The notes under the pieces are model-generated. The model saw nothing but the letters and a program-made list of their open reading frames with translations. It searched no databases and was not told where the DNA came from. A stretch of DNA of 64,000 nucleotides from Arthrobacter sp. StoSoilB22 (GTDB taxonomy: Bacteria; Actinomycetota; Actinomycetes; Actinomycetales; Micrococcaceae): positions 744,001 through 808,000 of the forward strand of contig NZ_AP024652.1 of assembly GCF_019977315.1 (NCBI RefSeq). Reading direction: 5' to 3'. This document shows positions 1 to 64,000 of the stretch, in pieces. The position numbers and the translations under genes are program-made. Numbering within the stretch: the first letter of the stretch is position 1; every line of letters begins with the position of its first letter.

Positions 1-1123
1 TGTAGCAGTCGCAGCCATCCTGCAGTGGTCCGAAATCGGCCTTGTACTTAGCCCCGGACAGGTTGAACCGGCCAAAGGGCGTGTAGAACGCGGAATTCCT
101 GGCCACACGGGTGGGGGAGACGCAGTCAAAAGTGTCGGCGCCGTTCTCGATTGCCGTGAAGATATCGTCCGGCTCGGAGATGCCCAGCAGGTGCCGTGGC
201 TTGTTCTCCGGCAATTCCTCATTGCACCAGCGCACAATAGTGCCCAGGTTCTCCTTCTCCAGCGCACCGCCGATCCCGTACCCGTCAAAGGGCATGGCGC
301 CGAGGTCCTGGCATGCCGTGCGGCGCAGGTCCTCATACTGGGCTCCCTGGATCACCCCGAACAGGGCCTGGTACGGCTTGCCCTCGCGGGAGGCGGTTAG
401 GGAAGCATGCTCCTCCAGGCACCGCAGCGCCCACAACCGGGTCCGTTCCAGCGACTCCTCCTGGTACGCCCGCGAGTTCTGCAGTGTGGTGAGTTCGTCG
501 AAGGCAAACATGATGTCCGCGCCGATCTGGTGCTGTACCTGCATGGAAATCTCAGGGGAGAAGCGGTGCCGGTCCCCGTTGAGGTGCGACTTGAACCAGA
601 CGCCGTCGTCGTCAATGTGTGCCAGCCGTTCCTTGCCCGGAGCCACAGCGTCATCAGGCCCGGAGCTGTCCACATTCTTCATATCGATGACCTTCTTGAA
701 CCCCGAGCCCAGGCTCATCACCTGGAATCCGCCGGAGTCGGTGAAGGTCGGCCCGGACCAGTTCATGAAGGCACCCAGTCCGCCCGCGGCGTCCAGGATT
801 TCCGCTCCCGGCTGCAGGTACAGGTGGTACGCGTTGGCCAGCACGGCCTGCGCGCCAAGGTCCGCAACGGACTCGGGCAGTACGGCTTTGACCGTGGCTT
901 TGGTTCCGACGGCGATGAACGCGGGCGTCTGAATGGTTCCGTGCGGCGTGGTGATGGTTCCGGTGCGGCCCAGGAAAGAACCGCCGTTGGCGGCTATCTG
1001 GGCGTCCGACGGCGAGCACGTCTCGGTCAGGCGCTGGCCCACCGAAAAGGAGAACTCGGATTGCCGGTGGGACAAACCGGGCAGCGCAGGGGAAGATGCA
1101 GGGGCAGATGAGGAAGCTGGCAC
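1..1123 (-). CDS. tgt: Queuine/archaeosine tRNA-ribosyltransferase, 3' end beyond window
   Basis: Exchanges the guanine at the wobble position of GUN-anticodon tRNAs for a queuosine precursor base in the cytoplasm. The reading frame is open from the left edge and shows family hallmarks: GRTGTITTPHG near the N-terminus, the SGGFQVMSLGSGFKK loop, the nucleophile block DTFDCVSPTRVARN, and the beginning of the zinc site (CDCY) at the window edge. No ATG is available. GTG at 1123 gives a Ser/Ala/Pro-rich leader before SEFSFSVGQRL, but this codon lies inside a strong hairpin, so a start further downstream, for example GTG near 1045, is also possible. The preceding gene on the same strand ends at 1171. 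Family assignment is secure; the start is not. Confidence 0.93.
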   Translation of the reverse strand, partial: MPASSSAPASSPALPGLSHRQSEFSFSVGQRLTETCSPSDAQIAANGGSFLGRTGTITTPHGTIQTPAFIAVGTKATVKAVLPESVADLGAQAVLANAYHLYLQPGAEILDAAGGLGAFMNWSGPTFTDSGGFQVMSLGSGFKKVIDMKNVDSSGPDDAVAPGKERLAHIDDDGVWFKSHLNGDRHRFSPEISMQVQHQIGADIMFAFDELTTLQNSRAYQEESLERTRLWALRCLEEHASLTASREGKPYQALFGVIQGAQYEDLRRTACQDLGAMPFDGYGIGGALEKENLGTIVRWCNEELPENKPRHLLGISEPDDIFTAIENGADTFDCVSPTRVARNSAFYTPFGRFNLSGAKYKADFGPLQDGCDCY

Positions 1124-1143
1124 GCTTCCAAGTGTGCCAGCTT
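1114..1143. terminator. Near-perfect 14-bp hairpin between START-domain gene and tgt
   Basis: Arms 1114-1127 and 1130-1143 pair over 14 positions with one G.T wobble and a two-base loop; the core arms are CTGGCAC and GTGCCAG. On the minus strand it lies after the stop of the START-domain gene (1171), so it could be a U-less actinobacterial terminator. It overlaps the best GTG start of tgt, so an operator or translational control hairpin for tgt is the alternative. Confidence 0.5.
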
Positions 1144-1170
1144 TACCGTGAGTAACCCGCCGGACAAACC

Positions 1171-1881
1171 CTAGGACCCGTACTTCTCAGCTTTCCAGTT
1201 GTCCCACGAGGACCGGATGTCCGCCAAAGTGTGGGCCCCCAAATCGTAAGTGGAGGCAATCACCATGGAGCCGCCGTCGGGCCTTTTCTCCGGAATGGGC
1301 AGTTGCTCGGCCACGATCAGCAGCCCGTCCCCGTGCTCGGCGTAGCTGTGAACGGTGAGGCCCACTTGGTGCCGGCTCTTGAACCACACCTTGCCGGAGA
1401 TCTTCTCCCCGGTGGCTAGCGTGAGCGAGTATTCCTCCCCAACGGGTGGAAGATCACCGAGCCCCAATTTTTCGATCGCAGGCCCGCCTTTGCCGGGCAG
1501 GGACAGGAAGTGCGTCCTGCGGTGCCCGTGGGGGTGCCGTTCCAAGGCGAAACGCAGCTGGTGCAGGAACGTGAGCCAGCCCTGGGTGATGTCCTCGTCC
1601 CAGTCCGCCCATTCCGAATTGTGGTCCAAGGCGGCCCGTGTGACCTTCACTTCGGTGCCTCCGGAGACCGGGTGGAGCTCAAAAATGTCACCGCCGTTGA
1701 CGGTCAGGCTTGTGTGATCGGGCCCCTCCACCACATCGGTGTTGAAGTAGATTTGTTTGATTTCGTCGGTGAGATCGTCAGCTTCCCAGCCGTGCCATTG
1801 AGCCACCAGCGACGGTTCGCGCAGCATTGTCCAAACCTGCTGCGCGTCGGCATTAACCACAACGCTCAGATTGTTCGTCAT
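1171..1881 (-). CDS. SRPBCC/START-domain (AHSA1-like) protein
   Basis: A 236-residue protein. The first ~140 residues look like a START/AHSA1 hydrophobic-ligand fold: MTNNLSVVVNADAQQVWTML, then LVAQWHGWEAD, and a C-terminal helix with GWLTFLHQLRFALE. The following ~95 residues are a second small domain typical of actinobacterial SRPBCC proteins with a C-terminal extension. The ATG at 1881 was chosen because the fold begins there; an upstream in-frame start would add 18 residues with no SRPBCC character. Ligand and role are unknown. It is followed by tgt on the same strand after a hairpin. Confidence 0.8.
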   Translation of the reverse strand: MTNNLSVVVNADAQQVWTMLREPSLVAQWHGWEADDLTDEIKQIYFNTDVVEGPDHTSLTVNGGDIFELHPVSGGTEVKVTRAALDHNSEWADWDEDITQGWLTFLHQLRFALERHPHGHRRTHFLSLPGKGGPAIEKLGLGDLPPVGEEYSLTLATGEKISGKVWFKSRHQVGLTVHSYAEHGDGLLIVAEQLPIPEKRPDGGSMVIASTYDLGAHTLADIRSSWDNWKAEKYGS

Positions 1882-1941
1882 GGCCCCGAATCTACCGTCG
1901 TTGGCGCCCACATAACAGGTCTTGACAGCCCCCAATGACAG

Positions 1942-2979
1942 TTAGGCGCGGACCGATTCCAGTTCGTTGCCGATCCGCCGGGCCAGCTCTTCCTCGCCGA
2001 TGGTCTTGGAGCCCCCGTGGGCGCGCAGGAACATTAGCGCTTCAAGCCGGAGGAACCGCCATTCGCGCTCGGCCTCACGATTCCCATTGTCGATCGCACG
2101 GAAGATTTCCTTGTCATACAGGTTGGGTTCGTTGAGTGAGCGCTGGCGCACGCGGGCGTTGATCCGGGCCTTGAAGGGGTCTTCTTCCTGGGACTCGGGC
2201 GCACGCAGCAGTTTCTCGTACACAGCGGCGCGCTCGGATTGGCCGGCTTCGCGGCAGATGAAACTGGACAACGCCAGCGCCCGTTCGATCGAGGCCCAGC
2301 GGTCCAGGTTGCCGTCAAAGGGCAGCACGTTCAGCAGATCGGCCACGGCCAGGGCGTGGTCCGGATCGCGCAGCACGATGCACAGGTCGAAGGCAAGATC
2401 ACTGAGGTCCCGGAGGCAGCTCCCGGATTTGGTGTTGATGCCCTTCGCCAGCCGTTCCGCCAGGACCTGCACGCCGTTCTTGCCCTTGTGGTTGGCGGCC
2501 GCGGCACGGACCACGCCTTCGGGTGTGCCGTCGGGCTCCGGAATGAGCGCAAGCTCCTCGGCGGTGGGGCCGGTGTACGTTGGTGGGGTCTCCGGGCGGG
2601 GAGGCACGACGACGGCGGCTCCGGCTCGCGCTTGGGCGTCGCCTTCCGCGGGGGTGCTGGTGCGGGAGTGGCCGGACTCGGAAGCGGTGGTGGCGTTCAG
2701 GGCTGCGTCGGCGGAGGAGTCCGAGGCGCTTGAGTCCGCGCCGGAGTCGGCCGGAACACCGTCGCCCACAGGAACACTGGACCCTGTAGCGATCCGCACC
2801 GTGCCGCCGTCCACCATTGTTACCAGCAGCAGCGCTGCTACGCCGTAATCGTCGTTTTGCACCTCAACGGCGGCGATTTCCTCGGCCGGGCCATCCCCGG
2901 GCGGGAACACAAAATCGCCGGGCTGCAGGTCCCCAGCCTGCTTTTCTCTGTACTGCTGTGTGGCTGGGCTGTGAGTCAT
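1942..2979 (-). CDS. Conserved hypothetical protein with Ser/Ala-rich linker
   Basis: A 345-residue soluble protein I cannot assign. Residues ~1-75 form a small beta-rich domain (GDLQPGDFVFPPGDGPAEEIAAVEV). Residues ~75-140 are a low-complexity Ser/Ala/Asp linker, and the rest is helical with many Arg and Glu, including KGKNGVQVLAERLAKGINTKSGSC and LALSSFICREAGQSERAAVYEKLL. There is no signal peptide or membrane segment. ATG 2979 is preferred because AAAGGA lies 7 nt upstream; a longer upstream frame lacks this. It ends 60 bases before the START-domain gene and follows the NUDIX gene on the same strand. Confidence 0.75.
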   Translation of the reverse strand: MTHSPATQQYREKQAGDLQPGDFVFPPGDGPAEEIAAVEVQNDDYGVAALLLVTMVDGGTVRIATGSSVPVGDGVPADSGADSSASDSSADAALNATTASESGHSRTSTPAEGDAQARAGAAVVVPPRPETPPTYTGPTAEELALIPEPDGTPEGVVRAAAANHKGKNGVQVLAERLAKGINTKSGSCLRDLSDLAFDLCIVLRDPDHALAVADLLNVLPFDGNLDRWASIERALALSSFICREAGQSERAAVYEKLLRAPESQEEDPFKARINARVRQRSLNEPNLYDKEIFRAIDNGNREAEREWRFLRLEALMFLRAHGGSKTIGEEELARRIGNELESVRA

Positions 2980-3052
2980 CGGAAATCCTTTGGTTCTCGT
3001 GGGGTCCGCCGTCCAGTCTACAAAGACCAGCCGGCGCAAGGGCCGGGACCCG

Positions 3053-3592
3053 CTAGAGAACGATGCCCGAGAAAGCCAGTGCCTGCCGCACGAGGTTCCC
3101 GCGACCGCCGTCGAATTCCTGCTGGACGTTATCGCTCAGCACCTCTTGGGGCGTCATCCACGTCAGTTCCAGGGCGTCCTGGCGCGGTTCACATTCACCG
3201 GTGACGGGGATGACGTAGGCCAGCGAGACGGCGTGCTGGCGGTCATCGGTGAAGCCTGTCTGTGACGGGGCAGGGAAGTACTCGGCCACCGTGAAAGGAA
3301 CGGGGCTGATGGGCAGCTGCGGGAAGGCCAAGGGGCCTAGGTCCTTTTCCATGTGCCGCAGCAGTGCTGCGCGGATGGTCTCGCGGTACAGAACGCGGCC
3401 GGAGACGAGGTAGCGGACCATGTTTCCGTCGGCGTCGCCCTGCAGGAGTGTGCCCACCTCATTGACATAGCCAAGCGGATCCAGCCTGACCGGAACGGCC
3501 TCCACATAGACCATGGGGAGTCGGCCGCGGGCTTCGAAGAGGTCTTCGTCAGAAAGCCAGCCTGGATACGGGTCGGGTGTACGTACGCTCAT
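3053..3592 (-). CDS. NUDIX-fold protein of the DUF4916 type
   Basis: A 179-residue cytoplasmic protein. It begins MSVRTPDPYPGWLSDEDL and contains a NUDIX-like core (VEAVPVRLDPLGYVNEVGTLLQ, SGRVLYRETIRAALLRHMEKDLG), ending in a helix after WMTPQEVL. The classical NUDIX box GX5EX7REUXEEXGU is not intact: the R-E part survives as YRETIRAALLRHMEKDLG but the EE pair is altered. Nucleotide hydrolysis is therefore uncertain. This divergent box is typical of the DUF4916 group seen in actinobacteria. Confidence 0.8.
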   Translation of the reverse strand: MSVRTPDPYPGWLSDEDLFEARGRLPMVYVEAVPVRLDPLGYVNEVGTLLQGDADGNMVRYLVSGRVLYRETIRAALLRHMEKDLGPLAFPQLPISPVPFTVAEYFPAPSQTGFTDDRQHAVSLAYVIPVTGECEPRQDALELTWMTPQEVLSDNVQQEFDGGRGNLVRQALAFSGIVL

Positions 3593-3669
3593 GGTTAAGT
3601 TCTACCGCATCACCCGCCGAACTTCCTTGGCGGCGCTGCCGTGGCTGCGTGGTTACGCTCTCGGCAGTA

Positions 3670-4278
3670 TTAGAGGGCCAGGATCGACTCGAGCGGTTCC
3701 CCGGATGCTATGCGGGCAAGGATGGCGGGCTCCGCGGCGTCCGACTGCAGCGCTCTTTCCAGGACATCCCGGGCAGTTTCCGGTGAAAGAACAATCAGTC
3801 CGTTGTCGTCTCCGAGCACCAGGTCGCCGGGGTTGACCTCTGTCCCTCCGCAGCGCACAGGGACATTGACGGCGGAACCTGTGCCATGGAGCCGTTTGGT
3901 AGTGAGGCACGATGTCCCGCGGGCAAACACCGGCAGACCTGTCTGCCGCAGTTCCAGAACGTCAGTGGCCATGCCATCAACCACGACGGCGGCAGCACCT
4001 TGTGCGAGTGCCGCGGCTGCCGTGACGGCCCCCACGGGCGCATGATGGTGGTCTCCGAGCATGTCCACCACCAGGACGTCGCCCGGCCGGAGTGCCAGGA
4101 GTGCGTGGTTCATGGCGATGGCATCGTGGTCCGCGATTCGGACTGTGACGGCAGGTCCGGCTATTTTCACGTTTGCATGCAGGGACTGGATAGCGGGGGA
4201 GACGAATCCGTCCTCGAGGAAGTGGCCGATGGTCGGGTAGCTGACGTCGGTCAGGTCCTTCAGGAGTGTTGGACTCAC
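3670..4278 (-). CDS. RraA-like (aldolase/decarboxylase-fold) protein, R-D motif altered
   Basis: A 202-residue member of the RraA / 4-hydroxy-4-methyl-2-oxoglutarate aldolase fold. The substrate-loop motif is visible (VDMLGDHHHAPVGAVTAAAA followed by GAAAVVVDG). In the active enzymes the next block is R-D; here it reads DGMATDVLEL, so the catalytic Arg is Thr105 while Asp106 is kept. Aldolase or oxaloacetate decarboxylase activity is therefore doubtful and a different reaction or binding role is possible. GTG 4278 was chosen because GGAGGT precedes it and it overlaps the ridA stop as GTGA. It is the last gene of the MHS transporter-RidA-RraA operon. Confidence 0.85.
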   Translation of the reverse strand: MSPTLLKDLTDVSYPTIGHFLEDGFVSPAIQSLHANVKIAGPAVTVRIADHDAIAMNHALLALRPGDVLVVDMLGDHHHAPVGAVTAAAALAQGAAAVVVDGMATDVLELRQTGLPVFARGTSCLTTKRLHGTGSAVNVPVRCGGTEVNPGDLVLGDDNGLIVLSPETARDVLERALQSDAAEPAILARIASGEPLESILAL

Positions 4279-4682
4279 GGGGTTACCTCCGCTTTCTGCG
4301 CAAGGACAGCTACGCATTCGATTTCCAAGGACACGCCCCACAGGCTCACGCACACGGTGGTCCGGGCCGGTTTGGCGGTGCCGAAGTACTCCGCGTACAC
4401 GCGGTTGTACTCCTCAAGTTGGTCCTGGCTGGTCAAGTAGGTGTTGACCTTGACCACGTGCTCCAGGCTGGATCCTGCGGCTTCCAAGACGCCGTCGAGG
4501 TTCTGGATGGTTTGCCGGACTTGTTCTTCGAAGGTCTCCGGCTGATCATCCAGTCCAGTGATGGCCGGTATCTGGCCGGAGGTGAACACAAAACCGTTCG
4601 CAATGACCGCCGGGGAAAAAGGCCCGACGGCGGGCGCCTGGCCGGGGATACCGGCCAGGCGCCCGATGGTGGTGACGGTCAC
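4275..4682 (-). CDS. RidA/YjgF family enamine/imine deaminase
   Basis: A 135-residue RidA-family protein. Such trimers hydrolyse reactive enamine/imine intermediates from PLP enzymes, or related catabolic imines. Family features are present: PAVGPFSPAVIANGFVFTSGQIP, the helix EQVRQTIQNLDGVLEAAGSSLEHVVKVNTYL, the substrate Arg in AKPARTTVCV, and the Glu in LEIECVAV. GTG start at 4682 overlaps the transporter stop (GTGA), and the stop overlaps the RraA-like start, so all three genes are translationally coupled. Many catabolic RidA paralogues sit in operons that deaminate a specific nitrogen compound, and that fits this locus. Confidence 0.9.
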   Translation of the reverse strand: MTVTTIGRLAGIPGQAPAVGPFSPAVIANGFVFTSGQIPAITGLDDQPETFEEQVRQTIQNLDGVLEAAGSSLEHVVKVNTYLTSQDQLEEYNRVYAEYFGTAKPARTTVCVSLWGVSLEIECVAVLAQKAEVTP

Positions 4683-6046
4683 CGCGCTGCCGCGGCTTCC
4701 GTGGAGCCAGCGGACGCCGGTGCCTCATCGACGGCGTCGATGTTGCCGTACCGGGTCTCGGTCAGTAGGAAGAGTGCAACCAAGGACAGTCCGGCCGCGG
4801 CCATGATGTACCAGGCGATCGAGGAGCTCTGCCCCGTCATGCCCAACAACCAGGTAGTGACGAACGGGGTGGCGGCGCTGCCTAGGAGGCCGGACAGCAT
4901 GTAGGCCACCGACAGGCCGGAGTAGCGGACCTTGGACCCGAAGAGCTCGGCCAGGAAGGTGGCGATGGGTCCATAGTTGGCGCAGAACGCGGTCATCATG
5001 GCCAGGTAGGCCACGAACAGCAGTGCCACCGACTTGGTGTCCATGAGCCAGAACATCGGGAACGCGAGGGCGGCCTCGGCAGCAACACCGGCGAAGATGA
5101 TGGGCTTGCGCCCGAACTTGTCCGATAGCTTTCCGAAGAACGGGATGAGGAACAGCCCCAGGACGCAGGAAGCCAGGACCACCCAGAGCATCAGGCTCTC
5201 GGAGTGGCCGAGTTCCTTCTTGCCGTAGGAGACGCCGGAGGCTACCAGCAGGGTGAACGTGCTGCCCGTGGACAGGGTTGCGACGCCGCCGAGGACAACC
5301 TGCTTCCAATACTTGGCCATCAGCGCAGCGAACGGCATTTTCGCCTTGGCGCCGGCGGTCTTGACTGCCTGGAACGACGGAGTTTCCTCGATGTGCAGGC
5401 GGATGTAGATGCCCACAGTGACAAGGAGGACTGAGGCCAGGAACGGGATGCGCCAGCCCCATGAATAGAGGGCTTCGGTGCTGACCGTGGAGGCAACAAT
5501 CAGGAAGGCTACGTTCGCAATCAGGGTGCCGGCGGGAACCCCCACCTGTACCAGTGAACCGTAGAAGCCGCGCCGGGTAGGGGGCGCGTGTTCAACTGTC
5601 ATGAGCACGGCACCGCCCCATTCGCCGCCGAGGGCCAGGCCTTGGATGACACGGAGGAAGAGCAACAGAAGTGGCGCCATGATGCCGATGCTGTTGTAGT
5701 CGGGCAGCAGGCCGATGGCGAAGGTAGCCGCTCCCATGGTCAGGAGGGAAACCAGCAGCATGGACTTGCGGCCCAATCGGTCACCGAAGTGGCCGAAGAT
5801 GATGGCGCCCACCATGCGGGCAATGTAGGCGGAAGCGAACGTACCGAAGGCCAGCATGGTGCCGACGATCGGATCAAAGCTGGGGAAGAAGATCTTGTTG
5901 AAGACAAGGGCCGACGCCGTCCCGAAGACGAAAAGGTCGTACCACTCGACGGTGGTGCCAATAACGCTGGCGAGGGCAATCTTGCGCATCTTTGCCAGGT
6001 CAAGCCTGGACGATGATGCGGAGGCAGTATCTACCGTATGGGCCAT
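4679..6046 (-). CDS. MHS-family MFS transporter (metabolite:H+ symporter)
   Basis: A 455-residue, 12-TM inner-membrane protein of the MHS/ProP-ShiA group. The N-terminal signature IALASVIGTTVEWYDLFVFG, the loop-2 motif GHFGDRLGRKSML and the RVIQGLALGGEWGGA segment are all present. ATG 6046 has GGAGA 6-7 nt upstream; an earlier in-frame start adds an unlikely MHRTFVPAPHPENQ leader. It is the first gene of the operon with ridA and the RraA-like gene. The substrate is unknown; MHS members carry small carboxylates, betaines or shikimate-like acids. A palindromic operator lies 56 bases upstream. Confidence 0.93.
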   Translation of the reverse strand: MAHTVDTASASSSRLDLAKMRKIALASVIGTTVEWYDLFVFGTASALVFNKIFFPSFDPIVGTMLAFGTFASAYIARMVGAIIFGHFGDRLGRKSMLLVSLLTMGAATFAIGLLPDYNSIGIMAPLLLLFLRVIQGLALGGEWGGAVLMTVEHAPPTRRGFYGSLVQVGVPAGTLIANVAFLIVASTVSTEALYSWGWRIPFLASVLLVTVGIYIRLHIEETPSFQAVKTAGAKAKMPFAALMAKYWKQVVLGGVATLSTGSTFTLLVASGVSYGKKELGHSESLMLWVVLASCVLGLFLIPFFGKLSDKFGRKPIIFAGVAAEAALAFPMFWLMDTKSVALLFVAYLAMMTAFCANYGPIATFLAELFGSKVRYSGLSVAYMLSGLLGSAATPFVTTWLLGMTGQSSSIAWYIMAAAGLSLVALFLLTETRYGNIDAVDEAPASAGSTEAAAAR

Positions 6047-6101
6047 CTGATTCTCCGGATGCGGTGCGGGGACGAATGTCCGGTGCAAGGTAGCTACAAC
6101 T

Positions 6102-6125
6102 ATGGTGTGTGCCCGATCACACCAT
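6102..6125. promoter_or_regulatory. Palindromic operator ATGGTGTG-N8-CACACCAT
   Basis: A perfect 8-bp inverted repeat with an 8-nt spacer, 56 bases upstream of the transporter ATG at 6046 and in the only long gap (6047-6351) of the locus. The rest of that gap holds no convincing gene; a weak imperfect hairpin around 6285-6330 may end the regulator transcript. Position and symmetry fit a repressor or activator site for the transporter-RidA-RraA operon. The binding protein is not known; the PucR-type regulator next door is the obvious candidate. Confidence 0.5.
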
Positions 6126-6351
6126 CAATGGCATAACTCCCATCAAAACTGGCCCGGGAATGTGAAAACACACACCGAAGCCACGGGGCACGGAATTCCC
6201 GACGACGGGCCTCCTGGTGGGGCCTGCCTGCCTGCCGCCGTGGCTTGGTGACCTCATTTTGGCCCCAGTCGGGTCGAGATCAACCCTTTCCGGTCACTTT
6301 TCACCCTCGCCGCCGGAAAACAGGGTCAGGTAGCAACGCGGCAGCGGCCGG

Positions 6352-7563
6352 TCATGCCCAGGCCACTACCAGCCGGGCCGTCTTCGCGGGAACAGCGAGA
6401 TCGATTCCCGTCAGTTCCTGGAATCGATTGAGCCTGTTAAGAATGGTGTTGCGGTGGCAAAACAATTGCTCGGAGGTAACTGTGACATTGCCGGTGGCCA
6501 GATAGTTCCGGACCGTCTCCAGCAGGCGTTCGCGCTCGCCGCCCCGGCACTCCGCCAAAGCCTCTTCGAGTTCGGCGGCAAGGTCGAGGCCGGCGTCCTG
6601 CAGGTTCTGCTGGGCCAGCCGGGCCCAGGCCGACTCGGCCGACAGCGGGCCGGCGTCGCGGGGGCGAAGCAGCGCCGCCAGGCTTTCAGCGGTGCGGGCC
6701 GCTCCGGGAAGTGCGCGCAGTCCAAGGACCTCAGGCACGTAGCCGCAGGGGACGTTCACGACGCCGGGTGGCAGCTGCTGGCTGTCGGGTTCCGGGCTGC
6801 GCGTCTCGCCCCGGGGTTCCGGACCGCGGGTCCGGGTGGCAGGCAGAGCCCAGAAGACATACGTGTTGCCGCCCGACTCATGGAGGAACAGCCGCTGCCG
6901 GGAGTGCTGTCCTGATCCGAACTGGGACGTTGCTGCCCGCAGCCGTGCACCAGGTTCACCGCTGGCCGCTACCAAGGCGAAGCGTGATTCAGGATTGATG
7001 CCCAAAGCCGAAGCCACTTGCGCGGAGGTTTCCTGCGAGGGGGTGCTCTGGTTGAAGAGGCGGGCAATGAACTCGCGCTGAATGCTTGATTCTTCCTGGG
7101 CCATCCTGACGCGCTCGGTCAGGTAGCTCGTGTGCGTCCGGGTGGCGAATTCGTCCACCACACTCCATACCTGGTCCACCCGTGTGGCCAGCAACGCGGC
7201 GTCCTCGGTGGGGGCGATCTCCAGCAGCTCGGCCCAGAGAATGCTGAAGTCCAACCGGACGGCAGAGGTGAGGGACTCCGGCGGAATGCCGGCCCTTGCT
7301 CGCTTGGATCCAAGGTCGGAAGCGAAGTCGAGCAGGCCATCACGGCTGTCCGTCCTGCCATTCCTCAAGCCGCTGATTAGCCGCCGGAATGTCTCCCGTG
7401 CGGTCTCCTGGATTTCCAGGACCGTCACCTGGCTTTCGCCGTACTCGGGGATCTCGCGGACCCTCGTGGTGAAGGCTTGGGCCAGGGTGTCCAGCCGGCC
7501 TTCAAGCTGATCCACCAGTTCAGTCCAACGAACGGCGTGCCCGGATGTCTCGGAATTGTGCAT
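6352..7563 (-). CDS. PucR/CdaR-family transcriptional regulator
   Basis: A 403-residue regulator. The C-terminal ~60 residues are the PucR helix-turn-helix (LLETVRNYLATGNVTVTSEQLFCHRNTILNRLNRFQ..). Residues ~160-290 resemble the degenerate GGDEF-like middle domain, and the N-terminal ~150 residues form a helical sensor region (ETARETFRRLISGLRNGR). PucR-family proteins usually respond to a substrate of the neighbouring catabolic genes such as purine-derived ureides, amino acids or sugar acids. It lies between two divergent transport/catabolic operons and most likely controls both. Confidence 0.92.
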   Translation of the reverse strand: MHNSETSGHAVRWTELVDQLEGRLDTLAQAFTTRVREIPEYGESQVTVLEIQETARETFRRLISGLRNGRTDSRDGLLDFASDLGSKRARAGIPPESLTSAVRLDFSILWAELLEIAPTEDAALLATRVDQVWSVVDEFATRTHTSYLTERVRMAQEESSIQREFIARLFNQSTPSQETSAQVASALGINPESRFALVAASGEPGARLRAATSQFGSGQHSRQRLFLHESGGNTYVFWALPATRTRGPEPRGETRSPEPDSQQLPPGVVNVPCGYVPEVLGLRALPGAARTAESLAALLRPRDAGPLSAESAWARLAQQNLQDAGLDLAAELEEALAECRGGERERLLETVRNYLATGNVTVTSEQLFCHRNTILNRLNRFQELTGIDLAVPAKTARLVVAWA

Positions 7564-7572
7564 TCACACATT

Positions 7573-7603
7573 CTAGCGCCATGTTTCCGTGATGGATTGC
7601 TAG
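7573..7603. promoter_or_regulatory. Imperfect palindrome in the pucR-MFS divergent promoter region
   Basis: CTAGC (7573-7577) pairs with GCTAG (7599-7603), and CCAT (7579-7582) with ATGG (7592-7595). It is ten bases upstream of the regulator start and about 100 upstream of the second transporter, where an autoregulatory or shared operator would be expected. The spacers are asymmetric, so this is tentative. Confidence 0.3.
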
Positions 7604-7699
7604 TCATTTTGGGAAAAACTACTGGCACTATGGATTGAGTCACACAAATTTGCCCGGGCATCCCCAACGTCCGGTCCCGTTCGCACTCATGGAGCAACA

Positions 7700-9031
7700 A
7701 TGGCAAGCACGGTCAGCGGAGCCACGGACACCAGTCCCAAGGCAGTACGCGTCGTCGATGAAAGCGTCACCAAGAAGGTGGCCCTCGCGGCCCTGGTGGG
7801 TACTGCGCTGGAATGGTACGACTTCTTCCTGTTCACCACAGCTGCTGCGCTGGTGTTCAACGCACAGTTCTTCGTTTCCCAAGACCCTTTTGTCGCAGCC
7901 ATGGGATCCTTCGCTACCTTGGCCGTCGGCTTCGTGGCCCGCCCCATCGGTGGTTTCATCTTCGGCGCCCTGGGTGACAAGGTGGGTCGCAAGAAGATCC
8001 TCATGGTCACCATCGTGGGTATCGGCATTGTCACCGGCCTCATCGGTCTGCTTCCGAACTACATGACCATCGGCCTGGCGGCGCCTATTCTCCTGGTGGC
8101 CCTGCGCATCGTTCAGGGCCTCGCAGTCGGCGGTGAGTGGAGCGGCGCGGTGATCATCGCCGTCGAGAACGCTCCTGTGGAGAAGCGTGCACGCTACGCG
8201 GCCCTGCCGCAGATCGGTTCCCCGATCGGTACCATCCTTTCTTCCGGTGGCTTCTTCGGCATGTTGTTCCTGGTGGGTCAGAGCAACTTTGACGCGTGGG
8301 GCTGGCGCATCCCGTTCATCGCCGCGATCCCGCTGCTGGCAATCTCACTCTGGATCCGCAGCCGCCTGAGCGAATCATCCGAATTCGAAGCCCTCATGGA
8401 GTCCGGTGAGACCGAACATGCTCCCATCCGTGGAGTTCTGAAGAACAGCTGGCGCCAGATCCTGGTGGGCATGTGCTCGGCGCTGCTCGGCATCGGTGGC
8501 TTCTACCTCATCACCAGCTTTGTGGTCTTCTACGGCACCAAGGTGCTCAAGCTGCCCTCCGAACTCCTGCTCTTGGGCACCCTGTTGGCTGCAGCACTTG
8601 AGATCGGCGCCCTCATCTGGGCCGGGCGGCTCGGCGAAAAGTTCGGCGCCAGTAAGGTCATCCTGTGGGGCGGTGTTGCCTCGGCCGCTATCGCAGTTCC
8701 CGTTTTCCTGGCCATCGACTCCCGCAACCCCGTCCTGGTGGTCCTAGGCATGATGATCGGCGTTGCTGTCCTCTCCATCCCATACGCCGTCTCCGGCACC
8801 GCGCTGACTGCCCTGTTCGCCACGAAGGTCCGCTACACCGGCGTCGCCATCACTTCCAACACTGCGGGCGTTATCTCCGGCTTCGTGCCGCTGATCGCCA
8901 CCGCGCTGGTGGCCGCCAACAACTCCTTCTGGCCCGGCGCCATCATCCTGCTGGTCGTGTCCGCACTGACGGCACTTTCCGGCCTGTTCCTCCCCGCCCT
9001 TTCCATCGAAGAAGAAGGAATGAAGCATTGA
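7700..9031 (+). CDS. MHS-family MFS transporter
   Basis: A 443-residue, 12-TM transporter closely related in design to the one at 4679-6046: KVALAALVGTALEWYDFFLFT, GALGDKVGRKKIL and RIVQGLAVGGEWSGA. ATG 7700 has GGAG 6 nt upstream. It opens a five-gene operon with a ThDP enzyme, an aldehyde dehydrogenase and two hydrolases; its stop overlaps the next TTG start (TTGA). Two MHS carriers around one regulator suggests import of a substrate and either a related compound or an intermediate. Confidence 0.93.
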   Translation: MASTVSGATDTSPKAVRVVDESVTKKVALAALVGTALEWYDFFLFTTAAALVFNAQFFVSQDPFVAAMGSFATLAVGFVARPIGGFIFGALGDKVGRKKILMVTIVGIGIVTGLIGLLPNYMTIGLAAPILLVALRIVQGLAVGGEWSGAVIIAVENAPVEKRARYAALPQIGSPIGTILSSGGFFGMLFLVGQSNFDAWGWRIPFIAAIPLLAISLWIRSRLSESSEFEALMESGETEHAPIRGVLKNSWRQILVGMCSALLGIGGFYLITSFVVFYGTKVLKLPSELLLLGTLLAAALEIGALIWAGRLGEKFGASKVILWGGVASAAIAVPVFLAIDSRNPVLVVLGMMIGVAVLSIPYAVSGTALTALFATKVRYTGVAITSNTAGVISGFVPLIATALVAANNSFWPGAIILLVVSALTALSGLFLPALSIEEEGMKH

Positions 9032-10650
9032 GCACAACCACTGCCGGCCACTTGATTGTTGGCCAACTGGAACGGGCAGGCGTCAAGCGCGTCTACACCG
9101 TGCCGGGTGAGAGCTTCCTCGACGTCCTGGATGGCCTGCACGGTTCGCCGATCCAGAACGTGGTGGCCCGCCAGGAAGGCGGCGCCGGATTCATGGCACT
9201 GGCCGAAGGCCGGCTCACTGAGCTTCCCGGCATCGCCATGGTGACCCGTGGCCCGGGCGCAGCCAATGCCTTCATCGCCATACACACCGCCTACCAGGAT
9301 GCCACTCCGCTGATCCTGTTCGTCGGCCTGATCCCGGTGGCCGACCGTGGCCGCGAGTCGTTCCAGGAGTTCGACATCAACGCCTGGTTCGGCAGCACAG
9401 CCAAGAAAGTAGTGACGCTCGACGACGCAGCTTCCGCCGCCCGCGTGGTGGACGACGCCATCTTCACCGCCCTCAGCGGACGCCCCGGACCCGTGGTGAT
9501 CGGCCTGCCGGAGGACGTGCTGGTGCATGTGGTGGAGAACGCCACCGTCGAACCCCGCAGGATTGCCCGTCCAGAGCCGGCCCCCGCGGAGCTGGCTGAG
9601 CTGACCCAGAAGCTGGAGAAGGCACGCAAGCCGCTGGCCGTCGTCGGCGGTGAAGGCTGGACCCAGGAGTCCGGCGAGCAGCTGGCCGCCTGGGCGAGCC
9701 GACACAGCGTCCCGGTGGTTGCCGATTTCAGGGCTTACGACGCCGTTCCCCACCGCAGTGACGCCTACGCCGGCTACTTGGGCTACGGCCGCAGCGACGC
9801 CAACGCCCAGCGCCTGGACGACGCCGATCTGCTCGTTTTTGTGGGCTGTGTCCGCGGCGACGTCCTCTCCGATGGCTACAAACGCGGACTCGACGCCGAG
9901 ACCGTCGTGGTCAACGCCGACGCAAACCTCCTGGGCCACTTCGGCCGGGTGGACCAGCACATCATCGCGGACGTCGCCGCGTTCGCCACCGCGTTGGCTG
10001 GCACTCATGCGGCTGGCGAACGCCAGGAAGGCTGGTTCGCCAGCGCCCGCGCCGAGCAGCTCACCTTCTCCACGCCCCGGCCCGACGGCGGTATCGGTGT
10101 GGACCTGGGCGTCGCCATGGAGGTCCTCACAAAGGAAATGGCCGACGACGCCGTCCTCACCTTCGGTGCGGGAAACCACGCCCTGTGGCCCGCCCGGTAC
10201 CTGGGCCACAACTCGGCCAACTCCTTGGCCGCTCCGCGCAACGGGGCCATGGGCATGGGCATTCCCGCAGCCGTGGCAGCCTCGCTGGCATATCCCGGCC
10301 GTCAGGTCATTTCCGTGGCCGGCGACGGCTGCTTCATGATGAACGGCCAGGAAATCGCCACGGCCATGGGCTACGGCGCCGCGTTCATCGTCTTGGTGGT
10401 GGACAACGGCATCTTCGCCACCATCCGCGAACATCAGGAAGCGCATTACCCGGACCGGCCCTCAGGTACGCACATGACCAACCCGGACTTCGCCGCACTC
10501 GCCCGTTCCTACGGCGGCTACGGCGAGCGGGTGGAGCGAACGGAAGACTTCGCGGCCGCGTTCCGCCGCGCCGTCGACTCCGGCCTCCCGGCCCTGTTGC
10601 ACTTGCCGCAGGACCCCACCACGCGTTCCCCCAAGACTTCAACCAACTGA
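9028..10650 (+). CDS. Thiamine-diphosphate-dependent enzyme (acetolactate synthase-like)
   Basis: A 540-residue ThDP enzyme with the usual Pyr, middle and PP domains. The Pyr domain has VPGESFLDVLDGL and the cofactor-activating Glu50 in ARQEGGAGFMA. The PP domain has the cofactor motif from GDGCFMMNGQEI to VVDNG. Family members decarboxylate 2-oxo acids or make acyloins; acetolactate synthase itself is unlikely because no regulatory subunit or ilv gene is near. TTG 9028 was chosen from the preceding GAAGGAA and the TTGA overlap with the transporter stop; the frame is open further upstream but inside the transporter gene. The aldehyde dehydrogenase 14 bases downstream suggests an aldehyde product. 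Confidence 0.9.
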   Translation: MSTTTAGHLIVGQLERAGVKRVYTVPGESFLDVLDGLHGSPIQNVVARQEGGAGFMALAEGRLTELPGIAMVTRGPGAANAFIAIHTAYQDATPLILFVGLIPVADRGRESFQEFDINAWFGSTAKKVVTLDDAASAARVVDDAIFTALSGRPGPVVIGLPEDVLVHVVENATVEPRRIARPEPAPAELAELTQKLEKARKPLAVVGGEGWTQESGEQLAAWASRHSVPVVADFRAYDAVPHRSDAYAGYLGYGRSDANAQRLDDADLLVFVGCVRGDVLSDGYKRGLDAETVVVNADANLLGHFGRVDQHIIADVAAFATALAGTHAAGERQEGWFASARAEQLTFSTPRPDGGIGVDLGVAMEVLTKEMADDAVLTFGAGNHALWPARYLGHNSANSLAAPRNGAMGMGIPAAVAASLAYPGRQVISVAGDGCFMMNGQEIATAMGYGAAFIVLVVDNGIFATIREHQEAHYPDRPSGTHMTNPDFAALARSYGGYGERVERTEDFAAAFRRAVDSGLPALLHLPQDPTTRSPKTSTN

Positions 10651-10664
10651 CCGGAGCCCTTACC

Positions 10665-12062
10665 GTGATCCAGCTTCAGAACATCATCAACGGCGAGTCC
10701 GTGGACGCCGCGGCCAGCCTGCCGTTCTTCGACCCCGCCACGGGCCAGCAGATCGGCACCGCGCCGGACAGTGACGCTGCCGCCGTCGACGCCGCCTTCC
10801 AGGCCGCTGCCGCAGCTTTCAAGAGCTACAAGCGCACGACGCCGGGAACGCGCCAGTCGCTGCTGTTGCAGCTGGCCGACCTCATCGAGGCGAACGTTGA
10901 CCGTCTGCTCGAGGCTGAGGTGGCCTGCACCGGAAAGCCTGCCGCACTCACCAAAGAGCTTGAAATCCTGCGCGGCGCGGACCAACTGCGCTTCTTCGCC
11001 GGGGCATGCCGGGTGGTTTCCGGTACGGCCCAGACCGAATACGTGGAGGGTTTTTCTTCCACCATCAGGCGCGAACCCATTGGTGTGGTGGCCCAGATTA
11101 CGCCGTGGAACTACCCGTTCATGATGGCCATCTGGAAGATTGGTCCGGCCCTGGCTGCGGGCAACACCTTGGTCCTCAAGCCTGCCGACACCACCCCCTG
11201 GTCCACCCTGGTCCTGGGTGAGCTGGCACAGCAGGTTTACCCGGCAGGCGTAGTGAACATCGTGTGCGGCGGCCGCGAGGCCGGTGCCGCGATGGTGGAG
11301 CATGACATCCCGGAGATGGTCTCCATTACGGGCTCCACCCGGGCCGGTGCGCAGGTCATGTCCGCGGCGTCCAAAACCCTCAAGGATGTCCACCTGGAGC
11401 TGGGCGGCAAGGCGCCCGCTGTGGTGTTTGCCGACGTCGATATCCAGCGGACCGCCAGCGAAATCGCCCTGGCTGCCTTCTTCAACGCCGGGCAGGACTG
11501 TACTGCGGTGACCCGCGTCCTGGTCCACCAGGATATTCATACGGAGTTCGCGGCTGCCCTGGCTGACGCCGCTGCTGCTTTGAAAGTGGGATCGGACCTC
11601 GGTCCACTCAATAGTGCCGCGCAGTTGGATCGGGTGGAGGGCTTCATGTCCCGCCTGCCTGCCAACGCCCGCGTCCTCGCCGGCGGCAAGCGCACCGGGA
11701 CAGGCTTCCACTTTGAGCCGACGGTGATCGACGGCGTCTTCCAGACAGACGAGGTAGTGTGCGACGAAATCTTCGGCCCCGTGCTGACCGTTCAGCCGTT
11801 CGCCACCGAGGAGGAAGCGATCGAACTCGCCAACGGCACCAAGTACGCCCTGGCATCCAGCGTGTGGTCCGAGAACCACGGCGTGGTCACTCGTGTGTCC
11901 ATGGAGCTGGACTTCGGAGCCGTCTGGATCAACTGCCACCAGGTGATCCCGGCCGAAGCACCGCACGGCGGATTCAAGCATTCGGGTACGGGCAAGGACC
12001 TCTCTGTCTATGGACTTGAGGACTACACGCGCATCAAGTCCGTCACCACCTCCCACCGCTAG
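10665..12062 (+). CDS. NAD(P)-dependent aldehyde dehydrogenase (aminobutyraldehyde-dehydrogenase-like)
   Basis: A 465-residue ALDH-superfamily enzyme. Landmarks are TPWNYPFMMAIWKIGPALAAGN (cofactor and substrate region), ITGSTRAGA, the general base Glu245 in ELGGKAPA, the nucleophile Cys279 in NAGQDCTAVTR, and EIFGPVLTV. The GQDCTA block resembles gamma-aminobutyraldehyde/betaine-aldehyde dehydrogenases more than acylating forms. GTG 10665 has GGAG 8 nt upstream. Placed directly after the ThDP enzyme, it probably oxidises the aldehyde released there to a carboxylate. Specific substrate unknown. Confidence 0.92.
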   Translation: MIQLQNIINGESVDAAASLPFFDPATGQQIGTAPDSDAAAVDAAFQAAAAAFKSYKRTTPGTRQSLLLQLADLIEANVDRLLEAEVACTGKPAALTKELEILRGADQLRFFAGACRVVSGTAQTEYVEGFSSTIRREPIGVVAQITPWNYPFMMAIWKIGPALAAGNTLVLKPADTTPWSTLVLGELAQQVYPAGVVNIVCGGREAGAAMVEHDIPEMVSITGSTRAGAQVMSAASKTLKDVHLELGGKAPAVVFADVDIQRTASEIALAAFFNAGQDCTAVTRVLVHQDIHTEFAAALADAAAALKVGSDLGPLNSAAQLDRVEGFMSRLPANARVLAGGKRTGTGFHFEPTVIDGVFQTDEVVCDEIFGPVLTVQPFATEEEAIELANGTKYALASSVWSENHGVVTRVSMELDFGAVWINCHQVIPAEAPHGGFKHSGTGKDLSVYGLEDYTRIKSVTTSHR

Positions 12063-12070
12063 AACCTGAC

Positions 12071-13774
12071 ATGAAACTAGACCTCCTCCTGCGGAACGCA
12101 GACATCATCACCATGGATCCGGACCACCCGGTGGCCAGTTCGCTGGGCATCTGGCAGGGGCGCATCGTGGGCCTGGACGACGACCTTGATGGTTTGGACG
12201 CCGTTGAGGTCCTGGACCTTGGCGGTGCCACCGTCACTCCAGGCTTCATCGATGCCCACTGCCACACCACGTGGTTCGGGCTGGGCCTGGCGGAGCTGGA
12301 CGTGTCCGGTGCCCGCGGCCTGGAGGAGCTGTATGAGCTTCTCCGCGGTGCTGTTACTCACTCGGGGACCGACGGCGTGGGCTGGCTTTTCGCTACCGGC
12401 TTCAGCCAGACCCAGCACGGCGGGGCCTTCCCGGACATCGCCGAGCTGGACCGCATCACGGGGGAGCGGCCGCTGTTCATGCGGCACAACTCCGGGCATA
12501 TGGCCGTGGTCAACACCGCCGCGCTCCGGCTGGCAGGTGCCGAGTCGCCGTCGTTCCCGGATCCCGACGGCGGAGCGATCGTCCGCGACGCGGCGGGACA
12601 TCCCACGGGGCTGGTCCAAGAGACGGCCCAGGAACTGATCCAGCAGCTGATCCTGCCGTATTCGTTGGAGGACATCGAGGCCGCCCTTGAGAGGGCCACG
12701 CTGTTCTACGCCTCCGAGGGCATCACGAGTTTCACTGAGGCCGGGGTGGGCGGCGGGTGGATCGGGCACAGCCCGGCCGAGCTTGCCGCCTACCAGAGCG
12801 CCTCCGCCCACGGCCGGTTGCATGCCCGTGCCCAGGTCATGCCGGTGCTGGATGTGCTGCACGGGTTGGGCGGGCATGCATCTGACAGTCCCGGTGCGGC
12901 CCCGGCCGGGCTGGATCTTGGCATCACCAGCGGATTCGGAAATGACTACTTGTCCCTGGGCCCGGCAAAGGTGTTCCTGGATGGCTCACTTCTGGGCGAA
13001 ACCGCAGCCGTGAGCCACGAGTTCTGCAGCCACGGCCACAAGGACAACCGCGGCAACGTTGGCTACTTCCAAGCGGACCCCGCCCAGCTGCGGGAACGCA
13101 TCGAAGCCGCCTACGCCGCCGGGTGGTCCATCGCAGCCCACGCCATCGGTGACAGGGCCGTGGACCTCGCGGTGGACATCATCACGGATTGCCAGGCTCA
13201 GTATGGGCAGCGCCGCTTGCCCAACAGGATCGAGCACGCCTCCATGACGCGCCCTGAGCAGCTGGCAAGGCTCGCGGACGCAGGAATTGCCGTGACACCC
13301 CAGGCAAGCTTCTTCCGCGAAGGCGGTGACGGGATGACCGCGTCCCTCGGGCCGGACCGCTTGCCGTGGGCCTACCGGGCAGCCAGTTTCCTGGAAGCCG
13401 GAGTGGTGCTCGCGGGAAGCTCGGACCGGCCGGTCGCCGACGGAAACGTGCTCCGCGGCATGCAGGCGTTCGTGGACCGCCGGACCGGGTCCGGGGCCGT
13501 CTTCGGGAACCCGGCCGAACGCCTCACTCCGCAGCAGGCCCTCGCCGCTTACACCAGCGGAGCCGCCGCAGCCACAGGGTCCCTGGGCAAGAAGGGCACC
13601 CTTTCAGCTGGCAAATTGGCCGACTTCACCGTCCTTTCCGCCTCACCTTTGACGGCACTGGACATCAGCGAACTTCACGTCCTGGCCACCGCCGTCGGAG
13701 GCCGATTTACCTATCAATCAACCGGCTTCAACGCTGAACTTTCCCGTGAAAGTTCGTTCGCGGCCCACTCATAG
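12071..13774 (+). CDS. Amidohydrolase family protein (YtcJ-like)
   Basis: A 567-residue metal-dependent hydrolase of the amidohydrolase-3/YtcJ group. The composite N-terminal beta-sandwich leads into the metal motif GFIDAHCHTTWFG (His63, His65). Further metal-site blocks are AHAIGDRAVD, RIEHASM and GSSDRPVADGN. Members cleave C-N bonds of amides, formamides or cyclic ureas. It starts 9 bases after the aldehyde dehydrogenase stop and ends 8 before the M20 enzyme, so it is part of the same transcript. Probably cytoplasmic (no signal peptide). Confidence 0.9.
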   Translation: MKLDLLLRNADIITMDPDHPVASSLGIWQGRIVGLDDDLDGLDAVEVLDLGGATVTPGFIDAHCHTTWFGLGLAELDVSGARGLEELYELLRGAVTHSGTDGVGWLFATGFSQTQHGGAFPDIAELDRITGERPLFMRHNSGHMAVVNTAALRLAGAESPSFPDPDGGAIVRDAAGHPTGLVQETAQELIQQLILPYSLEDIEAALERATLFYASEGITSFTEAGVGGGWIGHSPAELAAYQSASAHGRLHARAQVMPVLDVLHGLGGHASDSPGAAPAGLDLGITSGFGNDYLSLGPAKVFLDGSLLGETAAVSHEFCSHGHKDNRGNVGYFQADPAQLRERIEAAYAAGWSIAAHAIGDRAVDLAVDIITDCQAQYGQRRLPNRIEHASMTRPEQLARLADAGIAVTPQASFFREGGDGMTASLGPDRLPWAYRAASFLEAGVVLAGSSDRPVADGNVLRGMQAFVDRRTGSGAVFGNPAERLTPQQALAAYTSGAAAATGSLGKKGTLSAGKLADFTVLSASPLTALDISELHVLATAVGGRFTYQSTGFNAELSRESSFAAHS

Positions 13775-13782
13775 GGGAGACC

Positions 13783-15039
13783 ATGACAACCACCACAAGT
13801 TTCACCGCCCAGGACACCGCTTTCGTGCAGGACTTCCGGACCATGAGCGCCTTCGGTGCCACGGCGAACGGCGGCGTGGACCGCCAAGCCGCAACCATTC
13901 CCGACGGCGAACAGCGCCGCTGGCTCGCCGGTCTCTTGGAGGAGCACGGCTTCACGGTGAAGTTCGACCACACCGGCAACCAGTGGGGCCTCTACGAAGC
14001 CGTGCCAGGTGCGCCGTTCGTGGTGGTGGGCTCGCACATGGATTCACAGCCGACGGCGGGACGTTACGACGGCGCTTATGGCGTCCTCGCCGCGGCCCAC
14101 GCCGCGTTCCGCCTTGCAGCCCGTTGGGAAGCCGGCGCCGAGGCACCCAAGTTCAACCTCGCCGTCGTCAACTGGTTCAACGAGGAAGGCAGCCGCTTCA
14201 AGCCGTCCATGATGGGCTCCTCCGTCTACACCGGCAAGCTGGATCTCGAGGACGCACTCAATACCCAGGACGCCGCCGGAGTCACCGTGCGTGATGCCTT
14301 GGACGCGATCGGCTGCCGCGGGACGTTTGAGGGGCCGGAGGCTGCATATTGCGCCGAGATCCACATCGAACAGGGCCGCAGCATGGAGCGCGAGGGCATC
14401 ACCATCGGCCTGGTCAGCTCCAACTGGGCAGCGAACAAGTACGAGTTCGTGGTCCACGGCGAGCAAGCACACACCGGTTCCACGGTGATTGCCGACCGCA
14501 AAGACGCCCTTCTTGGGGCGTCCATGCTGGTGGTTGCCGCACGTGAACTCGCCGACCGCTTCCCCGGAGTGCTGCACACCTCGGTGGGTCAGCTCAACGT
14601 CTACCCAAATTCGCCCGTGGTGGTGCCGTCCCGCGTGAACCTGCTGCTGGACCTGCGCAGCGCCGACGAAGCCGTCCTGGCCGAGGCCGACGCCCTGCTG
14701 CACGCCCGAATCTCGGAGATCGAACGGCTTGCCAACGTGTCCGTTGAGAAGCACCACTCACACTCCTGGGCCGTCACCCCGTACCAGCCCGAAGGCGTGG
14801 AACTCGCGGCCAAGGTTGCCGCGGACCTCGGGTTGTCCAACAAGGAAGTCATGACCCTCGCCGGGCATGACTCCACGAATATGAAGGACCTGGTTCCCAC
14901 GGTGATGCTCTTCGTGCCCAGCGTGGATGGCATCTCCCACAATGAGCACGAATACACCACGGATGAGGACATCGTGGCCGGGCTCACCATGCTTACCGAG
15001 GTGGTCGGCCGCCTGTGTGACGGGGCGCTGGAGGACTAA
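13783..15039 (+). CDS. M20-family Zn-dependent hydantoinase/carbamoylase-type amidase
   Basis: A 418-residue member of the allantoate amidohydrolase / N-carbamoyl-L-amino-acid hydrolase group. Metal ligands are recognisable in VVVGSHMDSQPTAGRYDGAYG (His85, Asp96) and WFNEEGSRFKPSMMGS, with a dimerisation-domain insert from ~210 to 330 and the late His in SHNEHEYT. These enzymes hydrolyse N-carbamoyl or other amide bonds of small acids. It is the last gene of the operon; its stop overlaps the convergent VOC gene by 4 bases. Together with the amidohydrolase it implies stepwise opening and hydrolysis of a nitrogenous substrate. Confidence 0.9.
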   Translation: MTTTTSFTAQDTAFVQDFRTMSAFGATANGGVDRQAATIPDGEQRRWLAGLLEEHGFTVKFDHTGNQWGLYEAVPGAPFVVVGSHMDSQPTAGRYDGAYGVLAAAHAAFRLAARWEAGAEAPKFNLAVVNWFNEEGSRFKPSMMGSSVYTGKLDLEDALNTQDAAGVTVRDALDAIGCRGTFEGPEAAYCAEIHIEQGRSMEREGITIGLVSSNWAANKYEFVVHGEQAHTGSTVIADRKDALLGASMLVVAARELADRFPGVLHTSVGQLNVYPNSPVVVPSRVNLLLDLRSADEAVLAEADALLHARISEIERLANVSVEKHHSHSWAVTPYQPEGVELAAKVAADLGLSNKEVMTLAGHDSTNMKDLVPTVMLFVPSVDGISHNEHEYTTDEDIVAGLTMLTEVVGRLCDGALED

Positions 15040-15734
15040 ACAGCCACCACCACGATCGACGCCGGGGCCGCGCCACTCACGGCGTCCGGGTTGGCGACGT
15101 ACAGGACGTCCTCATCGATCCTGGCCTCAATGTCTGCATCTTTGAGGCGGGACAACAGTGGTTCCAGATCGCCGTCGTACTCAAACGCGAGGTCCCCGTT
15201 AGTGGCATCCGCGCCATGAATGATGCGAAGGATTCCGCCGTTCTTGGTGGTGAACGTGGCTGATTCGTCGTCCTCAGTGCGCGGCCGGGCGCCGGTGTTC
15301 CGCAAGGCGGTGGCGGCAATGCCCACTAAAGGGCTGACCCAGGTAGCCACCACTGTCAGCCCTGGGTCGGCCTCGTCCGAGGCGGCCCACGTGCCATCCG
15401 CTGCCCGTTGCGCAGGGAAGGCGAAGAACTCAAAGCCGTCATCGGATGAGATCTGCACGGTGGTTTCCTCATGACCTTCGTGGATTTCCGCTTGAGTGCC
15501 GGCTTCCTCGGTGCGGCGCGCGAACTCCTCCAGGTTCCCTACCTCCACCCCGAAAACCGTGGAGCCGTCCAAGGGGTGTGCGTGGACTACTGAGCCCACC
15601 GCCAGGCGACCCGAACCGGCGTCGAACTCCCGCCAGTCGCCGTCGTCCACCGTCTTCACCAAACCGAGGGCCATCAGCAGCGTGGCCCACTGTTCGGGGC
15701 GTGAGGTGTAGTGGGTGGGGCGGGCTCGCAACAT
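15036..15734 (-). CDS. VOC-like (glyoxalase/bleomycin-resistance fold) protein
   Basis: A 232-residue protein with two beta-alpha-beta-beta-beta VOC-like units: RARPTHYTSRPEQWATLLMALGL...GSVVHAHPLDGSTVFGVEV...EEFARRTEEAG in the first half and a weaker repeat in the second (GLTVVATWVSPLVGIAATALRNTGARPR...). ATG 15734 follows AGGAGGACCA, an excellent ribosome-binding site, so upstream in-frame codons are discounted. Metal ligands cannot be assigned with confidence. It converges on the M20 gene with a 4-base overlap and is divergent from the YdeI-like gene. Confidence 0.75.
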   Translation of the reverse strand: MLRARPTHYTSRPEQWATLLMALGLVKTVDDGDWREFDAGSGRLAVGSVVHAHPLDGSTVFGVEVGNLEEFARRTEEAGTQAEIHEGHEETTVQISSDDGFEFFAFPAQRAADGTWAASDEADPGLTVVATWVSPLVGIAATALRNTGARPRTEDDESATFTTKNGGILRIIHGADATNGDLAFEYDGDLEPLLSRLKDADIEARIDEDVLYVANPDAVSGAAPASIVVVAV

Positions 15735-15777
15735 TGGTCCTCCTGGGTGGGTCCTCATCAAAGCCTATGCTGAATCC

Positions 15778-16371
15778 ATGCCCAATGAACTTGAGGAACT
15801 CCTTGTCAAAGACGGCGCCGCGTGGCGTGCCTGGCTTTCCGCGAATGCCACAGACAGCCCCGGCGTGTGGCTGATCCTGCACAAGAAGGGCGGTAACGTC
15901 ACGGAGTTGGACTATGACGCCGCGTTGGACGAGGCCCTGTGCTTTGGGTGGATCGACGGTCAGGTGAAGAGGCGCGACGACCAAAGCTACTTCCAGCGGA
16001 TGACGCCCCGCGGCCGCAAAAGCATCTGGTCAGTGCGGAATGTGGGGCACATTGCCCGTCTGGAGTCCGAGGGCAGGATGACCGACGCCGGACGTGCCGT
16101 GGTTGAGGCCGCGAAAGCTGACGGACGGTGGGAAGCTGCATACGCGGGCCCGGCGGATTCGGTGGTTCCGGACGATCTCGCGGCAGCGATCGCCGCAGTC
16201 CCGGAGGCGCAGGCTATGTTCGACGTCCTGACGTCACAGAACCGCTTCGCCCTGATCCACCGCACCAACGGTGTCAAACGGGCAGAGACCCGGGCGCGCA
16301 AAATCGCTGGTTTCGTGGAGATGCTGGCCCGCCACGAAACCCCGTACCCCCAGAAAAAGCGGCCGACGTAA
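15778..16371 (+). CDS. YdeI/OmpD-associated family protein
   Basis: A 197-residue cytoplasmic protein. It opens MPNELEELLVKDGAAWRAWLSANATDSPGVWLILHKKG and contains the family core YDAALDEALCFGWIDGQVKRRDD...YFQRMTPRGRKSIWSVRNV, with the basic C-terminus KRAETRARKIAGFVEMLARHETPYPQ. These proteins are widespread and have been linked to resistance to peptides and bacteriocins in some species, but the biochemical function is unknown. It converges with the iron-transport ATPase gene 13 bases downstream. Confidence 0.88.
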   Translation: MPNELEELLVKDGAAWRAWLSANATDSPGVWLILHKKGGNVTELDYDAALDEALCFGWIDGQVKRRDDQSYFQRMTPRGRKSIWSVRNVGHIARLESEGRMTDAGRAVVEAAKADGRWEAAYAGPADSVVPDDLAAAIAAVPEAQAMFDVLTSQNRFALIHRTNGVKRAETRARKIAGFVEMLARHETPYPQKKRPT

Positions 16372-16384
16372 TCCAGCGGGCCGG

Positions 16385-17551
16385 TCAGGCCTCGGAAGGA
16401 AACGCCACCCCTTCGCCCACCACGCGCAGACACAATTCAGTGCCGGGTTTGGTGATCGAAGCGTTCCAGTGCCTGATGGTGATGATCTCGCCGCCGCCCG
16501 GATAGCGGTGGCTGTTGCCCGAGGCGCCGCCGTCGGGGGCCGTGTACTCACCCAGCTTGATGCGAACAGTGGTTTCCGGCCCGAAGTAATCGGTGTCCAC
16601 CACCACTCCGCGGATGGGCCCATCGGGTGCGATGCGGATTTGCTCGGGCCTGAGCATGAGTTGGACTTTCCCTTGGGCTGGGGGTCGACGGACCGGGATT
16701 CCACCCAGCGAGCACGTGGCCAGGGAGCCCTCCATCCAGGCATCAAGAATCACGGCATCGCCAAGGAATTCAGCCGTGGCGCGATCCGCCGGCCGGGTGT
16801 AAACCACAAAAGGGTTACCGATCTGGGCCAGCTTGCCGCCGCGCATGATGGCCACCTGGTCAGCGAAGGAGAGTGCTTCAGCTTGATCGTGGGTCACCAG
16901 GATGGTGGTCACACCGGCAGCACTGAGCACCTTGGCTACGGCCCTGCGGGTGGCTACCCGAAGTCCGGCATCGAGCGCTGAAAACGGTTCGTCAAGGAGC
17001 ATGAGTTCAGGTTCCCTGGCCAACGCCCGGGCCAAGGCGACCCGCTGCTGCTGACCGCCGGATAACTGGTGCGGCCGGCGCTTGGCCATGGACGCATCCA
17101 AGGACACCATCTCAAGCAGTTCCGAAACCCGCGACCTCACGGCGCCGCGACCGCCGTCGAGCTTTCCCGAATCCAAGCCGAACGCGACGTTCTGACCCAC
17201 CGTCAAGTGTGGAAAGAGCGCGCCGTCCTGGGCGACGTACCCTACCTGCCGTTTGTGCGCAGGCACCCAGTCGCCTTCACCGGCCACCCGGGAACCGTTC
17301 AGGCTGATGGAACCGGTGTCCGGATGCTCAAAGCCCGCGATCAACCTCAACAGTGTGGTCTTGCCTGAACCGGAAGGACCCACGATCGCAGTGGTCCCGC
17401 CTTTGGCCACAGAGAGGTTTACGCCCTTCAGCACCGCCTGGGAGCCGAAGTTCTTGGTGACCTCCCGAATATCCAGATGCGCATTCGTGGTGGGAGCCAC
17501 CGAGGGGGCCACGCGGGGCGCGGGAAGCCTGGAAGGAGATTGTTCGGTCAC
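16385..17551 (-). CDS. fbpC: Iron(III) ABC transporter ATP-binding protein
   Basis: A 388-residue ABC ATPase. Motifs are Walker A GPSGSGKTTLLRL, Q-loop YVAQDGALFPHLTV, signature LSGGQQQRVALARAL, Walker B LMLLDEPFSALD, and H-loop LVTHDQAEAL. A C-terminal TOBE-like domain follows (VQLMLRPEQIRIAPDG). GTG 17551 overlaps the permease stop as GTGA, so it is translationally coupled. It is the last gene of the fbpA-fbpB-fbpC operon and powers uptake of periplasm-side bound ferric iron. A ~30-residue Pro/Ala/Val-rich lead precedes the domain, which is slightly longer than usual. Confidence 0.92.
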   Translation of the reverse strand: MTEQSPSRLPAPRVAPSVAPTTNAHLDIREVTKNFGSQAVLKGVNLSVAKGGTTAIVGPSGSGKTTLLRLIAGFEHPDTGSISLNGSRVAGEGDWVPAHKRQVGYVAQDGALFPHLTVGQNVAFGLDSGKLDGGRGAVRSRVSELLEMVSLDASMAKRRPHQLSGGQQQRVALARALAREPELMLLDEPFSALDAGLRVATRRAVAKVLSAAGVTTILVTHDQAEALSFADQVAIMRGGKLAQIGNPFVVYTRPADRATAEFLGDAVILDAWMEGSLATCSLGGIPVRRPPAQGKVQLMLRPEQIRIAPDGPIRGVVVDTDYFGPETTVRIKLGEYTAPDGGASGNSHRYPGGGEIITIRHWNASITKPGTELCLRVVGEGVAFPSEA

Positions 17552-19149
17552 TGTCCGGCTACTTTCTTGGACTGTTGGAAGAGAAGGTATGTCATGGGGG
17601 CTGACAGCAGGATCATCAGCAACGCGTAGGGTGCGGCGCCGGCGTAGTCGATCTCGCTGCTCTTGCTCCAAAATTCCGTGGCCAGGGTGCGCGTACCGTT
17701 GGGTGAGAGTAGCAGGGTGGCTGTCAGCTCGTTGACTATGGCCAGGAAGACCAACGCAGCCCCGCCGGCAGCTGCCGGCGCGGTGAGCCGCAACGTCACT
17801 TTGAAGAAGGATGCCAAAGGCGTTTTGCCCAAGGACTGCGCGGCCTCATCGAGTTCTTTGGGGGCCTGTGCCAAGCCGGCACGGATGTTCACCAAAGCCC
17901 TCGGAAGGAACAGCAGGACGTACGCCGCAATCAGAACCCCCGCAGTCTGGTAAACCCCGGGGACCACGCGGATACTGACGGTGACGAAGGCCAGGCCCAC
18001 CACGATTCCCGGCAGCGAACTGGTGACGTAGTTGGACAGTTCCAGCATCTTGGAGAACCAGCTCGGGTGCCGGACGGCCAGGTAAGCCATGGGGAATGCC
18101 ACCACTGTGGTGACCAGTGCACCCGCTGCCCCATAGATGAGGGTTTGCGAGAGTGCCGGGATGAACTCATCAGCCGCCCACACGTCAGAACCGCCCGCCA
18201 TCACCCACTTCAGCACAAACCAGAGCGGCAGCCCGAAGGCCAGGACCGTGAGGGCCAGCAGAGCGAGCTGGGCAGGCACTTGATAGCCACCCAGGGGCAA
18301 GCGGATAGCCTTTGCCTGCGCGCCGGAGCCGATCCGGGCATAGCGGGCAGTGCCCCGGCTCTTTACTTCGGCCAGCAGCAGGAGCAAACACAGGAACACC
18401 AGAACGCTGGCCAGCATGTTGCCTGCAGTCCCGTTGAAGGTGGACTGGAATTGGACCATGATCGCCGTGGTGAACGTATCAAAGCGGATCATCGCGAAAG
18501 CACCGTACTCAGCCAACAAATGCAGGGCCACCAGCAAGGCGCCGCCCGTCATGGCGATGCGCAGCTGCGGTAGGACAACGCGGAGGAACACGGCCCAGGA
18601 ACCCAGGCCCAACGATGCCGCGGACTGCTCAATGGCGGGGTCCAAACGGCCAAGCGTCGCCGCTGCGGGGATGTACACCAACGGGAAATAGGACAACGTG
18701 GCAATGAGCACCCCGGACCAGAGCCCCTCCAAGGAAGGGACAGCGGACACCCAGGAGTAGCTGTTGACGAACGCAGGTATAGCCAAAGGGGCGGCCAATA
18801 GCACCGCCCACCAGCGGTGTCCGCGGAGCCTGGTTCGCTCCACCAGCCACGCCCCGCCCACGCCGAGCACCAAGCATAGGGGCACGGTAAAGATCATCAA
18901 CAAAACCGTGTTCAGCAGCAGCTCGCCCACGCGGGGGCGCACGATCAGATCGACGGCGGTGTCCCAGCCGGTCGCTGCTGTCATGTACAGGACATAGCCC
19001 AGCGGAAGCAGCGAAAACAGCGCTATCAGCACCGCCAGCAAGGACACCGTGGAAACGCCGAAAGGCGGGCGGGGGCGCTTGCCCCGGCCCGCCGTCGTCG
19101 TGCTTCCCTCTGAACGTGGAACGTCGGGAGCCGATAGATCAGTGGTCAC
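17548..19149 (-). CDS. fbpB: Iron(III) ABC transporter permease, two-domain
   Basis: A 533-residue permease with two fused BPD_transp_1 halves and about 12 TM segments. Both cytoplasmic EAA loops are visible: SAASLGLGSWAVFLRVVLP in the first half and DEAAQSLGKTPLASFFKVTL in the second. The start is GTG 19149, only 4 bases after the fbpA stop. The length and duplicated architecture match FbpB/SfuB-type ferric permeases. Regulation is presumably with fbpA from the iron box upstream of that gene. Confidence 0.92.
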   Translation of the reverse strand: MTTDLSAPDVPRSEGSTTTAGRGKRPRPPFGVSTVSLLAVLIALFSLLPLGYVLYMTAATGWDTAVDLIVRPRVGELLLNTVLLMIFTVPLCLVLGVGGAWLVERTRLRGHRWWAVLLAAPLAIPAFVNSYSWVSAVPSLEGLWSGVLIATLSYFPLVYIPAAATLGRLDPAIEQSAASLGLGSWAVFLRVVLPQLRIAMTGGALLVALHLLAEYGAFAMIRFDTFTTAIMVQFQSTFNGTAGNMLASVLVFLCLLLLLAEVKSRGTARYARIGSGAQAKAIRLPLGGYQVPAQLALLALTVLAFGLPLWFVLKWVMAGGSDVWAADEFIPALSQTLIYGAAGALVTTVVAFPMAYLAVRHPSWFSKMLELSNYVTSSLPGIVVGLAFVTVSIRVVPGVYQTAGVLIAAYVLLFLPRALVNIRAGLAQAPKELDEAAQSLGKTPLASFFKVTLRLTAPAAAGGAALVFLAIVNELTATLLLSPNGTRTLATEFWSKSSEIDYAGAAPYALLMILLSAPMTYLLFQQSKKVAGQ

Positions 19150-19153
19150 AGAA

Positions 19154-20203
19154 TTACAGGAGTCCTGCCTTGGTCATCAGATCGGTGACCTTAGTGGAGT
19201 TCAGCTTGGCGGGATCCACCGTGGGTGCCTGCAGGTCCTTGATGGGAACAAGCTTTTCATTGGCATCAACCTCTGAGGCGATGGCGTACTCAAAGGAGGT
19301 TCCGGTCTTGAGGATCTCCTGGCCGGCCTTGCCTGTGATGAACTTCAGGAACGCCTGGGCGTCGGCTGCCTTCTTGGAAGACTTGAGGACGCCGCCACCG
19401 GATACGGACACGAACGCGCCCGGGTCCTGGTTCTTGAAGTAGTACGGCGTGACGTTCTTGGAGTTCTCGCCGGTCTTGGCCTGGTCGCCGTAATAGTAGT
19501 AGTGGTAGATCAGCGCCGCGTCTACTTCGCCGGCGTTGACGGCCTTCATGGCGGTGCTGTTGCCCTTGTAAGCCTTGAAGTTTTCCTTCATGCCCTTGAG
19601 CCACTCTTCGGTTGCGGCCTCGCCCTTGAGTTCAAGGAGTGCCGAGACGATGGCCTGGAAGTCAGCGCCCGACGGCGAAGCGGCCCACTTGCCCTTCCAT
19701 TCGGGCTTTGCCAGATCCAGCATGGACGTGGGCAACTGGTCTTCGCTGATCTTGTTCTTGTCATATACCAGGACGGTGGAGCGGGCTGCGATCCCGGTCC
19801 ACTTGCCGGTGGACGGGCGGAACTCGGCCGGAACCTGGTCGATGGTGGCTTTGTCGACGTCGGCGAACAGACCCGCATTTTCCACCTGCGCCATTGCAGG
19901 GGAGTTTTCGGTGAGGAAGACGTCCGCCGGTGAGGCCGCGCCTTCCTGAACAATCTGGTTGGACATCTCGGTGTCAGAGCCCTGGCGCAGGGTGACCTTG
20001 ATGCCGGTCTCCTTGGTGAAGGCGTCGATCCATTCCTTGGTCAGGCTCTCGTGCTGAGCGTTGTAGACCGTGATGCCATCGCCGGCGGCCGCGGATTCGG
20101 AGGAATCCGGTGCGGTGGTGGCGTTGGAGCCGCAGGCGGAAAGGCCAAGAGCGGCGGTGGCGAGAAGTGCGATTCCGGCCAGAGCGTTTTTGGGGAGCTT
20201 CAT
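19154..20203 (-). CDS. fbpA: Iron(III) ABC transporter substrate-binding lipoprotein
   Basis: A 349-residue extracytoplasmic iron-binding protein. Residues 1-24 are a lipoprotein signal (ALLATAALGLSAC), with Cys24 as the lipidation site. The mature part has ITVYNAQHESLTKEWIDAFTKETGI, DVFLTENSPAMAQ and the Tyr-rich metal site region AALIYHYYYYGDQA, where adjacent tyrosines are typical of ferric-binding proteins. It is the first gene of the fbpABC operon, with a DtxR/IdeR-type box about 95 bases upstream of the start codon. Confidence 0.93.
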   Translation of the reverse strand: MKLPKNALAGIALLATAALGLSACGSNATTAPDSSESAAAGDGITVYNAQHESLTKEWIDAFTKETGIKVTLRQGSDTEMSNQIVQEGAASPADVFLTENSPAMAQVENAGLFADVDKATIDQVPAEFRPSTGKWTGIAARSTVLVYDKNKISEDQLPTSMLDLAKPEWKGKWAASPSGADFQAIVSALLELKGEAATEEWLKGMKENFKAYKGNSTAMKAVNAGEVDAALIYHYYYYGDQAKTGENSKNVTPYYFKNQDPGAFVSVSGGGVLKSSKKAADAQAFLKFITGKAGQEILKTGTSFEYAIASEVDANEKLVPIKDLQAPTVDPAKLNSTKVTDLMTKAGLL

Positions 20204-20296
20204 GGAGGGCTACTTTCTGGGAACAAGCACGGCAGTGCTAGGACAATGCCTTGGGTCCGTGCTGGCGGGTAGGTTGGGGAGCCCGCTGTGAAAAGC

Positions 20297-20315
20297 GTAG
20301 GTTAGCCATACCTTT
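20297..20315 (-). promoter_or_regulatory. DtxR/IdeR-type iron box upstream of fbpA
   Basis: Read on the minus strand the 19-mer AAAGGTATGGCTAACCTAC matches 14 of 19 positions of the IdeR/DtxR consensus TTAGGTTAGGCTAACCTAA. It is the expected site for iron-dependent repression of the fbpABC operon. No other gene lies between the box and fbpA. Confidence 0.65.
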
Positions 20316-20378
20316 GCTATGAAGCCGAAACGGCATTAAGTGACGAGGATCACCTGAATTACGGAAGTGTTGCGTGTC

Positions 20379-21563
20379 CTAATTGCCGGGACTGCTCGCG
20401 TTGCTTGTAATGCTCGCCGCCGCCTCAAGCGCCATCCACCCTTGCAGCTGCGTGGAAAGTTCGACGGCGGCGCCCGCCGGATATGTTTCGCTCGCCGGCC
20501 GCTGGGGCTCGAAGGAGAACACGATCGCAGGTGTGCCCCTGCCGGCACTGCCCGTAATTACACGGCGGCCCGCCCAGAAGGCCTCTGCCGTGCCGTAAAC
20601 CAAAGACGTCGCCTTTTCGCGGGTAGTGGCTGAAAGCCTGACGTCCCGCGCGGCCAGTGCCAGGTAGCGGAGCAGGATGCCAGTGAAAAGGCCGCCATCG
20701 CCCGTGCCGTCGCCGCGGATCACTCGCGTGCCGGGCAGAGTGAGCTCACGTTCCACGGCGTCCACCAACAGTGCAGCCCTGCGCAGATTCTCTTCGCCGC
20801 CCAGTTCCAGCAACGCGCCCAGCACCGGGCCCTGGTTGTAGGTGTAAATGGCCCCATCAACCACCACCTCGCCGTTACTGATCCGCAGCCCATCCTGATA
20901 TAGACCCCGTTCCGGGTGAAGGAGCTTGCTGTTTAGCCAGTTCACCAAGTGCTGTGCACGCTCGGTATGGCCGGTCCGGGCGTAGTACAGGGACACCGGA
21001 GCTGTGGCCGGAGTGTTCTTGAAGTCCCGTTTGGTGCTCCAGAAGGTGCCACCTCCAAGGTGGTCTGTGCAGGCCGAATCGAACTGCAAGGTCAAGCACT
21101 TTTGAACATAGGCGTTCCTCCTGCGGCCAGGCTTCTTGGTCTCCTCGGCCAGCTTCTCCAAACGCAGCGTGGCCAGGGCCAGCCACGCCATGTCGTCGTA
21201 GTAGTCGTTCACGAATCTCAGGAGATTCCGCAAGCGGATGGTGGTGACCAGCCGCGAGGCGAGCCGTCCTGCGCTCGGGCGGGAGTCGCCGTCGAACTTT
21301 GTTTTGCCCGCCAGCTCGCGGCGGCCCGCATCCACCAAGCAGTCAACGTAGTGCGCTTGCCACCAGTAATGCCAAGGGCCGGAGAGACTTCTGAGGGTGT
21401 CGCTGGGCAAGGTCACCGCACCGATGTGGGTGCCGGGCAGGAAAAGGAGGCGCCTGCCAAAGCTTCGGGTCACGGACCGCGCAGCCTGATTGGCACGCCT
21501 GGCCCATTCGGTGGCGTCGGCGGAGGGTGTTGGAATCCCGGCTGGCTGGATCTGGCTGGACAT
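20379..21563 (-). CDS. Glycoside hydrolase family 76 protein (alpha-1,6-mannanase-like)
   Basis: A 394-residue (alpha/alpha)6-barrel-type protein. The GH76 catalytic Asp-Asp pair is visible in FVNDYYDDMAWLALA; other family blocks are HYWWQAHYVDCLVDAG, GGGTFWSTKRDFKNTPATAPVSLYYARTG, YTYNQGPVLGALLELGG and FTGILLRYLALAARD. There is no obvious signal peptide, so it may act in the cytoplasm on imported manno-oligosaccharides. Bacterial GH76 enzymes cleave alpha-1,6-mannan. It is monocistronic and divergent from the SDR gene. Confidence 0.88.
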   Translation of the reverse strand: MSSQIQPAGIPTPSADATEWARRANQAARSVTRSFGRRLLFLPGTHIGAVTLPSDTLRSLSGPWHYWWQAHYVDCLVDAGRRELAGKTKFDGDSRPSAGRLASRLVTTIRLRNLLRFVNDYYDDMAWLALATLRLEKLAEETKKPGRRRNAYVQKCLTLQFDSACTDHLGGGTFWSTKRDFKNTPATAPVSLYYARTGHTERAQHLVNWLNSKLLHPERGLYQDGLRISNGEVVVDGAIYTYNQGPVLGALLELGGEENLRRAALLVDAVERELTLPGTRVIRGDGTGDGGLFTGILLRYLALAARDVRLSATTREKATSLVYGTAEAFWAGRRVITGSAGRGTPAIVFSFEPQRPASETYPAGAAVELSTQLQGWMALEAAASITSNASSPGN

Positions 21564-21633
21564 GGAAACAGCCTATCCGGGCCGCGGGATGAGCCGGGCG
21601 CGGCCGGGAAGTGTGCACCGGGCCACAATTCCA

Positions 21634-21649
21634 GTTAACATGCATTAAC
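21634..21649. promoter_or_regulatory. Inverted repeat GTTAA-N6-TTAAC upstream of SDR/acyl-CoA dehydrogenase operon
   Basis: A symmetrical AT-rich site in an otherwise GC-rich 114-base divergent region, 28 bases upstream of the SDR start. It could be an operator for the SDR/acyl-CoA dehydrogenase pair; the regulator is not encoded nearby. Confidence 0.35.
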
Positions 21650-21677
21650 GGATTTGGGTCTGCATCAAGGAGGATGA

Positions 21678-22475
21678 ATGGACATCAAGGGCACGGTTGC
21701 ACTGATTACTGGTGGCGCGTCAGGGTTGGGCGCTGCCACCGCCAAACGACTGTTCGACGCCGGGGCCTCGGTGGTGTTGGTGGATCTGCCACAGTCAGCC
21801 GGCGAGTCCTACGCGGCCGAGCTCAACGCCTCGGCGACGGGTGCAGGGGAGCGGGCGGTCTTTGCTCCCGCAGACGTCACCAACGAATCCCAAGTCCAGG
21901 CCGCCGTCGACGCCGCTGTTGCTTTGGGGCCGCTCCGGATCGTGGTCAACTGCGCAGGCATAGCCACACCCGGAAAAGTCCTTGGCCGTGATGGCGTGCT
22001 GCCGCTGGAAACCTTCAACAAGGTCATCCAGATCAACCTCGTGGGCACCTTTAACGTGATTCGATTGGCCGCCGCAGCCATGGTGGAAACCCAGCCCGTC
22101 TCCACGGAACTGGGTGGGCCCGAGCGCGGCGTCATCATCAACACCGCGTCCGTCGCCGCCTTCGAAGGCCAGATCGGCCAGCCCGCCTACGCCGCATCCA
22201 AGGGCGCCGTAGCAGCCATGACGCTGCCCCTGGCACGAGAATTCGCCCGTTCACTGATCCGGGTGGCTACCATTGCCCCCGGAATCTTTGAAACACCCAT
22301 GATGGCCGGACTTCCCCAATCGGCCCAGGAATCCCTTGGACAGCAGGTTCCGCATCCCGCCCGTCTGGGCCGTGCCGCGGAATACGCAAACCTGGCCGCC
22401 CACATTGTGGAGAACGCCATGCTCAACGGGGAAACCATCCGGCTTGACGGCGCCATCCGCATGGGCCTCAAATGA
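21678..22475 (+). CDS. SDR oxidoreductase (3-hydroxyacyl-CoA dehydrogenase type 2-like)
   Basis: A 265-residue short-chain dehydrogenase. NAD-binding [15 protein letters not shown], the NCAG block, and the active-site Ser/Tyr/Lys ([22 protein letters not shown]) are complete. The long [20 protein letters not shown]-type region and the late [28 protein letters not shown] resemble HSD17B10-type 3-hydroxyacyl-CoA dehydrogenases of branched-chain or fatty acid breakdown. AGGAGGATGA precedes the ATG. The stop overlaps the acyl-CoA dehydrogenase start by 4 bases, so the two probably work on the same acyl-CoA. Confidence 0.9.
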
Positions 22476-23737
22476 TGGGCGACTACAGCGGCGCTTCGGG
22501 GTTAGTTGGGTCCGTTCGGCCCTCCGTAGCCGACCTTCCCACTGCTGACTTCTTCGACTTCGAATCGCTGCTCAGTGTCCAGGAACAGCGTAAACTCAAC
22601 GAACTCCGGGCATTCCTGGCCTCCGAGATCGCCCCCTACGCCGGGCAATGGTGGGAGAAAGCGGAGTTCCCGGAACACATCCTCCCCAAACTCGCGGCCC
22701 TCCGGCTCAGCGCCCCCGCCCAGCGAGGATACACACACCTGTTTGCCGGGCTTGTGATCGCTGAGATGACCCGCGTCGACACCTCCATCGCCACCTTCTT
22801 CATGGTCCATCACGATCTCTTCGTCGAATCGCTCTACGACTTCGGCAGTGATCATCAACAGGACCGCTACCTCGACGACGCCTCCAACCTTCGCACCACC
22901 GGCGCCTTCGCGCTCACAGAGCCGAACCACGGGTCCGACGTCGCCGGCGGGATGGAGACCACCGCCCGCAGGGTTGAACGACCAGACTCCGACGGCGGCG
23001 ATTACTGGGTGATCAACGGCGCCAAACGCTGGATTGGCAACGGGACGTTCTGCGACTTCATGCTGGTGTGGGCCAAGGACGAAACAGACGGAGCAGTGCG
23101 TGCCTTCATCGTCGACGCGACCCTGCCCGGCATCACCCGTAGCCGCATCGAAAACAAGATTGCCCTGCGGACGGTGCAGAACGCCGACATCGTCTTTGAG
23201 GACGTCGAGGTAGCTGAAACCGATCGCTTCGCCGGCATCAGCAGCTTCGCGGACACCAACCACCTCCTCCGAGGGTCCCGGATCATGGTGGCCTGGCAGG
23301 CAGTAGGCCAACAATTGGCAGCCTTCGACGTCGCCCGGCAGTACGCCGTTGAACGCTTCCAATTCGGCAAACCGTTGGCCAAGTTCCAGCTCATCCAACA
23401 ACACCTGGTGGATATGCTCGGCAACGCGGTTGCCAGTATGGGAATGATGGTTCGCATAGCGCAGCTGCAGGAGGACATCTTCACGGACGCCCAAGGGGTG
23501 CGCCACGGAGGGGCCGACATGGCGCAGGTGGCGCTCGCAAAGGCCTATTGCAGTGCCAGGATGCGGGAGACCGTGGCCATGGGCCGGTCCATCCTGGGCG
23601 GGAACGGAATCGTCACCGACTACCGCATAGCCAAGATCTTCGCTGATGCCGAGGCAATCTACACCTATGAAGGCTCCTACGAAATCAACTCCCTGATCGT
23701 TGGCCGTGCAGTGACAGGGGTTTCAGCGATCACCTAG
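22472..23737 (+). CDS. Acyl-CoA dehydrogenase (glutaryl-CoA-dehydrogenase-like)
   Basis: A 421-residue FAD enzyme. It has the FAD/substrate blocks [16 protein letters not shown] and [25 protein letters not shown], the dimer/FAD segment [49 protein letters not shown], and Glu in YTYEGSYEI as the expected catalytic base. The C-terminal TYEG...LIVGRAVTG pattern resembles glutaryl-CoA dehydrogenases and short-branched relatives. The start overlaps the SDR stop. It converges with the DUF1684 gene 11 bases downstream. Confidence 0.92.
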
Positions 23738-23748
23738 AACTGCCGGTC

Positions 23749-24576
23749 TCATTCCTGAGGGAGCTTCTCTCCCGCTTCTACCCGAATGTCAAGAGAGTTG
23801 CCCCGCACCGGCATGGGGCAGGTGCCATACGGAGTGAAAGCACTGGGGTAGTTGATGGCCCGGTTGAAATCAATGATCACGGACCCGTCGGGGCGAGGCC
23901 GGGGAATGAAAACCTTCCGCCATTCGTCCGTGGTCTCCCCGTTGGTCTCATCGTGGAAGGTGACGTTGAGCGCACCCAGCTTCTCCTCTTCAGCGTGCAG
24001 CCGGATTTCGTGAGGAACGCCCGGTACCCGGAAAACGACCTCGCCCACTGACCGGTGGACGCCATCCACCAAGGGGTTAGCTGTGCCAATGGGCACGTCC
24101 ACGGGCTCAGCGTAAGCTTCGAACCGGCCCTGGATAACCCACTTAGGGTTGTACTCGTAGGTGGGAACTCCTACGAAACCGGTCAGCACGGGGGAGCTGT
24201 TGTCGCGGGTGCGGATAGCGTACTTGTCCGCACGCATGGCGAGTTCCACCACAACCTGCTTACCGTCGTCGCCGCCAAACTGGACCCACATGAGCGACTC
24301 TTCGTCCTGCAGCGTCGCCGTAATGGTCCCCTCTACGGGCTGTCCCGTTTCCACCACGGTGAGTCCATCCGCAGCGCTCGCCGTGAGGAATGCTGTGGTG
24401 CCGTCGGTGGACCAGAGGCCCGGGGCAAGTTCCACCTCGGAGGGCTGGGACTCAAGCCACTGGAAGGACGTGAGGGTCAGCCATCCGTGCGCGGTGGCAA
24501 GGGCTGAATGTCGACCTGCACGGAACCGCTCCCAACGGGCCAGCTGGGGATCGGTTGCGGTGGTGGGCGAGCTCAT
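23749..24576 (-). CDS. DUF1684 family protein
   Basis: A 275-residue beta-rich protein with the DUF1684 hallmarks: HGWLTLTSFQWLE near the N-terminus, and the strongly conserved C-terminal region INYPSAFTPYGTCPMPVRGNSLDIRVEAGEK. ATG 24576 is preceded by GAGGAGAACC. No signal peptide. The function of the family is unknown. Confidence 0.88.
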   Translation of the reverse strand: MSSPTTATDPQLARWERFRAGRHSALATAHGWLTLTSFQWLESQPSEVELAPGLWSTDGTTAFLTASAADGLTVVETGQPVEGTITATLQDEESLMWVQFGGDDGKQVVVELAMRADKYAIRTRDNSSPVLTGFVGVPTYEYNPKWVIQGRFEAYAEPVDVPIGTANPLVDGVHRSVGEVVFRVPGVPHEIRLHAEEEKLGALNVTFHDETNGETTDEWRKVFIPRPRPDGSVIIDFNRAINYPSAFTPYGTCPMPVRGNSLDIRVEAGEKLPQE

Positions 24577-24696
24577 GGTTCTCCTCGGCTGGGGTTCGCG
24601 TCCGTTCGCGGCGGTTGCCACTTGCCTCAACTATGCGCCGGGCGTGGGCATTCCCGGAATTCGGCCCAGCTGGGTCAGAACTCCACTACCTTGGAT

Positions 24697-24735
24697 CGGC
24701 TCGCGCTGGCCCCAAACCCATGCCAGCGCGAGCCG
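24697..24735. terminator. 14-bp perfect hairpin between DUF1684 and adhesin genes
   Basis: Arms 24697-24710 and 24722-24735 are fully complementary (core GGCTCGCGCTGG) around an 11-base loop. It lies 84 bases beyond the adhesin stop on the minus strand and upstream of the DUF1684 start. A back-up terminator for the adhesin gene, or a regulatory hairpin for DUF1684. Confidence 0.45.
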
Positions 24736-24794
24736 GGATTGCTGGACGGCGTGATGGACCATGCACCCCAGGCCCACCGTCGCCATCTTGCCCC

Positions 24795-24819
24795 GAAGGG
24801 CGTTTCCCGATCGCCCTTC
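24795..24819 (-). terminator. Terminator hairpin at the end of the adhesin gene
   Basis: GAAGGGCG and CGCCCTTC form a perfect 8-bp stem with a 9-base loop directly abutting the stop codon at 24819-24821. Confidence 0.55.
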
Positions 24820-26105
24820 TAGTGCGAGCGCCGCCTGTGCTTACGGGCACCGGCAAAGGCGAGGAGAGATCCCACGGCCAGAAGCGCCGCAGCCAGGACG
24901 ACGAACGCCTGGCCCTGCGCCCCCGTGGTGGCCAACTGTGCCGCAGTTGCGGGCTGTGTTGGATTGTTGGCGGGCTGTGCTGGGTTGCCGGGGGCCGGTG
25001 GGGTCGTCTGCCCCGGTGTAGTGGATTCTGTTGGAAGAACCACTATTACTGGGCTGCTGGTGCTGGTGCTGGTGCTGGTGCTCGGTGAGGGTGTGGGGGT
25101 CACCGTGGCGGTGCTGGGGTTGGGGGTGGGGGTCGGCGTAGCTGTCCCTTGCCCGGTTCCGCTGGCACTGCTTCGGCGTGTTTGGGCCCCTACCGGGTTT
25201 TCCTCGCCTGAGATGGTCACTGTCCCGTTGTTTTGGTAAACGTCCAGGGAAGCATCAGACACCTTGGTCACAACGAAGAGCTCCACGTGTTCGCCTTTGG
25301 GGAGGCCGGTCCAGCTGACCGTCAGCGACTGAGGGGTGCATTCAATACTCGCGGGGTACTGCTCATTGTCGAAGGGTTCAACGATGTTGCCCGCTTCGCC
25401 CCTTACCTTGCCCACGCGGGGTGTTACGCGGCTGCAGTCGATCACCATACCGGCTGCGGGGACATCGGTGACCACAACATCGTTGGTTGCTGACACCATG
25501 GGCGGCATGTAAAGGACCGACTGAAGTTCTGTTTGGGAGGAGTCCGCCCACCACATCGACTTGCCGGCAGTCGTCGGAGCATCCGGAAGGCAGTTCTCAG
25601 TGCACGGTTCAATCTTCACCGGGACGCGAACCACGCTGTCACCGAACACGAAGCTAAGTTCCTTGGTTTCTCCCGTTGCCGGAGCCACGGAGTACTGAGT
25701 GGCAAAAGAGCAGGTACCGCCCACATTGAGTGGATGCAGGGCGACGAAGTCGGTGAGCGTGAAGACCACACGGCCGGCATCGTTGGCCGCAGCTGTTGCA
25801 ACGGTCTGGCCATCAGGAGTGTTCAGGTCAAAAGTTGCAGCGCCAAACCACCGCAGTTCGGGGGGAAGCTGCAAAGTGAAAGTGTCACCGGGCTGTGAGT
25901 TATCCGGGACGGACCAGGTGCAGGATAGATCCACTTGGTCCCATTGCCCGGTGACTGTGGAACCGGTACTGAGGGTGATCTCCGCTCCCGGGATCTCCTC
26001 AGCACTCGCTGGCAGGGCCGAGAGCCCCAGGCCCAGGATGGCCATGACAGCGGCCAGAAAGGCAGCCACCAGTGAGGCGGTTCTTGGATGGATCTGCTTG
26101 TTCAT
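24819..26105 (-). CDS. Cell-wall-anchored adhesin-like protein with LAXTG sorting signal
   Basis: A 428-residue surface protein. Residues 1-35 are a signal peptide ending near LPASAEE. Residues ~36-300 look like tandem Ig-like adhesin domains (TLSTGSTVTGQWDQVDLSCTW, PGDTFTLQLPPELRWFG), similar in style to collagen-binding MSCRAMM modules. Residues ~310-390 are a Thr/Pro/Ser stalk. The C-terminus has LATTG, a hydrophobic segment and the tail RKHRRRSH, as in substrates of class E sortases, which favour LAXTG. ATG 26105 is used because the signal peptide begins there. It lies downstream of the GGDEF-like gene and close to the membrane sigma factor, a possible regulator. Confidence 0.82.
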   Translation of the reverse strand: MNKQIHPRTASLVAAFLAAVMAILGLGLSALPASAEEIPGAEITLSTGSTVTGQWDQVDLSCTWSVPDNSQPGDTFTLQLPPELRWFGAATFDLNTPDGQTVATAAANDAGRVVFTLTDFVALHPLNVGGTCSFATQYSVAPATGETKELSFVFGDSVVRVPVKIEPCTENCLPDAPTTAGKSMWWADSSQTELQSVLYMPPMVSATNDVVVTDVPAAGMVIDCSRVTPRVGKVRGEAGNIVEPFDNEQYPASIECTPQSLTVSWTGLPKGEHVELFVVTKVSDASLDVYQNNGTVTISGEENPVGAQTRRSSASGTGQGTATPTPTPNPSTATVTPTPSPSTSTSTSTSSPVIVVLPTESTTPGQTTPPAPGNPAQPANNPTQPATAAQLATTGAQGQAFVVLAAALLAVGSLLAFAGARKHRRRSH

Positions 26106-26211
26106 TAGTGGGTGGGTCCTTTGAGTCCTTGGGATGTATTCCGTCACAAGGTGAGTGTTCGCCGGGAGTGGTTCGTTACGCTGCAGAACGGATTTCGGCC
26201 AAATCCGGCTT

Positions 26212-26967
26212 TCAGGACGAGTCCCGCGCGGCAGTTGAGGTGGTGGCAGCCGTGGCCTCCGCCCGGGAAAGCGGGTAGAACTTCATGCGGGCGGGGTAGA
26301 GGCTGCCGTCGTCGAGAGCTTCCAGAACTGCCTTGCACGCCATCAGCCGGGAAAGGTTGCTTTCGCTGACGGAAAAGAGGACGTGAATGGCGGAATTTTG
26401 ATACATTGCCGTCGCTCCGGTTCCTTGCAGTGCGGCCTTCACTGCGTCCCCCAGCCGGGCCAACAATGTCCAACCATGCGTGCGGCTATCGCGGGGCCGG
26501 GGCAGCGCGATGATGGCCAGTGCGTGGGAACCCGGCCCCTCCGCACCGAACGCGGATACATCGTGGACCCTTCGTTGGAAGTGGGCCTGGGTGGCCAGTC
26601 CCGTGTAAACGTCGGTGCAGGAGATGGTGGGGGCTGTTTCTGCTACCTCCGCCCAGCCCTCCGCGATTGAGAGGAGGGCATCGACGTCCAGGGCCTGATC
26701 CGCGGCAGTGAACAGGGCGCGGAAGTCGTTCAGGGTCTCTCTGATGCTGACACCGTTCCTGGCGCGCGCAGCTCCCAGTAATTTCGCCGCGAGGGCGGGA
26801 ACTACTGCCCCGCTTGCCAGGGGAATGACGACTGTCCGGACTTCCGGCACGTACCAATCCGCTCGGAACCGCCAACCCCTTTGGTAACTGGCAGTCCGCC
26901 ATCTGCGCAGCAAGTGGTGCTGTGAAAACGTGCGTTCGGCAGGTGATTTTGTCCGGAACGATGTCAT
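26212..26967 (-). CDS. Degenerate GGDEF-like protein
   Basis: A 251-residue cytoplasmic protein. Residues ~115-230 resemble the start of a GGDEF domain (TDVYTGLATQAHFQRRVHD, then a variable loop, ALAIIALPRPRD), but the GG(D/E)EF catalytic motif is absent, so diguanylate cyclase activity is not expected. The N-terminal half is helical. The start is uncertain: ATG 26967 follows a weak GGGAT; a longer frame to 27135 would overlap the sigma-factor start. It is divergent from the sigma gene and upstream of the adhesin on the same strand, suggesting one regulatory unit. Confidence 0.6.
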   Translation of the reverse strand: MTSFRTKSPAERTFSQHHLLRRWRTASYQRGWRFRADWYVPEVRTVVIPLASGAVVPALAAKLLGAARARNGVSIRETLNDFRALFTAADQALDVDALLSIAEGWAEVAETAPTISCTDVYTGLATQAHFQRRVHDVSAFGAEGPGSHALAIIALPRPRDSRTHGWTLLARLGDAVKAALQGTGATAMYQNSAIHVLFSVSESNLSRLMACKAVLEALDDGSLYPARMKFYPLSRAEATAATTSTAARDSS

Positions 26968-27119
26968 ATCCCAACAGTGCGCAGAAGAGCCGATTCGTGA
27001 CGAAGGGAGTGCCTCGAACATGGTTGCTAAAGACTTTTTACAAACTGGCGTCACGACTCGGGCGGTACCCACACTCCATAGATATGGGCAGGGTTCTCTA
27101 CGGTTTGGGGGTGCCATAA

Positions 27120-28745
27120 ATGGCACGCACGTCACATGCGAGCAACAAAACCAGCGTCGACGACGGACAACTCATTGATTTGGTCCGCAATGGAGACATG
27201 TCTGCCTTCGACGGACTCTACGAGCGCCATGTGTCCGTTGCCTCCAGCGTCGCCAGACGTAACGTGGACAACCAAAGTGACGCCGAGGACGTAGTGGCTG
27301 AGGCATTCCAGGCGGTCCTGCAAAGCCTCATCTCGGGGAAAGGGCCGGACACCTTCTTTAGGGCGTACTTGCTCTCCACGGTTGCCCGATTGTCCCACCA
27401 ACGTAATCGGAAAGCCGGCAAGGTCCTGCCCAGTAGTGACCATGCCGTCCTGGACCAAACCTTGGTGGACTCGGACGCAGCAATCAGCGCCTTTGAATCG
27501 CACACAGTGGCCAAAGCATTCCGGGCCCTGCCTGAACGGTGGCAGGCTGTGCTGTGGTACTTGGACGTCGAACGCATGAAACCCGCAGCTGTGGCACCGG
27601 TTCTGGGTCTCTCAGCCAATGCCGTATCTGCACTCGCTCTTCGCGCCCGTGAGGGCCTGAGGAGGCAGTACCTGCAGTACCACATCGCGGAGCAGGCTGA
27701 CACTAAATGCGCTGAGTACGCCTCGAAGCTAGGCAACTACATCCGTGGTGGAGTCTCTCATGCCACTGGGCGCAGGATCCGTGAGCATCTTAACGGCTGC
27801 CCATCGTGCACCGCGGCCCTTGCGGAGCTGAAAGACGTTCAGGGGAGCATGAGGGCTGTCCTGCTGCCGTTGGTGACAGGGATCCCGGCCGCGCTGTGGG
27901 CGGGCAAAGGGGCGGGGCTCGGAGTTGTGGGTGGCATGGTGCCCGCCAACGCGGCCGTTGCGGTCCCTGCCCTAGCCCAACCGGTGCTCATGGCAGTCAT
28001 CGCAGCAGCTGCCGTAGGACTTGTGCTGGGGGCTGTGGGCATAGTTGACCACCTGACTCCGGACGCCTATATGGAGAAGCGGGCCGTGGAATCCGTTGTG
28101 GCTCCGTCAGAAAAGGCTCCGGTGATTCCAGCCCCTTCCCCAACGAGCGCGCCGACTCCCGTTTCTACAACACCGGCCGTTTCTTCAACACCGGCGCCGC
28201 CGCAGGCGCCACCACCGGGTGACGTGCCATCCGTTGAAGGGCCGCCCGCAAACGAGAATCCTATTGTGGAGAACCCCGTGCCGCAGACTCCGGCCGAACC
28301 ACCGATCGCGCCGCCCCCTGCTCCACTCCCGGTCACCACACAGTCTGCCTCGCCTTTGGCTGTTCCGTCGTTGACTGCTCCAGCGGTTGTGGATGGCTCG
28401 GCGCGCGAGGCCGGGGAGGAAGATTCCGAGCGCAAGGTCCTGGAAATTGACTTCCGGGTCTCCGGAGGAAGTTCCTTGGGGAGCGCGACGGCGGTGTTCT
28501 CCGTGGGGAAGCATTCGTTGGTGGTGGAAGACTCAATTCGTGCCCCGGATGGCTGGATTTGCTCGTTCGAGAGCCGGAGTGTGGTGAGTTGTTCCACTAA
28601 CTCGGTGCAGCGCGCTGATCTTCGGTTTCAGATCGGAGCCGGCCTCAAGCGTGGCAAGGACGACGTCAAAAGAGGCGAAAGAGTTCTTACCTACACGCTG
28701 AGCGGACCGGGGTTGGCTTCCAAAAGGTTCTCTGCCGTGTACTGA
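27120..28745 (+). CDS. ECF sigma factor fused to anti-sigma zinc finger, membrane anchor and extracellular domain
   Basis: A 541-residue single-chain signalling protein. Residues ~15-95 are sigma-2 (NQSDAEDVVAEAFQAVLQSL) and ~125-185 sigma-4 (ALPERWQAVLWYLDVERMKPAAVAPVLGLSANAVSALALRAREGL). Residues ~195-232 are an anti-sigma zinc finger with Cys197, His223, Cys227, Cys230 (HLNGCPSC). A TM helix lies at ~285-308, followed by a Pro-rich spacer to ~425 and a beta-rich outside domain to the end. Normally sigma and anti-sigma are two proteins; fused forms are known in a few actinobacterial ECF groups. ATG 27120 is the first in-frame start after the divergent region. Targets may include the neighbouring adhesin. 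Confidence 0.87.
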   Translation: MARTSHASNKTSVDDGQLIDLVRNGDMSAFDGLYERHVSVASSVARRNVDNQSDAEDVVAEAFQAVLQSLISGKGPDTFFRAYLLSTVARLSHQRNRKAGKVLPSSDHAVLDQTLVDSDAAISAFESHTVAKAFRALPERWQAVLWYLDVERMKPAAVAPVLGLSANAVSALALRAREGLRRQYLQYHIAEQADTKCAEYASKLGNYIRGGVSHATGRRIREHLNGCPSCTAALAELKDVQGSMRAVLLPLVTGIPAALWAGKGAGLGVVGGMVPANAAVAVPALAQPVLMAVIAAAAVGLVLGAVGIVDHLTPDAYMEKRAVESVVAPSEKAPVIPAPSPTSAPTPVSTTPAVSSTPAPPQAPPPGDVPSVEGPPANENPIVENPVPQTPAEPPIAPPPAPLPVTTQSASPLAVPSLTAPAVVDGSAREAGEEDSERKVLEIDFRVSGGSSLGSATAVFSVGKHSLVVEDSIRAPDGWICSFESRSVVSCSTNSVQRADLRFQIGAGLKRGKDDVKRGERVLTYTLSGPGLASKRFSAVY

Positions 28746-28918
28746 TTCCAATATCGCAGTGCGGGTTGCGTCATGATCCTTCGCCCCGGTGCACTCATCC
28801 ATCGGCAAGGCCCGGTAGCGGGTGGCGTGCTCTATCCATAAAGGTGAGAAATGAAGACAGAAACCCACAGCCGTGTGGTGGATCCTTCCGTGCCCTACCT
28901 TGGTGTGGGAACGCTCTG

Positions 28919-29848
28919 ATGTCGCGTGTCCTGGTGACAGGCATTGCCAACCCGGCTGGCTCGTCCTTGGTCCGGCAGCTCAAGGCAAAGGGCCATTGGG
29001 TGCTGGGGGTGGACGAGATTCCTGCCCGTTGCGGGGCGGCCGATGGTGTGGCGGTCGTTTCACCTTCGAATACCCGCGGTTACCTTTGGGAGTTGCGGGG
29101 CCTGGTGGCGGGCTATGGGATCGAAATCCTCATTCCCACCATGAGTGCCGAGCTGGTCGTCTTTTCTGAAGCCCGCGACGATTTCGCGCCGGGAGTTCGT
29201 GTGGTGATCGCCGATCCTGCGCCGGTGAGGAGGGCTCATGACAAATACCTCACCATGACCTGCCTTGCGGGTGCGGGTGTGAGCGTTCCCCGATTCGGCC
29301 TGCCCAGCGCACTCGGGTCTGTGCATGATGCCATGGATATATTGGGCGGCCCGCTGGTGGTGAAACCTCGCATTTCACGCAACGGACGCGGCATCCGGTT
29401 GCTGGGGCGAACGTCCGACTCCGGTGCGCGGGCTGCCCGTATTTGGGCAAGCCTGGACGATTCCTGGATGGTCCAACGGTTTGCACCGGGTACCGAGTAC
29501 GCTGCGCAAGGCTTTCGCCACGGACAACTCACCGGGCCGGATGATGTCCTGGTTGTGTTGGAGAGAACGCTCAGAGAGGCAGCCAAGGAGGATGGTTCGC
29601 CCACAGTTCGTGTCCGGAAGGTTCAAGCGCCCTCGGACTCTGACGTTGCGGTGGTGGCGGGTTCAGCTGCTGCCGCCCTTGGGCTGACCGGACCATTCAG
29701 CGTGGATATCAAGCGCCTGCAGGACGGCAAGCCGGCAGTATTGGAAGTGGAGGCGCGTTTTGGCATGTTCAGTGCCCTTGCGCCTGGGGTGTTGGATACG
29801 GTTTTGGAGCTGTGCAAGCAGGACCACCCTTTGGAAGAGTTCGCGTGA
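28919..29848 (+). CDS. ATP-grasp protein (carbamoyl-phosphate-synthase-like)
   Basis: A 309-residue ATP-grasp enzyme. It starts with a Rossmann-like pre-ATP-grasp unit (MSRVLVTGIANPAGSSLVRQLKAKG) and continues with the ATP-binding core (KYLTMTCLAGAGVSVPRFGLP, GPLVVKPRISRNGRGIRLL) and the metal site region LEVEARFGMFSALAPGV. In most ATP-grasp enzymes the last block reads E-x-N-x-R; here it is E-x-E-A-R. Such single-domain enzymes ligate carboxylates to amines. ATG 28919 begins the Rossmann unit; the frame is open further up but with no recognisable sequence. Substrate unknown. Confidence 0.82.
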   Translation: MSRVLVTGIANPAGSSLVRQLKAKGHWVLGVDEIPARCGAADGVAVVSPSNTRGYLWELRGLVAGYGIEILIPTMSAELVVFSEARDDFAPGVRVVIADPAPVRRAHDKYLTMTCLAGAGVSVPRFGLPSALGSVHDAMDILGGPLVVKPRISRNGRGIRLLGRTSDSGARAARIWASLDDSWMVQRFAPGTEYAAQGFRHGQLTGPDDVLVVLERTLREAAKEDGSPTVRVRKVQAPSDSDVAVVAGSAAAALGLTGPFSVDIKRLQDGKPAVLEVEARFGMFSALAPGVLDTVLELCKQDHPLEEFA

Positions 29849-29908
29849 GGCCTGGTCTCCGTGAGGCCCGGTCTGTGTTCCCTTTCGCCCGGGGCGTACC
29901 CTCATTGC

Positions 29909-30229
29909 ATGGGGATTGAGGCAGTGGTTCCGGCCGTGGTCAGCCTGGCACTCATTGTGGGATCGTTCTGGGCCGGCACGCGGCTGGTGCAGAGGGGCGT
30001 TCCGTCAAAAGGAGCAACCGGCACCCTGGGCAGTGTGTTGTCCATGATTGAACCGGCCACGGGTGCACCTACCCGGATGGAAGCGGCAGCAGCCATAGAA
30101 GAGATGAGGCAGCGCCGGCACGAGTCTCTGTCCGCGGGCCCGGGTTCGGAGGGCCGGGATGTTTTCGGTGGAAAAGTAGTCTTGCCCAGGCCTGTCCAGA
30201 AGCCGGCAGAAGGCGACGTTAAAATCTGA
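29909..30229 (+). CDS. Small single-pass membrane protein, hypothetical
   Basis: A 106-residue protein with one N-terminal TM helix (VVPAVVSLALIVGSFWAGTRLV) and a hydrophilic basic/acidic tail (RMEAAAAIEEMRQRRHESL). I recognise no family. ATG 29909 starts just before the TM segment. It lies between the ATP-grasp gene and ppc, on the same strand as both. Confidence 0.6.
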   Translation: MGIEAVVPAVVSLALIVGSFWAGTRLVQRGVPSKGATGTLGSVLSMIEPATGAPTRMEAAAAIEEMRQRRHESLSAGPGSEGRDVFGGKVVLPRPVQKPAEGDVKI

Positions 30230-30343
30230 GACGCATTCCTTTTGTTGAGTTAGGTGCGGGTAAGATCCCGTAGGAACAAGTAATCCGGCTCACAGTATCC
30301 AGCGCAGTGTACGGGCCAACCAGATCCCCGAAGGTAAGTATCT

Positions 30344-33142
30344 ATGGTTCACACTGCCCATCAAGACACCGATCTCGCTGCTGAACTGCGGGCCGACGTA
30401 CGCCGCGTTTCCACGCTTCTCGGCGAGTCCCTGGTAAGACAACATGGTCCGGAGCTGCTCCAACTCGTGGAGCAGGTGCGGCTGCTGACCAAGGAGTCCA
30501 AGGAAGCAGCCCGAGGCGGCGCGGACGCTACCGGCCCATGGAGCGCGCACGACGTCGTCGCCCAGGTCCGCGAGTTGCTTGCCTCCCTGCCGCTTGACCA
30601 GGCTACTGACTTGGTCCGCGCCTTTGCGTTCTATTTTCACCTCAGCAACGCTGCCGAGCAGGTCCACCGCGTCCGGGGATTGCGCACCCGGCAGGAAAAG
30701 GACGGTTGGCTGGCAAAAGCGGTCTCAGAGATCGCCGGCCAAGCTGGTCCCCAGGTTTTGCAGGACGTGATCAATGAACTGGACGTCCGCCCCATCTTCA
30801 CGGCACACCCCACCGAGGCCTCACGCCGCTCCGTACTGGACAAGGTCCGCAAGCTCTCGGACGTTCTGGCCGAGCCCACCACGGAGGGGACCTCAGCGCG
30901 GCGCCGTCAGGACCGCCAACTCGCCGAGATCATTGATCAAATGTGGCAGACCGACGAGCTGCGGCAAGTGCGTCCCACTCCTGTGGATGAGGCCCGGAAT
31001 GCCATCTATTACCTGAACAGCATCCTTACCGACGCCATGCCGGAGATGTTGACGGACCTTTCAGAGCTTTTGGCTGAGCACGGGGTCTCCCTGCCGGCCG
31101 CTGCCGCACCCCTGAAGTTTGGTTCGTGGATCGGTGGTGACCGCGACGGCAACCCGAACGTTACCGCCGCCGTCACCCGGGAGATCCTGCAGCTGCAGAA
31201 CCAGAATGCTGTCCGCATCAGCATTGCCTTGATCGACGAACTCATCTCGGTACTTTCCAACTCGACCGCTCTTTTTGGGGCCGACCAGGAACTGCTGGAC
31301 TCGATCGCGACTGATCTGAAGAACCTCCCCGGCCTGGATAAGCGCATCCTTGAACTGAATGCCCAAGAGCCGTACAGGCTTAAACTGACCTGCATCAAGG
31401 CCAAGCTCATCAACACTGGCCGACGTATTTCAGCGTCGACGTATCACGAGCCGGGCCGCGACTACGCAACCACTCCCGAGCTGCTTGCGGAGTTTGGGTT
31501 GCTTGAGGCCTCGCTGCGCAACCACTCCGCCGGTTTGGTTGCAGATGGCGCCCTGGCCCGGGTCCGCCGGGCAATCGCCGCTTTTGGTCTGCACTTGGCA
31601 ACCTTGGACATCCGTGAGCACGCCGATTACCACCACGATGCTGTTGGCCAGCTGGTGGACCGGCTCGGCACGCAGAAGCCCTACAGCGAGTTGACGCGTG
31701 AGGAACGATTCACTTACTTGGGTGCGGAGCTGGCTTCGCGCCGTCCTCTTTCCGGGCACCCGATCAAGCTTGAGGGCACTGCGGACGGTACCTACGACGT
31801 TTTCCGGAGTATCCGCCAAGCCCTGCACACCTACGGCCCGGACGTCGTGGAAACCTACATCATTTCCATGACCCGCGGTGCCGATGATGTTCTTGCTGCA
31901 GCGGTCCTGGCGCGCGAAGCCGGCTTGATTGACCTCTTCGGCGCCAAGCCGCACGCCAAGATCGGCTTTGCCCCGCTGCTGGAAACAGTGGAAGAGCTCC
32001 GTGCTTCGGCTGAGATCGTGGACCAGTTGCTGTCCGATCCCTCCTACCGGGAACTTGTCCGCCTTCGCGGCGATGTCCAGGAGATCATGCTGGGCTACTC
32101 GGATTCCAATAAGGAATCCGGTGTGATGACCAGCCAGTGGGAGATCCACAAGACCCAGCGCAAGCTGCGCGATGTAGCAGCCAAGCATGGTGTTCGTGTC
32201 CGCTTGTTCCATGGCCGTGGTGGTTCGGTAGGCCGCGGTGGCGGGCCCACCTACGATGCCATCATGGCCCAGCCGAACGGCGTGCTTGAGGGCGAGATCA
32301 AGTTCACCGAGCAGGGTGAGGTCATTTCGGATAAGTACTCCCTGCCCGAGCTGGCACGCGAAAACCTTGAGCTGTCCTTGGCTGCGGTCATGCAGGGCTC
32401 GGCCTTGCACCGGACTCCGCGCACTTCCGAGGACGAGCGCGAGCGCTACGCAAACGTCATGGAGATCATCTCCGACGCAGCGTTCGACCGCTACCGCGCG
32501 TTGATTGATGATCCTGATCTTCCGGCTTACTTCCTCGCTTCCACCCCTGTGGAGCAACTGGGTTCGTTGAATATTGGATCACGCCCGTCCAAGCGCCCGG
32601 ACTCCGGAGCCGGACTCGGCGGTCTTCGGGCCATCCCGTGGGTTTTCGGCTGGACCCAGTCCCGGCAGATCGTTCCGGGTTGGTTCGGTGTGGGCTCAGG
32701 CTTGAAGGCTGCCCGCGAGGCAGGCAACACCGATCAGCTCCTTGAGATGATGGATCGCTGGCACTTCTTCCGCTCGGTGATCTCCAATGTGGAAATGACC
32801 CTGGCCAAGACAGACATGGAGATTGCCGGTCATTACGTGTCCTCCTTGGTCCCGGAGGAACTGCACCGTCTGTTCCACATGATCCGTGACGAGTACGAAC
32901 TCACGGTGGCAGAAATCGAGAGGCTGACAGGTGAGATCGAGCTCCTCGACGCCCAGCCCACGTTGAAGCGTTCACTCGAAATCCGCGACCAGTACCTGGA
33001 CCCGATCAGCTACCTTCAGGTGGAGCTCCTTCGGCGCGTTCGCGAGGAACAGGTGTCCGGAGCCGAGATTGACGAGCGGCTTCAGCGGGCCATGCTCATC
33101 ACCGTCAACGGTGTGGCCGCCGGCCTGCGCAACACCGGCTAG
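30344..33142 (+). CDS. ppc: Phosphoenolpyruvate carboxylase
   Basis: A 932-residue cytoplasmic anaplerotic enzyme that makes oxaloacetate from PEP and bicarbonate. Both catalytic signatures are intact: [16 protein letters not shown] with His155, and the second motif [16 protein letters not shown]; the Gly-rich [15 protein letters not shown] loop follows, as do [14 protein letters not shown] and the C-terminal NTG. Length agrees with bacterial Ppc. ATG 30344 follows GAAGGT. A 200-base AT-richer leader (30230-30343) upstream probably holds the promoter but no clear -35/-10 pair stands out. A large nested palindrome follows the stop codon. Confidence 0.97.
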
Positions 33143-33147
33143 CACCC

Positions 33148-33230
33148 TCTCTCACATCCCGCGGGTTTTTCTGGATCGCTCTCTCATCTGGTGAGAGAGC
33201 GATCCGTCCAAGGGCGCGGGATGTGAGAGA
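33148..33230. repeat. Nested double palindrome (16-bp outer and 14-bp inner stems)
   Basis: The outer arms 33148-33163 and 33215-33230 are perfectly complementary (TCTCTCACATCCCGCG). Inside them the arms 33173-33186 and 33192-33205 (GGATCGCTCTCTCA) are also perfect. The two spacers between the stems are 9 bases each and the inner loop is 5. It begins 6 bases after the ppc stop, so it may act as a terminator (GCGGGTTTTT is present in one spacer), but two separate perfect stems with shared CTCTCA motifs look more like a palindromic intergenic repeat. Confidence 0.8.
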
Positions 33231-33246
33231 AGGTTAGGGTAGTGGG

Positions 33247-33552
33247 ATGCCGTCGTTCCAGACCAAGTTGAAGATCACTGGCCTCAAACCGGGCAACGCA
33301 CCTGAATCGGTGATGGCCGCAGCGGTGGAAGCGCTGGAAACCCGCCACCACGTGGAGTCGAACCAGCTGGACATCGTCGGCGGAGTGCCCCAGCTCAGCC
33401 TCCGTTTCACAGTTGACGATCGCGATTACTTGGGCGAGAACGACGAAGCCCGGACGTCGGCAGCCATGATGCGTGACGCCGTCGAGCGTGTTGCTTTGAC
33501 CGGCAGCCTTTACGTGCTGCGTCGCAGCCGCGGACGCTGGGCACCGGTCTAA
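33247..33552 (+). CDS. Conserved hypothetical protein, 101 aa
   Basis: A small soluble protein (MPSFQTKLKITGLKPGNAPESVMAAAVEALE...) with a predicted alpha/beta fold and no membrane segment. ATG 33247 lies 14 bases after the nested palindrome and after AAGGTTAGGG. I cannot assign a function. It converges with the DedA gene 5 bases downstream. Confidence 0.65.
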   Translation: MPSFQTKLKITGLKPGNAPESVMAAAVEALETRHHVESNQLDIVGGVPQLSLRFTVDDRDYLGENDEARTSAAMMRDAVERVALTGSLYVLRRSRGRWAPV

Positions 33553-33557
33553 AGGAC

Positions 33558-34202
33558 CTACTCGGGCTGTGGCACGTCGCCGGGTTTGGCGGCGTCGAAC
33601 GGTTCGTCCACGGGGGAACGGCTGCCGCGCCGCCGCGTGACGATCAATCCCACCACCACGCCGATCACCAGGCCCAGTCCCACTCCTATGAGTGAGCTGG
33701 CCCAGAACGGGAGTTTGGTGGTGGAGCCGGTGAAGTAACCCAGTCCCACCTGCCACACGGCCCACAGCACTGCGCCAAGGCCTGCGCACAGGCTGAACCC
33801 GCGTACCGAGACGTTGGCGATTCCCGCCGCGGATGAGGTGGCGAGCCTGCCTCCCGGGATGAAGCGTGCGCCGATGATGGCGCCATACGTTGAGGAGCGG
33901 CCGGCTTTGGCGATGGCCTCGTGGATTCCGCGGTGGACGCGGCGGCCCCACGCCCACCTATCCAGGACATGGCTGATGCGCCGTTTGAACAGCATGAACA
34001 CCGCCATGTCGCCCAACCAGGACGCGAACGCGGCAAGGAAAAGGACGAGCCAGAAGTTCGCGTGGCCATCGGCTGCCAGCGCCCCGCCGGTGATGACCAC
34101 CATTTCGGAGGGGATGGGCGGGAAGATGGCGTCGCCCAGCACAATGGGTACGATCCACAGGTAAATCGCGGATCCCCATGTTTCCGGGGCGATGATGTCC
34201 AT
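33558..34202 (-). CDS. DedA-family membrane protein
   Basis: A 214-residue polytopic membrane protein of the DedA/SNARE-associated family. Landmarks are [19 protein letters not shown] in the first re-entrant region, [15 protein letters not shown], and the conserved [19 protein letters not shown] with the family Arg residues. Bacterial DedA proteins act as lipid scramblases or flippases (undecaprenyl phosphate or phospholipids) and depend on the proton motive force. Start ATG 34202; a GTG two codons earlier is possible. It is divergent from the macro-domain gene. Confidence 0.9.
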
Positions 34203-34256
34203 GGCCACAAGGTACCGCACTTGCCGTGTCCGCCGCTCCGGAGTGAGACTGTGGCC

Positions 34257-34811
34257 ATGCGAATCGACATACTGCACGGCGATCTCACCATCCGCGCTGT
34301 TGATGCGATCGTCAACGCCGCCAACTCCTCTTTGCTGGGTGGAGGGGGAGTGGACGGCGCCATCCACAGGGCCGCTGGCGGGGAACTGCTCGAGGCGTGC
34401 CGCGAGTTGAGGCGGACGCAACTGCCGGACGGACTGCCGGTGGGTTCCGCCGTCGCGACTTCCGCATTCAGGCTCCCGGCGCGCTGGGTCATCCACACTG
34501 TGGGACCTAACCGGCACGCGGGACAGACGGATCCGGCGCTGCTCGCCTCCTGCTTCCACGAAAGCCTGGCAGTGGCGTCCGGACTGGGTGCCCGGTCTGT
34601 GGCCTTCCCTGCGATCAGCGCCGGAATTTACGGGTGGGACCCCGTTCAGGTGGCGGAGGTAGCGTTCGACGCCGTGAGATCGTTTTCGTCGTCGTCTTCC
34701 GCCGGCGCGGCGTCGGACAGTCCGCTGGAGGTGGTGGAGTTTGTGCTGTTTTCGGAGGATACGACGGCGGTCTTCCGGAGTGTGTTTGCTGCCTCGCCGG
34801 AGGATTCCTGA
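34257..34811 (+). CDS. Macro-domain protein (MacroD-type ADP-ribosyl/O-acetyl-ADP-ribose hydrolase)
   Basis: A 184-residue macro domain. It shows [24 protein letters not shown] (ADP-ribose loop 1), RWVIHTVGP, and [15 protein letters not shown] (loop 2), which together indicate a catalytically competent MacroD-like hydrolase that removes ADP-ribose from proteins or deacetylates O-acetyl-ADP-ribose. ATG 34257 has GGAGTGAG upstream. Unusually, its last 166 bases lie antisense to the coding end of the convergent amino-acid permease gene; the macro reading there ([20 protein letters not shown]) is typical of the family, so this end is real. Confidence 0.93.
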
Positions 34812-36187
34812 CCAGGCGATTCCTGACGTTTGCGGCGCTGCACCACGTAGTAGAGGACCGTGACGAGTGCCAGGGATGGCAGGCCGAAGATCAAGGTCAT
34901 ATTGAACGCCGAGGTGCCTAGTGTACTGATGGCGATGGCAATCATGAGGACCGCACCGAGGATGGTGCCCACCGGGTAGAACCGGGTCTTGTAGGCGAGT
35001 TCAGTGCCGCTGCGCTTCATGCTGCGGCGGAAGAACCAATGGGTCACGAAGATCATGAACCAGGTGAACATGGCCCCGAACATGGAGATGGCCATCATGA
35101 AGGTGAAGGCAGTCTCGGGGAACATGGCGTAGACGACAGTGGCGATCGCGATTCCTGCCGTGGATAGGACCAAGGCATTCACGGGGGCGCCGTTGGAGCG
35201 GAGTTTCCCAAATACGGCCGGTGCGTCACCGCTGCGGGACAGGCTGAAGATCATTCGCGTGGAAATGTAGAGCTGGCTGTTCATGGCTGAGAGCGCAGCG
35301 ATGATCACCACGAAGGTCAAAAGGCTGTCCGCGAAGGGAATGCCCAGATTCTGCATGACTGTGACGAAAGGGCTGCCCCCGGCCAGGATCTGGCTCACGG
35401 GGGCGATTGCCAGGATCAGTGCCAGTGTGACGATGAAGAACAGCAACAGCCGGGCGATAGTGGTCCGGAAAGCCTTCTTCACGGCGGTTGCCGGGTCTTT
35501 GGCTTCACCAGCGGCGATGGCAATCATCTCGATGCTGAGGTAGCTGAAGATGGACACGATCACCGCGAACCAGGTGCCGGAGAATCCGTTGGGGAAGAAG
35601 CCGCCTTCGGCTGTGTAGTTCTGGAAGCCAGTGCCGTCCGTGCGGGCGCCGAAGACGATGTACGCGCCGAGCACAATGAACGCGATGATTGCGAAGACCT
35701 TGATGCTGGAGAACCAGTACTCCAGAGTTCCGAACACCTTCACGTTCATGGTGTTCACGCCGATGAGAACCGCCGAGAAGAAGATCACCCATAGCAGTGA
35801 CGGCACGTCAGGGAACCACAGTTTCATGTATTCGCCCACCGCGGTCACCTCAGTTCCCACGGCTAGCACGATGCAGGACCAGTACATGTCCTTCACCAGG
35901 AAACCGGCCAGCGGGCTGACGTAGTGTTCGGCAAAAGCTCCGAAGGATCCTGAGGTTGGGTGTGCCACTGTCATCTCGGACAAGCTGCCCATGAGGAGGA
36001 GTGCGATCAGGCCTCCGATGGCGTAGCTGATGATGACGCTGGGCCCAGCCAGGCCGATGGCAAATTTGCTCCCCAGGAACAGACCGGTACCGATCGCTCC
36101 GCCCAGCGCGATCATGGTCATTTGCCGTGAGGTGAGCTGCCTTTTAAGCCCGCCCTCACGTTCTTGGATCTTATCGAAACCGCCCAC
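34646..36187 (-). CDS. Amino-acid permease (APC family, 12 TM)
   Basis: A 513-residue inner-membrane transporter. The N-terminus is the APC hallmark ([44 protein letters not shown]), with AnsP/GabP-style helices after it. GTG 36187 has GAGGAGGT upstream. The last ~55 residues form a long Ser/Thr/Asp-rich cytoplasmic tail (residues ~459-513) that runs 166 bases into the macro-domain gene on the other strand, which is longer than in typical relatives. It is divergent from an Lrp/AsnC-type regulator that probably controls it in response to the amino acid. Confidence 0.93.
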
Positions 36188-36231
36188 AACGACCTCCTCG
36201 TCGATTCTGCAAATCGCTTCAAGATAGAATC

Positions 36232-36244
36232 CAGCTCAGAGCTG
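36232..36244. promoter_or_regulatory. Palindrome CAGCTCAGAGCTG in permease/Lrp divergent region
   Basis: A 13-base inverted repeat between the permease start (36187) and the Lrp-type regulator start (36289). GATTCT/AGAATC flanks are also symmetric. A plausible Lrp/AsnC operator, unproven. Confidence 0.35.
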
Positions 36245-36288
36245 TGCCAAGGATTTCGAAGGATCAGGAAAATATTGGAGGTGGGTTC

Positions 36289-36783
36289 GTGCCAGATTCA
36301 CCCACGACCCGTACACGGGGGTCGCTGCCGAACCGGGTTCGGCTGGACGACACAGACCGTTTGATCCTCCAGGAGCTCATGGCGGACGCAAGGATCCCCA
36401 ACAACATCCTCGCCGCCAAAGCGGGAATAGCGCCTTCCACGTGCTTGGGCCGGGTCAGGGCACTGCGTGATGCGGGAATCATCCGCGGCTTCCACGCATC
36501 CGTGGATCTTGAAGCCCTGGGCCTGCTGGTTTACGCGTTGATCTCGGTGCGGGTGAACTCCCAAGCGCGCAACAAAATGTTTGCCATCGGTCAGCGCCTG
36601 CGATCATTGCCCAACGTCCAGAGCGTGTTTCTGTTGGCCGGCGACCAAGACTTCCTCATGCACGTAGCCTGCGGAACTCCCACGGAACTTCGGGACTTCA
36701 TCGCAGTTCACCTGGCATCGGATCCGGCTATTGCCAACACCCAGACGAACCTGGTGTTCGATCACCTGACCCCGGGGGACTGA
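36289..36783 (+). CDS. Lrp/AsnC family transcriptional regulator
   Basis: A 164-residue regulator: N-terminal helix-turn-helix (RLDDTDRLILQELMADARIPNNILAAKAGIAPSTCLGRVRALRDAGIIRGFHA) and C-terminal RAM ligand domain (LLVYALISVRV...FLLAGDQDFLMHVACGTPTELRDFI). GTG 36289 is chosen from GGAGGT seven bases upstream; the upstream frame lacks any such site. Divergent from the amino-acid permease, which it probably regulates along with itself. Confidence 0.92.
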   Translation: MPDSPTTRTRGSLPNRVRLDDTDRLILQELMADARIPNNILAAKAGIAPSTCLGRVRALRDAGIIRGFHASVDLEALGLLVYALISVRVNSQARNKMFAIGQRLRSLPNVQSVFLLAGDQDFLMHVACGTPTELRDFIAVHLASDPAIANTQTNLVFDHLTPGD

Positions 36784-36795
36784 CGTTTCGGGGAA

Positions 36796-37725
36796 TCAGC
36801 CGTGGGCTTCGCTGAGCTCCAGTTGGCTGCGGTATTCCACTGGTTTTTTGGTGATCGGGTCAACAAACCGGATCCCACGGGCCAGGAGTTGGAGCGGCTT
36901 GCTGAAGTCGTCCGGCGCTTTGTCCAGCAGATCCGGGTAGAAGGCGTCGTTGACAATGCCCAGCCCGAGCGAAGCCATGTGCACGCGCAGTTGGTGTGTC
37001 TTTCCGGTGTGAGGCTCCAGCCGGTACAGCGCGCGCTGGTGAGTTCCGGCGTCGAACGTTTTTGTCTGTTCAATGCGCGTTTCAGCGTTCGGTTCACCGG
37101 GGATGACCTCGGCGAGCAGATAGCTGCGTGACTTGGTCATGCGGTTGCGTACCACTGCTGGGAACTCGACGGCGGGATAGCCTGCGGCGGGCGTCGCGGC
37201 GGACACGCACTCGTATTCCTTCTGGACCTGGCGCTTCTCGAAGAGGACCTGGTACTTGCCGCGCGTCTCCGGGTTGGTGGAGAGCAGCAACAGGCCGGCG
37301 GTCATCCGGTCCAGGCGGTGCATGGGGATGAGATCCGGGAGGTCCAAGAGGTTCCGGAGCCGGACCAGCGCGGATTCCTGGATGTAGGTGCCGCCCGGTG
37401 TGGTGGGGAGGAAATGCGGCTTGTCCACCACCAGGATGTGTTCGTCCTGGTGGAGGATGCTGATTTCCACGGGCAGCCGCGTCTCCGGGGGGAGCGTGCG
37501 GTAGTACCAGATGAAGGTGTGGTCCTCCAGTTTGGTGCTGCGATCAAGGGGAATTCCGCCCTCGCCTACGATCTCGCCGGCGTCGAACCGGTCCTCGATG
37601 CCTTGGGGGTCGATGTGTCCCCAGCGATGCATCATGTAGTCCATGGCGGTGGTCCATGGCCCCTCGTCCGGCAGGCGGAGGCGGGTGGCGTTCACGCCGT
37701 CGCGCACGGGGAGGGGGGATTGCAT
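36796..37725 (-). CDS. RluA-family pseudouridine synthase
   Basis: A 309-residue enzyme that isomerises uridine to pseudouridine in rRNA or tRNA. The catalytic Asp lies in MHRLDRMTAGLLLLS; other motifs are EHILVVDKPHFLPTTPGG and RLEPHTGKTHQLRVHMASLGLGIVNDAFYP. An unusual feature is the extended N-terminus (~75 residues before the catalytic fold), with DYMMHRWGHI, as in a subset of actinobacterial and gammaproteobacterial members. ATG 37725; a GTG one codon earlier is also possible. It is convergent with the Lrp-type gene. Confidence 0.9.
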   Translation of the reverse strand: MQSPLPVRDGVNATRLRLPDEGPWTTAMDYMMHRWGHIDPQGIEDRFDAGEIVGEGGIPLDRSTKLEDHTFIWYYRTLPPETRLPVEISILHQDEHILVVDKPHFLPTTPGGTYIQESALVRLRNLLDLPDLIPMHRLDRMTAGLLLLSTNPETRGKYQVLFEKRQVQKEYECVSAATPAAGYPAVEFPAVVRNRMTKSRSYLLAEVIPGEPNAETRIEQTKTFDAGTHQRALYRLEPHTGKTHQLRVHMASLGLGIVNDAFYPDLLDKAPDDFSKPLQLLARGIRFVDPITKKPVEYRSQLELSEAHG

Positions 37726-37743
37726 CACCTGGCAATTCTACCG

Positions 37744-37808
37744 GCGTTGCGAGGCCCGCTCTGCGCGCTAAGTCGCGCACAAAGCATGCAGGGCGGGCCT
37801 CACAACGC
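37744..37808. repeat. Two-tier palindrome between RluA and ArsR genes
   Basis: Outer arms 37744-37759 and 37793-37808 pair at 15 of 16 positions (GCGTTGCGAGGCCCGC). An inner stem TGCGCG/CGCGCA (37762-37767, 37774-37779) and a GCATGC follow within the loop. The two-level architecture recalls the nested palindrome at 33148-33230, although the sequences differ. It lies between two divergent genes, so a terminator role is unlikely. Confidence 0.6.
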
Positions 37809-37834
37809 ATCCAGTTCCGACGATAAAAAAGTTC

Positions 37835-37864
37835 TTGACAATAAAAGTTGTCGGTAAGCATACT
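37835..37864 (+). promoter_or_regulatory. Sigma-70-type promoter with operator in spacer, leaderless ArsR transcript
   Basis: TTGACA (37835-37840) is followed after 18 bases by CATACT (37859-37864), six bases before the ATG at 37871. Transcription would start at about the A of the ATG, so the mRNA is probably leaderless. GACAA-N6-TTGTC in the spacer is an inverted repeat overlapping the -35, a natural place for autorepression. Confidence 0.6.
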
Positions 37865-37870
37865 TGAAGC

Positions 37871-38512
37871 ATGTTGGACATCGAAGTGATCGAGGACCCG
37901 GCCGCGGCGGAAGCCTCGCTGGACCCCATCCGCACCCGTATTCTGCGGGAACTCGTGGAACCTGCGTCCGCCACGCAACTGGCCGCGAAGGTGGGGCTGC
38001 CCCGGCAGAAGGTGAATTACCACCTCAAAGCCCTGGAACGCCATGGCTTGGTGGAGCTGGTGGAGGAGCGGCGCAAAGGCAACGTCACCGAGAGGGTGCT
38101 GCGTGCCACGGCTGCGTCCTACCTGATCTCGCCCGTCGCCCTCGCTTCTGTGGCACCGGACCCCCGGCGCTTCTCTGACCGGTTTTCGGCCTTCTGGCTG
38201 CTGGCACTGGCCTCCCGCACCGTGCAGGAGATGGGCAAGCTCATAGCCGGTGCTGCACTGGCCAAGAAGAAGCTGGCCAGCTTCGCGATCGATGGCGAGA
38301 TCACTTTCCGCTCCGCCACCGAACGTGCAGCGTTCGCCGAGGAACTCGGCGTGGCGGTGACTCGCCTCGTGGATAAGTATCACGACGGCGGTGCTGCCGC
38401 AGAGGCGGGTGGTGCACGCAAGCACCGCCTCGTCGTCGTGCTTCACCCGGCACTTAAAACAACCCAAGCCTCCCCGGAGCAATCAGCAGAAAAGGATCAA
38501 AGCAATGACTGA
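37871..38512 (+). CDS. ArsR-type winged-helix regulator
   Basis: A 213-residue protein with an N-terminal ArsR-like HTH (LDPIRTRILRELVEPASATQLAAKVGLPRQKVNYHLKALERHGLVELVEERRKGNVTERVL) and a ~120-residue C-terminal part that is not a metal-binding ArsR tail. No Cys pair of a metal site is visible. It overlaps the AHSA1-type gene by 8 bases. ArsR/AHSA1 pairs are common stress or small-molecule modules; the ligand is unknown. The promoter and possible self-operator directly abut its start. Confidence 0.88.
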   Translation: MLDIEVIEDPAAAEASLDPIRTRILRELVEPASATQLAAKVGLPRQKVNYHLKALERHGLVELVEERRKGNVTERVLRATAASYLISPVALASVAPDPRRFSDRFSAFWLLALASRTVQEMGKLIAGAALAKKKLASFAIDGEITFRSATERAAFAEELGVAVTRLVDKYHDGGAAAEAGGARKHRLVVVLHPALKTTQASPEQSAEKDQSND

Positions 38513-39197
38513 CAACCGGAAATTCGAAATCGAAGCGGACGTCGAACTGCCGGGCACTCCCGAGCGGGTATGGCAGGCGGTCACTAAGGACACGCCGGCT
38601 TGGATGTTCCCCACGGATCAGTGGCCCGACGTCAAGACCACCGAGGAATACCCCACCCACTTGGTGTCCAGGATGGACGGTCCTGACGGATGGTTCAACC
38701 AGCTGGAACACGTCCTTGAACCGCTGGAAGGCGGACGCGCCAAGCTGCACTACGTTCACAGCGGGATCTTCGCCGACAACTGGGACGAGCAGTATGACGG
38801 CGCCAGCAAGCACACCGAGTTCTACCTGCACACCCTGGGTCAGTACCTGCGGTATTTCGACGGCAAGCCGGTGGTCTTCACGGACATTCAGGCGCCGCCG
38901 TCTTCGCAGACGCCGGATGGTTTCGTGCAGCTGAAGAGTGCCCTTGGCGTAGACGGCGCGGCCGCCAGTACTGCAGTGGATGTGGACGTCGACGGCGTAG
39001 GCCGGCTGAGCGGGGAAGTGGACTTTTCCAACGAGAACTTCCTGGGCCTCAGGACTGCCGACACCATGTACCGCTTCTTCGGCAGGAACGCTTTCGGCGC
39101 TCCGGTAGGCATGACGGTGCACGAGTTCAGCGGCTCCGGCGATTCGGAACTCACGGCCAAGACCTGGGGAGCATTCCTGGAGAAGGTGTACGCCTAA
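38505..39197 (+). CDS. SRPBCC/AHSA1-domain protein
   Basis: A 230-residue START-like protein: FEIEADVELPGTPERVWQAVTKDTPAWMFPTDQWPD at the N-terminus, a grip-type core (GGRAKLHYVHSGIF, EFYLHTLGQYLRYFDG) and a second half of similar strands. Start ATG 38505 overlaps the ArsR stop by 8 bases. Members bind hydrophobic ligands or Hsp90; here the fused expression with an ArsR-type regulator suggests ligand-dependent regulation. It converges with the TetR gene, with a 4-base overlap of stops. Confidence 0.87.
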   Translation: MTDNRKFEIEADVELPGTPERVWQAVTKDTPAWMFPTDQWPDVKTTEEYPTHLVSRMDGPDGWFNQLEHVLEPLEGGRAKLHYVHSGIFADNWDEQYDGASKHTEFYLHTLGQYLRYFDGKPVVFTDIQAPPSSQTPDGFVQLKSALGVDGAAASTAVDVDVDGVGRLSGEVDFSNENFLGLRTADTMYRFFGRNAFGAPVGMTVHEFSGSGDSELTAKTWGAFLEKVYA

Positions 39198-39781
39198 GAG
39201 TCCGGTGAGGCCGCCCAGGCCCGAGCTACAGAATCCAGGGCGGCCTCATAAATGGCCGCCCAGTCGGTGGCGGGATCGTTCATTTGCGCCAGCTCCAAGC
39301 TGACGAGCCCATGGACTTGACCCCAGATGGCCATGGCCACGAGTGTGGGTTCGTCTGAGCGGAGTGCGCCCGACGACTGTGCGGCTACCACTGCCTCCAC
39401 TAAGGGGAACATCGACTCGGAGGTGACTTCCGGCGTCGGGCTGCAATCTACGTAGGCGGCCAGGGTCCCGCCGAACATCAAGCGGTAGAGGGCTGGATGT
39501 TCCAGAGCCCAGGCGCGGTACGCGCGGCCCAATCCCAGCAACCCGCCCTTGGCTGCCTCGCGTAGGAAATCGCCAAAGGATCGGAAGCCGTCGTCGACGG
39601 CGGCCGTCAACAGTTGCGCTTTCCCGCCGAAGAGCGAGTAGATCGCCGTGGTGGACGTTTCGGCGGCAGCGGCAACATCGCGGAGGGTGACGCGGGCCGG
39701 CCCCTCGCGGTCCACCAGTTCAGCTGTAACCGCCAGGAGCCGATCCTGGACGTGTTGATCATGAATCACGGGTCTTGCCAT
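39194..39781 (-). CDS. TetR family transcriptional regulator
   Basis: A 195-residue regulator. The HTH is VHDQHVQDRLLAVTAELVDREGPARVTLRDVAAAAETSTTAIYSLFGGKAQLLTAA in character (GPARVTLRDVAAAAETSTTAIYSLFGGK), followed by a helical ligand domain of the WHG/TetR_C type (YRAWALEHPALYRLMFGG). Its start is near a direct-repeat array (39816-39857). Divergent from the DUF4188 gene, which it may repress. Confidence 0.9.
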   Translation of the reverse strand: MARPVIHDQHVQDRLLAVTAELVDREGPARVTLRDVAAAAETSTTAIYSLFGGKAQLLTAAVDDGFRSFGDFLREAAKGGLLGLGRAYRAWALEHPALYRLMFGGTLAAYVDCSPTPEVTSESMFPLVEAVVAAQSSGALRSDEPTLVAMAIWGQVHGLVSLELAQMNDPATDWAAIYEAALDSVARAWAASPDS

Positions 39782-39815
39782 ACCTTCAAGTGTTCCATAA
39801 CATTGTTTTATAACA

Positions 39816-39857
39816 GCGTTACGAAACCGGCGTTACGAAACCGGCGTTCCAAAACAA
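39816..39857. repeat. 14-bp tandem repeats between TetR and DUF4188 genes
   Basis: GCGTTACGAAACCG occurs twice in tandem (39816-39829, 39830-39843) and a diverged third copy starts GCGTTCCAAAAC at 39844. Another AT-rich symmetric site (ATAACATTGTTTTAT) precedes it. An operator array for the TetR regulator, bound in several helical-phase-related copies, is the simplest reading. Confidence 0.55.
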
Positions 39858-39900
39858 GGGTTCCGCGAACTCATCGGTTCCCCCCAACTGAAGGATTCTC

Positions 39901-40404
39901 ATGGCACAGGACATCTTCCCCGGCCGCTTCACCGCGGATATCGGGCGCGATACAGTAACCGTCTTCCTCATCGGAATGCGGGCCAACAGGTGGTGGAAGA
40001 TGGGTCGCATCGCTCAGGTAACGTCGGCCATGCCTGCCATGATGCAACACCTCGCCGCTCATCCTGAGGCGGGGCTCCTGGGGAGCGAGCAGTGGTTTGG
40101 GCGGACCACGGTGATGCTCAGCTATTGGGAAAGCCCGGAGCACCTCAGGCGCTTTGCCGCTGACAAGGACTCGCCACATCTGGGGCCGTGGCGGAAGTTC
40201 ATGAAGGAGATCGCCGGGAGCGGGGACATCGGCGTGTGGCACGAGACGTATCAGGTGCCGGCGTCGGGCATTGAAATGGTGTATAACGGCATGCCGATGT
40301 TCGGGCTGGCCAAAGCCACCACGCATGTTCAGGTGGGCCCCGGCAGCAACACGGCGAAGCAACGCATGGGCGCGGCCGCTCGATCCGCGGGCCCGGCAGC
40401 CTAG
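39901..40404 (+). CDS. DUF4188 family protein (putative monooxygenase-like)
   Basis: A 167-residue protein of the DUF4188 family: DTVTVFLIGMRANRWWKMGRIAQVTSAMPAMMQHLAAHPEAGLLGSEQWFGRTTVMLSYWES...HLRRFAADKDSPHL...HETYQVP. Relatives are annotated as phenylacetaldoxime-dehydratase-like or monooxygenase-like on fold similarity; activity is unproven. ATG 39901 follows GAAGGATT. It overlaps the MocR-type gene's stop by 4 bases on the opposite strand and is divergent from TetR. Confidence 0.85.
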   Translation: MAQDIFPGRFTADIGRDTVTVFLIGMRANRWWKMGRIAQVTSAMPAMMQHLAAHPEAGLLGSEQWFGRTTVMLSYWESPEHLRRFAADKDSPHLGPWRKFMKEIAGSGDIGVWHETYQVPASGIEMVYNGMPMFGLAKATTHVQVGPGSNTAKQRMGAAARSAGPAA

Positions 40405-41864
40405 GCGACTGCGACGGCGGCTGGCCGCTCTGTCTTGAGGGTTCGGCGGAGATGCGGCGAGGCGTCCAGCTTGTCCTGGGCGGCGCGGAGCGCACCGACG
40501 GCGAACTCCAACTGTGCGGCAGGCAAGGTGAACGGAACGCGCAGGAAGTGCTCAAAGGCGCCACCCACCCCAAAGCGGGGGCCGGCCGCCAAGCGAACGC
40601 CGAAGTCGGGAGCCAGCACAGTCAACGCGGTGCTGCACGGCGTGGGAAGGCGGCACCAGACTGTGAGCCCACCCCGTGGTCGCTCCACCTCCCATGCTGG
40701 CAAGTGCTCGGCAAGCAACCCCAGCAGCGATTCGCGCTGATTCCTTAGTTCCTCGAGCCGGGCATCAAGCGGTTCGCTGAAAGCCCGAACCAAGCGGGCA
40801 GCCGCCAGTTGTTCCACTACCGGGCCGCCCAGATCCATCACGGTCCTGGTGGAGATGAAACGGGCAATCAGTGACTCGTCTGCCCGGATCCACCCGGTCC
40901 TCAGCCCCGCCCAATGCGACTTGCTGAGCGATCCGATCGAAACCACCGCGGGACTGAAAGAGGACATCGGCGCGGTGCGGACGGCGTCGAGATTCAATCC
41001 GCGCAGCGTTTCGTCCACCACCAGCACGGTCCCGGAAGCCGCGGCCGCCCGCGCCAAGCGCCGGCGCTGCAGGTCCGACATGATGCGCCCGGTGGGGTTA
41101 TGGAAGTCCGGCACCAGATAGGCCATTGCGGGGCGTTGCTGGTTCATGGTGGCCACCATCGCATCGATATCCCAGGCTGGAGAGGTACTCGCCTCAAGTG
41201 CAGGCAGTGCAACGGGAAGGGGCTTACAGCCGGCGGCGCGGATCGCATCCAAAGCGTTGGGATACGTGGGGTGTTCCACGAGGACCCGGTCCTGCTTACT
41301 GGCCAGGGCGCGCAGGACGATGTTGAGTGCATGCTGTGCGCCGGAGGTAACAAGGATCTGGCCGGGGGTTGTTGGCACCCCCTCTGAGGTGTACTTTTCT
41401 GCGATGGCTTCCCGGAGGGCCGGAATTCCCACGGCCTCGTACCCGAACCCCGGCAGAAGGGCGGGCAGCTCGGTCAGTGCGTCGGCGAAGGCGCGGTGGA
41501 CTACCTCCCCGGCGGCCGGAAGCGACGCATACGCCAGGTCCAACAGTCCTTCCGGGACTGCGAGTCCGGGGGCGCTCACTGGCGCGGTGCGGTGGGGAAT
41601 GCACGTCCGCCCGCGACTGCCCTGACCCGCCGTGAGGAATCCCTGTTCGCGCAGGCTCGCATACGCGGCGGTGACCGTAGTGCGGCTGAGACCGAGTGTT
41701 TGGGCGAGCGCCCGCTCGCTGGGCAGGGCGACGTCCAACGGTATGCGCCCGTCCATCACCAGCAAACGTACGACGTCGGCCAGCTCGCGGTAGGCGGGCA
41801 GGGCGCCGGAGTTCCAGGAGCCGAGGAGACGGACGAGTGCGGTGGGATTCAGGGAGCCGGACAT
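40401..41864 (-). CDS. MocR-type regulator (GntR HTH fused to aminotransferase-like domain)
   Basis: A 487-residue fusion. Residues ~20-90 are the GntR winged helix (YRELADVVRLLVMDGRIPLDVALPSERALAQTLGLSRTTVTAAYASLREQGFL), and ~130-480 are a fold-type I PLP domain with the Schiff-base Lys in SIGSLSKSHWAGLRTGWI, plus the PLP-phosphate and Asp sites (DFHNPTGR, VVDETLRGL). MocR proteins sense PLP or amino compounds. It is divergent from a YczE-like membrane protein, the same pairing as B. subtilis yczR-yczE. Confidence 0.93.
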   Translation of the reverse strand: MSGSLNPTALVRLLGSWNSGALPAYRELADVVRLLVMDGRIPLDVALPSERALAQTLGLSRTTVTAAYASLREQGFLTAGQGSRGRTCIPHRTAPVSAPGLAVPEGLLDLAYASLPAAGEVVHRAFADALTELPALLPGFGYEAVGIPALREAIAEKYTSEGVPTTPGQILVTSGAQHALNIVLRALASKQDRVLVEHPTYPNALDAIRAAGCKPLPVALPALEASTSPAWDIDAMVATMNQQRPAMAYLVPDFHNPTGRIMSDLQRRRLARAAAASGTVLVVDETLRGLNLDAVRTAPMSSFSPAVVSIGSLSKSHWAGLRTGWIRADESLIARFISTRTVMDLGGPVVEQLAAARLVRAFSEPLDARLEELRNQRESLLGLLAEHLPAWEVERPRGGLTVWCRLPTPCSTALTVLAPDFGVRLAAGPRFGVGGAFEHFLRVPFTLPAAQLEFAVGALRAAQDKLDASPHLRRTLKTERPAAVAVA

Positions 41865-41871
41865 AAGACCA

Positions 41872-41896
41872 GTATTCCAAACTGGCTATGGAATAC
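41872..41896. promoter_or_regulatory. Inverted repeat GTATTCCA-N9-TGGAATAC between MocR and YczE genes
   Basis: A perfect 8-bp inverted repeat in a 61-base divergent region, with AACTGG and CCAGTT also present. A likely binding site for the MocR regulator controlling the membrane gene. Confidence 0.5.
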
Positions 41897-41925
41897 AAGG
41901 CCAGTTTTATCGGAGGATGGAACCC

Positions 41926-42555
41926 ATGATGACCCGAAGAATCACCCAACTCCTGATCGGCCTCGCGATGTACGGCATCTCCTTGGCCATGTTCATCCGG
42001 GCCGGCCTTGGCTTGGACCCTTGGGACGTCTTCCACCAAGGCGTGTCCGAAAAGACTGGCTTCAGTATTGGTGTTGTGGTCATCGCGGTCAGCTTTCTGG
42101 TCCTTCTCCTGTGGATCCCGCTCCGGCAGATGCCAGGGATCGGAACCATCGCCAACGCCGTCCTGGTGGGACTCTTCGCTGATCTGGGGCTCTGGCTCAT
42201 CCCGGAGTTCACGCACCTTGGCGGACAGATTGCCATGCTCGCAGGTGCTGTGATCCTCAACGGCATCGCCTCCGCCTGCTACATCGGTGCCCGTCTTGGG
42301 CCCGGCGCCCGTGATGGCCTGATGACCGGACTGGTCCGCCGCACGGGTTGGTCCGTGCGTCTGGTCCGCACGGGCATCGAAGTAGTTGTCCTTGCTGTGG
42401 GCTTCCTCCTGGGCGGATCCGTGGGCGTGGGCACCGTGGTGTACGCCCTGGCAATCGGCCCGATCGTGCAGGTTCTGCTGCCGAAGTTCATGGTTCCGGA
42501 GCGGGCAAAGGCAACGGCCCCCACGGAAGCCGTGGAGGCCGCGCCTGCCGCGTAG
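41926..42555 (+). CDS. YczE/YitT-family membrane protein
   Basis: A 209-residue membrane protein with about six hydrophobic segments: RRITQLLIGLAMYGISLAMFIRAGLGLDPWDVFHQGVS...ARLGPGARDGLMTGLVRRTGWS, as in YczE/YitT. GGAGG nine bases before ATG 41926 favours this start over the ATG nine bases earlier. Its partner is the divergent MocR regulator. In Bacillus, YczE is needed for surfactin and related production through an unknown mechanism; here the role is unknown. Confidence 0.88.
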   Translation: MMTRRITQLLIGLAMYGISLAMFIRAGLGLDPWDVFHQGVSEKTGFSIGVVVIAVSFLVLLLWIPLRQMPGIGTIANAVLVGLFADLGLWLIPEFTHLGGQIAMLAGAVILNGIASACYIGARLGPGARDGLMTGLVRRTGWSVRLVRTGIEVVVLAVGFLLGGSVGVGTVVYALAIGPIVQVLLPKFMVPERAKATAPTEAVEAAPAA

Positions 42556-42572
42556 GGCTTGTCGCTCAGTCA

Positions 42573-43793
42573 CTAACGGCACGCCTCCAGGTCCTCGCCG
42601 TACCGCAACCAGTCCGGCAGGTCCTGCGCCAGCGCATCGCGGATGGCGGGCGATCCCGCACTGCGCCAGTCGACGTCGTCGTTAATTTCGATCTCGTACT
42701 TCTTCCACTCAAACCAGTTGATCATCTTCAATTGCGGGTACTTTTGGTGGGTTTCGGCGGAGAAGACCTGACGCCACCACGCCTGTTTGACGTCCAACTC
42801 GGATGCACCGCCACGCGCTGGTGTGAAGATGGCGGCCGTCTCCGGAACGCCCACCGGCTTGCCGTGGTCCACCCCGTACACCTGGTAGAAATCCGGGACG
42901 GAGCTGTCGTCGCCGGCGGTGCCGCTGTAAGTGCCGGTCAGCATGGCCAGGAACTTGCCTGGCTCGGAGATGTCGTTGTTCCCCCAGGGACGCTGGTTGC
43001 CCCAGTGGTATAGCGAAACTCCAACCCAATCCACGGCGTCGTCCCCTGGATAGTAGGGCGAGTAGGTGTCGTCGGCCATGGTGAGAACGCCGTCATGGTT
43101 CGTGTCCAGGGCAGCGAAGTCCGGGGTGCCTGGTCGCGCCGCGAACTGGCCACCCGTGAACGGATAGCCGCCACCATAGTTCGGCGCCCACATCATGGAC
43201 GTGCCCGGAGCCTGCGAGTGCACCGCCGCCGCCACTTTGCGGAAAACCTCCACGTAGCGGATGGGCTGCTGGCCCCACGAGTACCAGGAGCCGTTCATCT
43301 CATGCGCAAAACGCACGACGACGGTGGTCCCCTGATCGTTGATGGCCCGTAAGTCGGTGGCCAGTTTGGCGATCACCTCGTCGCTCATCGTCTCTAATCC
43401 GCCGTGCGGCTCGAGGGTCAGGAGCAACGCACCGCCGGATTCCCGGACCTGGGTGACGGCGTTGGTGGTGTGCGACCACGTTTCGTCGTCGTAGGGGATA
43501 TCCGAGAACTGCACCACCACCGCGGGATCGTGGCCAAGGTTTGCGCGGTGTTCGGCCAGGGTCTCGGAGTCCCAATCCAGGTTGACGCCAAGGAGCACGC
43601 CATCTTGGGGGATCAGCGTGGATGCGTCGCCGGCCCGGCAAAGGGACAGAGCCTGGACCACAGGCACCACCTCCTTGGACGCGAAACCCAAACCCGTGGC
43701 AGCCAGGGCAGTCACCACCAAGGGGATGAGCAGGCTGGCCCGCCGTCGATTTCGGTTCGGATGCCCGGTGAAAGCTGGAGGAGCCTGCGCCAT
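42573..43793 (-). CDS. Glycoside hydrolase family 26-like protein, membrane-anchored or secreted
   Basis: A 406-residue beta-mannanase/beta-glucanase-type (clan A) hydrolase. Residues ~19-40 are an N-terminal hydrophobic segment (signal/anchor). The acid/base motif is RFAHEMNGSWYSWG (Glu165), and a second candidate Glu lies in GVPETAAIF. ATG 43793 sits two bases after the STAS gene stop. It is the last gene of a unit led by a processive glycosyltransferase, where a GH26-like enzyme may trim or release the polymer. GH5 or a new clan A family are alternatives. Confidence 0.82.
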   Translation of the reverse strand: MAQAPPAFTGHPNRNRRRASLLIPLVVTALAATGLGFASKEVVPVVQALSLCRAGDASTLIPQDGVLLGVNLDWDSETLAEHRANLGHDPAVVVQFSDIPYDDETWSHTTNAVTQVRESGGALLLTLEPHGGLETMSDEVIAKLATDLRAINDQGTTVVVRFAHEMNGSWYSWGQQPIRYVEVFRKVAAAVHSQAPGTSMMWAPNYGGGYPFTGGQFAARPGTPDFAALDTNHDGVLTMADDTYSPYYPGDDAVDWVGVSLYHWGNQRPWGNNDISEPGKFLAMLTGTYSGTAGDDSSVPDFYQVYGVDHGKPVGVPETAAIFTPARGGASELDVKQAWWRQVFSAETHQKYPQLKMINWFEWKKYEIEINDDVDWRSAGSPAIRDALAQDLPDWLRYGEDLEACR

Positions 43794-43795
43794 GG

Positions 43796-44248
43796 TCAGC
43801 CCCATCCAAGGGAACGGCGCCGGCGCCCGAAGAGGGTGCGCCAACTGAACCGCGGCGTAAGCCCGCGCGGCCGCATAAGGGCCGCGCCGCCGTCGACCGC
43901 TTCCTGGCGGTTTGCGTAGATGCGGGCCACGTGACCCAGATGGGCCTGAAGGCGGGTTTCCGTCAGGGCGCTGGAGTCCCCGAAGAGGCGCAGATCGCCG
44001 CCGCGTGAGCGCAGCAGGTGCAGTACCTCAAGGAGCCCTACGACGCCGGATGCTCCCACCGAAGTCACCGCGGCGATATCGAGAAGGACCAGAATGGGGC
44101 CGTCCGCGGCGGCCTTGGCGGACGCTTGGCGAACGTCGAGAACGGCAGTGGCGTCCAAATCGCCGGTAACGGTCAGATCCAGACTTATCAGATCTACTGG
44201 CTGCCGGGCAGAGGAGATGGTCATTGGGGCAGGGGAAGTCATGGACAT
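43796..44248 (-). CDS. STAS-domain anti-sigma-factor-antagonist-like protein
   Basis: A 150-residue STAS domain: LTVTGDLDATAVLDVRQASAKAAADGPILVLLDIAAVTSVGASGVVGLLEVLHLLRSRGGDLRLFG. The phosphorylatable residue of SpoIIAA-type proteins is normally Ser/Thr in DxSGxxxL; here the block reads DIAAVTSVGASGVVGL with Ser present. A basic tail (TPRFSWRTLFGRRRRSL) may attach it to the membrane. It is sandwiched between glycosyltransferase and glycosidase genes, suggesting post-translational control of polysaccharide production. Confidence 0.85.
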   Translation of the reverse strand: MSMTSPAPMTISSARQPVDLISLDLTVTGDLDATAVLDVRQASAKAAADGPILVLLDIAAVTSVGASGVVGLLEVLHLLRSRGGDLRLFGDSSALTETRLQAHLGHVARIYANRQEAVDGGAALMRPRGLTPRFSWRTLFGRRRRSLGWG

Positions 44249-44292
44249 GGGAGTCGCTCCTTGCTGGGGGATGGAACGGCGTGTGATTGCTG

Positions 44293-46176
44293 TCAGTTTT
44301 TATGTTCGGAGGTAGTCCCAAGGACGCTGGCGAGCTCCTTCGGGGTGGACACGGGTTCCTCCAACTGTTCGCTGGGTCCCCGATACCTTGCAGCGCCGAT
44401 CACCACGCTCAAAAGCGCCAGGTCCAAAGCAACCCAGGCAAGCGTGATGAGGGTGGGATACAGTGGCGCGTCCCCGAATGCCACCCGGGCAATGCCGATG
44501 AGCGAGGACACAACGAGCAACGCCATGGCTGCCAGTTGCAGCCTGACGTGCTGAAAACCGCGTCCCGCAGCCTGCCTGCTCTTGGCCGTCACCGAAAACG
44601 TGAGGTGCTTGCCAAGGAAGACCGCCGCCGCACCGGAACACGTGGCCGCTATCCACGTGGGAAACAGCGCAAAGGACCATTGCTGGCCCCGCCACAGTCC
44701 CTTCGACCCGTTGCCCGCCACTTGGAAAAGCAGCTGGCAGGTCACGAAAAAGGGGAGGAAGAGGCAGAAGAACACCACCGGGCTGGCAGTCAGCGGGTAG
44801 GTCCCAGCCACCAGGAACACCACAGGCGCCGCGATGTAGCTCAGGGCGGCGAAGCCATTGAGGTAACTCGTCATGGTGGCCAGATACATGAGCCGTTGGG
44901 CCACGGTAAGGCCCCTCAAAAACACCGGATTATCACTGAAGAACACCTGCATGGTGCCTGCCGCCCATCGATGCCGCTGCGAAAGCATAGTGGACACGTC
45001 CTCAGGGGCAAGCCCATGGACCAGGACCTCGTGGTGGTAGACGCTGCCCCACCCCATCGCGTGAAGGTGCATGGCCGTTGCCATGTCCTCGGTAATGGTG
45101 GTGGTGTCCATGGGGTGGATGGCCAATGCCTGGTCCGTGTGCGCCACATCCACTGATTCAAGGACCGCGTCCAGTTCCGGCACCACATCGTCCATGGCAT
45201 CGGGGACCGCCAACGCAGCCGTATGGAAGGCAACCCGGAGCTCGAAAGTGATCTCGGCGAGGACATCGCCCCTGCGCACCTGGTGCTCCGCGCGCGCCAC
45301 TGCCTCCAGCGCCTGTTCTGCGACCGGCATGGCGGCAGGATGACGCCTGCCCAGTTCGCCATGAAGATCCTGCAGCCTGGACCGGCCCCTGCGCAAGGCA
45401 CGCCACGTCTGCTCAGTGGCTGTCCTTGTGTAACGGGTCAAGCCCAGGGCCATGAGGGCTTCCCGGCGAAGGACAGCGTTCGAACCGCAGAAGAACGCCG
45501 CGTCCCAACCGTCCTTGCCCTGCTGAATGGGGCCATAGAAAAGTTCCGCCTGGCTACCCAAGGGGTCCCGTTCCGGAACATTCCAAAAGTGCTGTGGGGT
45601 CTGGACGAAGGCCACTTCCTCAGCGTCGAAATAGCCCAAAACACGGTCCAGGAAGCGGGGCTCGGGGACTTGGTCTGCGTCAAAGATGGCCACGAACTCG
45701 CCTGTTGTCACGGACAGGGCGTTGTTGACGTTCCCTGCCTTCGCGAAGCGCTGCCGTCCGTCCCACTCCGGGCCGCGGGTGATGTACCCGACGCCGATCT
45801 GCCGGGCTGCGGCGGCAAACTCAGCTCGATCGCCGTCGTCCAGGATCCACGTTTCGTGCGGATACGTCATGTCCCTGGCCGCGATGGCCGTGGTGAGCAC
45901 CAGGTCCAGTGGCTCGTTGTACGTGGCAATGAATACGTCCACCGATCTGCCCGGCAGGGCAGGTGGGGGAGGTGGACGTCGTCGTGCGTTCCACATAGTC
46001 ACGGCGTAAAGTGCCGATTCGCCGAGGCTGTAAGTCTCCGCGACCACGAGAGGCAGCGAGATCCACCAAGCATCCCAGGCCACAGTGCTCGACCAGCGCC
46101 AACTGATGTAGATCACTCCAAAGGAAACCACCAGAACTGCAAGGATCCTTACCAGTATTTGTCTGTAAATGCCCAT
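44293..46176 (-). CDS. Processive GT2 glycosyltransferase (cellulose-synthase-like), with ~110-residue insertion
   Basis: A 627-residue inner-membrane enzyme with two N-terminal and about four C-terminal TM helices. Catalytic-site elements are DDGDR, DADQ, the acceptor base in TITED and QRHRW (Q-x-x-R-W), as in BcsA-like beta-glucan synthases. Between the GSN block and TED lies a helical insertion of about 110 residues (~246-356), absent from BcsA. ATG 46176 is chosen because GGAGG is 7 bases upstream; a TTG 40 codons earlier has none. No PilZ domain is seen. STAS and GH26-like genes follow on the same strand. Confidence 0.88.
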   Translation of the reverse strand: MGIYRQILVRILAVLVVSFGVIYISWRWSSTVAWDAWWISLPLVVAETYSLGESALYAVTMWNARRRPPPPPALPGRSVDVFIATYNEPLDLVLTTAIAARDMTYPHETWILDDGDRAEFAAAARQIGVGYITRGPEWDGRQRFAKAGNVNNALSVTTGEFVAIFDADQVPEPRFLDRVLGYFDAEEVAFVQTPQHFWNVPERDPLGSQAELFYGPIQQGKDGWDAAFFCGSNAVLRREALMALGLTRYTRTATEQTWRALRRGRSRLQDLHGELGRRHPAAMPVAEQALEAVARAEHQVRRGDVLAEITFELRVAFHTAALAVPDAMDDVVPELDAVLESVDVAHTDQALAIHPMDTTTITEDMATAMHLHAMGWGSVYHHEVLVHGLAPEDVSTMLSQRHRWAAGTMQVFFSDNPVFLRGLTVAQRLMYLATMTSYLNGFAALSYIAAPVVFLVAGTYPLTASPVVFFCLFLPFFVTCQLLFQVAGNGSKGLWRGQQWSFALFPTWIAATCSGAAAVFLGKHLTFSVTAKSRQAAGRGFQHVRLQLAAMALLVVSSLIGIARVAFGDAPLYPTLITLAWVALDLALLSVVIGAARYRGPSEQLEEPVSTPKELASVLGTTSEHKN

Positions 46177-46517
46177 CTTTAGCCTCCGGTAACTGCTGGG
46201 GAAAAGGCCAAGGCGCGCCAGTATGTCCACACGCTCCTCAGAGCGAAATTGGGAAGACACGGCTGACGCGCCTGGAGCTGCATCGTCGATGCTCAAGGGA
46301 AGGAATTCGGTTGCGAACGGAATGTCCTTTTGCCAACCCGCTTGAGGGAATTCATCTCAAGCCAGTTGGTTCCTGATTCCACTTTCTCCCGCCCACATTT
46401 CATCCCCGTTACGGCACTGATAAGTAAACTCGCGTTGATTATTTCCTGGCTGTGACGTTTTGCGTGTCGCATCGAAAAAGCTTGCGCGGCACGGTGATGG
46501 CCCTACAAAGTGGCTTC

Positions 46518-47774
46518 ATGAAGCGAAGACTCATGCCCCTGACGATGCTCGTCGCTGGCCTGACCATCGCAGCTACCCTCATAGCCCCGGAGCCTTCTGC
46601 ACTTGCATCGGCTGGTATGCCCGCCCCCGGGACACTGGTCTGGAGCGACGAATTCAACGGACCCGCCGGCACGGCACCCGACGCAGGCAAATGGACTCAC
46701 GACACCGGAGGATCCGGATGGGGCAACGGCGAACTGCAGTACTACACCAACAACACAAGCAACGCTGCAGCCGATGGACAGGGAAACATGGCCATCACCG
46801 CCCTTAAGGAAAACCCCGCCGGATATCAGTGCCACTACGGGACGTGCCAGTACACGTCCGCCCGGCTGACCACCGCTGGCAAGTTCAGCCGGACACAAGG
46901 CCGGTTCGAAGCCCGGCTCAAACTGCCCAAGGGGCAAGGCATGTGGCCTGCCTTCTGGATGCTCGGAGAGAACGTATTCACCGACGGCTGGCCTGCCAGC
47001 GGTGAGCTGGACGTCATGGAAAACGTTGGCAAGGAACCCGGAACGGTGTGGGGAAGTATCCACAGGCCCGGTTACTCAGGGCCAAACGCCACCAACGCCA
47101 GCTACACATTGCCCGGCGCCAAGGCCCTGGGCGATGGATTCCACACGTTTACTGTGGACTGGGGCCCCGAGTCCATCACGTGGTACATCGACGGAGCGGC
47201 CTACTCACACAAGACCAAGGCCTCAACTGCCGGACCGTGGGTGTTCGACCACAACTTCTTTGTGCTCCTCAACCTTGCCGTGGGCGGCGATTGGCCGGGA
47301 GCACCGGACACGGGCACGGTGTTCCCACAGTCCATGTTGGTCGATTACGTCCGTGTGTATGACCTCGCTTCAATTCCTGCACTTTCTGCGTCCAGCACCC
47401 GAATCCAGGGCTACTCCGAAAAGTGCCTTGATGTAGCCGGCCGCCAAGCAGCCGATGGTGCCCCGCTGGAACTCCGGGATTGCGATACCTCCGCTTCGGA
47501 GCAATGGACCTTTGCCGCCAACGGAACCATCCGCTCGCTGGGCAAATGCATGGATGTTGCCTGGGGATCAACGGCAAACGGTGCCAGAATCCGGCTCACC
47601 GGCTGCAACGGCGGTGCAGCGCAACAATTCGTCCTGAATTCTTCCGGGGATTTGGTGAATCCTCAGGCCAACAAATGCGTTGACGTAGTTGACTGGAATT
47701 CAGCCAACGGTGCGACGCTGCAGCTGTGGGATTGCGCAGGTACCACGAACCAAAAGTGGTGGCGAATGGTGTAA
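46518..47774 (+). CDS. Secreted GH16 beta-glucanase with C-terminal ricin-type lectin domain
   Basis: A 418-residue exported enzyme. Residues 1-32 are a signal peptide (RR near the start, cleavage near SALASA). The GH16 domain has the catalytic motif GELDVMENVG with Glu163, Asp165 and Glu168, and GRFEARLKLPKGQGMWPAFWMLG. From ~290 a ricin-B/CBM13 trefoil follows (KCLDVAGRQ, DGAPLELRDCD, KCMDVAWGS, NKCVDVVDWNS, QLWDC). It cleaves beta-1,3- or mixed-linkage glucans. Start 46518 is at a Lys-Arg-Arg stretch; 46497 is an alternative. It is divergent from the polymer synthase, so may remodel that polymer. Confidence 0.93.
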   Translation: MKRRLMPLTMLVAGLTIAATLIAPEPSALASAGMPAPGTLVWSDEFNGPAGTAPDAGKWTHDTGGSGWGNGELQYYTNNTSNAAADGQGNMAITALKENPAGYQCHYGTCQYTSARLTTAGKFSRTQGRFEARLKLPKGQGMWPAFWMLGENVFTDGWPASGELDVMENVGKEPGTVWGSIHRPGYSGPNATNASYTLPGAKALGDGFHTFTVDWGPESITWYIDGAAYSHKTKASTAGPWVFDHNFFVLLNLAVGGDWPGAPDTGTVFPQSMLVDYVRVYDLASIPALSASSTRIQGYSEKCLDVAGRQAADGAPLELRDCDTSASEQWTFAANGTIRSLGKCMDVAWGSTANGARIRLTGCNGGAAQQFVLNSSGDLVNPQANKCVDVVDWNSANGATLQLWDCAGTTNQKWWRMV

Positions 47775-48031
47775 TAAAAGCGTCCGACGGCGGCGCGCAA
47801 CTTTGCGGGGTCCGGCGGCTATTGCTGGGGCGGCTGGGGAGCTTCCTGGAGTAGCGGGCCGGGCTGGCAACTGTGCGCAGCCGTCGCGGCGGTTGAGGGC
47901 CGGACCTGGCTGGCTGATGTGTGGCCGGGTCCGGCCGGTGGTGCGTACCGGGTTGTTGGGCGCGGTTGGTTGCGTGCCGGGTTGTTGAGCACGCGGTTGT
48001 CGGGCACTGGGTTGTTGGGCAGCCGGGCCGT
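47775..48031. other. GC-rich intergenic stretch with CGGGTTGTTG-type imperfect repeats
   Basis: No gene is convincing here. Between ~47950 and 48020 the motif CGGGTTGTTGGGC recurs imperfectly three to four times. Reading frames through it give Asn/Pro-rich strings caused by the repeats. Confidence 0.4.
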
Positions 48032-48862
48032 CTACGGCGCCGGCTGGCAGTGCGGGCAGAAGTAGATGTCCCGTTCCTCTGTACCGTCCGGTCCTGCCAG
48101 GAGGCCGCGACGTATTGTGGTGCCGCAGCGCCTGCAGGGTTGGCGTTCCCTGCCGTATACCCAATACCCGGGACGGAGTGCGCGCGGACCAAGGGTGGTC
48201 CGCCGCCCGGGGCCCAGATTTTCGCCGAGAAGGCGTTTGGCGTCCCTGACGGTCTTGGGAAGGTCAGGAACTTCTCCCACCGGCAGGGCAGGATGAATGC
48301 CGGACAAGTAGCACGATTCGCACCGGTAGATATTGCCGATGCCTGCAAGTTTCCGCTGGTCCAGCAGCGCAAATCCCACGGTGACGTCCGGTTCGGCACG
48401 AAGTCTGCGCAATGCTTCTTCCTCGTCCCAGTCGGGACCGAGCAGATCCGGCCCGAGGTGCCCGACGATCTTCTCTTCCTCCGCTGTGGGCACCACTTCC
48501 AGGATGCCGAGTGAGAACCCGACGGCGTCTGCGGAGTCCGTGCGGAGCACACACCGCGCAGTGTGGCCGGGTTTCGTCCAGCGGCCCCCGGGCGGGTAGA
48601 TCATCCAGTTCCCTTCCATTTTGAGGTGGGAGTGGATGGTCAGGGCACGGGGTCTTCTGCTGGCCCCGGGCTCCTCGTCAACCGGGCCCGCTAAGCGCAT
48701 GAGCAGGTGCTTTCCCCTGGGAACAACCTCGGTCATGGTCCAGCCCGCCAGGTTCAATGTGGCGAATCGGGGCACGCGGAAGTCGGAGGCGTTGATGACC
48801 TTCCCTGCCAATGCCTCGTTAAGGCGTGAGGCAGCCCGCCAAATGGAATCGCCTTCAGGCAC
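48032..48862 (-). CDS. Fpg/Nei-family DNA glycosylase/AP lyase (Nei2-type)
   Basis: A 276-residue base-excision repair enzyme. It starts with (V/M)PEGDSIWRAASRLNEALAGK, in which Pro2 and Glu3 are the catalytic residues after Met removal; later blocks are RGKHLLMRL, HSHLKMEGNW and the C-terminal zinc finger CRRC...CPHC. The GTG start at 48862 overlaps the lhr stop by 8 bases, and co-transcription with lhr is typical of actinobacteria. It removes oxidised pyrimidines and ring-opened purines. Confidence 0.93.
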   Translation of the reverse strand: MPEGDSIWRAASRLNEALAGKVINASDFRVPRFATLNLAGWTMTEVVPRGKHLLMRLAGPVDEEPGASRRPRALTIHSHLKMEGNWMIYPPGGRWTKPGHTARCVLRTDSADAVGFSLGILEVVPTAEEEKIVGHLGPDLLGPDWDEEEALRRLRAEPDVTVGFALLDQRKLAGIGNIYRCESCYLSGIHPALPVGEVPDLPKTVRDAKRLLGENLGPGRRTTLGPRALRPGYWVYGRERQPCRRCGTTIRRGLLAGPDGTEERDIYFCPHCQPAP

Positions 48863-51800
48863 GGATTCGGAGTCCCTTCGGTGTGGAGTAGGCCCCCGCG
48901 GCCGCCAAGGCAACGGCGATGGGAGTTTCCAGGAGATCGTGGCCGTTGACCTTCTCCATGAAGAGTTTGTCCACGGCACCGCGGCGCACCACATCCACCA
49001 ATGCCTGGGCCGCAACTGTCAGCACGGCCTCGTCCTGGCTGAACGTGAGCAGGGTCTTGCCGCCGCGTTCCACATAGAGGACCAACGCGCCGTCCACCAT
49101 CACCACCAGCGCTCCGGCTTTGCGCCCCGGACGGTGACCGGAACCGGCGTCCACGGAGAGAGCAGGCCAAGGAAGAGCAGCACCGTAGGGGTTGGCAGGG
49201 TCTGTCGCGGCAAGGGCAAGCGCGGATGGCTCGGCTTTGGAGATGCGCGCGTCCTCGGTGAAGGACCTGAGACGGTCCACCGTGGCGGGGACGGCAAACT
49301 GGGCGGCCCCCAAATGCTCAATGAAGTAACCGCGTCTGCAACGCCCGGCTTCCTCCAAACGGGCCAGGACTTTATACATGAGCCCGAAGCCGCCGATGAT
49401 GTTCTCTGCCATGACCGAGCCCCGGGTGACCACGCCGTAGCGGTCCAGCAGCAGCTCAGCAGTGCCGCGGGCGTGGATGGTGGGGTCCAGTTCCGGCGCG
49501 GGTAGCGCGGACCAACGACCCACGGCCGACGGCGGCGCAGCCGCGATGCCGCCCGTCACCGAACCATAGCGACCACCCGTGAGCCCGGGAGAGCCCAACA
49601 ATCCCGTCCCATGAGAACGGCCCAACCTGCTCATGCGCGGGGCGCGGGCTCTCGGCGCCTTGGCCACTTGCCGGTGCGCGGTCTTCCCGCCGGCGATCAT
49701 GGCCCTCACCGGAGCGAAAGTATCCCCTGTGACGCGGCCGGCCCAGACGAGATCCCAGAGGGCGGAAACCACGGCGTCGTCGCTCAACACCGCATCCATG
49801 CCACCGGCCACCTCCGTGAGTTGCCGGAAGAAGTAGCCACCACCTGCGCTGAAGTGTTCCAAGAGCCGTTGCTGAGCGTCGCCGGGTTCGAACTCGGGGT
49901 CCGGGTTGAGCGTCAGCTCAGCGGAATCGGCTACGTGGAGGCTGATCCAACCGTCGTTCCCTGGCAGGGACCCTGCCCCGGACCAGAGGAGTTCGCCAGC
50001 TGCCATGAGTTCGTCCAGCATGGCCGGTTTGTAGTCCGCCACCCTGCTCGCGAGGACCAGGGGTTCCCACGCGGATGCCGGGATGGGGACGCCGGACAAT
50101 TGGTCCACTGCCGTGATGATGCCGTCCAGCCCCCGCAAAGCCTGGCTTCGGGACTTGCCTGGCGCGGTCACGTTCTGCCAGGCCGGCAGGAAACGACCAT
50201 AGGCGGCCGTGTCCACAGGCTCCACCTCGGCCCGGAGCGCAGCGAGTGAACGACGCCGCAGCTTCCGCAGGACCTCGGCATCGCACCATTCACTGGACGG
50301 AGGGGCGTCCACGGTCATGAGTTCTGAGTCGGCTCGTTCTGCAGGCTGCTCCGCGACCGCGTGGGGCCGGAACTCGCCTTCCACCACTCGACCGTCGTCA
50401 GCGAGCCGTTTCAAGGCCGTATTGACCACCGCGACGCCAAGCCCAAGCCTCGCCGCAGCTTCTGAGGCAGTGAAGGGACCATGGGTGCGCGCGTACCGGG
50501 AAACGAGATCGCCCAAAGGATCGTGGACAGGCTCAATGAAGGCGAGCGGCACACCCATGGGCAGCGGAACGCCTATTGCGTCACGGAGCCGCGCCGCGTC
50601 CTCAATGGCAGCAAAACGCTCGACGCCGCCGATGGTTACCTTGAGTGCGCGGTTGGCTTTCTGCAATGCCGTGAGGTGGGACCGGGCGTCGACGATACTG
50701 CCGGATGGCGTGATCACGGAAGCCTCCGCTGCGAGCCGTGCGTCCTCGAGCTGTGCGTCCTCGAGCTGTGCGTCCTCAAGCTGTGGGTCATCCACGGACA
50801 GCGCTCGTGTTTCAGGCTGCGGGGTCGATTCTGGTGGTTGGGTACCCTCCAGTCGCTCTGCGACTTCCTCAACGGTGAGCGGGCCCAGCAGCCGCAGGAG
50901 ATCCGCCACGCCCTCCATGCCACGAACACGCCGGTCCGGTGCAAGGCGCTGCAATTCCATCTCGGTCTTGTCGATGACTGCGGCGTCCAGGAGTTCGCGC
51001 AGTTCCACGCGACCCAGGAGTTCGTTGAGGAGCGTGGAGTCCAGGGCCAGGGCGGCCGCTCGGCGTTCGGCCAGGGGGGAGTCGCCCTCGTAGAGGAACT
51101 GCGCCACGTACCCAAACAGCAGGGACTTCGCGAAGGGGGAGGGTTGCTGGGTAGTGGTCTCTACAATCCTGAGCTCCCTGCGCTCCACGGACGCCGCAAT
51201 GTCTTTGAGGGCGGGTAGATCGTAAACGTCCTGCAAACATTCGCGGACGGCTTCGAGCACTATGGGGAAGGAAGGGTACTTCTTGGCGACATCCAGCAAC
51301 TGGGCTGAGCGCTGGCGTTGCTGCCACAGAGGCTGACGCTTGGCCGGGTTTTGGCGGGGCAGGAGCAAAGCGCGGGCCGCACACTCACGGAACCGTGAGG
51401 CGAATAGTGCGCTGCCGCCCACCTCCGTGGTGACGATTTGTTCGAGTTCCTCCGGGTCGAAGAGAAAAAGCTCAGCGCCGGGCGGCTCATCTTCCATCAT
51501 GGGTACCCGCAGTACGATTCCGTCGTCGGCGGCCATGGCCGATCCGTCCAGGCCGTAGCGCTGATGCAGGCGTTGGCCCACAGCAAGTGCCCATGGGGCG
51601 TGAACGGGCATGCCGAATGGGCTGTGGAGGACTACACGCCAGTCGCCGAGTTCGTCGTGGAAGCGCTCCACCACCAAAGTTCGGTCGCTCGGGACTATCT
51701 CTGTGGCTTCCTTTTGCTCCCTGAGGTACTGGATCAGGTTGCTTGCGGCGTAGGCATCCAATCCGCTGGCCTGGCAGCGTTCCATGGCCGGGGCTTCGTC

Positions 51801-53867
51801 TGCGGCAGAGAGTTCCCGGATGAAGGCACCTAGCGCGCGGCCAAGATCTACGGGCCTGCCCAGGGAATCGCCCTTCCAGAAGGGAAGCTTGCCGGGTTGG
51901 CCGAACGCAGGGGAGACCAGCACACGATCGTGGGTGATGTCCTCAATCTTCCAACTGGTGGCACCGAGGGCGAAGACATCTCCTACCCGTGATTCGTAGA
52001 CCATCTCTTCGTCGAGCTCACCAACGCGGCGTCCTCCCTTGGCCGCGCGGGCTGAAGCGGTGGGTTCACTGCCGTCGGCGGTGGCGGGGGAGGCGGAGCC
52101 CTCAACTTCCGTCCCAATGATGTACACACCAAACAGCCCGCGGTCGGGGATGGTTCCGCCCGATGTGACAGCAAGGCGCTGGGCTCCGGGCCTACCTTCA
52201 ATGGTCCCGGCATGCCGGTCCCAGATGATGCGGGGCCTTAGCTCCGCGAATTCGTCCGACGGGTACCTGCCGGCCAGGAGGTCCAAGGTGGCCTCGAAGG
52301 CGGAGCGTGGCAGGCTCGCAAAAGGCGCTGATCGGCGGACAGTGCTGAACCAGTCCTCAACGTCGATGCTTCCCAGGGCGGTGGCAGCCACCGTTTGCTG
52401 GGCCAGGATATCCAAGGGGTTGGCCGGGATACTCAGGCGTTCAATCTGCCCGGCGAGCATTCGCTCAACGGTGACGCTGGTGTGGAGGAGGTCGGCCCGG
52501 TGTTTGGGGAAAAGCACTCCCTCGGAGATCTCGCCAACCTGGTGCCCGGCACGTCCGACGCGCTGCAGGCCGCTGGCCACCGATGGGGGAGACTCCACTT
52601 GGACTACCAGGTCTACGGCACCCATATCGATGCCCAGTTCCAAGGACGATGTTGCCACCACGCAACGGAGCCTGCCGGACTTGAGGTCGTCCTCGATCAT
52701 GGCCCGCTGGTCTTTGGATACCGAGCCGTGGTGTGCGCGGGCCAGCACAGGATCGGCACCTGTAGTGCTTCCAGCCTGAGCCATCATGTGTGCGGGGGTA
52801 GCTGTGGAGGCCGGGATTCCCGGGTCGGATTCGGGGGCGGCCCACTCGCTTCCACCCACGGCCATCAGCTGGCGCTCGGCGTAGATCTCGTTGAGCCTGG
52901 CTGTGAGGCGCTCCGAGAGACGGCGGGAGTTGGCGAAGACAATGGTGGATTGCTTGGACAGGACCAGATCCACAATCTGTTCCTCAACATGCGGCCAGAT
53001 GGATGCCTGGGGCTGCAGGCCTGACGCTGGTCCGGAGTCGAACGCTCCCGCAGCACCTTGCAGGTCCGACATATCCTCCACAGGGACCGTGACCGTGAGG
53101 TTCCAGTTTTTCTTGGACGGCGGAGCAACGATTTCCACCGGTGCCTGGCCCGCCAGGAACTGGGCCACCAGCTCGCGCGGCTGGACGGTTGCAGACAGCC
53201 CGATTCGCTGGGCAGGCTTCGGAAGCAGGGCATCCAGCCGTTCCAAGGAAACCGCCAGGTGTGCGCCACGCTTGGTGCCGGCTACGGCGTGCACCTCATC
53301 GATGATGATGGTGTCCACCTCGCTGAGCGTTTCCCGGGCACGGGACGTCAGCATGAGAAACAGGGACTCCGGGGTGGTGATGAGGATGTCCGGCGGGTTG
53401 GTCAACAGCGTGCGGCGATCCGCCGCCGTCGTATCTCCTGAACGGACGCCCACCGTCACCAAGGGTGCGGGTAGCCCTAAGCGTTTGGCAGTTTGCGTGA
53501 TGCCGATCAGGGGTGCGCGGAGGTTGCGCTCCACATCCACGCCCAGCGCCTTCAGTGGCGAGATATAGAGGACGCGCGTCTTGGTTTTCGGGCGCTTGGC
53601 CCGGCCCTTGCCGTTGGCCGGGACGGTCTCCAGGCCCGGTAGTGTGTCGCTGGGCGTGGCATGCAGGCGATCGAGCGCCCAAAGGAAAGCAGCAAGGGTC
53701 TTGCCGGAACCCGTTGGGGCCACAACCAGGGCATGGGAGCCTGAGGAGATCGCGTTCCACGCACCATCCTGCGCGGGTGTGGGCTCGGAAAAAGCGCCGA
53801 GGAACCATTCCCTGGTTGCCTGGCTGAAACGGCTGATGGCGCCATCCGACGCCTGCGGCTCCTGCAT
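48855..53867 (-). CDS. lhr: Large ATP-dependent helicase Lhr
   Basis: A 1670-residue DNA/RNA helicase. Motifs: VVAPTGSGKTLAAFLWALDR (I), IIDEVHAVAGTKRGAHL (II), SATVQ (III), VVATSSLELGIDMGAVDLVVQ (V), GLQRVGRAGHQ (VI), followed by winged-helix and Lhr C-terminal domains. A ~15-bp tandem repeat in the C-terminal third (50731-50790) encodes LEDAQ-type repeats. ATG 53867 is preferred over the GTG at 53885, which lies inside a terminator hairpin. Co-transcribed with the Nei2-type gene; Lhr unwinds repair intermediates. Confidence 0.94.
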   Translation of the reverse strand: MQEPQASDGAISRFSQATREWFLGAFSEPTPAQDGAWNAISSGSHALVVAPTGSGKTLAAFLWALDRLHATPSDTLPGLETVPANGKGRAKRPKTKTRVLYISPLKALGVDVERNLRAPLIGITQTAKRLGLPAPLVTVGVRSGDTTAADRRTLLTNPPDILITTPESLFLMLTSRARETLSEVDTIIIDEVHAVAGTKRGAHLAVSLERLDALLPKPAQRIGLSATVQPRELVAQFLAGQAPVEIVAPPSKKNWNLTVTVPVEDMSDLQGAAGAFDSGPASGLQPQASIWPHVEEQIVDLVLSKQSTIVFANSRRLSERLTARLNEIYAERQLMAVGGSEWAAPESDPGIPASTATPAHMMAQAGSTTGADPVLARAHHGSVSKDQRAMIEDDLKSGRLRCVVATSSLELGIDMGAVDLVVQVESPPSVASGLQRVGRAGHQVGEISEGVLFPKHRADLLHTSVTVERMLAGQIERLSIPANPLDILAQQTVAATALGSIDVEDWFSTVRRSAPFASLPRSAFEATLDLLAGRYPSDEFAELRPRIIWDRHAGTIEGRPGAQRLAVTSGGTIPDRGLFGVYIIGTEVEGSASPATADGSEPTASARAAKGGRRVGELDEEMVYESRVGDVFALGATSWKIEDITHDRVLVSPAFGQPGKLPFWKGDSLGRPVDLGRALGAFIRELSAADEAPAMERCQASGLDAYAASNLIQYLREQKEATEIVPSDRTLVVERFHDELGDWRVVLHSPFGMPVHAPWALAVGQRLHQRYGLDGSAMAADDGIVLRVPMMEDEPPGAELFLFDPEELEQIVTTEVGGSALFASRFRECAARALLLPRQNPAKRQPLWQQRQRSAQLLDVAKKYPSFPIVLEAVRECLQDVYDLPALKDIAASVERRELRIVETTTQQPSPFAKSLLFGYVAQFLYEGDSPLAERRAAALALDSTLLNELLGRVELRELLDAAVIDKTEMELQRLAPDRRVRGMEGVADLLRLLGPLTVEEVAERLEGTQPPESTPQPETRALSVDDPQLEDAQLEDAQLEDARLAAEASVITPSGSIVDARSHLTALQKANRALKVTIGGVERFAAIEDAARLRDAIGVPLPMGVPLAFIEPVHDPLGDLVSRYARTHGPFTASEAAARLGLGVAVVNTALKRLADDGRVVEGEFRPHAVAEQPAERADSELMTVDAPPSSEWCDAEVLRKLRRRSLAALRAEVEPVDTAAYGRFLPAWQNVTAPGKSRSQALRGLDGIITAVDQLSGVPIPASAWEPLVLASRVADYKPAMLDELMAAGELLWSGAGSLPGNDGWISLHVADSAELTLNPDPEFEPGDAQQRLLEHFSAGGGYFFRQLTEVAGGMDAVLSDDAVVSALWDLVWAGRVTGDTFAPVRAMIAGGKTAHRQVAKAPRARAPRMSRLGRSHGTGLLGSPGLTGGRYGSVTGGIAAAPPSAVGRWSALPAPELDPTIHARGTAELLLDRYGVVTRGSVMAENIIGGFGLMYKVLARLEEAGRCRRGYFIEHLGAAQFAVPATVDRLRSFTEDARISKAEPSALALAATDPANPYGAALPWPALSVDAGSGHRPGRKAGALVVMVDGALVLYVERGGKTLLTFSQDEAVLTVAAQALVDVVRRGAVDKLFMEKVNGHDLLETPIAVALAAAGAYSTPKGLRIRA

Positions 53868-53879
53868 CACTCCATCATG

Positions 53880-53916
53880 CCCCACGGCTCCGACAGAATA
53901 AGCCAGAGCCGTGGGG
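53880..53916 (-). terminator. Terminator hairpin after the DUF4232 gene
   Basis: Perfect 11-bp stem CCCCACGGCTC / GAGCCGTGGGG with a 15-base loop, just beyond the DUF4232 stop (53923-53925) and ahead of lhr. Its position also argues that lhr does not start at GTG 53885. Confidence 0.7.
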
Positions 53917-53922
53917 AGACGG

Positions 53923-54573
53923 TCAGACTGCCTGGAAAGCGGTGATGGTCAGGAGCTTGATGCCGGTGTTGCTGCACGCATCGTGCGGCTCCGGGATGAA
54001 CAGTGACGCCGTGTCGTTCGGCGGGTAGATGCGGAAGCCCGCTGCGGCGACCTTGGTGCAGTCGCCGTAATTACCGGCCTGCGTGTACCGGATTTCCGCC
54101 CACGCCGACTTGCCCGGAGCCAGTTCGATCTTGGTGACCGGGGTGGTGGTTTCCCGGGTTGCCGGCTCGCCGATCGGTTCGCCGTTGGCGTCGGCAGTCA
54201 TGGAGACGCCGGCGAAGCCCTCCAGAATGCAGGGGGTGCCGCCGGAGTTGGTCAGGATCAATTTCTCATAAACGCTGCCCGCGGCGCCGCCGCCGGTGGC
54301 GTCCGTTGCGGCGGTGAGGGATCCCGCCTTGCACAGCCCGGCTGCTGCTGGTGCCGCGGACGTAGCTGTCTCTGAGGGTGACGGCGTGGCCGTTGCCGAA
54401 GGCGGGCTTGACGTTGCAGTGGCCGACGGAGTCGAGGTAGTTGGCGCCGAGGAAGATGGAGGGGCACTGCTGGTTGCCGATGGGCTGGGGCTTGGCCCGC
54501 AAGCAGCAAGAAGGAGCAGCGCAGCGGCTGCCGTCGTCGTCACAAGACCGGTTTTGATGCGCTGAGTCCACAT
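53923..54573 (-). CDS. DUF4232 lipoprotein
   Basis: A 216-residue exported lipoprotein: signal with lipobox LLAAC, a Ser/Thr/Pro/Ala-rich spacer to ~90, then a DUF4232 beta-sandwich (LILTNSGGTPCILEGFAGVSMTADANG ... LAPGKSAWAEIRYTQAG). ATG 54573 is chosen as the start of the signal peptide; the frame is open 31 codons further upstream, through non-signal sequence. Function unknown. Same strand as ycnI. Confidence 0.82.
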   Translation of the reverse strand: MWTQRIKTGLVTTTAAAALLLLAACGPSPSPSATSSAPPSSSAPTTSTPSATATSSPPSATATPSPSETATSAAPAAAGLCKAGSLTAATDATGGGAAGSVYEKLILTNSGGTPCILEGFAGVSMTADANGEPIGEPATRETTTPVTKIELAPGKSAWAEIRYTQAGNYGDCTKVAAAGFRIYPPNDTASLFIPEPHDACSNTGIKLLTITAFQAV

Positions 54574-54630
54574 GGGCACCAGCCTTGCCCCGGCCGTGAT
54601 CCGAGTCAATTCAGCCACGGCTGGGAGCGC

Positions 54631-54669
54631 GGATTGGCGCCCGGATCGTGATCTTCCGGGCGCCAATCC
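54631..54669 (-). terminator. 15-bp perfect terminator hairpin after ycnI
   Basis: Arms 54631-54645 and 54655-54669 (GGATTGGCGCCCGGA) are fully complementary with a 9-base loop, ten bases beyond the ycnI stop. Confidence 0.7.
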
Positions 54670-54678
54670 AGCGTCAAA

Positions 54679-55413
54679 TTACTTGGTATCGGCTTTGGCT
54701 ACTGCCGGCTTGGCGGAGCGGCTACGGAAGAACGCAGCACCGCCCAGGCCCAAGCCAGCGATGCCTGCGATCAGGCCGGCCCAGCTTCGCGCCTGCGAGC
54801 CGTCGTCAGATACAGCGGCGGCCTGCTCGGTGGAGACGGTTTCAGCAGCGTGGTGATCACCGGCGGCCTCGGCCGGAGTGATGGTGACCGACGGTGCCGG
54901 AGCCTTCAGATCGTGAGGATCCTGGCCTTCCTTGGCGATCTCGGACCAGTCAGTCTGGCCCTGCTCGCAGGTCTGCAGTGTGGGGAAGTAGATGGTCTTG
55001 CCCGCTGCGTCCGGCAGTTTGACGGACAGGACAAGGGCATCACGCAGGTGCGGATCCAACGGTGCCTTGGCCGTGTACACAATCTGGCTTGTCCGCTTGG
55101 TGATGGAGGTGCCGTCGTCCAGCTTCTTGGGCTCGGCGAGGGTCTCCGTGACCTTCTCCACAGTCCAGTTGGGGTTGACGGTGGGCTGGGCGTCGGTCAG
55201 TTCCTCAGGAAGTGAGATGGCCACTTTGGTGGTGCCGGACGTATCGCAACCGTGGGGGATTCCAAAGGTCACCAGCGCGTACGAGTTAGCTGCGGTCTTG
55301 TTGGGGTCGGCGCCGACGTGGGCGGATGCTCCAGCCAGTCCGGCCATCATCAGGGCAGCGGTTCCACCGGCGACGGCGGTTGCGGAGAGGGTGCGGCGAA
55401 TCGAGGATTTCAT
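54679..55413 (-). CDS. ycnI: YcnI-like (DUF1775) copper-associated protein
   Basis: A 244-residue exported, C-terminally membrane-anchored protein. A signal peptide (~1-32) ends ASAHVGADP, leaving His as the N-terminal residue of the mature chain, the Cu(II) ligand in YcnI. The DUF1775 core (YALVTFGIPHGCDTSGTTKVAISLPEE, NWTVEKVTETL) follows. The C-terminus has a TM helix (AGLIAGIAGLGLGGAAFF). The next gene upstream, a four-TM protein, probably belongs to the same copper unit; no CopCD gene is seen nearby. Confidence 0.9.
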   Translation of the reverse strand: MKSSIRRTLSATAVAGGTAALMMAGLAGASAHVGADPNKTAANSYALVTFGIPHGCDTSGTTKVAISLPEELTDAQPTVNPNWTVEKVTETLAEPKKLDDGTSITKRTSQIVYTAKAPLDPHLRDALVLSVKLPDAAGKTIYFPTLQTCEQGQTDWSEIAKEGQDPHDLKAPAPSVTITPAEAAGDHHAAETVSTEQAAAVSDDGSQARSWAGLIAGIAGLGLGGAAFFRSRSAKPAVAKADTK

Positions 55414-55535
55414 GGGAAGTGCCTTTCGGGGGCGCCGGAAGGTGCGGCGCGGGGTACGGGTTTGGGACCCGTCACCATGCAAAGGCTGTGCTGTTGCAGC
55501 GCGCGTTTATTGAGCGCAGAAGGTGCCGGGCGGAG

Positions 55536-56156
55536 CTAAGGAAGTACCACGACGGCGGGCGGTCCGCGGCGGCTGTCTTGCCTCAGGTTCCGCCAAGGGC
55601 GGGGGATAAAGACCTCCGGTGCGCCGACTGCGACAGGCGAGGCACCGGCGTCGGGCCTGAACACCAAAGCGGGCAGGGCGAGCAGTGGCCGCAGCCAGGC
55701 GGCGAGTTGCCACAGGGCAGCTTCACCCTTTGCCAGGACGACGGCAGTAGCAACGGTGGCAAGCACGTGGCCCACAAACATCATGGTGCCCACGGCTGTG
55801 CCGAGTTCATGAGTATGCGTCGCAGTGACGTCCAGCCCGGAGCTCAACGGTTCAGTGCCGAGGTGGTGGTTTGTCCCTTGCACGTTGGCGGTGATGGGGC
55901 TCAACGCCGTGAAAGCTTCGTGAAGTGCCAACTGTCCTGCGCCCAAGAGCCCCGCCATGGTGACAAGGTTCAGCTTGAAACGGGTGGCCAGCGTGGCAGC
56001 CAGAGCCGTCAACGCAACGAGCGCCAGCAGGACCGGTGCTGTGGGAAGCTCTCCGCCACCCGCTATGTGGGCCCCTGCGGCGAGAAGAATAACAACAGTG
56101 GAGATGGCGCCAGACCGCAGCGCATGAAAGGGTGCCCGGGATTGCGATGTGCGCAC
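55536..56156 (-). CDS. Polytopic membrane protein upstream of ycnI
   Basis: A 206-residue protein with four to five hydrophobic helices (VVILLAAGAHIAGGG, VLLALVALTALAATLATRF, LNLVTMAGLLGAGQLALHEAF, MFVGHVLATVATAVVLA). It carries His residues in or near membranes (HEAF, HTHELG, FVGHVLA), as in metal-handling proteins. GTG 56156 has GGGAGGA upstream, better than the long upstream frame. I know no named family. Probably works with ycnI. Confidence 0.7.
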   Translation of the reverse strand: MRTSQSRAPFHALRSGAISTVVILLAAGAHIAGGGELPTAPVLLALVALTALAATLATRFKLNLVTMAGLLGAGQLALHEAFTALSPITANVQGTNHHLGTEPLSSGLDVTATHTHELGTAVGTMMFVGHVLATVATAVVLAKGEAALWQLAAWLRPLLALPALVFRPDAGASPVAVGAPEVFIPRPWRNLRQDSRRGPPAVVVLP

Positions 56157-56362
56157 GGGTCCTCCCTCATCTGTGGCTGCTCTGATTATCGGCGTCTTGA
56201 TTCTATCGGGAGTTCGACGCCGGACTGGCCCCGGATGGGTGGCTATGTGGACACGTTGCTGCGTTCCTCCCCAGGTACCTCCGGTTTCCCGGTGCTCGCC
56301 GTGCCCGGAATTCCGCGGCCTGCCTGGGGTGAGGGTGGAGGTAACCGGGAAGGAACGCGCGC

Positions 56363-56914
56363 CTAGCGCTGCGCCCACCGCGCGAACGTTGGTTTCGGTG
56401 GCTCCGGAACGTTTGTTGAGCCCGCAGATGAACGCCGACGGCGAAGCTCAAGTTTCAAGCTTTCCTCACCGCGAGCCATGGCCCAGTGATGATTGGCGGA
56501 GAACGCCGGTTTGAGGAGCCAACTCAGACGGCGAAGCAGGGGCTTGGATGCACTGACCCGCCAGTCGTAGGTGATGACGACCTCGGGCCCGTCGGTTACG
56601 AAGGTCCAGCGGCCGGTGCCGTTGAGGTCCCCTTCGGCGGTGAGCGCGAAGCCGTCCAAGGTGACGGGTTCTGTGACTGTGAGCTGCCACCGGAGAGTGT
56701 AGGGGAGCCAGCCTTTGGTGTGGAGGTCGAAGGTGGCCCCTACTCCATCCGGGCCGCCTTGGGCTATGGGTGTCACGGTGAGGTAGACGGAGGGCCACCA
56801 CTGCTTGAGAGCTCCGGCGTCGCCCAGGACGTTGACTACTTCCTCGCGTGTTCCGGGCACGCGCCACACAGTGACGAACGCATAGTCGGTGCTTTTGGCT
56901 GTTCGCTGGGCCAT
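56363..56914 (-). CDS. SRPBCC-family protein
   Basis: A 183-residue START-like protein (FVTVWRVPGTREEVVNVLGDAGALKQWWPSVYLTVTPIAQGGPDGVGATFDLHTKGWLPYTLRWQLTVTE). ATG 56914 follows GGAGGCAACA. Ligand unknown. A 58-bp palindromic repeat lies between its start and the next gene. Confidence 0.85.
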   Translation of the reverse strand: MAQRTAKSTDYAFVTVWRVPGTREEVVNVLGDAGALKQWWPSVYLTVTPIAQGGPDGVGATFDLHTKGWLPYTLRWQLTVTEPVTLDGFALTAEGDLNGTGRWTFVTDGPEVVITYDWRVSASKPLLRRLSWLLKPAFSANHHWAMARGEESLKLELRRRRSSAGSTNVPEPPKPTFARWAQR

Positions 56915-56988
56915 TGTTGCCTCCGCGATCCGTGCGGGTTCCGAGGGGTGTCTTGCGGCATCCGGGATCAATCTACTCTAGGCTTCGC

Positions 56989-57046
56989 CGAAGGGTTAGA
57001 TCTCGGCGCTTTCAAACCTCGAAAGTGCCGAGATCCCGCCCCTCGG
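56989..57046 (+). repeat. Palindromic repeat, copy 1
   Basis: A 58-bp element beginning CGAAGGGTTA and ending CCCGCCCCTCGG, with a long stem (GATCTCGGCGCTTTC pairing to GAAAGTGCCGAGATC). Copy 2 (57562-57619) agrees at 48 of 58 positions, and several changes preserve pairing (C-G to G-C). Compensatory change indicates selection on a folded form rather than chance. Confidence 0.75.
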
Positions 57047-57089
57047 AGGGCCGACTGTGCCGGAACCCGCAGGAAGTTACGCATGTGCC

Positions 57090-57501
57090 TCAGGGAGTGC
57101 TGCACGAATCCGTCGAGATTGGCTTTGACGCGAGTTCGGGAGGACTTAGACGCAGCGCTATTTCACGCAACTGGCGGGGCCTGAAGGGTTTGACCAGATA
57201 GGCCTTGGCTACCGAGGCGATTCCGTGAAGTTCATCATCCCGTTCCGCGAAGGCCGTGATCATGAGGATAGGCGCGTGTGATACCGCAGCAATCAGCCGC
57301 GCTGCCTCCCGGCCGTCCATGTCGGGCAAGCCCACATCCAAGGTAATCAGAGTTGGCTTGAGCCGTTCGACGGCCATGATGCCTTCGGTTCCTGATTCGA
57401 CGGCGTGAACCTCGAAACCTGCATCAGTGAGTATCAGATCGATGAGGTCACGAATGTCGGCATCGTCCTTCGATAACAACGCAAACTCTCCGTGAACTCA
57501 T
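57090..57501 (-). pseudogene. Single-domain response regulator, apparently frameshifted near its start
   Basis: The body is a receiver domain: DDADIRDLIDLILTDAGF, phosphoacceptor in LITLDVGLPDMDG, Thr/Ala switch ILMITAF and KPF. No output domain. The first strand MSSRRVCVVIE starts at ATG 57501, after GGGGGATCCC, in another frame; joining it needs loss of one G at 57467-57468 (GAAGGAC to GAAGAC). As read, only a TTG start at 57479 could give a receiver, without its first strand. Either a pseudogene or a sequencing error. Flanked by the two palindromic repeats. Confidence 0.65.
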
Positions 57502-57561
57502 GGGATCCCCCTTGGGGACAGCTTACGGCGGATAAGTCATCCCGGCCGGATTAGCATGCGA

Positions 57562-57619
57562 CGAAGGGTTGGATCTCGCGCCTTTGGACCTCCCAAAGTG
57601 CCGAGATCCCGCCCCTCGG
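57562..57619 (+). repeat. Palindromic repeat, copy 2
   Basis: Same 58-bp element as copy 1, same orientation (48 of 58 identical). The central stem is CTTTGG/CCAAAG here and CTTTC/GAAAG there, a paired change. Lies just outside the left attachment repeat of the island. Confidence 0.75.
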
Positions 57620-57632
57620 TGAACGTGGATGA

Positions 57633-57715
57633 GCAAAGCAAAAGGCCCCGCAACCCTCATAAACATAGGGAAACAGGGCCTTTCTCAAGGGCGGTGACGG
57701 TGGGATTTGAACCCA
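57633..57715. repeat. Left attachment-type repeat (attL), truncated tRNA-Ser 3' end plus terminator
   Basis: Contains the last ~25 bases of the tRNA-Ser gene and its terminator hairpin. The rest of the tRNA is absent, so this is not a tRNA gene. It matches the right repeat at 78 of 83 positions. Confidence 0.85.
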
Positions 57716-57831
57716 TATGGCACCCCGCGGAACTAAGCGGTACACCCCCCAAACCCCCAGAATACGCGGTTATTGGACACATCCGCCCACACCTTCAAAC
57801 ACCCTCCTGCCGAGATTCCGTTACTGTTGCG

Positions 57832-58007
57832 TTACCGCTCGGCGTGTTTCGACCTGGCTTTGTGGGGATCCGCTGCGACTGCATCAACGTCATCCTCGAA
57901 AAGGTCGGCGTATCGGTCCAAAGGTCATCGCTGCGGACGCATGACCGAGCGTGTGCTGTTGAGCTTTGACGTTCGCGCCGGCACTAATCAGTCGCCCGAA
58001 AGCAGCC
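57832..58007 (-). pseudogene. Tyrosine integrase C-terminal remnant with one-base insertion
   Basis: The minus strand reads LISAGANVKAQQHTLGHASAAMT, then shifts frame and continues DRYADLFEDDVDAVAAD to a stop at 57832-57834. LGHAS and the nucleophile Tyr in the RYADLF region are integrase box II and the active-site end. One extra T (ATGACCTTTGGACC instead of ATGACCTTGGACC) breaks the frame. The N-terminal part including HDLRH is missing. It points at attL, as expected for a phage-type integrase next to its att site. Confidence 0.8.
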
Positions 58008-58095
58008 ACACCGTTCAGGATTCCGCCAGCCCTGATGCTCTAGGCTATGAGATATTGCTCGTCCGGAGTTGCTGCCCCGATAAGGAGACCGTGTC

Positions 58096-58911
58096 TTGGC
58101 GTACGGCGTAAGCCCTGAAGACATGAGTGGAGACGTCTCCGATCGACTCGCGTCGCTAGCCAAGAATCAAGCAGGAAAGTGTTGGTGGTGCGGTGCACGA
58201 GCTGATTCCCATGAACACAAATACAAACGCACTGATCTTCGCCGGTTGGCAAACGGCGATGATCTGATCTGGGCTAACGATAGTGTCCTGCGTCCAATCC
58301 GCAGTCACCGGAAATCAAAGGACGTGCTGTTTGGCCTAATTCTCTGCAAACGCTGCAACGACACTAGAAGCCAGCCCTTTGACCGCGCATACGACAAGTA
58401 CGCCGCCTATGTCAGTCAGAACATTTCGCGACTGTGGCGTGCACCAGGGATCCGACTCGAGCATGTCTACGGAGATGGATGGGAGCAAGAGGCGAAGAAC
58501 TTGGCGCGGTACTTTGCAAAGCACTTCGGTTGCCTCATAGCGGAGAACGGATTCCCGCCGCCCGAGACTCTCCTGCGTTTCCTCTCAGGGCAAGACGAAA
58601 CGAAGGACTTTTCACTTTGCCTGATAAAGGATCAGGAGCGTTGGCTGATCTACAAGGCACTTCGCGGCAAAGTCAAAGGTGAACCGGGGCTATGGATTAC
58701 GCCCGGGCTCGGGTGGGTCAACGATCATCGGCTGACAGGTTACAAAGCCGCTACCTTGATCGGACATGTTGGTATCCAGTTCGAGTGGCATGAGGACTGG
58801 GGCCCACAGGACTCCTTCTATGTCCATCCACACCCCGTCCTAAACGTCGTGAAGGCAGCGAGGACTACGCGGCGCGCAATTCGTCGTCTTGGAACTGATC
58901 ACAGGCAATAG
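58096..58911 (+). CDS. HNH-type zinc-finger nuclease-like protein
   Basis: A 271-residue island protein. An N-terminal zinc module has Cys29 and Cys32 (CWWC), a His-rich SHEHKYKRTD, and Cys84-x2-Cys87-Asn88 (CKRCNDTRSQPFD), the layout of HNH nucleases. Downstream ~110-271 is an unknown alpha/beta region (LEHVYGDGWEQEAKNLARYFAKHFGCLIAENG...). TTG 58096 is supported by AGGAG eight bases upstream. It is the first gene inside the island after the integrase remnant. Function, perhaps DNA cleavage, unknown. Confidence 0.75.
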   Translation: MAYGVSPEDMSGDVSDRLASLAKNQAGKCWWCGARADSHEHKYKRTDLRRLANGDDLIWANDSVLRPIRSHRKSKDVLFGLILCKRCNDTRSQPFDRAYDKYAAYVSQNISRLWRAPGIRLEHVYGDGWEQEAKNLARYFAKHFGCLIAENGFPPPETLLRFLSGQDETKDFSLCLIKDQERWLIYKALRGKVKGEPGLWITPGLGWVNDHRLTGYKAATLIGHVGIQFEWHEDWGPQDSFYVHPHPVLNVVKAARTTRRAIRRLGTDHRQ

Positions 58912-59005
58912 CGGCAAACAGCCGTGCCGAGCACTCCGACCGAAGACCGGTTTCTGTTCTGCGTTAGCTGACAGCGAACTGTCTGCGGACATGCTTAAAA
59001 GCTGA

Positions 59006-59039
59006 AAGGGTCCGTCGCCCACCACGGCAACGGACCCTT
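59006..59039. terminator. Terminator hairpin after the HNH-type gene
   Basis: Arms AAGGGTCCGT (59006-59015) and ACGGACCCTT (59030-59039) are perfectly complementary with a 14-base loop, about 95 bases beyond the stop. Confidence 0.65.
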
Positions 59040-59094
59040 CTAAGCTCTGTCAACCAGCAGGTTGATCTGGAATCAGGTTAACAGAAATGCAGAT

Positions 59095-59268
59095 TTATGC
59101 AACGTGACTATCGTATGTTCTGCAAAAATGTGCATTACATGAACTGGGTAAGTACTCCGGATCCGGTTCTAACTCCTCATACGGGCTGCGCACAATCATG
59201 GCGCCGCGGTCCTCCGCGTTCAGTTCAGCCATCATCTTCTGGAAACCATCACGATCAAACTTCGCCAT
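59095..59268 (-). CDS. Possible small phage-derived ORF
   Basis: A 57-residue frame beginning MAKFDRDGFQKMMAELNAED. The beginning resembles short phage-type proteins but no ribosome-binding site stands out and the rest is unremarkable. It may be a truncated remnant. The remaining sequence from 58912 to 59375 holds only the terminator above. Confidence 0.3.
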   Translation of the reverse strand: MAKFDRDGFQKMMAELNAEDRGAMIVRSPYEELEPDPEYLPSSCNAHFCRTYDSHVA

Positions 59269-59375
59269 GGTTCAGGACGATTCAGATAGGGTGCGACAGA
59301 AGGACCCGTCCAGGCTGTGCCGTCGCTACCATGAGCTGTACTAACCGGAACGCCACACACATCAGGAGAACTGAA

Positions 59376-59888
59376 ATGTTGGACGATGAACTCATATCAA
59401 AGCTGATGATCCAGTTGAACGTAGCGGGCGACTCCAAGTTCCTCGCCGGCTCCGGAGACTACACCAAGTGGTTTGGGCAGGCGATTTCGCAGATCCTTGT
59501 TCTTACAGGTGAGGACGACATTATTACGGTGGGTCACACGTTGGAGGCCTACAACGTGTACGACGTGAAGCGTGATGAAGACGATACAGCTACAGGAAAA
59601 TTTCAAGTACTCACGGACAAGCTGCTGATCGTCACAGAATTCCAAGCTCCAAGTCATGTCACTACAACCGCTTACCCTCTACGTGACACGACATCAGTCA
59701 CGATCAGAGAGGTTCAAGACACCAAATTGCGCAGACGCGATGGACAGTGGCCAGAATACGTGACGTTCCAAGTGGAAGTAGCAGGGAAGACATTCAACTT
59801 CCCCCCTGGCGTTGATACGAGTTCGTACCAAACCATAGAGATTCCAGCCGCCTTCAAGGCGGTCATGGCGGCACTGACACAGGGCTAG
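59376..59888 (+). CDS. Unknown island protein, PH-like fold possible
   Basis: A 170-residue soluble protein. The first ~30 residues are helical (MLDDELISKLMIQLNVAGDSKFLAGSGDYTKWFGQ). The rest alternates short strands and ends in a helix (PAAFKAVMAALTQG), as in bacterial PH-like modules; this is an inference from pattern only. ATG 59376 follows AGGAGAA. No family recognised. It stands alone between terminators. Confidence 0.6.
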   Translation: MLDDELISKLMIQLNVAGDSKFLAGSGDYTKWFGQAISQILVLTGEDDIITVGHTLEAYNVYDVKRDEDDTATGKFQVLTDKLLIVTEFQAPSHVTTTAYPLRDTTSVTIREVQDTKLRRRDGQWPEYVTFQVEVAGKTFNFPPGVDTSSYQTIEIPAAFKAVMAALTQG

Positions 59889-59985
59889 CCGTGAACGCCT
59901 AGAGAGCTTACGAAGACAACATTGTTGAAGGGCAGCTGTTCAAACCCAGGAAGCTAGATGTGTTTATGGGGGCGGGGACACACAC

Positions 59986-60015
59986 AAGGCGGTTCGACTT
60001 CCGACGAACCGCCTT
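59986..60015. terminator. Terminator hairpin between unknown gene and sce7725 gene
   Basis: AAGGCGGTTCG (59986-59996) pairs with CGAACCGCCTT (60005-60015), followed by a T-rich run on the plus strand. Positioned to end both the plus-strand unknown gene and the minus-strand sce7725 transcript. Confidence 0.7.
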
Positions 60016-60184
60016 ACTTCTACGGGAACTAGGAGCCCGTGTTGGCCGTTGGCGCGCGCTTGAGGAGGACCATCAAGTCAAAATCTGCCGGCTTGGATGT
60101 CAGACTTGGCTACGGTGCAGTCCGCGCGTTCCAAGTCAGCTATGGAGCCCTACACCAGCGTCATCTCGCCCGTCTCTGCAAGCT

Positions 60185-61129
60185 CTAGACAACCGTCGCG
60201 GCAGTGGCGATGTGGTGCGAGACTTGCTGCCGTTTGTTGTAAGTCGGGCTGGTAGGCCTGCGACTTGCAAACTGGGCTTGGTAACTGGATAGCCCCGGCG
60301 AGGTTACGAATTTCGATGAGTCCGCCGTTATGGCTGCATCAAGCTTGGTCATAGCCTCCATTAGCTTGCTCGGCTGTGAACCCTCGTACTGGCGAGTCTC
60401 AATGGAAACGAAGTGCTCGACCCAAATGGACTTGCTAGCGTTCTCCACAAAGGAAAGATGGATCACCGCAGCACCCAAAGGGCCTCCCGAGTCGCTGAAT
60501 TTTCCAGGCAGCAGCGTGTAATCGGAGAAACCCGGCCTGCCGTCGCCCGCAAAGTACAGGTGCGAAGCGGTGAACTGTTCCGCACCCACGTAGTCGGCGT
60601 TCCTTGCCTCAGTGCGGAAGCTATCTCGCACTTCCACTGACCTACTAGCACCCACAGCGGCTGAATAGCCAGCGGGATCAGCGCTTGAGTGCAGGAAGTG
60701 GAGAACGTCGTACCCTGACGTCGCTGCTGCCACGTTAGCCGCAGGAATGTGCGAAGAGCGTATTGAGAGTCCAAGACTCCGGCCAGGATAGCTGGTCAGG
60801 AATGACGTAATATCGGCCAGGCTTGTGCTCGCCCTGATCTCTAAGGTCGGCCTTGTTATCTGGGCATCACTCAAAAACGGACTTACGTCCGCCATCCAAG
60901 GTCCGAAAACAGCGCCTTGGTCCAATGACTTCTTAGACGGGTTGATAATCAGATAAGTGGCCGCACTATGTTGCGCCAGAGCACTTAAGGCCTTAACCAA
61001 GTCTCGACTGTTGGTGGCCGCAGGTTCGAGAACTGGGAAGACTTTTTGTGCGCTGGCGCCGAGTCCGGGAGCGAGGTCCTCAATCGCGCGGCATTCGCCT
61101 TGCCTCGCGTACAGGTACGGAAAATACAT
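60185..61129 (-). CDS. sce7725-family protein (Beta_protein-type fold)
   Basis: A 314-residue protein that starts MYFPYLYARQGECRAIEDLAPGLG, as in the sce7725 family, and contains the family blocks LHFLHSS, YFAGDGRPGFSDYTLLPGKFSDSGGPLGAAVIHLSF and IWVEHFVSIE. Length fits the family. GGGGGAATT precedes ATG 61129. The upstream neighbour on the same strand is an sce7726-family gene, 63 bases away; these families characteristically occur as a pair. Biological role unknown; no membrane segment. Confidence 0.85.
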   Translation of the reverse strand: MYFPYLYARQGECRAIEDLAPGLGASAQKVFPVLEPAATNSRDLVKALSALAQHSAATYLIINPSKKSLDQGAVFGPWMADVSPFLSDAQITRPTLEIRASTSLADITSFLTSYPGRSLGLSIRSSHIPAANVAAATSGYDVLHFLHSSADPAGYSAAVGASRSVEVRDSFRTEARNADYVGAEQFTASHLYFAGDGRPGFSDYTLLPGKFSDSGGPLGAAVIHLSFVENASKSIWVEHFVSIETRQYEGSQPSKLMEAMTKLDAAITADSSKFVTSPGLSSYQAQFASRRPTSPTYNKRQQVSHHIATAATVV

Positions 61130-61192
61130 AATTCCCCCAAAGTGGTTAAAGTTTGAATCTTTGTCACATCCTCAACCACGCGCTACCTTAAA

Positions 61193-62062
61193 TCAAAACT
61201 TGTGACAATCTGCCAAAGGCGCGGCTAGACGGCGAGCAATCCTAGTGTGTCCCGCTGTTGACATCTCCGTTCCATATGCAAGGGCTCGGAGAGACTTGGG
61301 GTAGTCGGCCCTTTCGACTAGTGCAGACGCCCGCATGCCGCGCTTTTTCAGTTGGTGCAAAGCCTCCGCGTGAGCGACCTCAATAGGGAGGGCGGTAAAA
61401 AGCGACCTACAGCGCGCCCATACATCGCCAGAGGGGACATCTATTTCATAACCTGTGGCGCGGTTCAGAGCTTCTACGGCTTCCTTCTGTCGAAGAAGCT
61501 GAAAAATCGAAGCCTGCTTTAGTCGGGAAAATCCGCTACTGCTCGGACGCACCACTGAAAGAGATCCGTTCTGCCGAATCCCGATAATTCCCACGGTGTC
61601 CGGTGTTACCCGCTCAGCTTCTGCGGCCCTCTCGATGGATGTGACAACGTTTACGTGCTCAAACCGGGAGCTGTAGTCGTCAAGTTGCGCCGGGAGTCGC
61701 GCAAAACTGTCAAGATCGGTCTTTATTTCGTAGGCCGTGGATGTTCCGTTGAAAATCACCAGATCCACGATTGATCGTCCTGAGGGGACTTCCATTAGCG
61801 CGGAGGCTGTCCGAACGCTATGTCTGCCAAGAACAATTTTGGACACAAGCTTGTTCTTAAAGTAGTACTCGTTCCGATACGAGTGGCCTAGCAGTCCATG
61901 GGCAGCGTCAAAGGCTTCTCCGAGCGTAAGAGTGGCATCATGAGCTTCTGTCAGCTCATGGAGCACCGTGAGCCGAGATGCCGCCCCGCCCCCTTGTGGT
62001 GACGCCAAGCTGGCGAACACGGAGGTGGAGAACACAGAAGAGATGCGTGCGGCGAACTTCAT
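61193..62062 (-). CDS. sce7726-family protein with PD-(D/E)XK-like nuclease signature
   Basis: A 289-residue protein. The central region reads SIVDLVIFNGTSTAYEIKTDLDSFARLPAQLDDYSSRF in character, giving Asp100, Glu112-x-Lys114 and Gln126-x3-Tyr130, which is the D...ExK...QxxxY pattern of RecB/Cas4-type nucleases. The N-terminal third is helical, the C-terminal third helical and basic. ATG 62062 is used; GTG 62071 is better placed after GGAGGA, so the protein may be three residues longer. It pairs with the sce7725-family gene downstream. The 4-base overlap with the tape-measure stop is coincidental. Confidence 0.85.
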   Translation of the reverse strand: MKFAARISSVFSTSVFASLASPQGGGAASRLTVLHELTEAHDATLTLGEAFDAAHGLLGHSYRNEYYFKNKLVSKIVLGRHSVRTASALMEVPSGRSIVDLVIFNGTSTAYEIKTDLDSFARLPAQLDDYSSRFEHVNVVTSIERAAEAERVTPDTVGIIGIRQNGSLSVVRPSSSGFSRLKQASIFQLLRQKEAVEALNRATGYEIDVPSGDVWARCRSLFTALPIEVAHAEALHQLKKRGMRASALVERADYPKSLRALAYGTEMSTAGHTRIARRLAAPLADCHKF

Positions 62063-62171
62063 GCTAACCACTTGTTCCTCCGTTTCCCCACACATGGGAG
62101 TATAGGCGCTTCTTTGTCGTACGTTTCATTTGGCCCCTGTCTACTTTTGAGGGCTTCAGGTTGATCGCTTG

Positions 62172-62203
62172 GGCAGGACGCCCTCTGTGATGGGCGCCCT
62201 GCC
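62172..62203. terminator. Hairpin after tape-measure remnant
   Basis: GGCAGGACGCCC (62172-62183) pairs with GGGCGCCCTGCC (62192-62203) over 12 positions with one G.T, followed on the plus strand by TCTTTT. It lies 9 bases beyond the original tape-measure stop and separates phage remains from the sce7726 promoter region. Confidence 0.55.
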
Positions 62204-62212
62204 TCTTTTGGG

Positions 62213-62766
62213 CTAGCCTCGACCGGCCCTTGCATACTGTGAAGCAGAATCCGCGGCCTTGATGGCGACGTGGCAACCTCCACAGCCACGCCGCGGAACG
62301 TGCCGAACACCTGACCGGAATCCATGATCAATGTCCCTGTCATCTGGGTAGGCCCGGAAGCAACAGCAGGAACCGCCGCTACTGACCTCGCAGGAGCAGC
62401 AGCCGGCGCGTACTGATAGCCCATTGGGCCAGCGCCGGAATGCAACTGCTTACGGAACTCATACACCCCACCCTGACCGCCCATAGCATCAACATCACTG
62501 TCGGGCAGGACGTGCTCACCAGGGGCCAACAGACGAAGCTCAGAATCAATACCCTTTTGCCCGCGGCCAACCACAGCGCCACCAGTAGCCATCGGAGCGA
62601 TCTGACCCGGACAGTCAGGATCCGGTCCGCCTTTGATGACACGCTCGTAAGTTTCCTGAATGGTACGGATGGTCAACGTCGAAACCTTGCCATTCAACGC
62701 GTTCGCCTTAATCCCCTTGAGGTAAGCGGAGATGTCAACGTTGTCTGGGATACCCAGGGCCTTACT
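62213..62766 (-). pseudogene. Phage tail tape-measure protein, 3' remnant with frameshift
   Basis: About 185 codons of a tape-measure C-terminus: GIPDNVDISAYLKGIKANAL, MATGGAVVGRGQKG, ELRLLAPGEHVLPDSDVDAMGGQGG and VFGTFRGVAVEV. Near 62274 the frame must shift to continue HVAIKAADSASQYARAGRG to the stop at 62213-62215. The N-terminal majority (thousands of bases in phages) is gone and the right end joins directly to an integrase fragment. A decayed prophage gene. Confidence 0.85.
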
Positions 62767-62899
62767 AGGCCACAGCTCTTCGGCGATGACCTTGGATGTC
62801 TACGCAGACCTATTCGACGGCGACCTTGATTCCTTGTCGGACGCTTTAGATCACGCCGTTTCACAATCGACTGTGGGCAAAATGTGGGCAGACGCATAG
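62732..62899 (+). pseudogene. Tyrosine integrase C-terminal remnant at attR
   Basis: The plus strand reads LLGHSSSAMTLDVYADLFDGDLDSLSDALDH and ends GKMWADA at a TAG. LGHSS is integrase box II and the Tyr in DVYADLF is the nucleophile. The N-terminal and catalytic Arg region are missing; sequence left of ~62766 is tape-measure on the other strand. It differs from the remnant at the left end, implying a second integrase. Confidence 0.85.
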
Positions 62900-62904
62900 C
62901 TTGG

Positions 62905-62987
62905 GCAAAGCAAAAGGCCCCGCATCCCTCATAAACAAAGGGAAGCAGGGCCTTTCTCATTGGCGGTGACGGTGGGATTTGAACCCA
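62905..62987. repeat. Right attachment-type repeat (attR), overlapping intact tRNA-Ser 3' end
   Basis: 83 bp matching the left repeat at 78 positions; includes the tRNA terminator hairpin and the last 27 bases of the tRNA gene. Confidence 0.85.
62913..62955 (-). terminator. tRNA-Ser terminator
   Basis: AAAGGCCC (minus strand) pairs with GGGCCTTT, with a nested CCCT/AGGG pair inside, just after the CCA end of the tRNA gene. Confidence 0.7.
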
Positions 62988-63050
62988 CGTTGGCTTTTAC
63001 ACCAAACAACATTTCGAGTGTTGCACCTTCGGCCGCTCGGACACGTCACC
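62961..63050 (-). tRNA. tRNA-Ser(CGA), CCA encoded
   Basis: Read on the minus strand the 90-base gene begins GGTGACGTGTCCGAGCGG and ends CCGTCACCGCCA. Acceptor arms GGTGACG/CGTCACC pair; the anticodon stem CAACA/TGTTG encloses the loop CTCGAAA, giving anticodon CGA. A long variable arm (class II) and T arm GTGGGTTCAAATCCCAC are present. Its 3' end is duplicated at attL. Confidence 0.95.
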
Positions 63051-63177
63051 AACTGAAATAGGGTACCGGAGTTCAGCCCGGTTCCCCAAAACGAGGCCCC
63101 GCGGACCAGCGGGAAGAGCGAGCCCAAACACGCCCAACTTCCGTCCACAGCGCCCCAACGATAGATTCGTAAGCATC

Positions 63178-64000
63178 ATGACGATTTCGCGGGAGCACGA
63201 ACAAGAACACGAAGCCCACGCCTACTGGGTCACCGAGACGGGCGATGGTGAGCTGCGCCCGGAAGCCCTGCCAGCAAGGCAAGCAGGCGAAGCCCTCGTC
63301 AGAACCCTGTACTCAGGTGTCAGCCGAGGTACGGAGCGCGTGGTCCACGAGGGCCGCGTCCCGGAGCGAGTGGCTGACCTGATGCAGGCACCGCATCAGG
63401 AAGGCGACTTCCCTGGCCCGGTGAAGTACGGCTACCTGAACGTCGGCGTCGTGGAAGAAGGCCCGGATGAGTGGCTAGGGAAAACGGTCTTCACCCTGCA
63501 CCCACACCAGGACCTCTATGTCATCCCTACAGACCAACTGACAGCCATCCCCGATGAAGTCCCTGCGAAACGCGCCGTTCTCACGGGCATCGTTGAGGTG
63601 GCCATCAACGCCCTCTGGGAAGCCGGGCCGAGGCTGGGAGACCGTGTCGCCGTCGTCGGTGGTGGTTTGGTGGGTGGCGTCTTGGCGACGCTCCTGCGGA
63701 AGTATCCGTTGGGCCGCCTGCAGTTGGTGGATGCGGATCCGGAGAAGCGGAAGCTGGCAGAAACCATCAACGTCGACTTCGTCGAACCAGTGAATGCAAA
63801 AAGCGACAACGACATCGTCTTCCATTGCTCCGCCTCCAACGAAGGTCTCAAGCTGAGCCTGCAATTGGCCGGCGATGATTCGGACGTGATCGAACTTTCG
63901 TGGTTTGCGGACAAGGAAGTCACCCTGCCGCTCGGCGAGGATTTCCACGCCCGCAGGCTGAACATCCGCTCCAGCCAGGTGGGCGCCGTGGCCCTGCCCA
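63178..64000 (+). CDS. MDR-type (zinc-dependent-like) alcohol dehydrogenase, 3' end beyond window
   Basis: At least 274 residues of an MDR-superfamily oxidoreductase, open at the right edge. The catalytic domain has SGVSRGTERVVHEGRVP and GPVKYGYLNVGVVEEG; the Rossmann part has GDRVAVVGGGLVGGVLATLL and QLVDADPEKRKLAE. In the visible part I see no zinc-binding Cys cluster, so it may be a zinc-free member. ATG 63178 is the start. It follows the tRNA gene after a 127-base gap that holds only an imperfect hairpin (63060-63090). Confidence 0.85.
   Translation, partial: MTISREHEQEHEAHAYWVTETGDGELRPEALPARQAGEALVRTLYSGVSRGTERVVHEGRVPERVADLMQAPHQEGDFPGPVKYGYLNVGVVEEGPDEWLGKTVFTLHPHQDLYVIPTDQLTAIPDEVPAKRAVLTGIVEVAINALWEAGPRLGDRVAVVGGGLVGGVLATLLRKYPLGRLQLVDADPEKRKLAETINVDFVEPVNAKSDNDIVFHCSASNEGLKLSLQLAGDDSDVIELSWFADKEVTLPLGEDFHARRLNIRSSQVGAVALP

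Follow-up and report, generated by a model that had tools for sequence, protein, structure and literature searches.

The closest described system to the locus reported here is the gop-beta-cII cassette of satellite phage P4, which protects Escherichia coli against the phages lambda and P1 (Rousset et al., PMC9122126). In this cassette gop is toxic without beta (cited in PMC9122126), and beta is thought to be the gop antitoxin (PMC9122126). A second system, PD-lambda-2 of E. coli, has a third component (protein C) that is described as related to a P4 antitoxin and is required for defence (Vassallo et al., PMC9519451). RES toxins, which are NAD+ phosphorylases, also have a bearing on the locus, and a 2024 study stated that no RES toxin-antitoxin system had been implicated in immunity (PMC11535050). 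The two protein families at the centre of this analysis, sce7726 and sce7725, are known only by locus names and are mentioned in passing in the literature, in which we found no phage-challenge or toxicity tests of any sce7726/sce7725 pair.

We analysed a 64,000-nucleotide stretch of the Arthrobacter sp. StoSoilB22 genome (the window), in which an sce7726/sce7725 pair lies on an island at a tRNA-Ser gene. The features of the island and its borders are as follows.

57630-57715, + strand: 86-bp direct repeat at one island end, an att-like copy of the tRNA-Ser 3' end and terminator (93% match to 62902-62987)
57716-62901, no strand: tRNA-Ser island with the pair, 5.2 kb (repeats, empty sites, GC)
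58096-58911, + strand: ORF with an HNH-like cysteine motif in its sequence (KCWWCG...CKRC), other island cargo
59097-59888, + strand: convergent ORF of no known family, at the position of RES in other loci but not RES
60185-61129, - strand: sce7725, 314 aa, predicted TIM-barrel-like, putative distant relative of P4 beta (NF033831, hhalign, AlphaFold2, Foldseek)
61193-62062, - strand: sce7726, predicted cII-family PD-(D/E)XK nuclease, 289 aa, start MKFAARIS (NF033832, PADLOC cll, AlphaFold2, Foldseek)
62059-62697, - strand: phage tape-measure-protein remnant (PHROG 934, 6e-11)
62902-62987, + strand: 86-bp direct repeat at the other island end, over the tRNA-Ser 3' end
62961-63050, - strand: tRNA-Ser (CGA), the integration site (ARAGORN)

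The island is a real mobile island, as the initial annotation had proposed, because 86-bp repeats occur at the tRNA-Ser gene and because empty sites were found within the genus. Two loci of the same genus, L175 and L176, lack the island: their tRNA-Ser gene is intact and the sequences on either side meet there directly, and a third (L179) agrees with an empty site over shorter matches. Island GC content is 55%, compared with 63% around it, and no integrase was seen within the 5.2 kb. The start of the convergent ORF is uncertain, and an internal Met may be the true one. The ORF with the HNH-like motif had no match in Pfam, NCBIfam, PHROG or PADLOC. An alternative start is also possible for sce7726, given an in-frame ATG upstream at 62095.

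Both proteins of the pair fall well within their NCBIfam families: the window sce7726 protein scores 153.8 bits on NF033832 (curated cut-off 70 bits) and sce7725 scores 159.2 bits on NF033831 (curated cut-off 60 bits). For comparison, 160 loci were taken from genome and viral collections by a pattern scan. Among the genome loci, which are the best 80 of the scan matches listed, sce7725 adjoins sce7726 in 75, and the two are usually only a few bases apart (median 3). Distances between pairs of sce7726 sequences are also correlated with those between the corresponding sce7725 sequences (r = 0.88, a value reached in none of 2,000 permutations). The expectation that the two families pair was therefore borne out: adjacency, tight gaps and correlated distances make sce7726 and sce7725 a real, co-inherited unit. 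The carriers of related loci include plasmids, satellites, ICE-like regions and prophages.

Departures from this arrangement were also observed. The pair order is reversed on one viral contig, with sce7725 before sce7726 (L108:6903-8690), and the two genes are convergent, as in P4, at L039:7986-9808. On a staphylococcal plasmid sce7725 is missing, and sce7726 comes immediately after the gene for a type I restriction R subunit (L009:5983-6846). Three mycobacterial loci likewise have sce7726 without sce7725 (L023:7243-8849, L020:5658-6542 and L007:5947-6882); the gene in L007 lies amid ESX genes, and L023 contains two tandem sce7726 genes.

We assessed whether sce7726 has the features of a nuclease. 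The window protein carries D100, E112-I-K114 and Q126-x3-Y130, with the numbering given in the initial annotation, where these residues were read as a PD-(D/E)XK signature of the RecB/Cas4 type in a pair spanning 60185-62062. Nuclease residues are conserved across the family in both sequence sets. In eight sequences, comprising the window protein and tblastn relatives gathered with no motif filter, D100, E112, K114, D118, R122, L123 and Q126 are invariant. In a larger set of 77 sequences, D100, E112, I113, K114, D118, R122, Q126, Y130, G158 and E194 are invariant, but the retrieval pattern required E112, K114 and D118, so only D100, R122, Q126, Y130, G158 and E194 can serve as an independent test. 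An AlphaFold2 model based on the 77-sequence alignment (pLDDT 95, pTM 0.92) shows helix 65-77, strands 87-94, 97-104 and 108-114, helix 123-131 and strand 136-142. This is the alpha-beta-beta-beta-alpha-beta core of the PD-(D/E)XK superfamily, in which adjacent strands bear D and (D/E)xK; here the core is flanked by N- and C-terminal helical regions. D100, E112/K114 and Q126/Y130 are placed in the model as expected for a PD-(D/E)XK nuclease with QxxxY, the latter at its usual place after the ExK motif. The modelled layout of sce7726 is that of a PD-(D/E)XK nuclease with an intact D-ExK-QxxxY site, and the site is also intact in all RES-less and solo sce7726 members checked.

The fold thus agreed with the nuclease class first proposed, but not with the subtype. 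The top Foldseek match in the PDB was 3dnx (SPO1766; E 5e-4, probability 1.00), which we take to be MmcB-like, with SfsA second and weaker matches to EndoMS/NucS, HincII and tRNA-splicing endonucleases, all at modest TM-scores. Cas4/RecB structures were absent from the 50 best Foldseek matches listed and from a PDB sequence search with the sce7726 profile, and the window sce7726 sequence has no Fe-S cysteine cluster, a Cas4 trait. A specifically Cas4/RecB-type assignment was rejected, the closest solved folds among the matches listed being 3dnx, SfsA and EndoMS/NucS. No sequence relation to these proteins was detectable, and sce7726 differs from them in its additional helical regions. PDB sequence searches with the sce7726 and sce7725 profiles returned only chance or low-complexity matches (CagY repeats, a flavodoxin). 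The partner protein, sce7725, is predicted to be TIM-barrel-like: its AlphaFold2 model (pLDDT 94.2) matched diverse TIM barrels at low significance in Foldseek, besides one strong structure match to a Gordonia phage Powerball protein (E 1e-10). Its invariant residues, Y2, N177, H224 and H239, suggest a putative binding or active site.

The tblastn phage matches included P4 cII, which the NC_001609 record annotates as an sce7726 protein beside a 'beta family protein' and gop. P4 cII scores 151 bits on NF033832 (154 for the window protein), and the profile of the sce7726 set matched that of the P4 cII set at 99.8% (E 8e-30), which places sce7726, as judged from profiles, in the family of P4 cII. 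The profile of the sce7725 set aligned with that of the P4 beta set in hhalign at 95.5% (E 1.6e-8, 300 columns, 13% identity), compared with 1.5% and 0.2% for two negative controls; by this remote link, sce7725 is predicted to be related to P4 beta distantly but over its full length. Given the homology to cII and beta and the activity of gop-beta-cII and PD-lambda-2, both window families have relatives with tested anti-phage function. The initial remark that no mechanism was described for them was therefore incomplete, as it overlooked this kinship with a cassette of published anti-phage activity.

However, the window pair is not a strict gop-beta-cII member, because gop and a beta recognizable at the PADLOC or Pfam level are missing. 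While the cII component was recovered (PADLOC cll model, 2.4e-19, besides the profile match above), PF14350 (beta) scored 17.6 bits against the window sce7725, below its cut-off of 27, and PADLOC gave no beta match to this protein. No gop was found in the window, and among the loci surveyed gop was present only in P4-like ones. The window pair and the P4 cassette share the nuclease family, a distantly related beta/sce7725 component and the kind of carrier, and an E. coli two-gene relative sits next to an integrase gene, like P4 cII. They differ in arrangement, P4 beta and cII being convergent whereas the window pair has the operon order sce7726-sce7725, and in P4 cII lacking the N-terminal helical region of sce7726. 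The likeness to PD-lambda-2 lies in protein C: the PADLOC PD-Lambda-2_C model matched P4 beta at 8e-14 but the window sce7725 only at 0.022, and the other PD-lambda-2 components are HigB-like and HigA-peptidase partners, with no sce7726.

Elsewhere, the pair is commonly followed by a third gene. Members of a single family are present in 73 of 96 surveyed loci, a fraction that is not an unbiased frequency because the scan kept the best 80 of the matches listed. The third gene lies directly after sce7725 in 71 of the 73 (median gap 1 base). All 43 non-redundant full-length copies tested contain the Pfam RES domain, 19 of them together with HEPN_RES_NTD1, and the alignment has invariant R162, R164, Y199, E210, S304 and N311; judged by these residues, the RES active site looks intact. 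Distances among the three proteins are strongly correlated (r 0.93-0.95), to which shared ancestry of the hosts may contribute. We found no literature description of an sce7726-sce7725-RES operon and no PADLOC model matching its RES gene; it is apparently a widespread and undescribed operon. The RES NAD+-phosphorylase domain is shared with RES-Xre modules (NatR-NatT, MbcTA), which differ in that their antitoxin is Xre, whereas the RES partner in relatives of the window locus is the sce7726-sce7725 pair. The proposal of a new two-gene anti-phage or DNA-processing system was thus only partly upheld, as relatives occur in a defence setting but the pair is, in most genomes that carry it, part of a three-gene operon with a RES toxin-like gene. 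Examples of the operon are L010:5959-8827, L011:5971-8837, L190:9001-11869 and L191:7103-9869, along with about 70 further loci, and its RES protein is laid out as N-terminal CxxC pairs, a HEPN/RES N-terminal region and the RES domain.

At the window locus sce7725 is not followed by a RES gene, and neither tblastn nor six-frame HMM searches of the window found a RES gene or remnant; the best RES-like match (E 0.08) overlaps sce7725 itself but in another reading frame. No RES gene was found elsewhere in the genome. In the sce7726 tree the window protein belongs to a starred nine-member clade without RES, made up of the window, Curtobacterium, Microbacterium, Acidovorax, two viral contigs and the three solo mycobacterial copies. 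RES absence is insecure for Acidovorax because that locus ends 298 bases after sce7725. The sce7725 tree groups the same six paired members (support 91, starred inner branches, long branches). Across the sce7726 tree RES presence changes 13 times, on a topology with weak deep branches and a root that is not fixed.

Both forms of the system occur in E. coli. Of 5,426 complete genomes, 422 (about 8%) contain a member of the RES-less clade, the two-gene form with the proteins WP_000019149 and WP_000287253. In one strain, SK1144, it lies in a P2/P4-type satellite at tRNA-Arg, between the ogr/Delta gene and int, and is the only annotated cargo of that slot; this position resembles that of P4 cII next to int. 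For the three-gene RES form the count is 18 E. coli genomes. Two of these were examined, including MS 115-1, and both have a KwaB-like gene near the operon; TIR and caspase proteins are also close by at one locus and a type I restriction gene at the other, so that the survey of neighbourhoods did place relatives among defence genes. PADLOC families numbered at least 120 near the pair and at least 67 far from it, a comparison that is only suggestive because it counts families and not proteins.

We propose, with a probability of roughly 0.55, that the window pair represents a P4-type anti-phage module in a two-gene variant that lacks RES and has a nuclease effector, carried on a phage-derived tRNA-Ser island. 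Under this proposal, sce7725 would restrain a toxic or DNA-damaging partner, or sense infection, in line with the presumed role of beta. The restrained partner would be the RES NAD+ phosphorylase in the three-gene form and the sce7726 nuclease itself in the two-gene form of the window. A phage trigger would relieve the action of sce7725, after which the nuclease could cut phage DNA, or host DNA in an abortive infection; in relatives, RES or gop would be the killing effector. Because the P4 toxin is gop, and gop is missing from the window, analogy with P4 does not prove what the effector of the two-gene form is. More broadly, and with slightly less assurance than an even bet would carry, sce7726-sce7725 may be a portable control-and-nuclease module with exchangeable effectors: RES in most lineages, gop for P4 and, in the clade of the window, only the nuclease. 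If so, the operon would provide the first case of a RES toxin with a demonstrated role in phage defence. The analysis links two families known only by locus names to a defence cassette whose activity has been demonstrated by experiment, and it brings to light a widespread, apparently undescribed RES operon. As both forms exist in E. coli, the question of RES toxins in immunity is now directly testable.

Several of these observations could also be accommodated by a plain toxin-antitoxin or addiction module, in which a nuclease toxin and an sce7725 antitoxin would mainly stabilize islands, satellites and plasmids. The carriers of the relatives, the tight spacing of the two genes and the presumed antitoxin role of beta (PMC9122126) all fit such a module. 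We nevertheless consider it unlikely, since relatives lie near defence genes and in a satellite cargo slot, the P4 relative is demonstrably anti-phage (PMC9122126), and solo sce7726 genes exist. The mycobacterial solo copies show the nuclease occurring without sce7725, an observation that argues against strict toxin-antitoxin dependence.

We regard as improbable a role in DNA processing for the mobile element (repair, recombination or entry exclusion), of the kind that MmcB-like nucleases may perform. The nearest solved fold, 3dnx, is presumably of that type, and a few copies are embedded among conjugative or ESX genes, but the RES NAD+-phosphorylase gene that follows most copies fits DNA repair poorly, and sce7726 is sporadic, being present in 5 of 347 same-phylum genomes. 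The prevalence of RES in the surveyed loci, its absence from the window and its genome, and the lack of an integrase would also fit a window locus that had lost the toxin gene of a three-gene system, leaving a non-functional pair. Yet the RES-less state is common to a supported clade spanning Actinomycetota, Pseudomonadota and satellites, with nuclease sites intact, and the same form is common and intact in E. coli, so we hold this degradation to be quite improbable. As the island has a phage remnant and no integrase, the window pair is possibly decaying cargo, yet both of its ORFs are intact.

Just outside the island, a 68-nt direct repeat (79%; 56979-57046 and 57552-57619) flanks a response-regulator-like ORF (57090-57479), and stretches related to these repeats recur in same-genus genomes.
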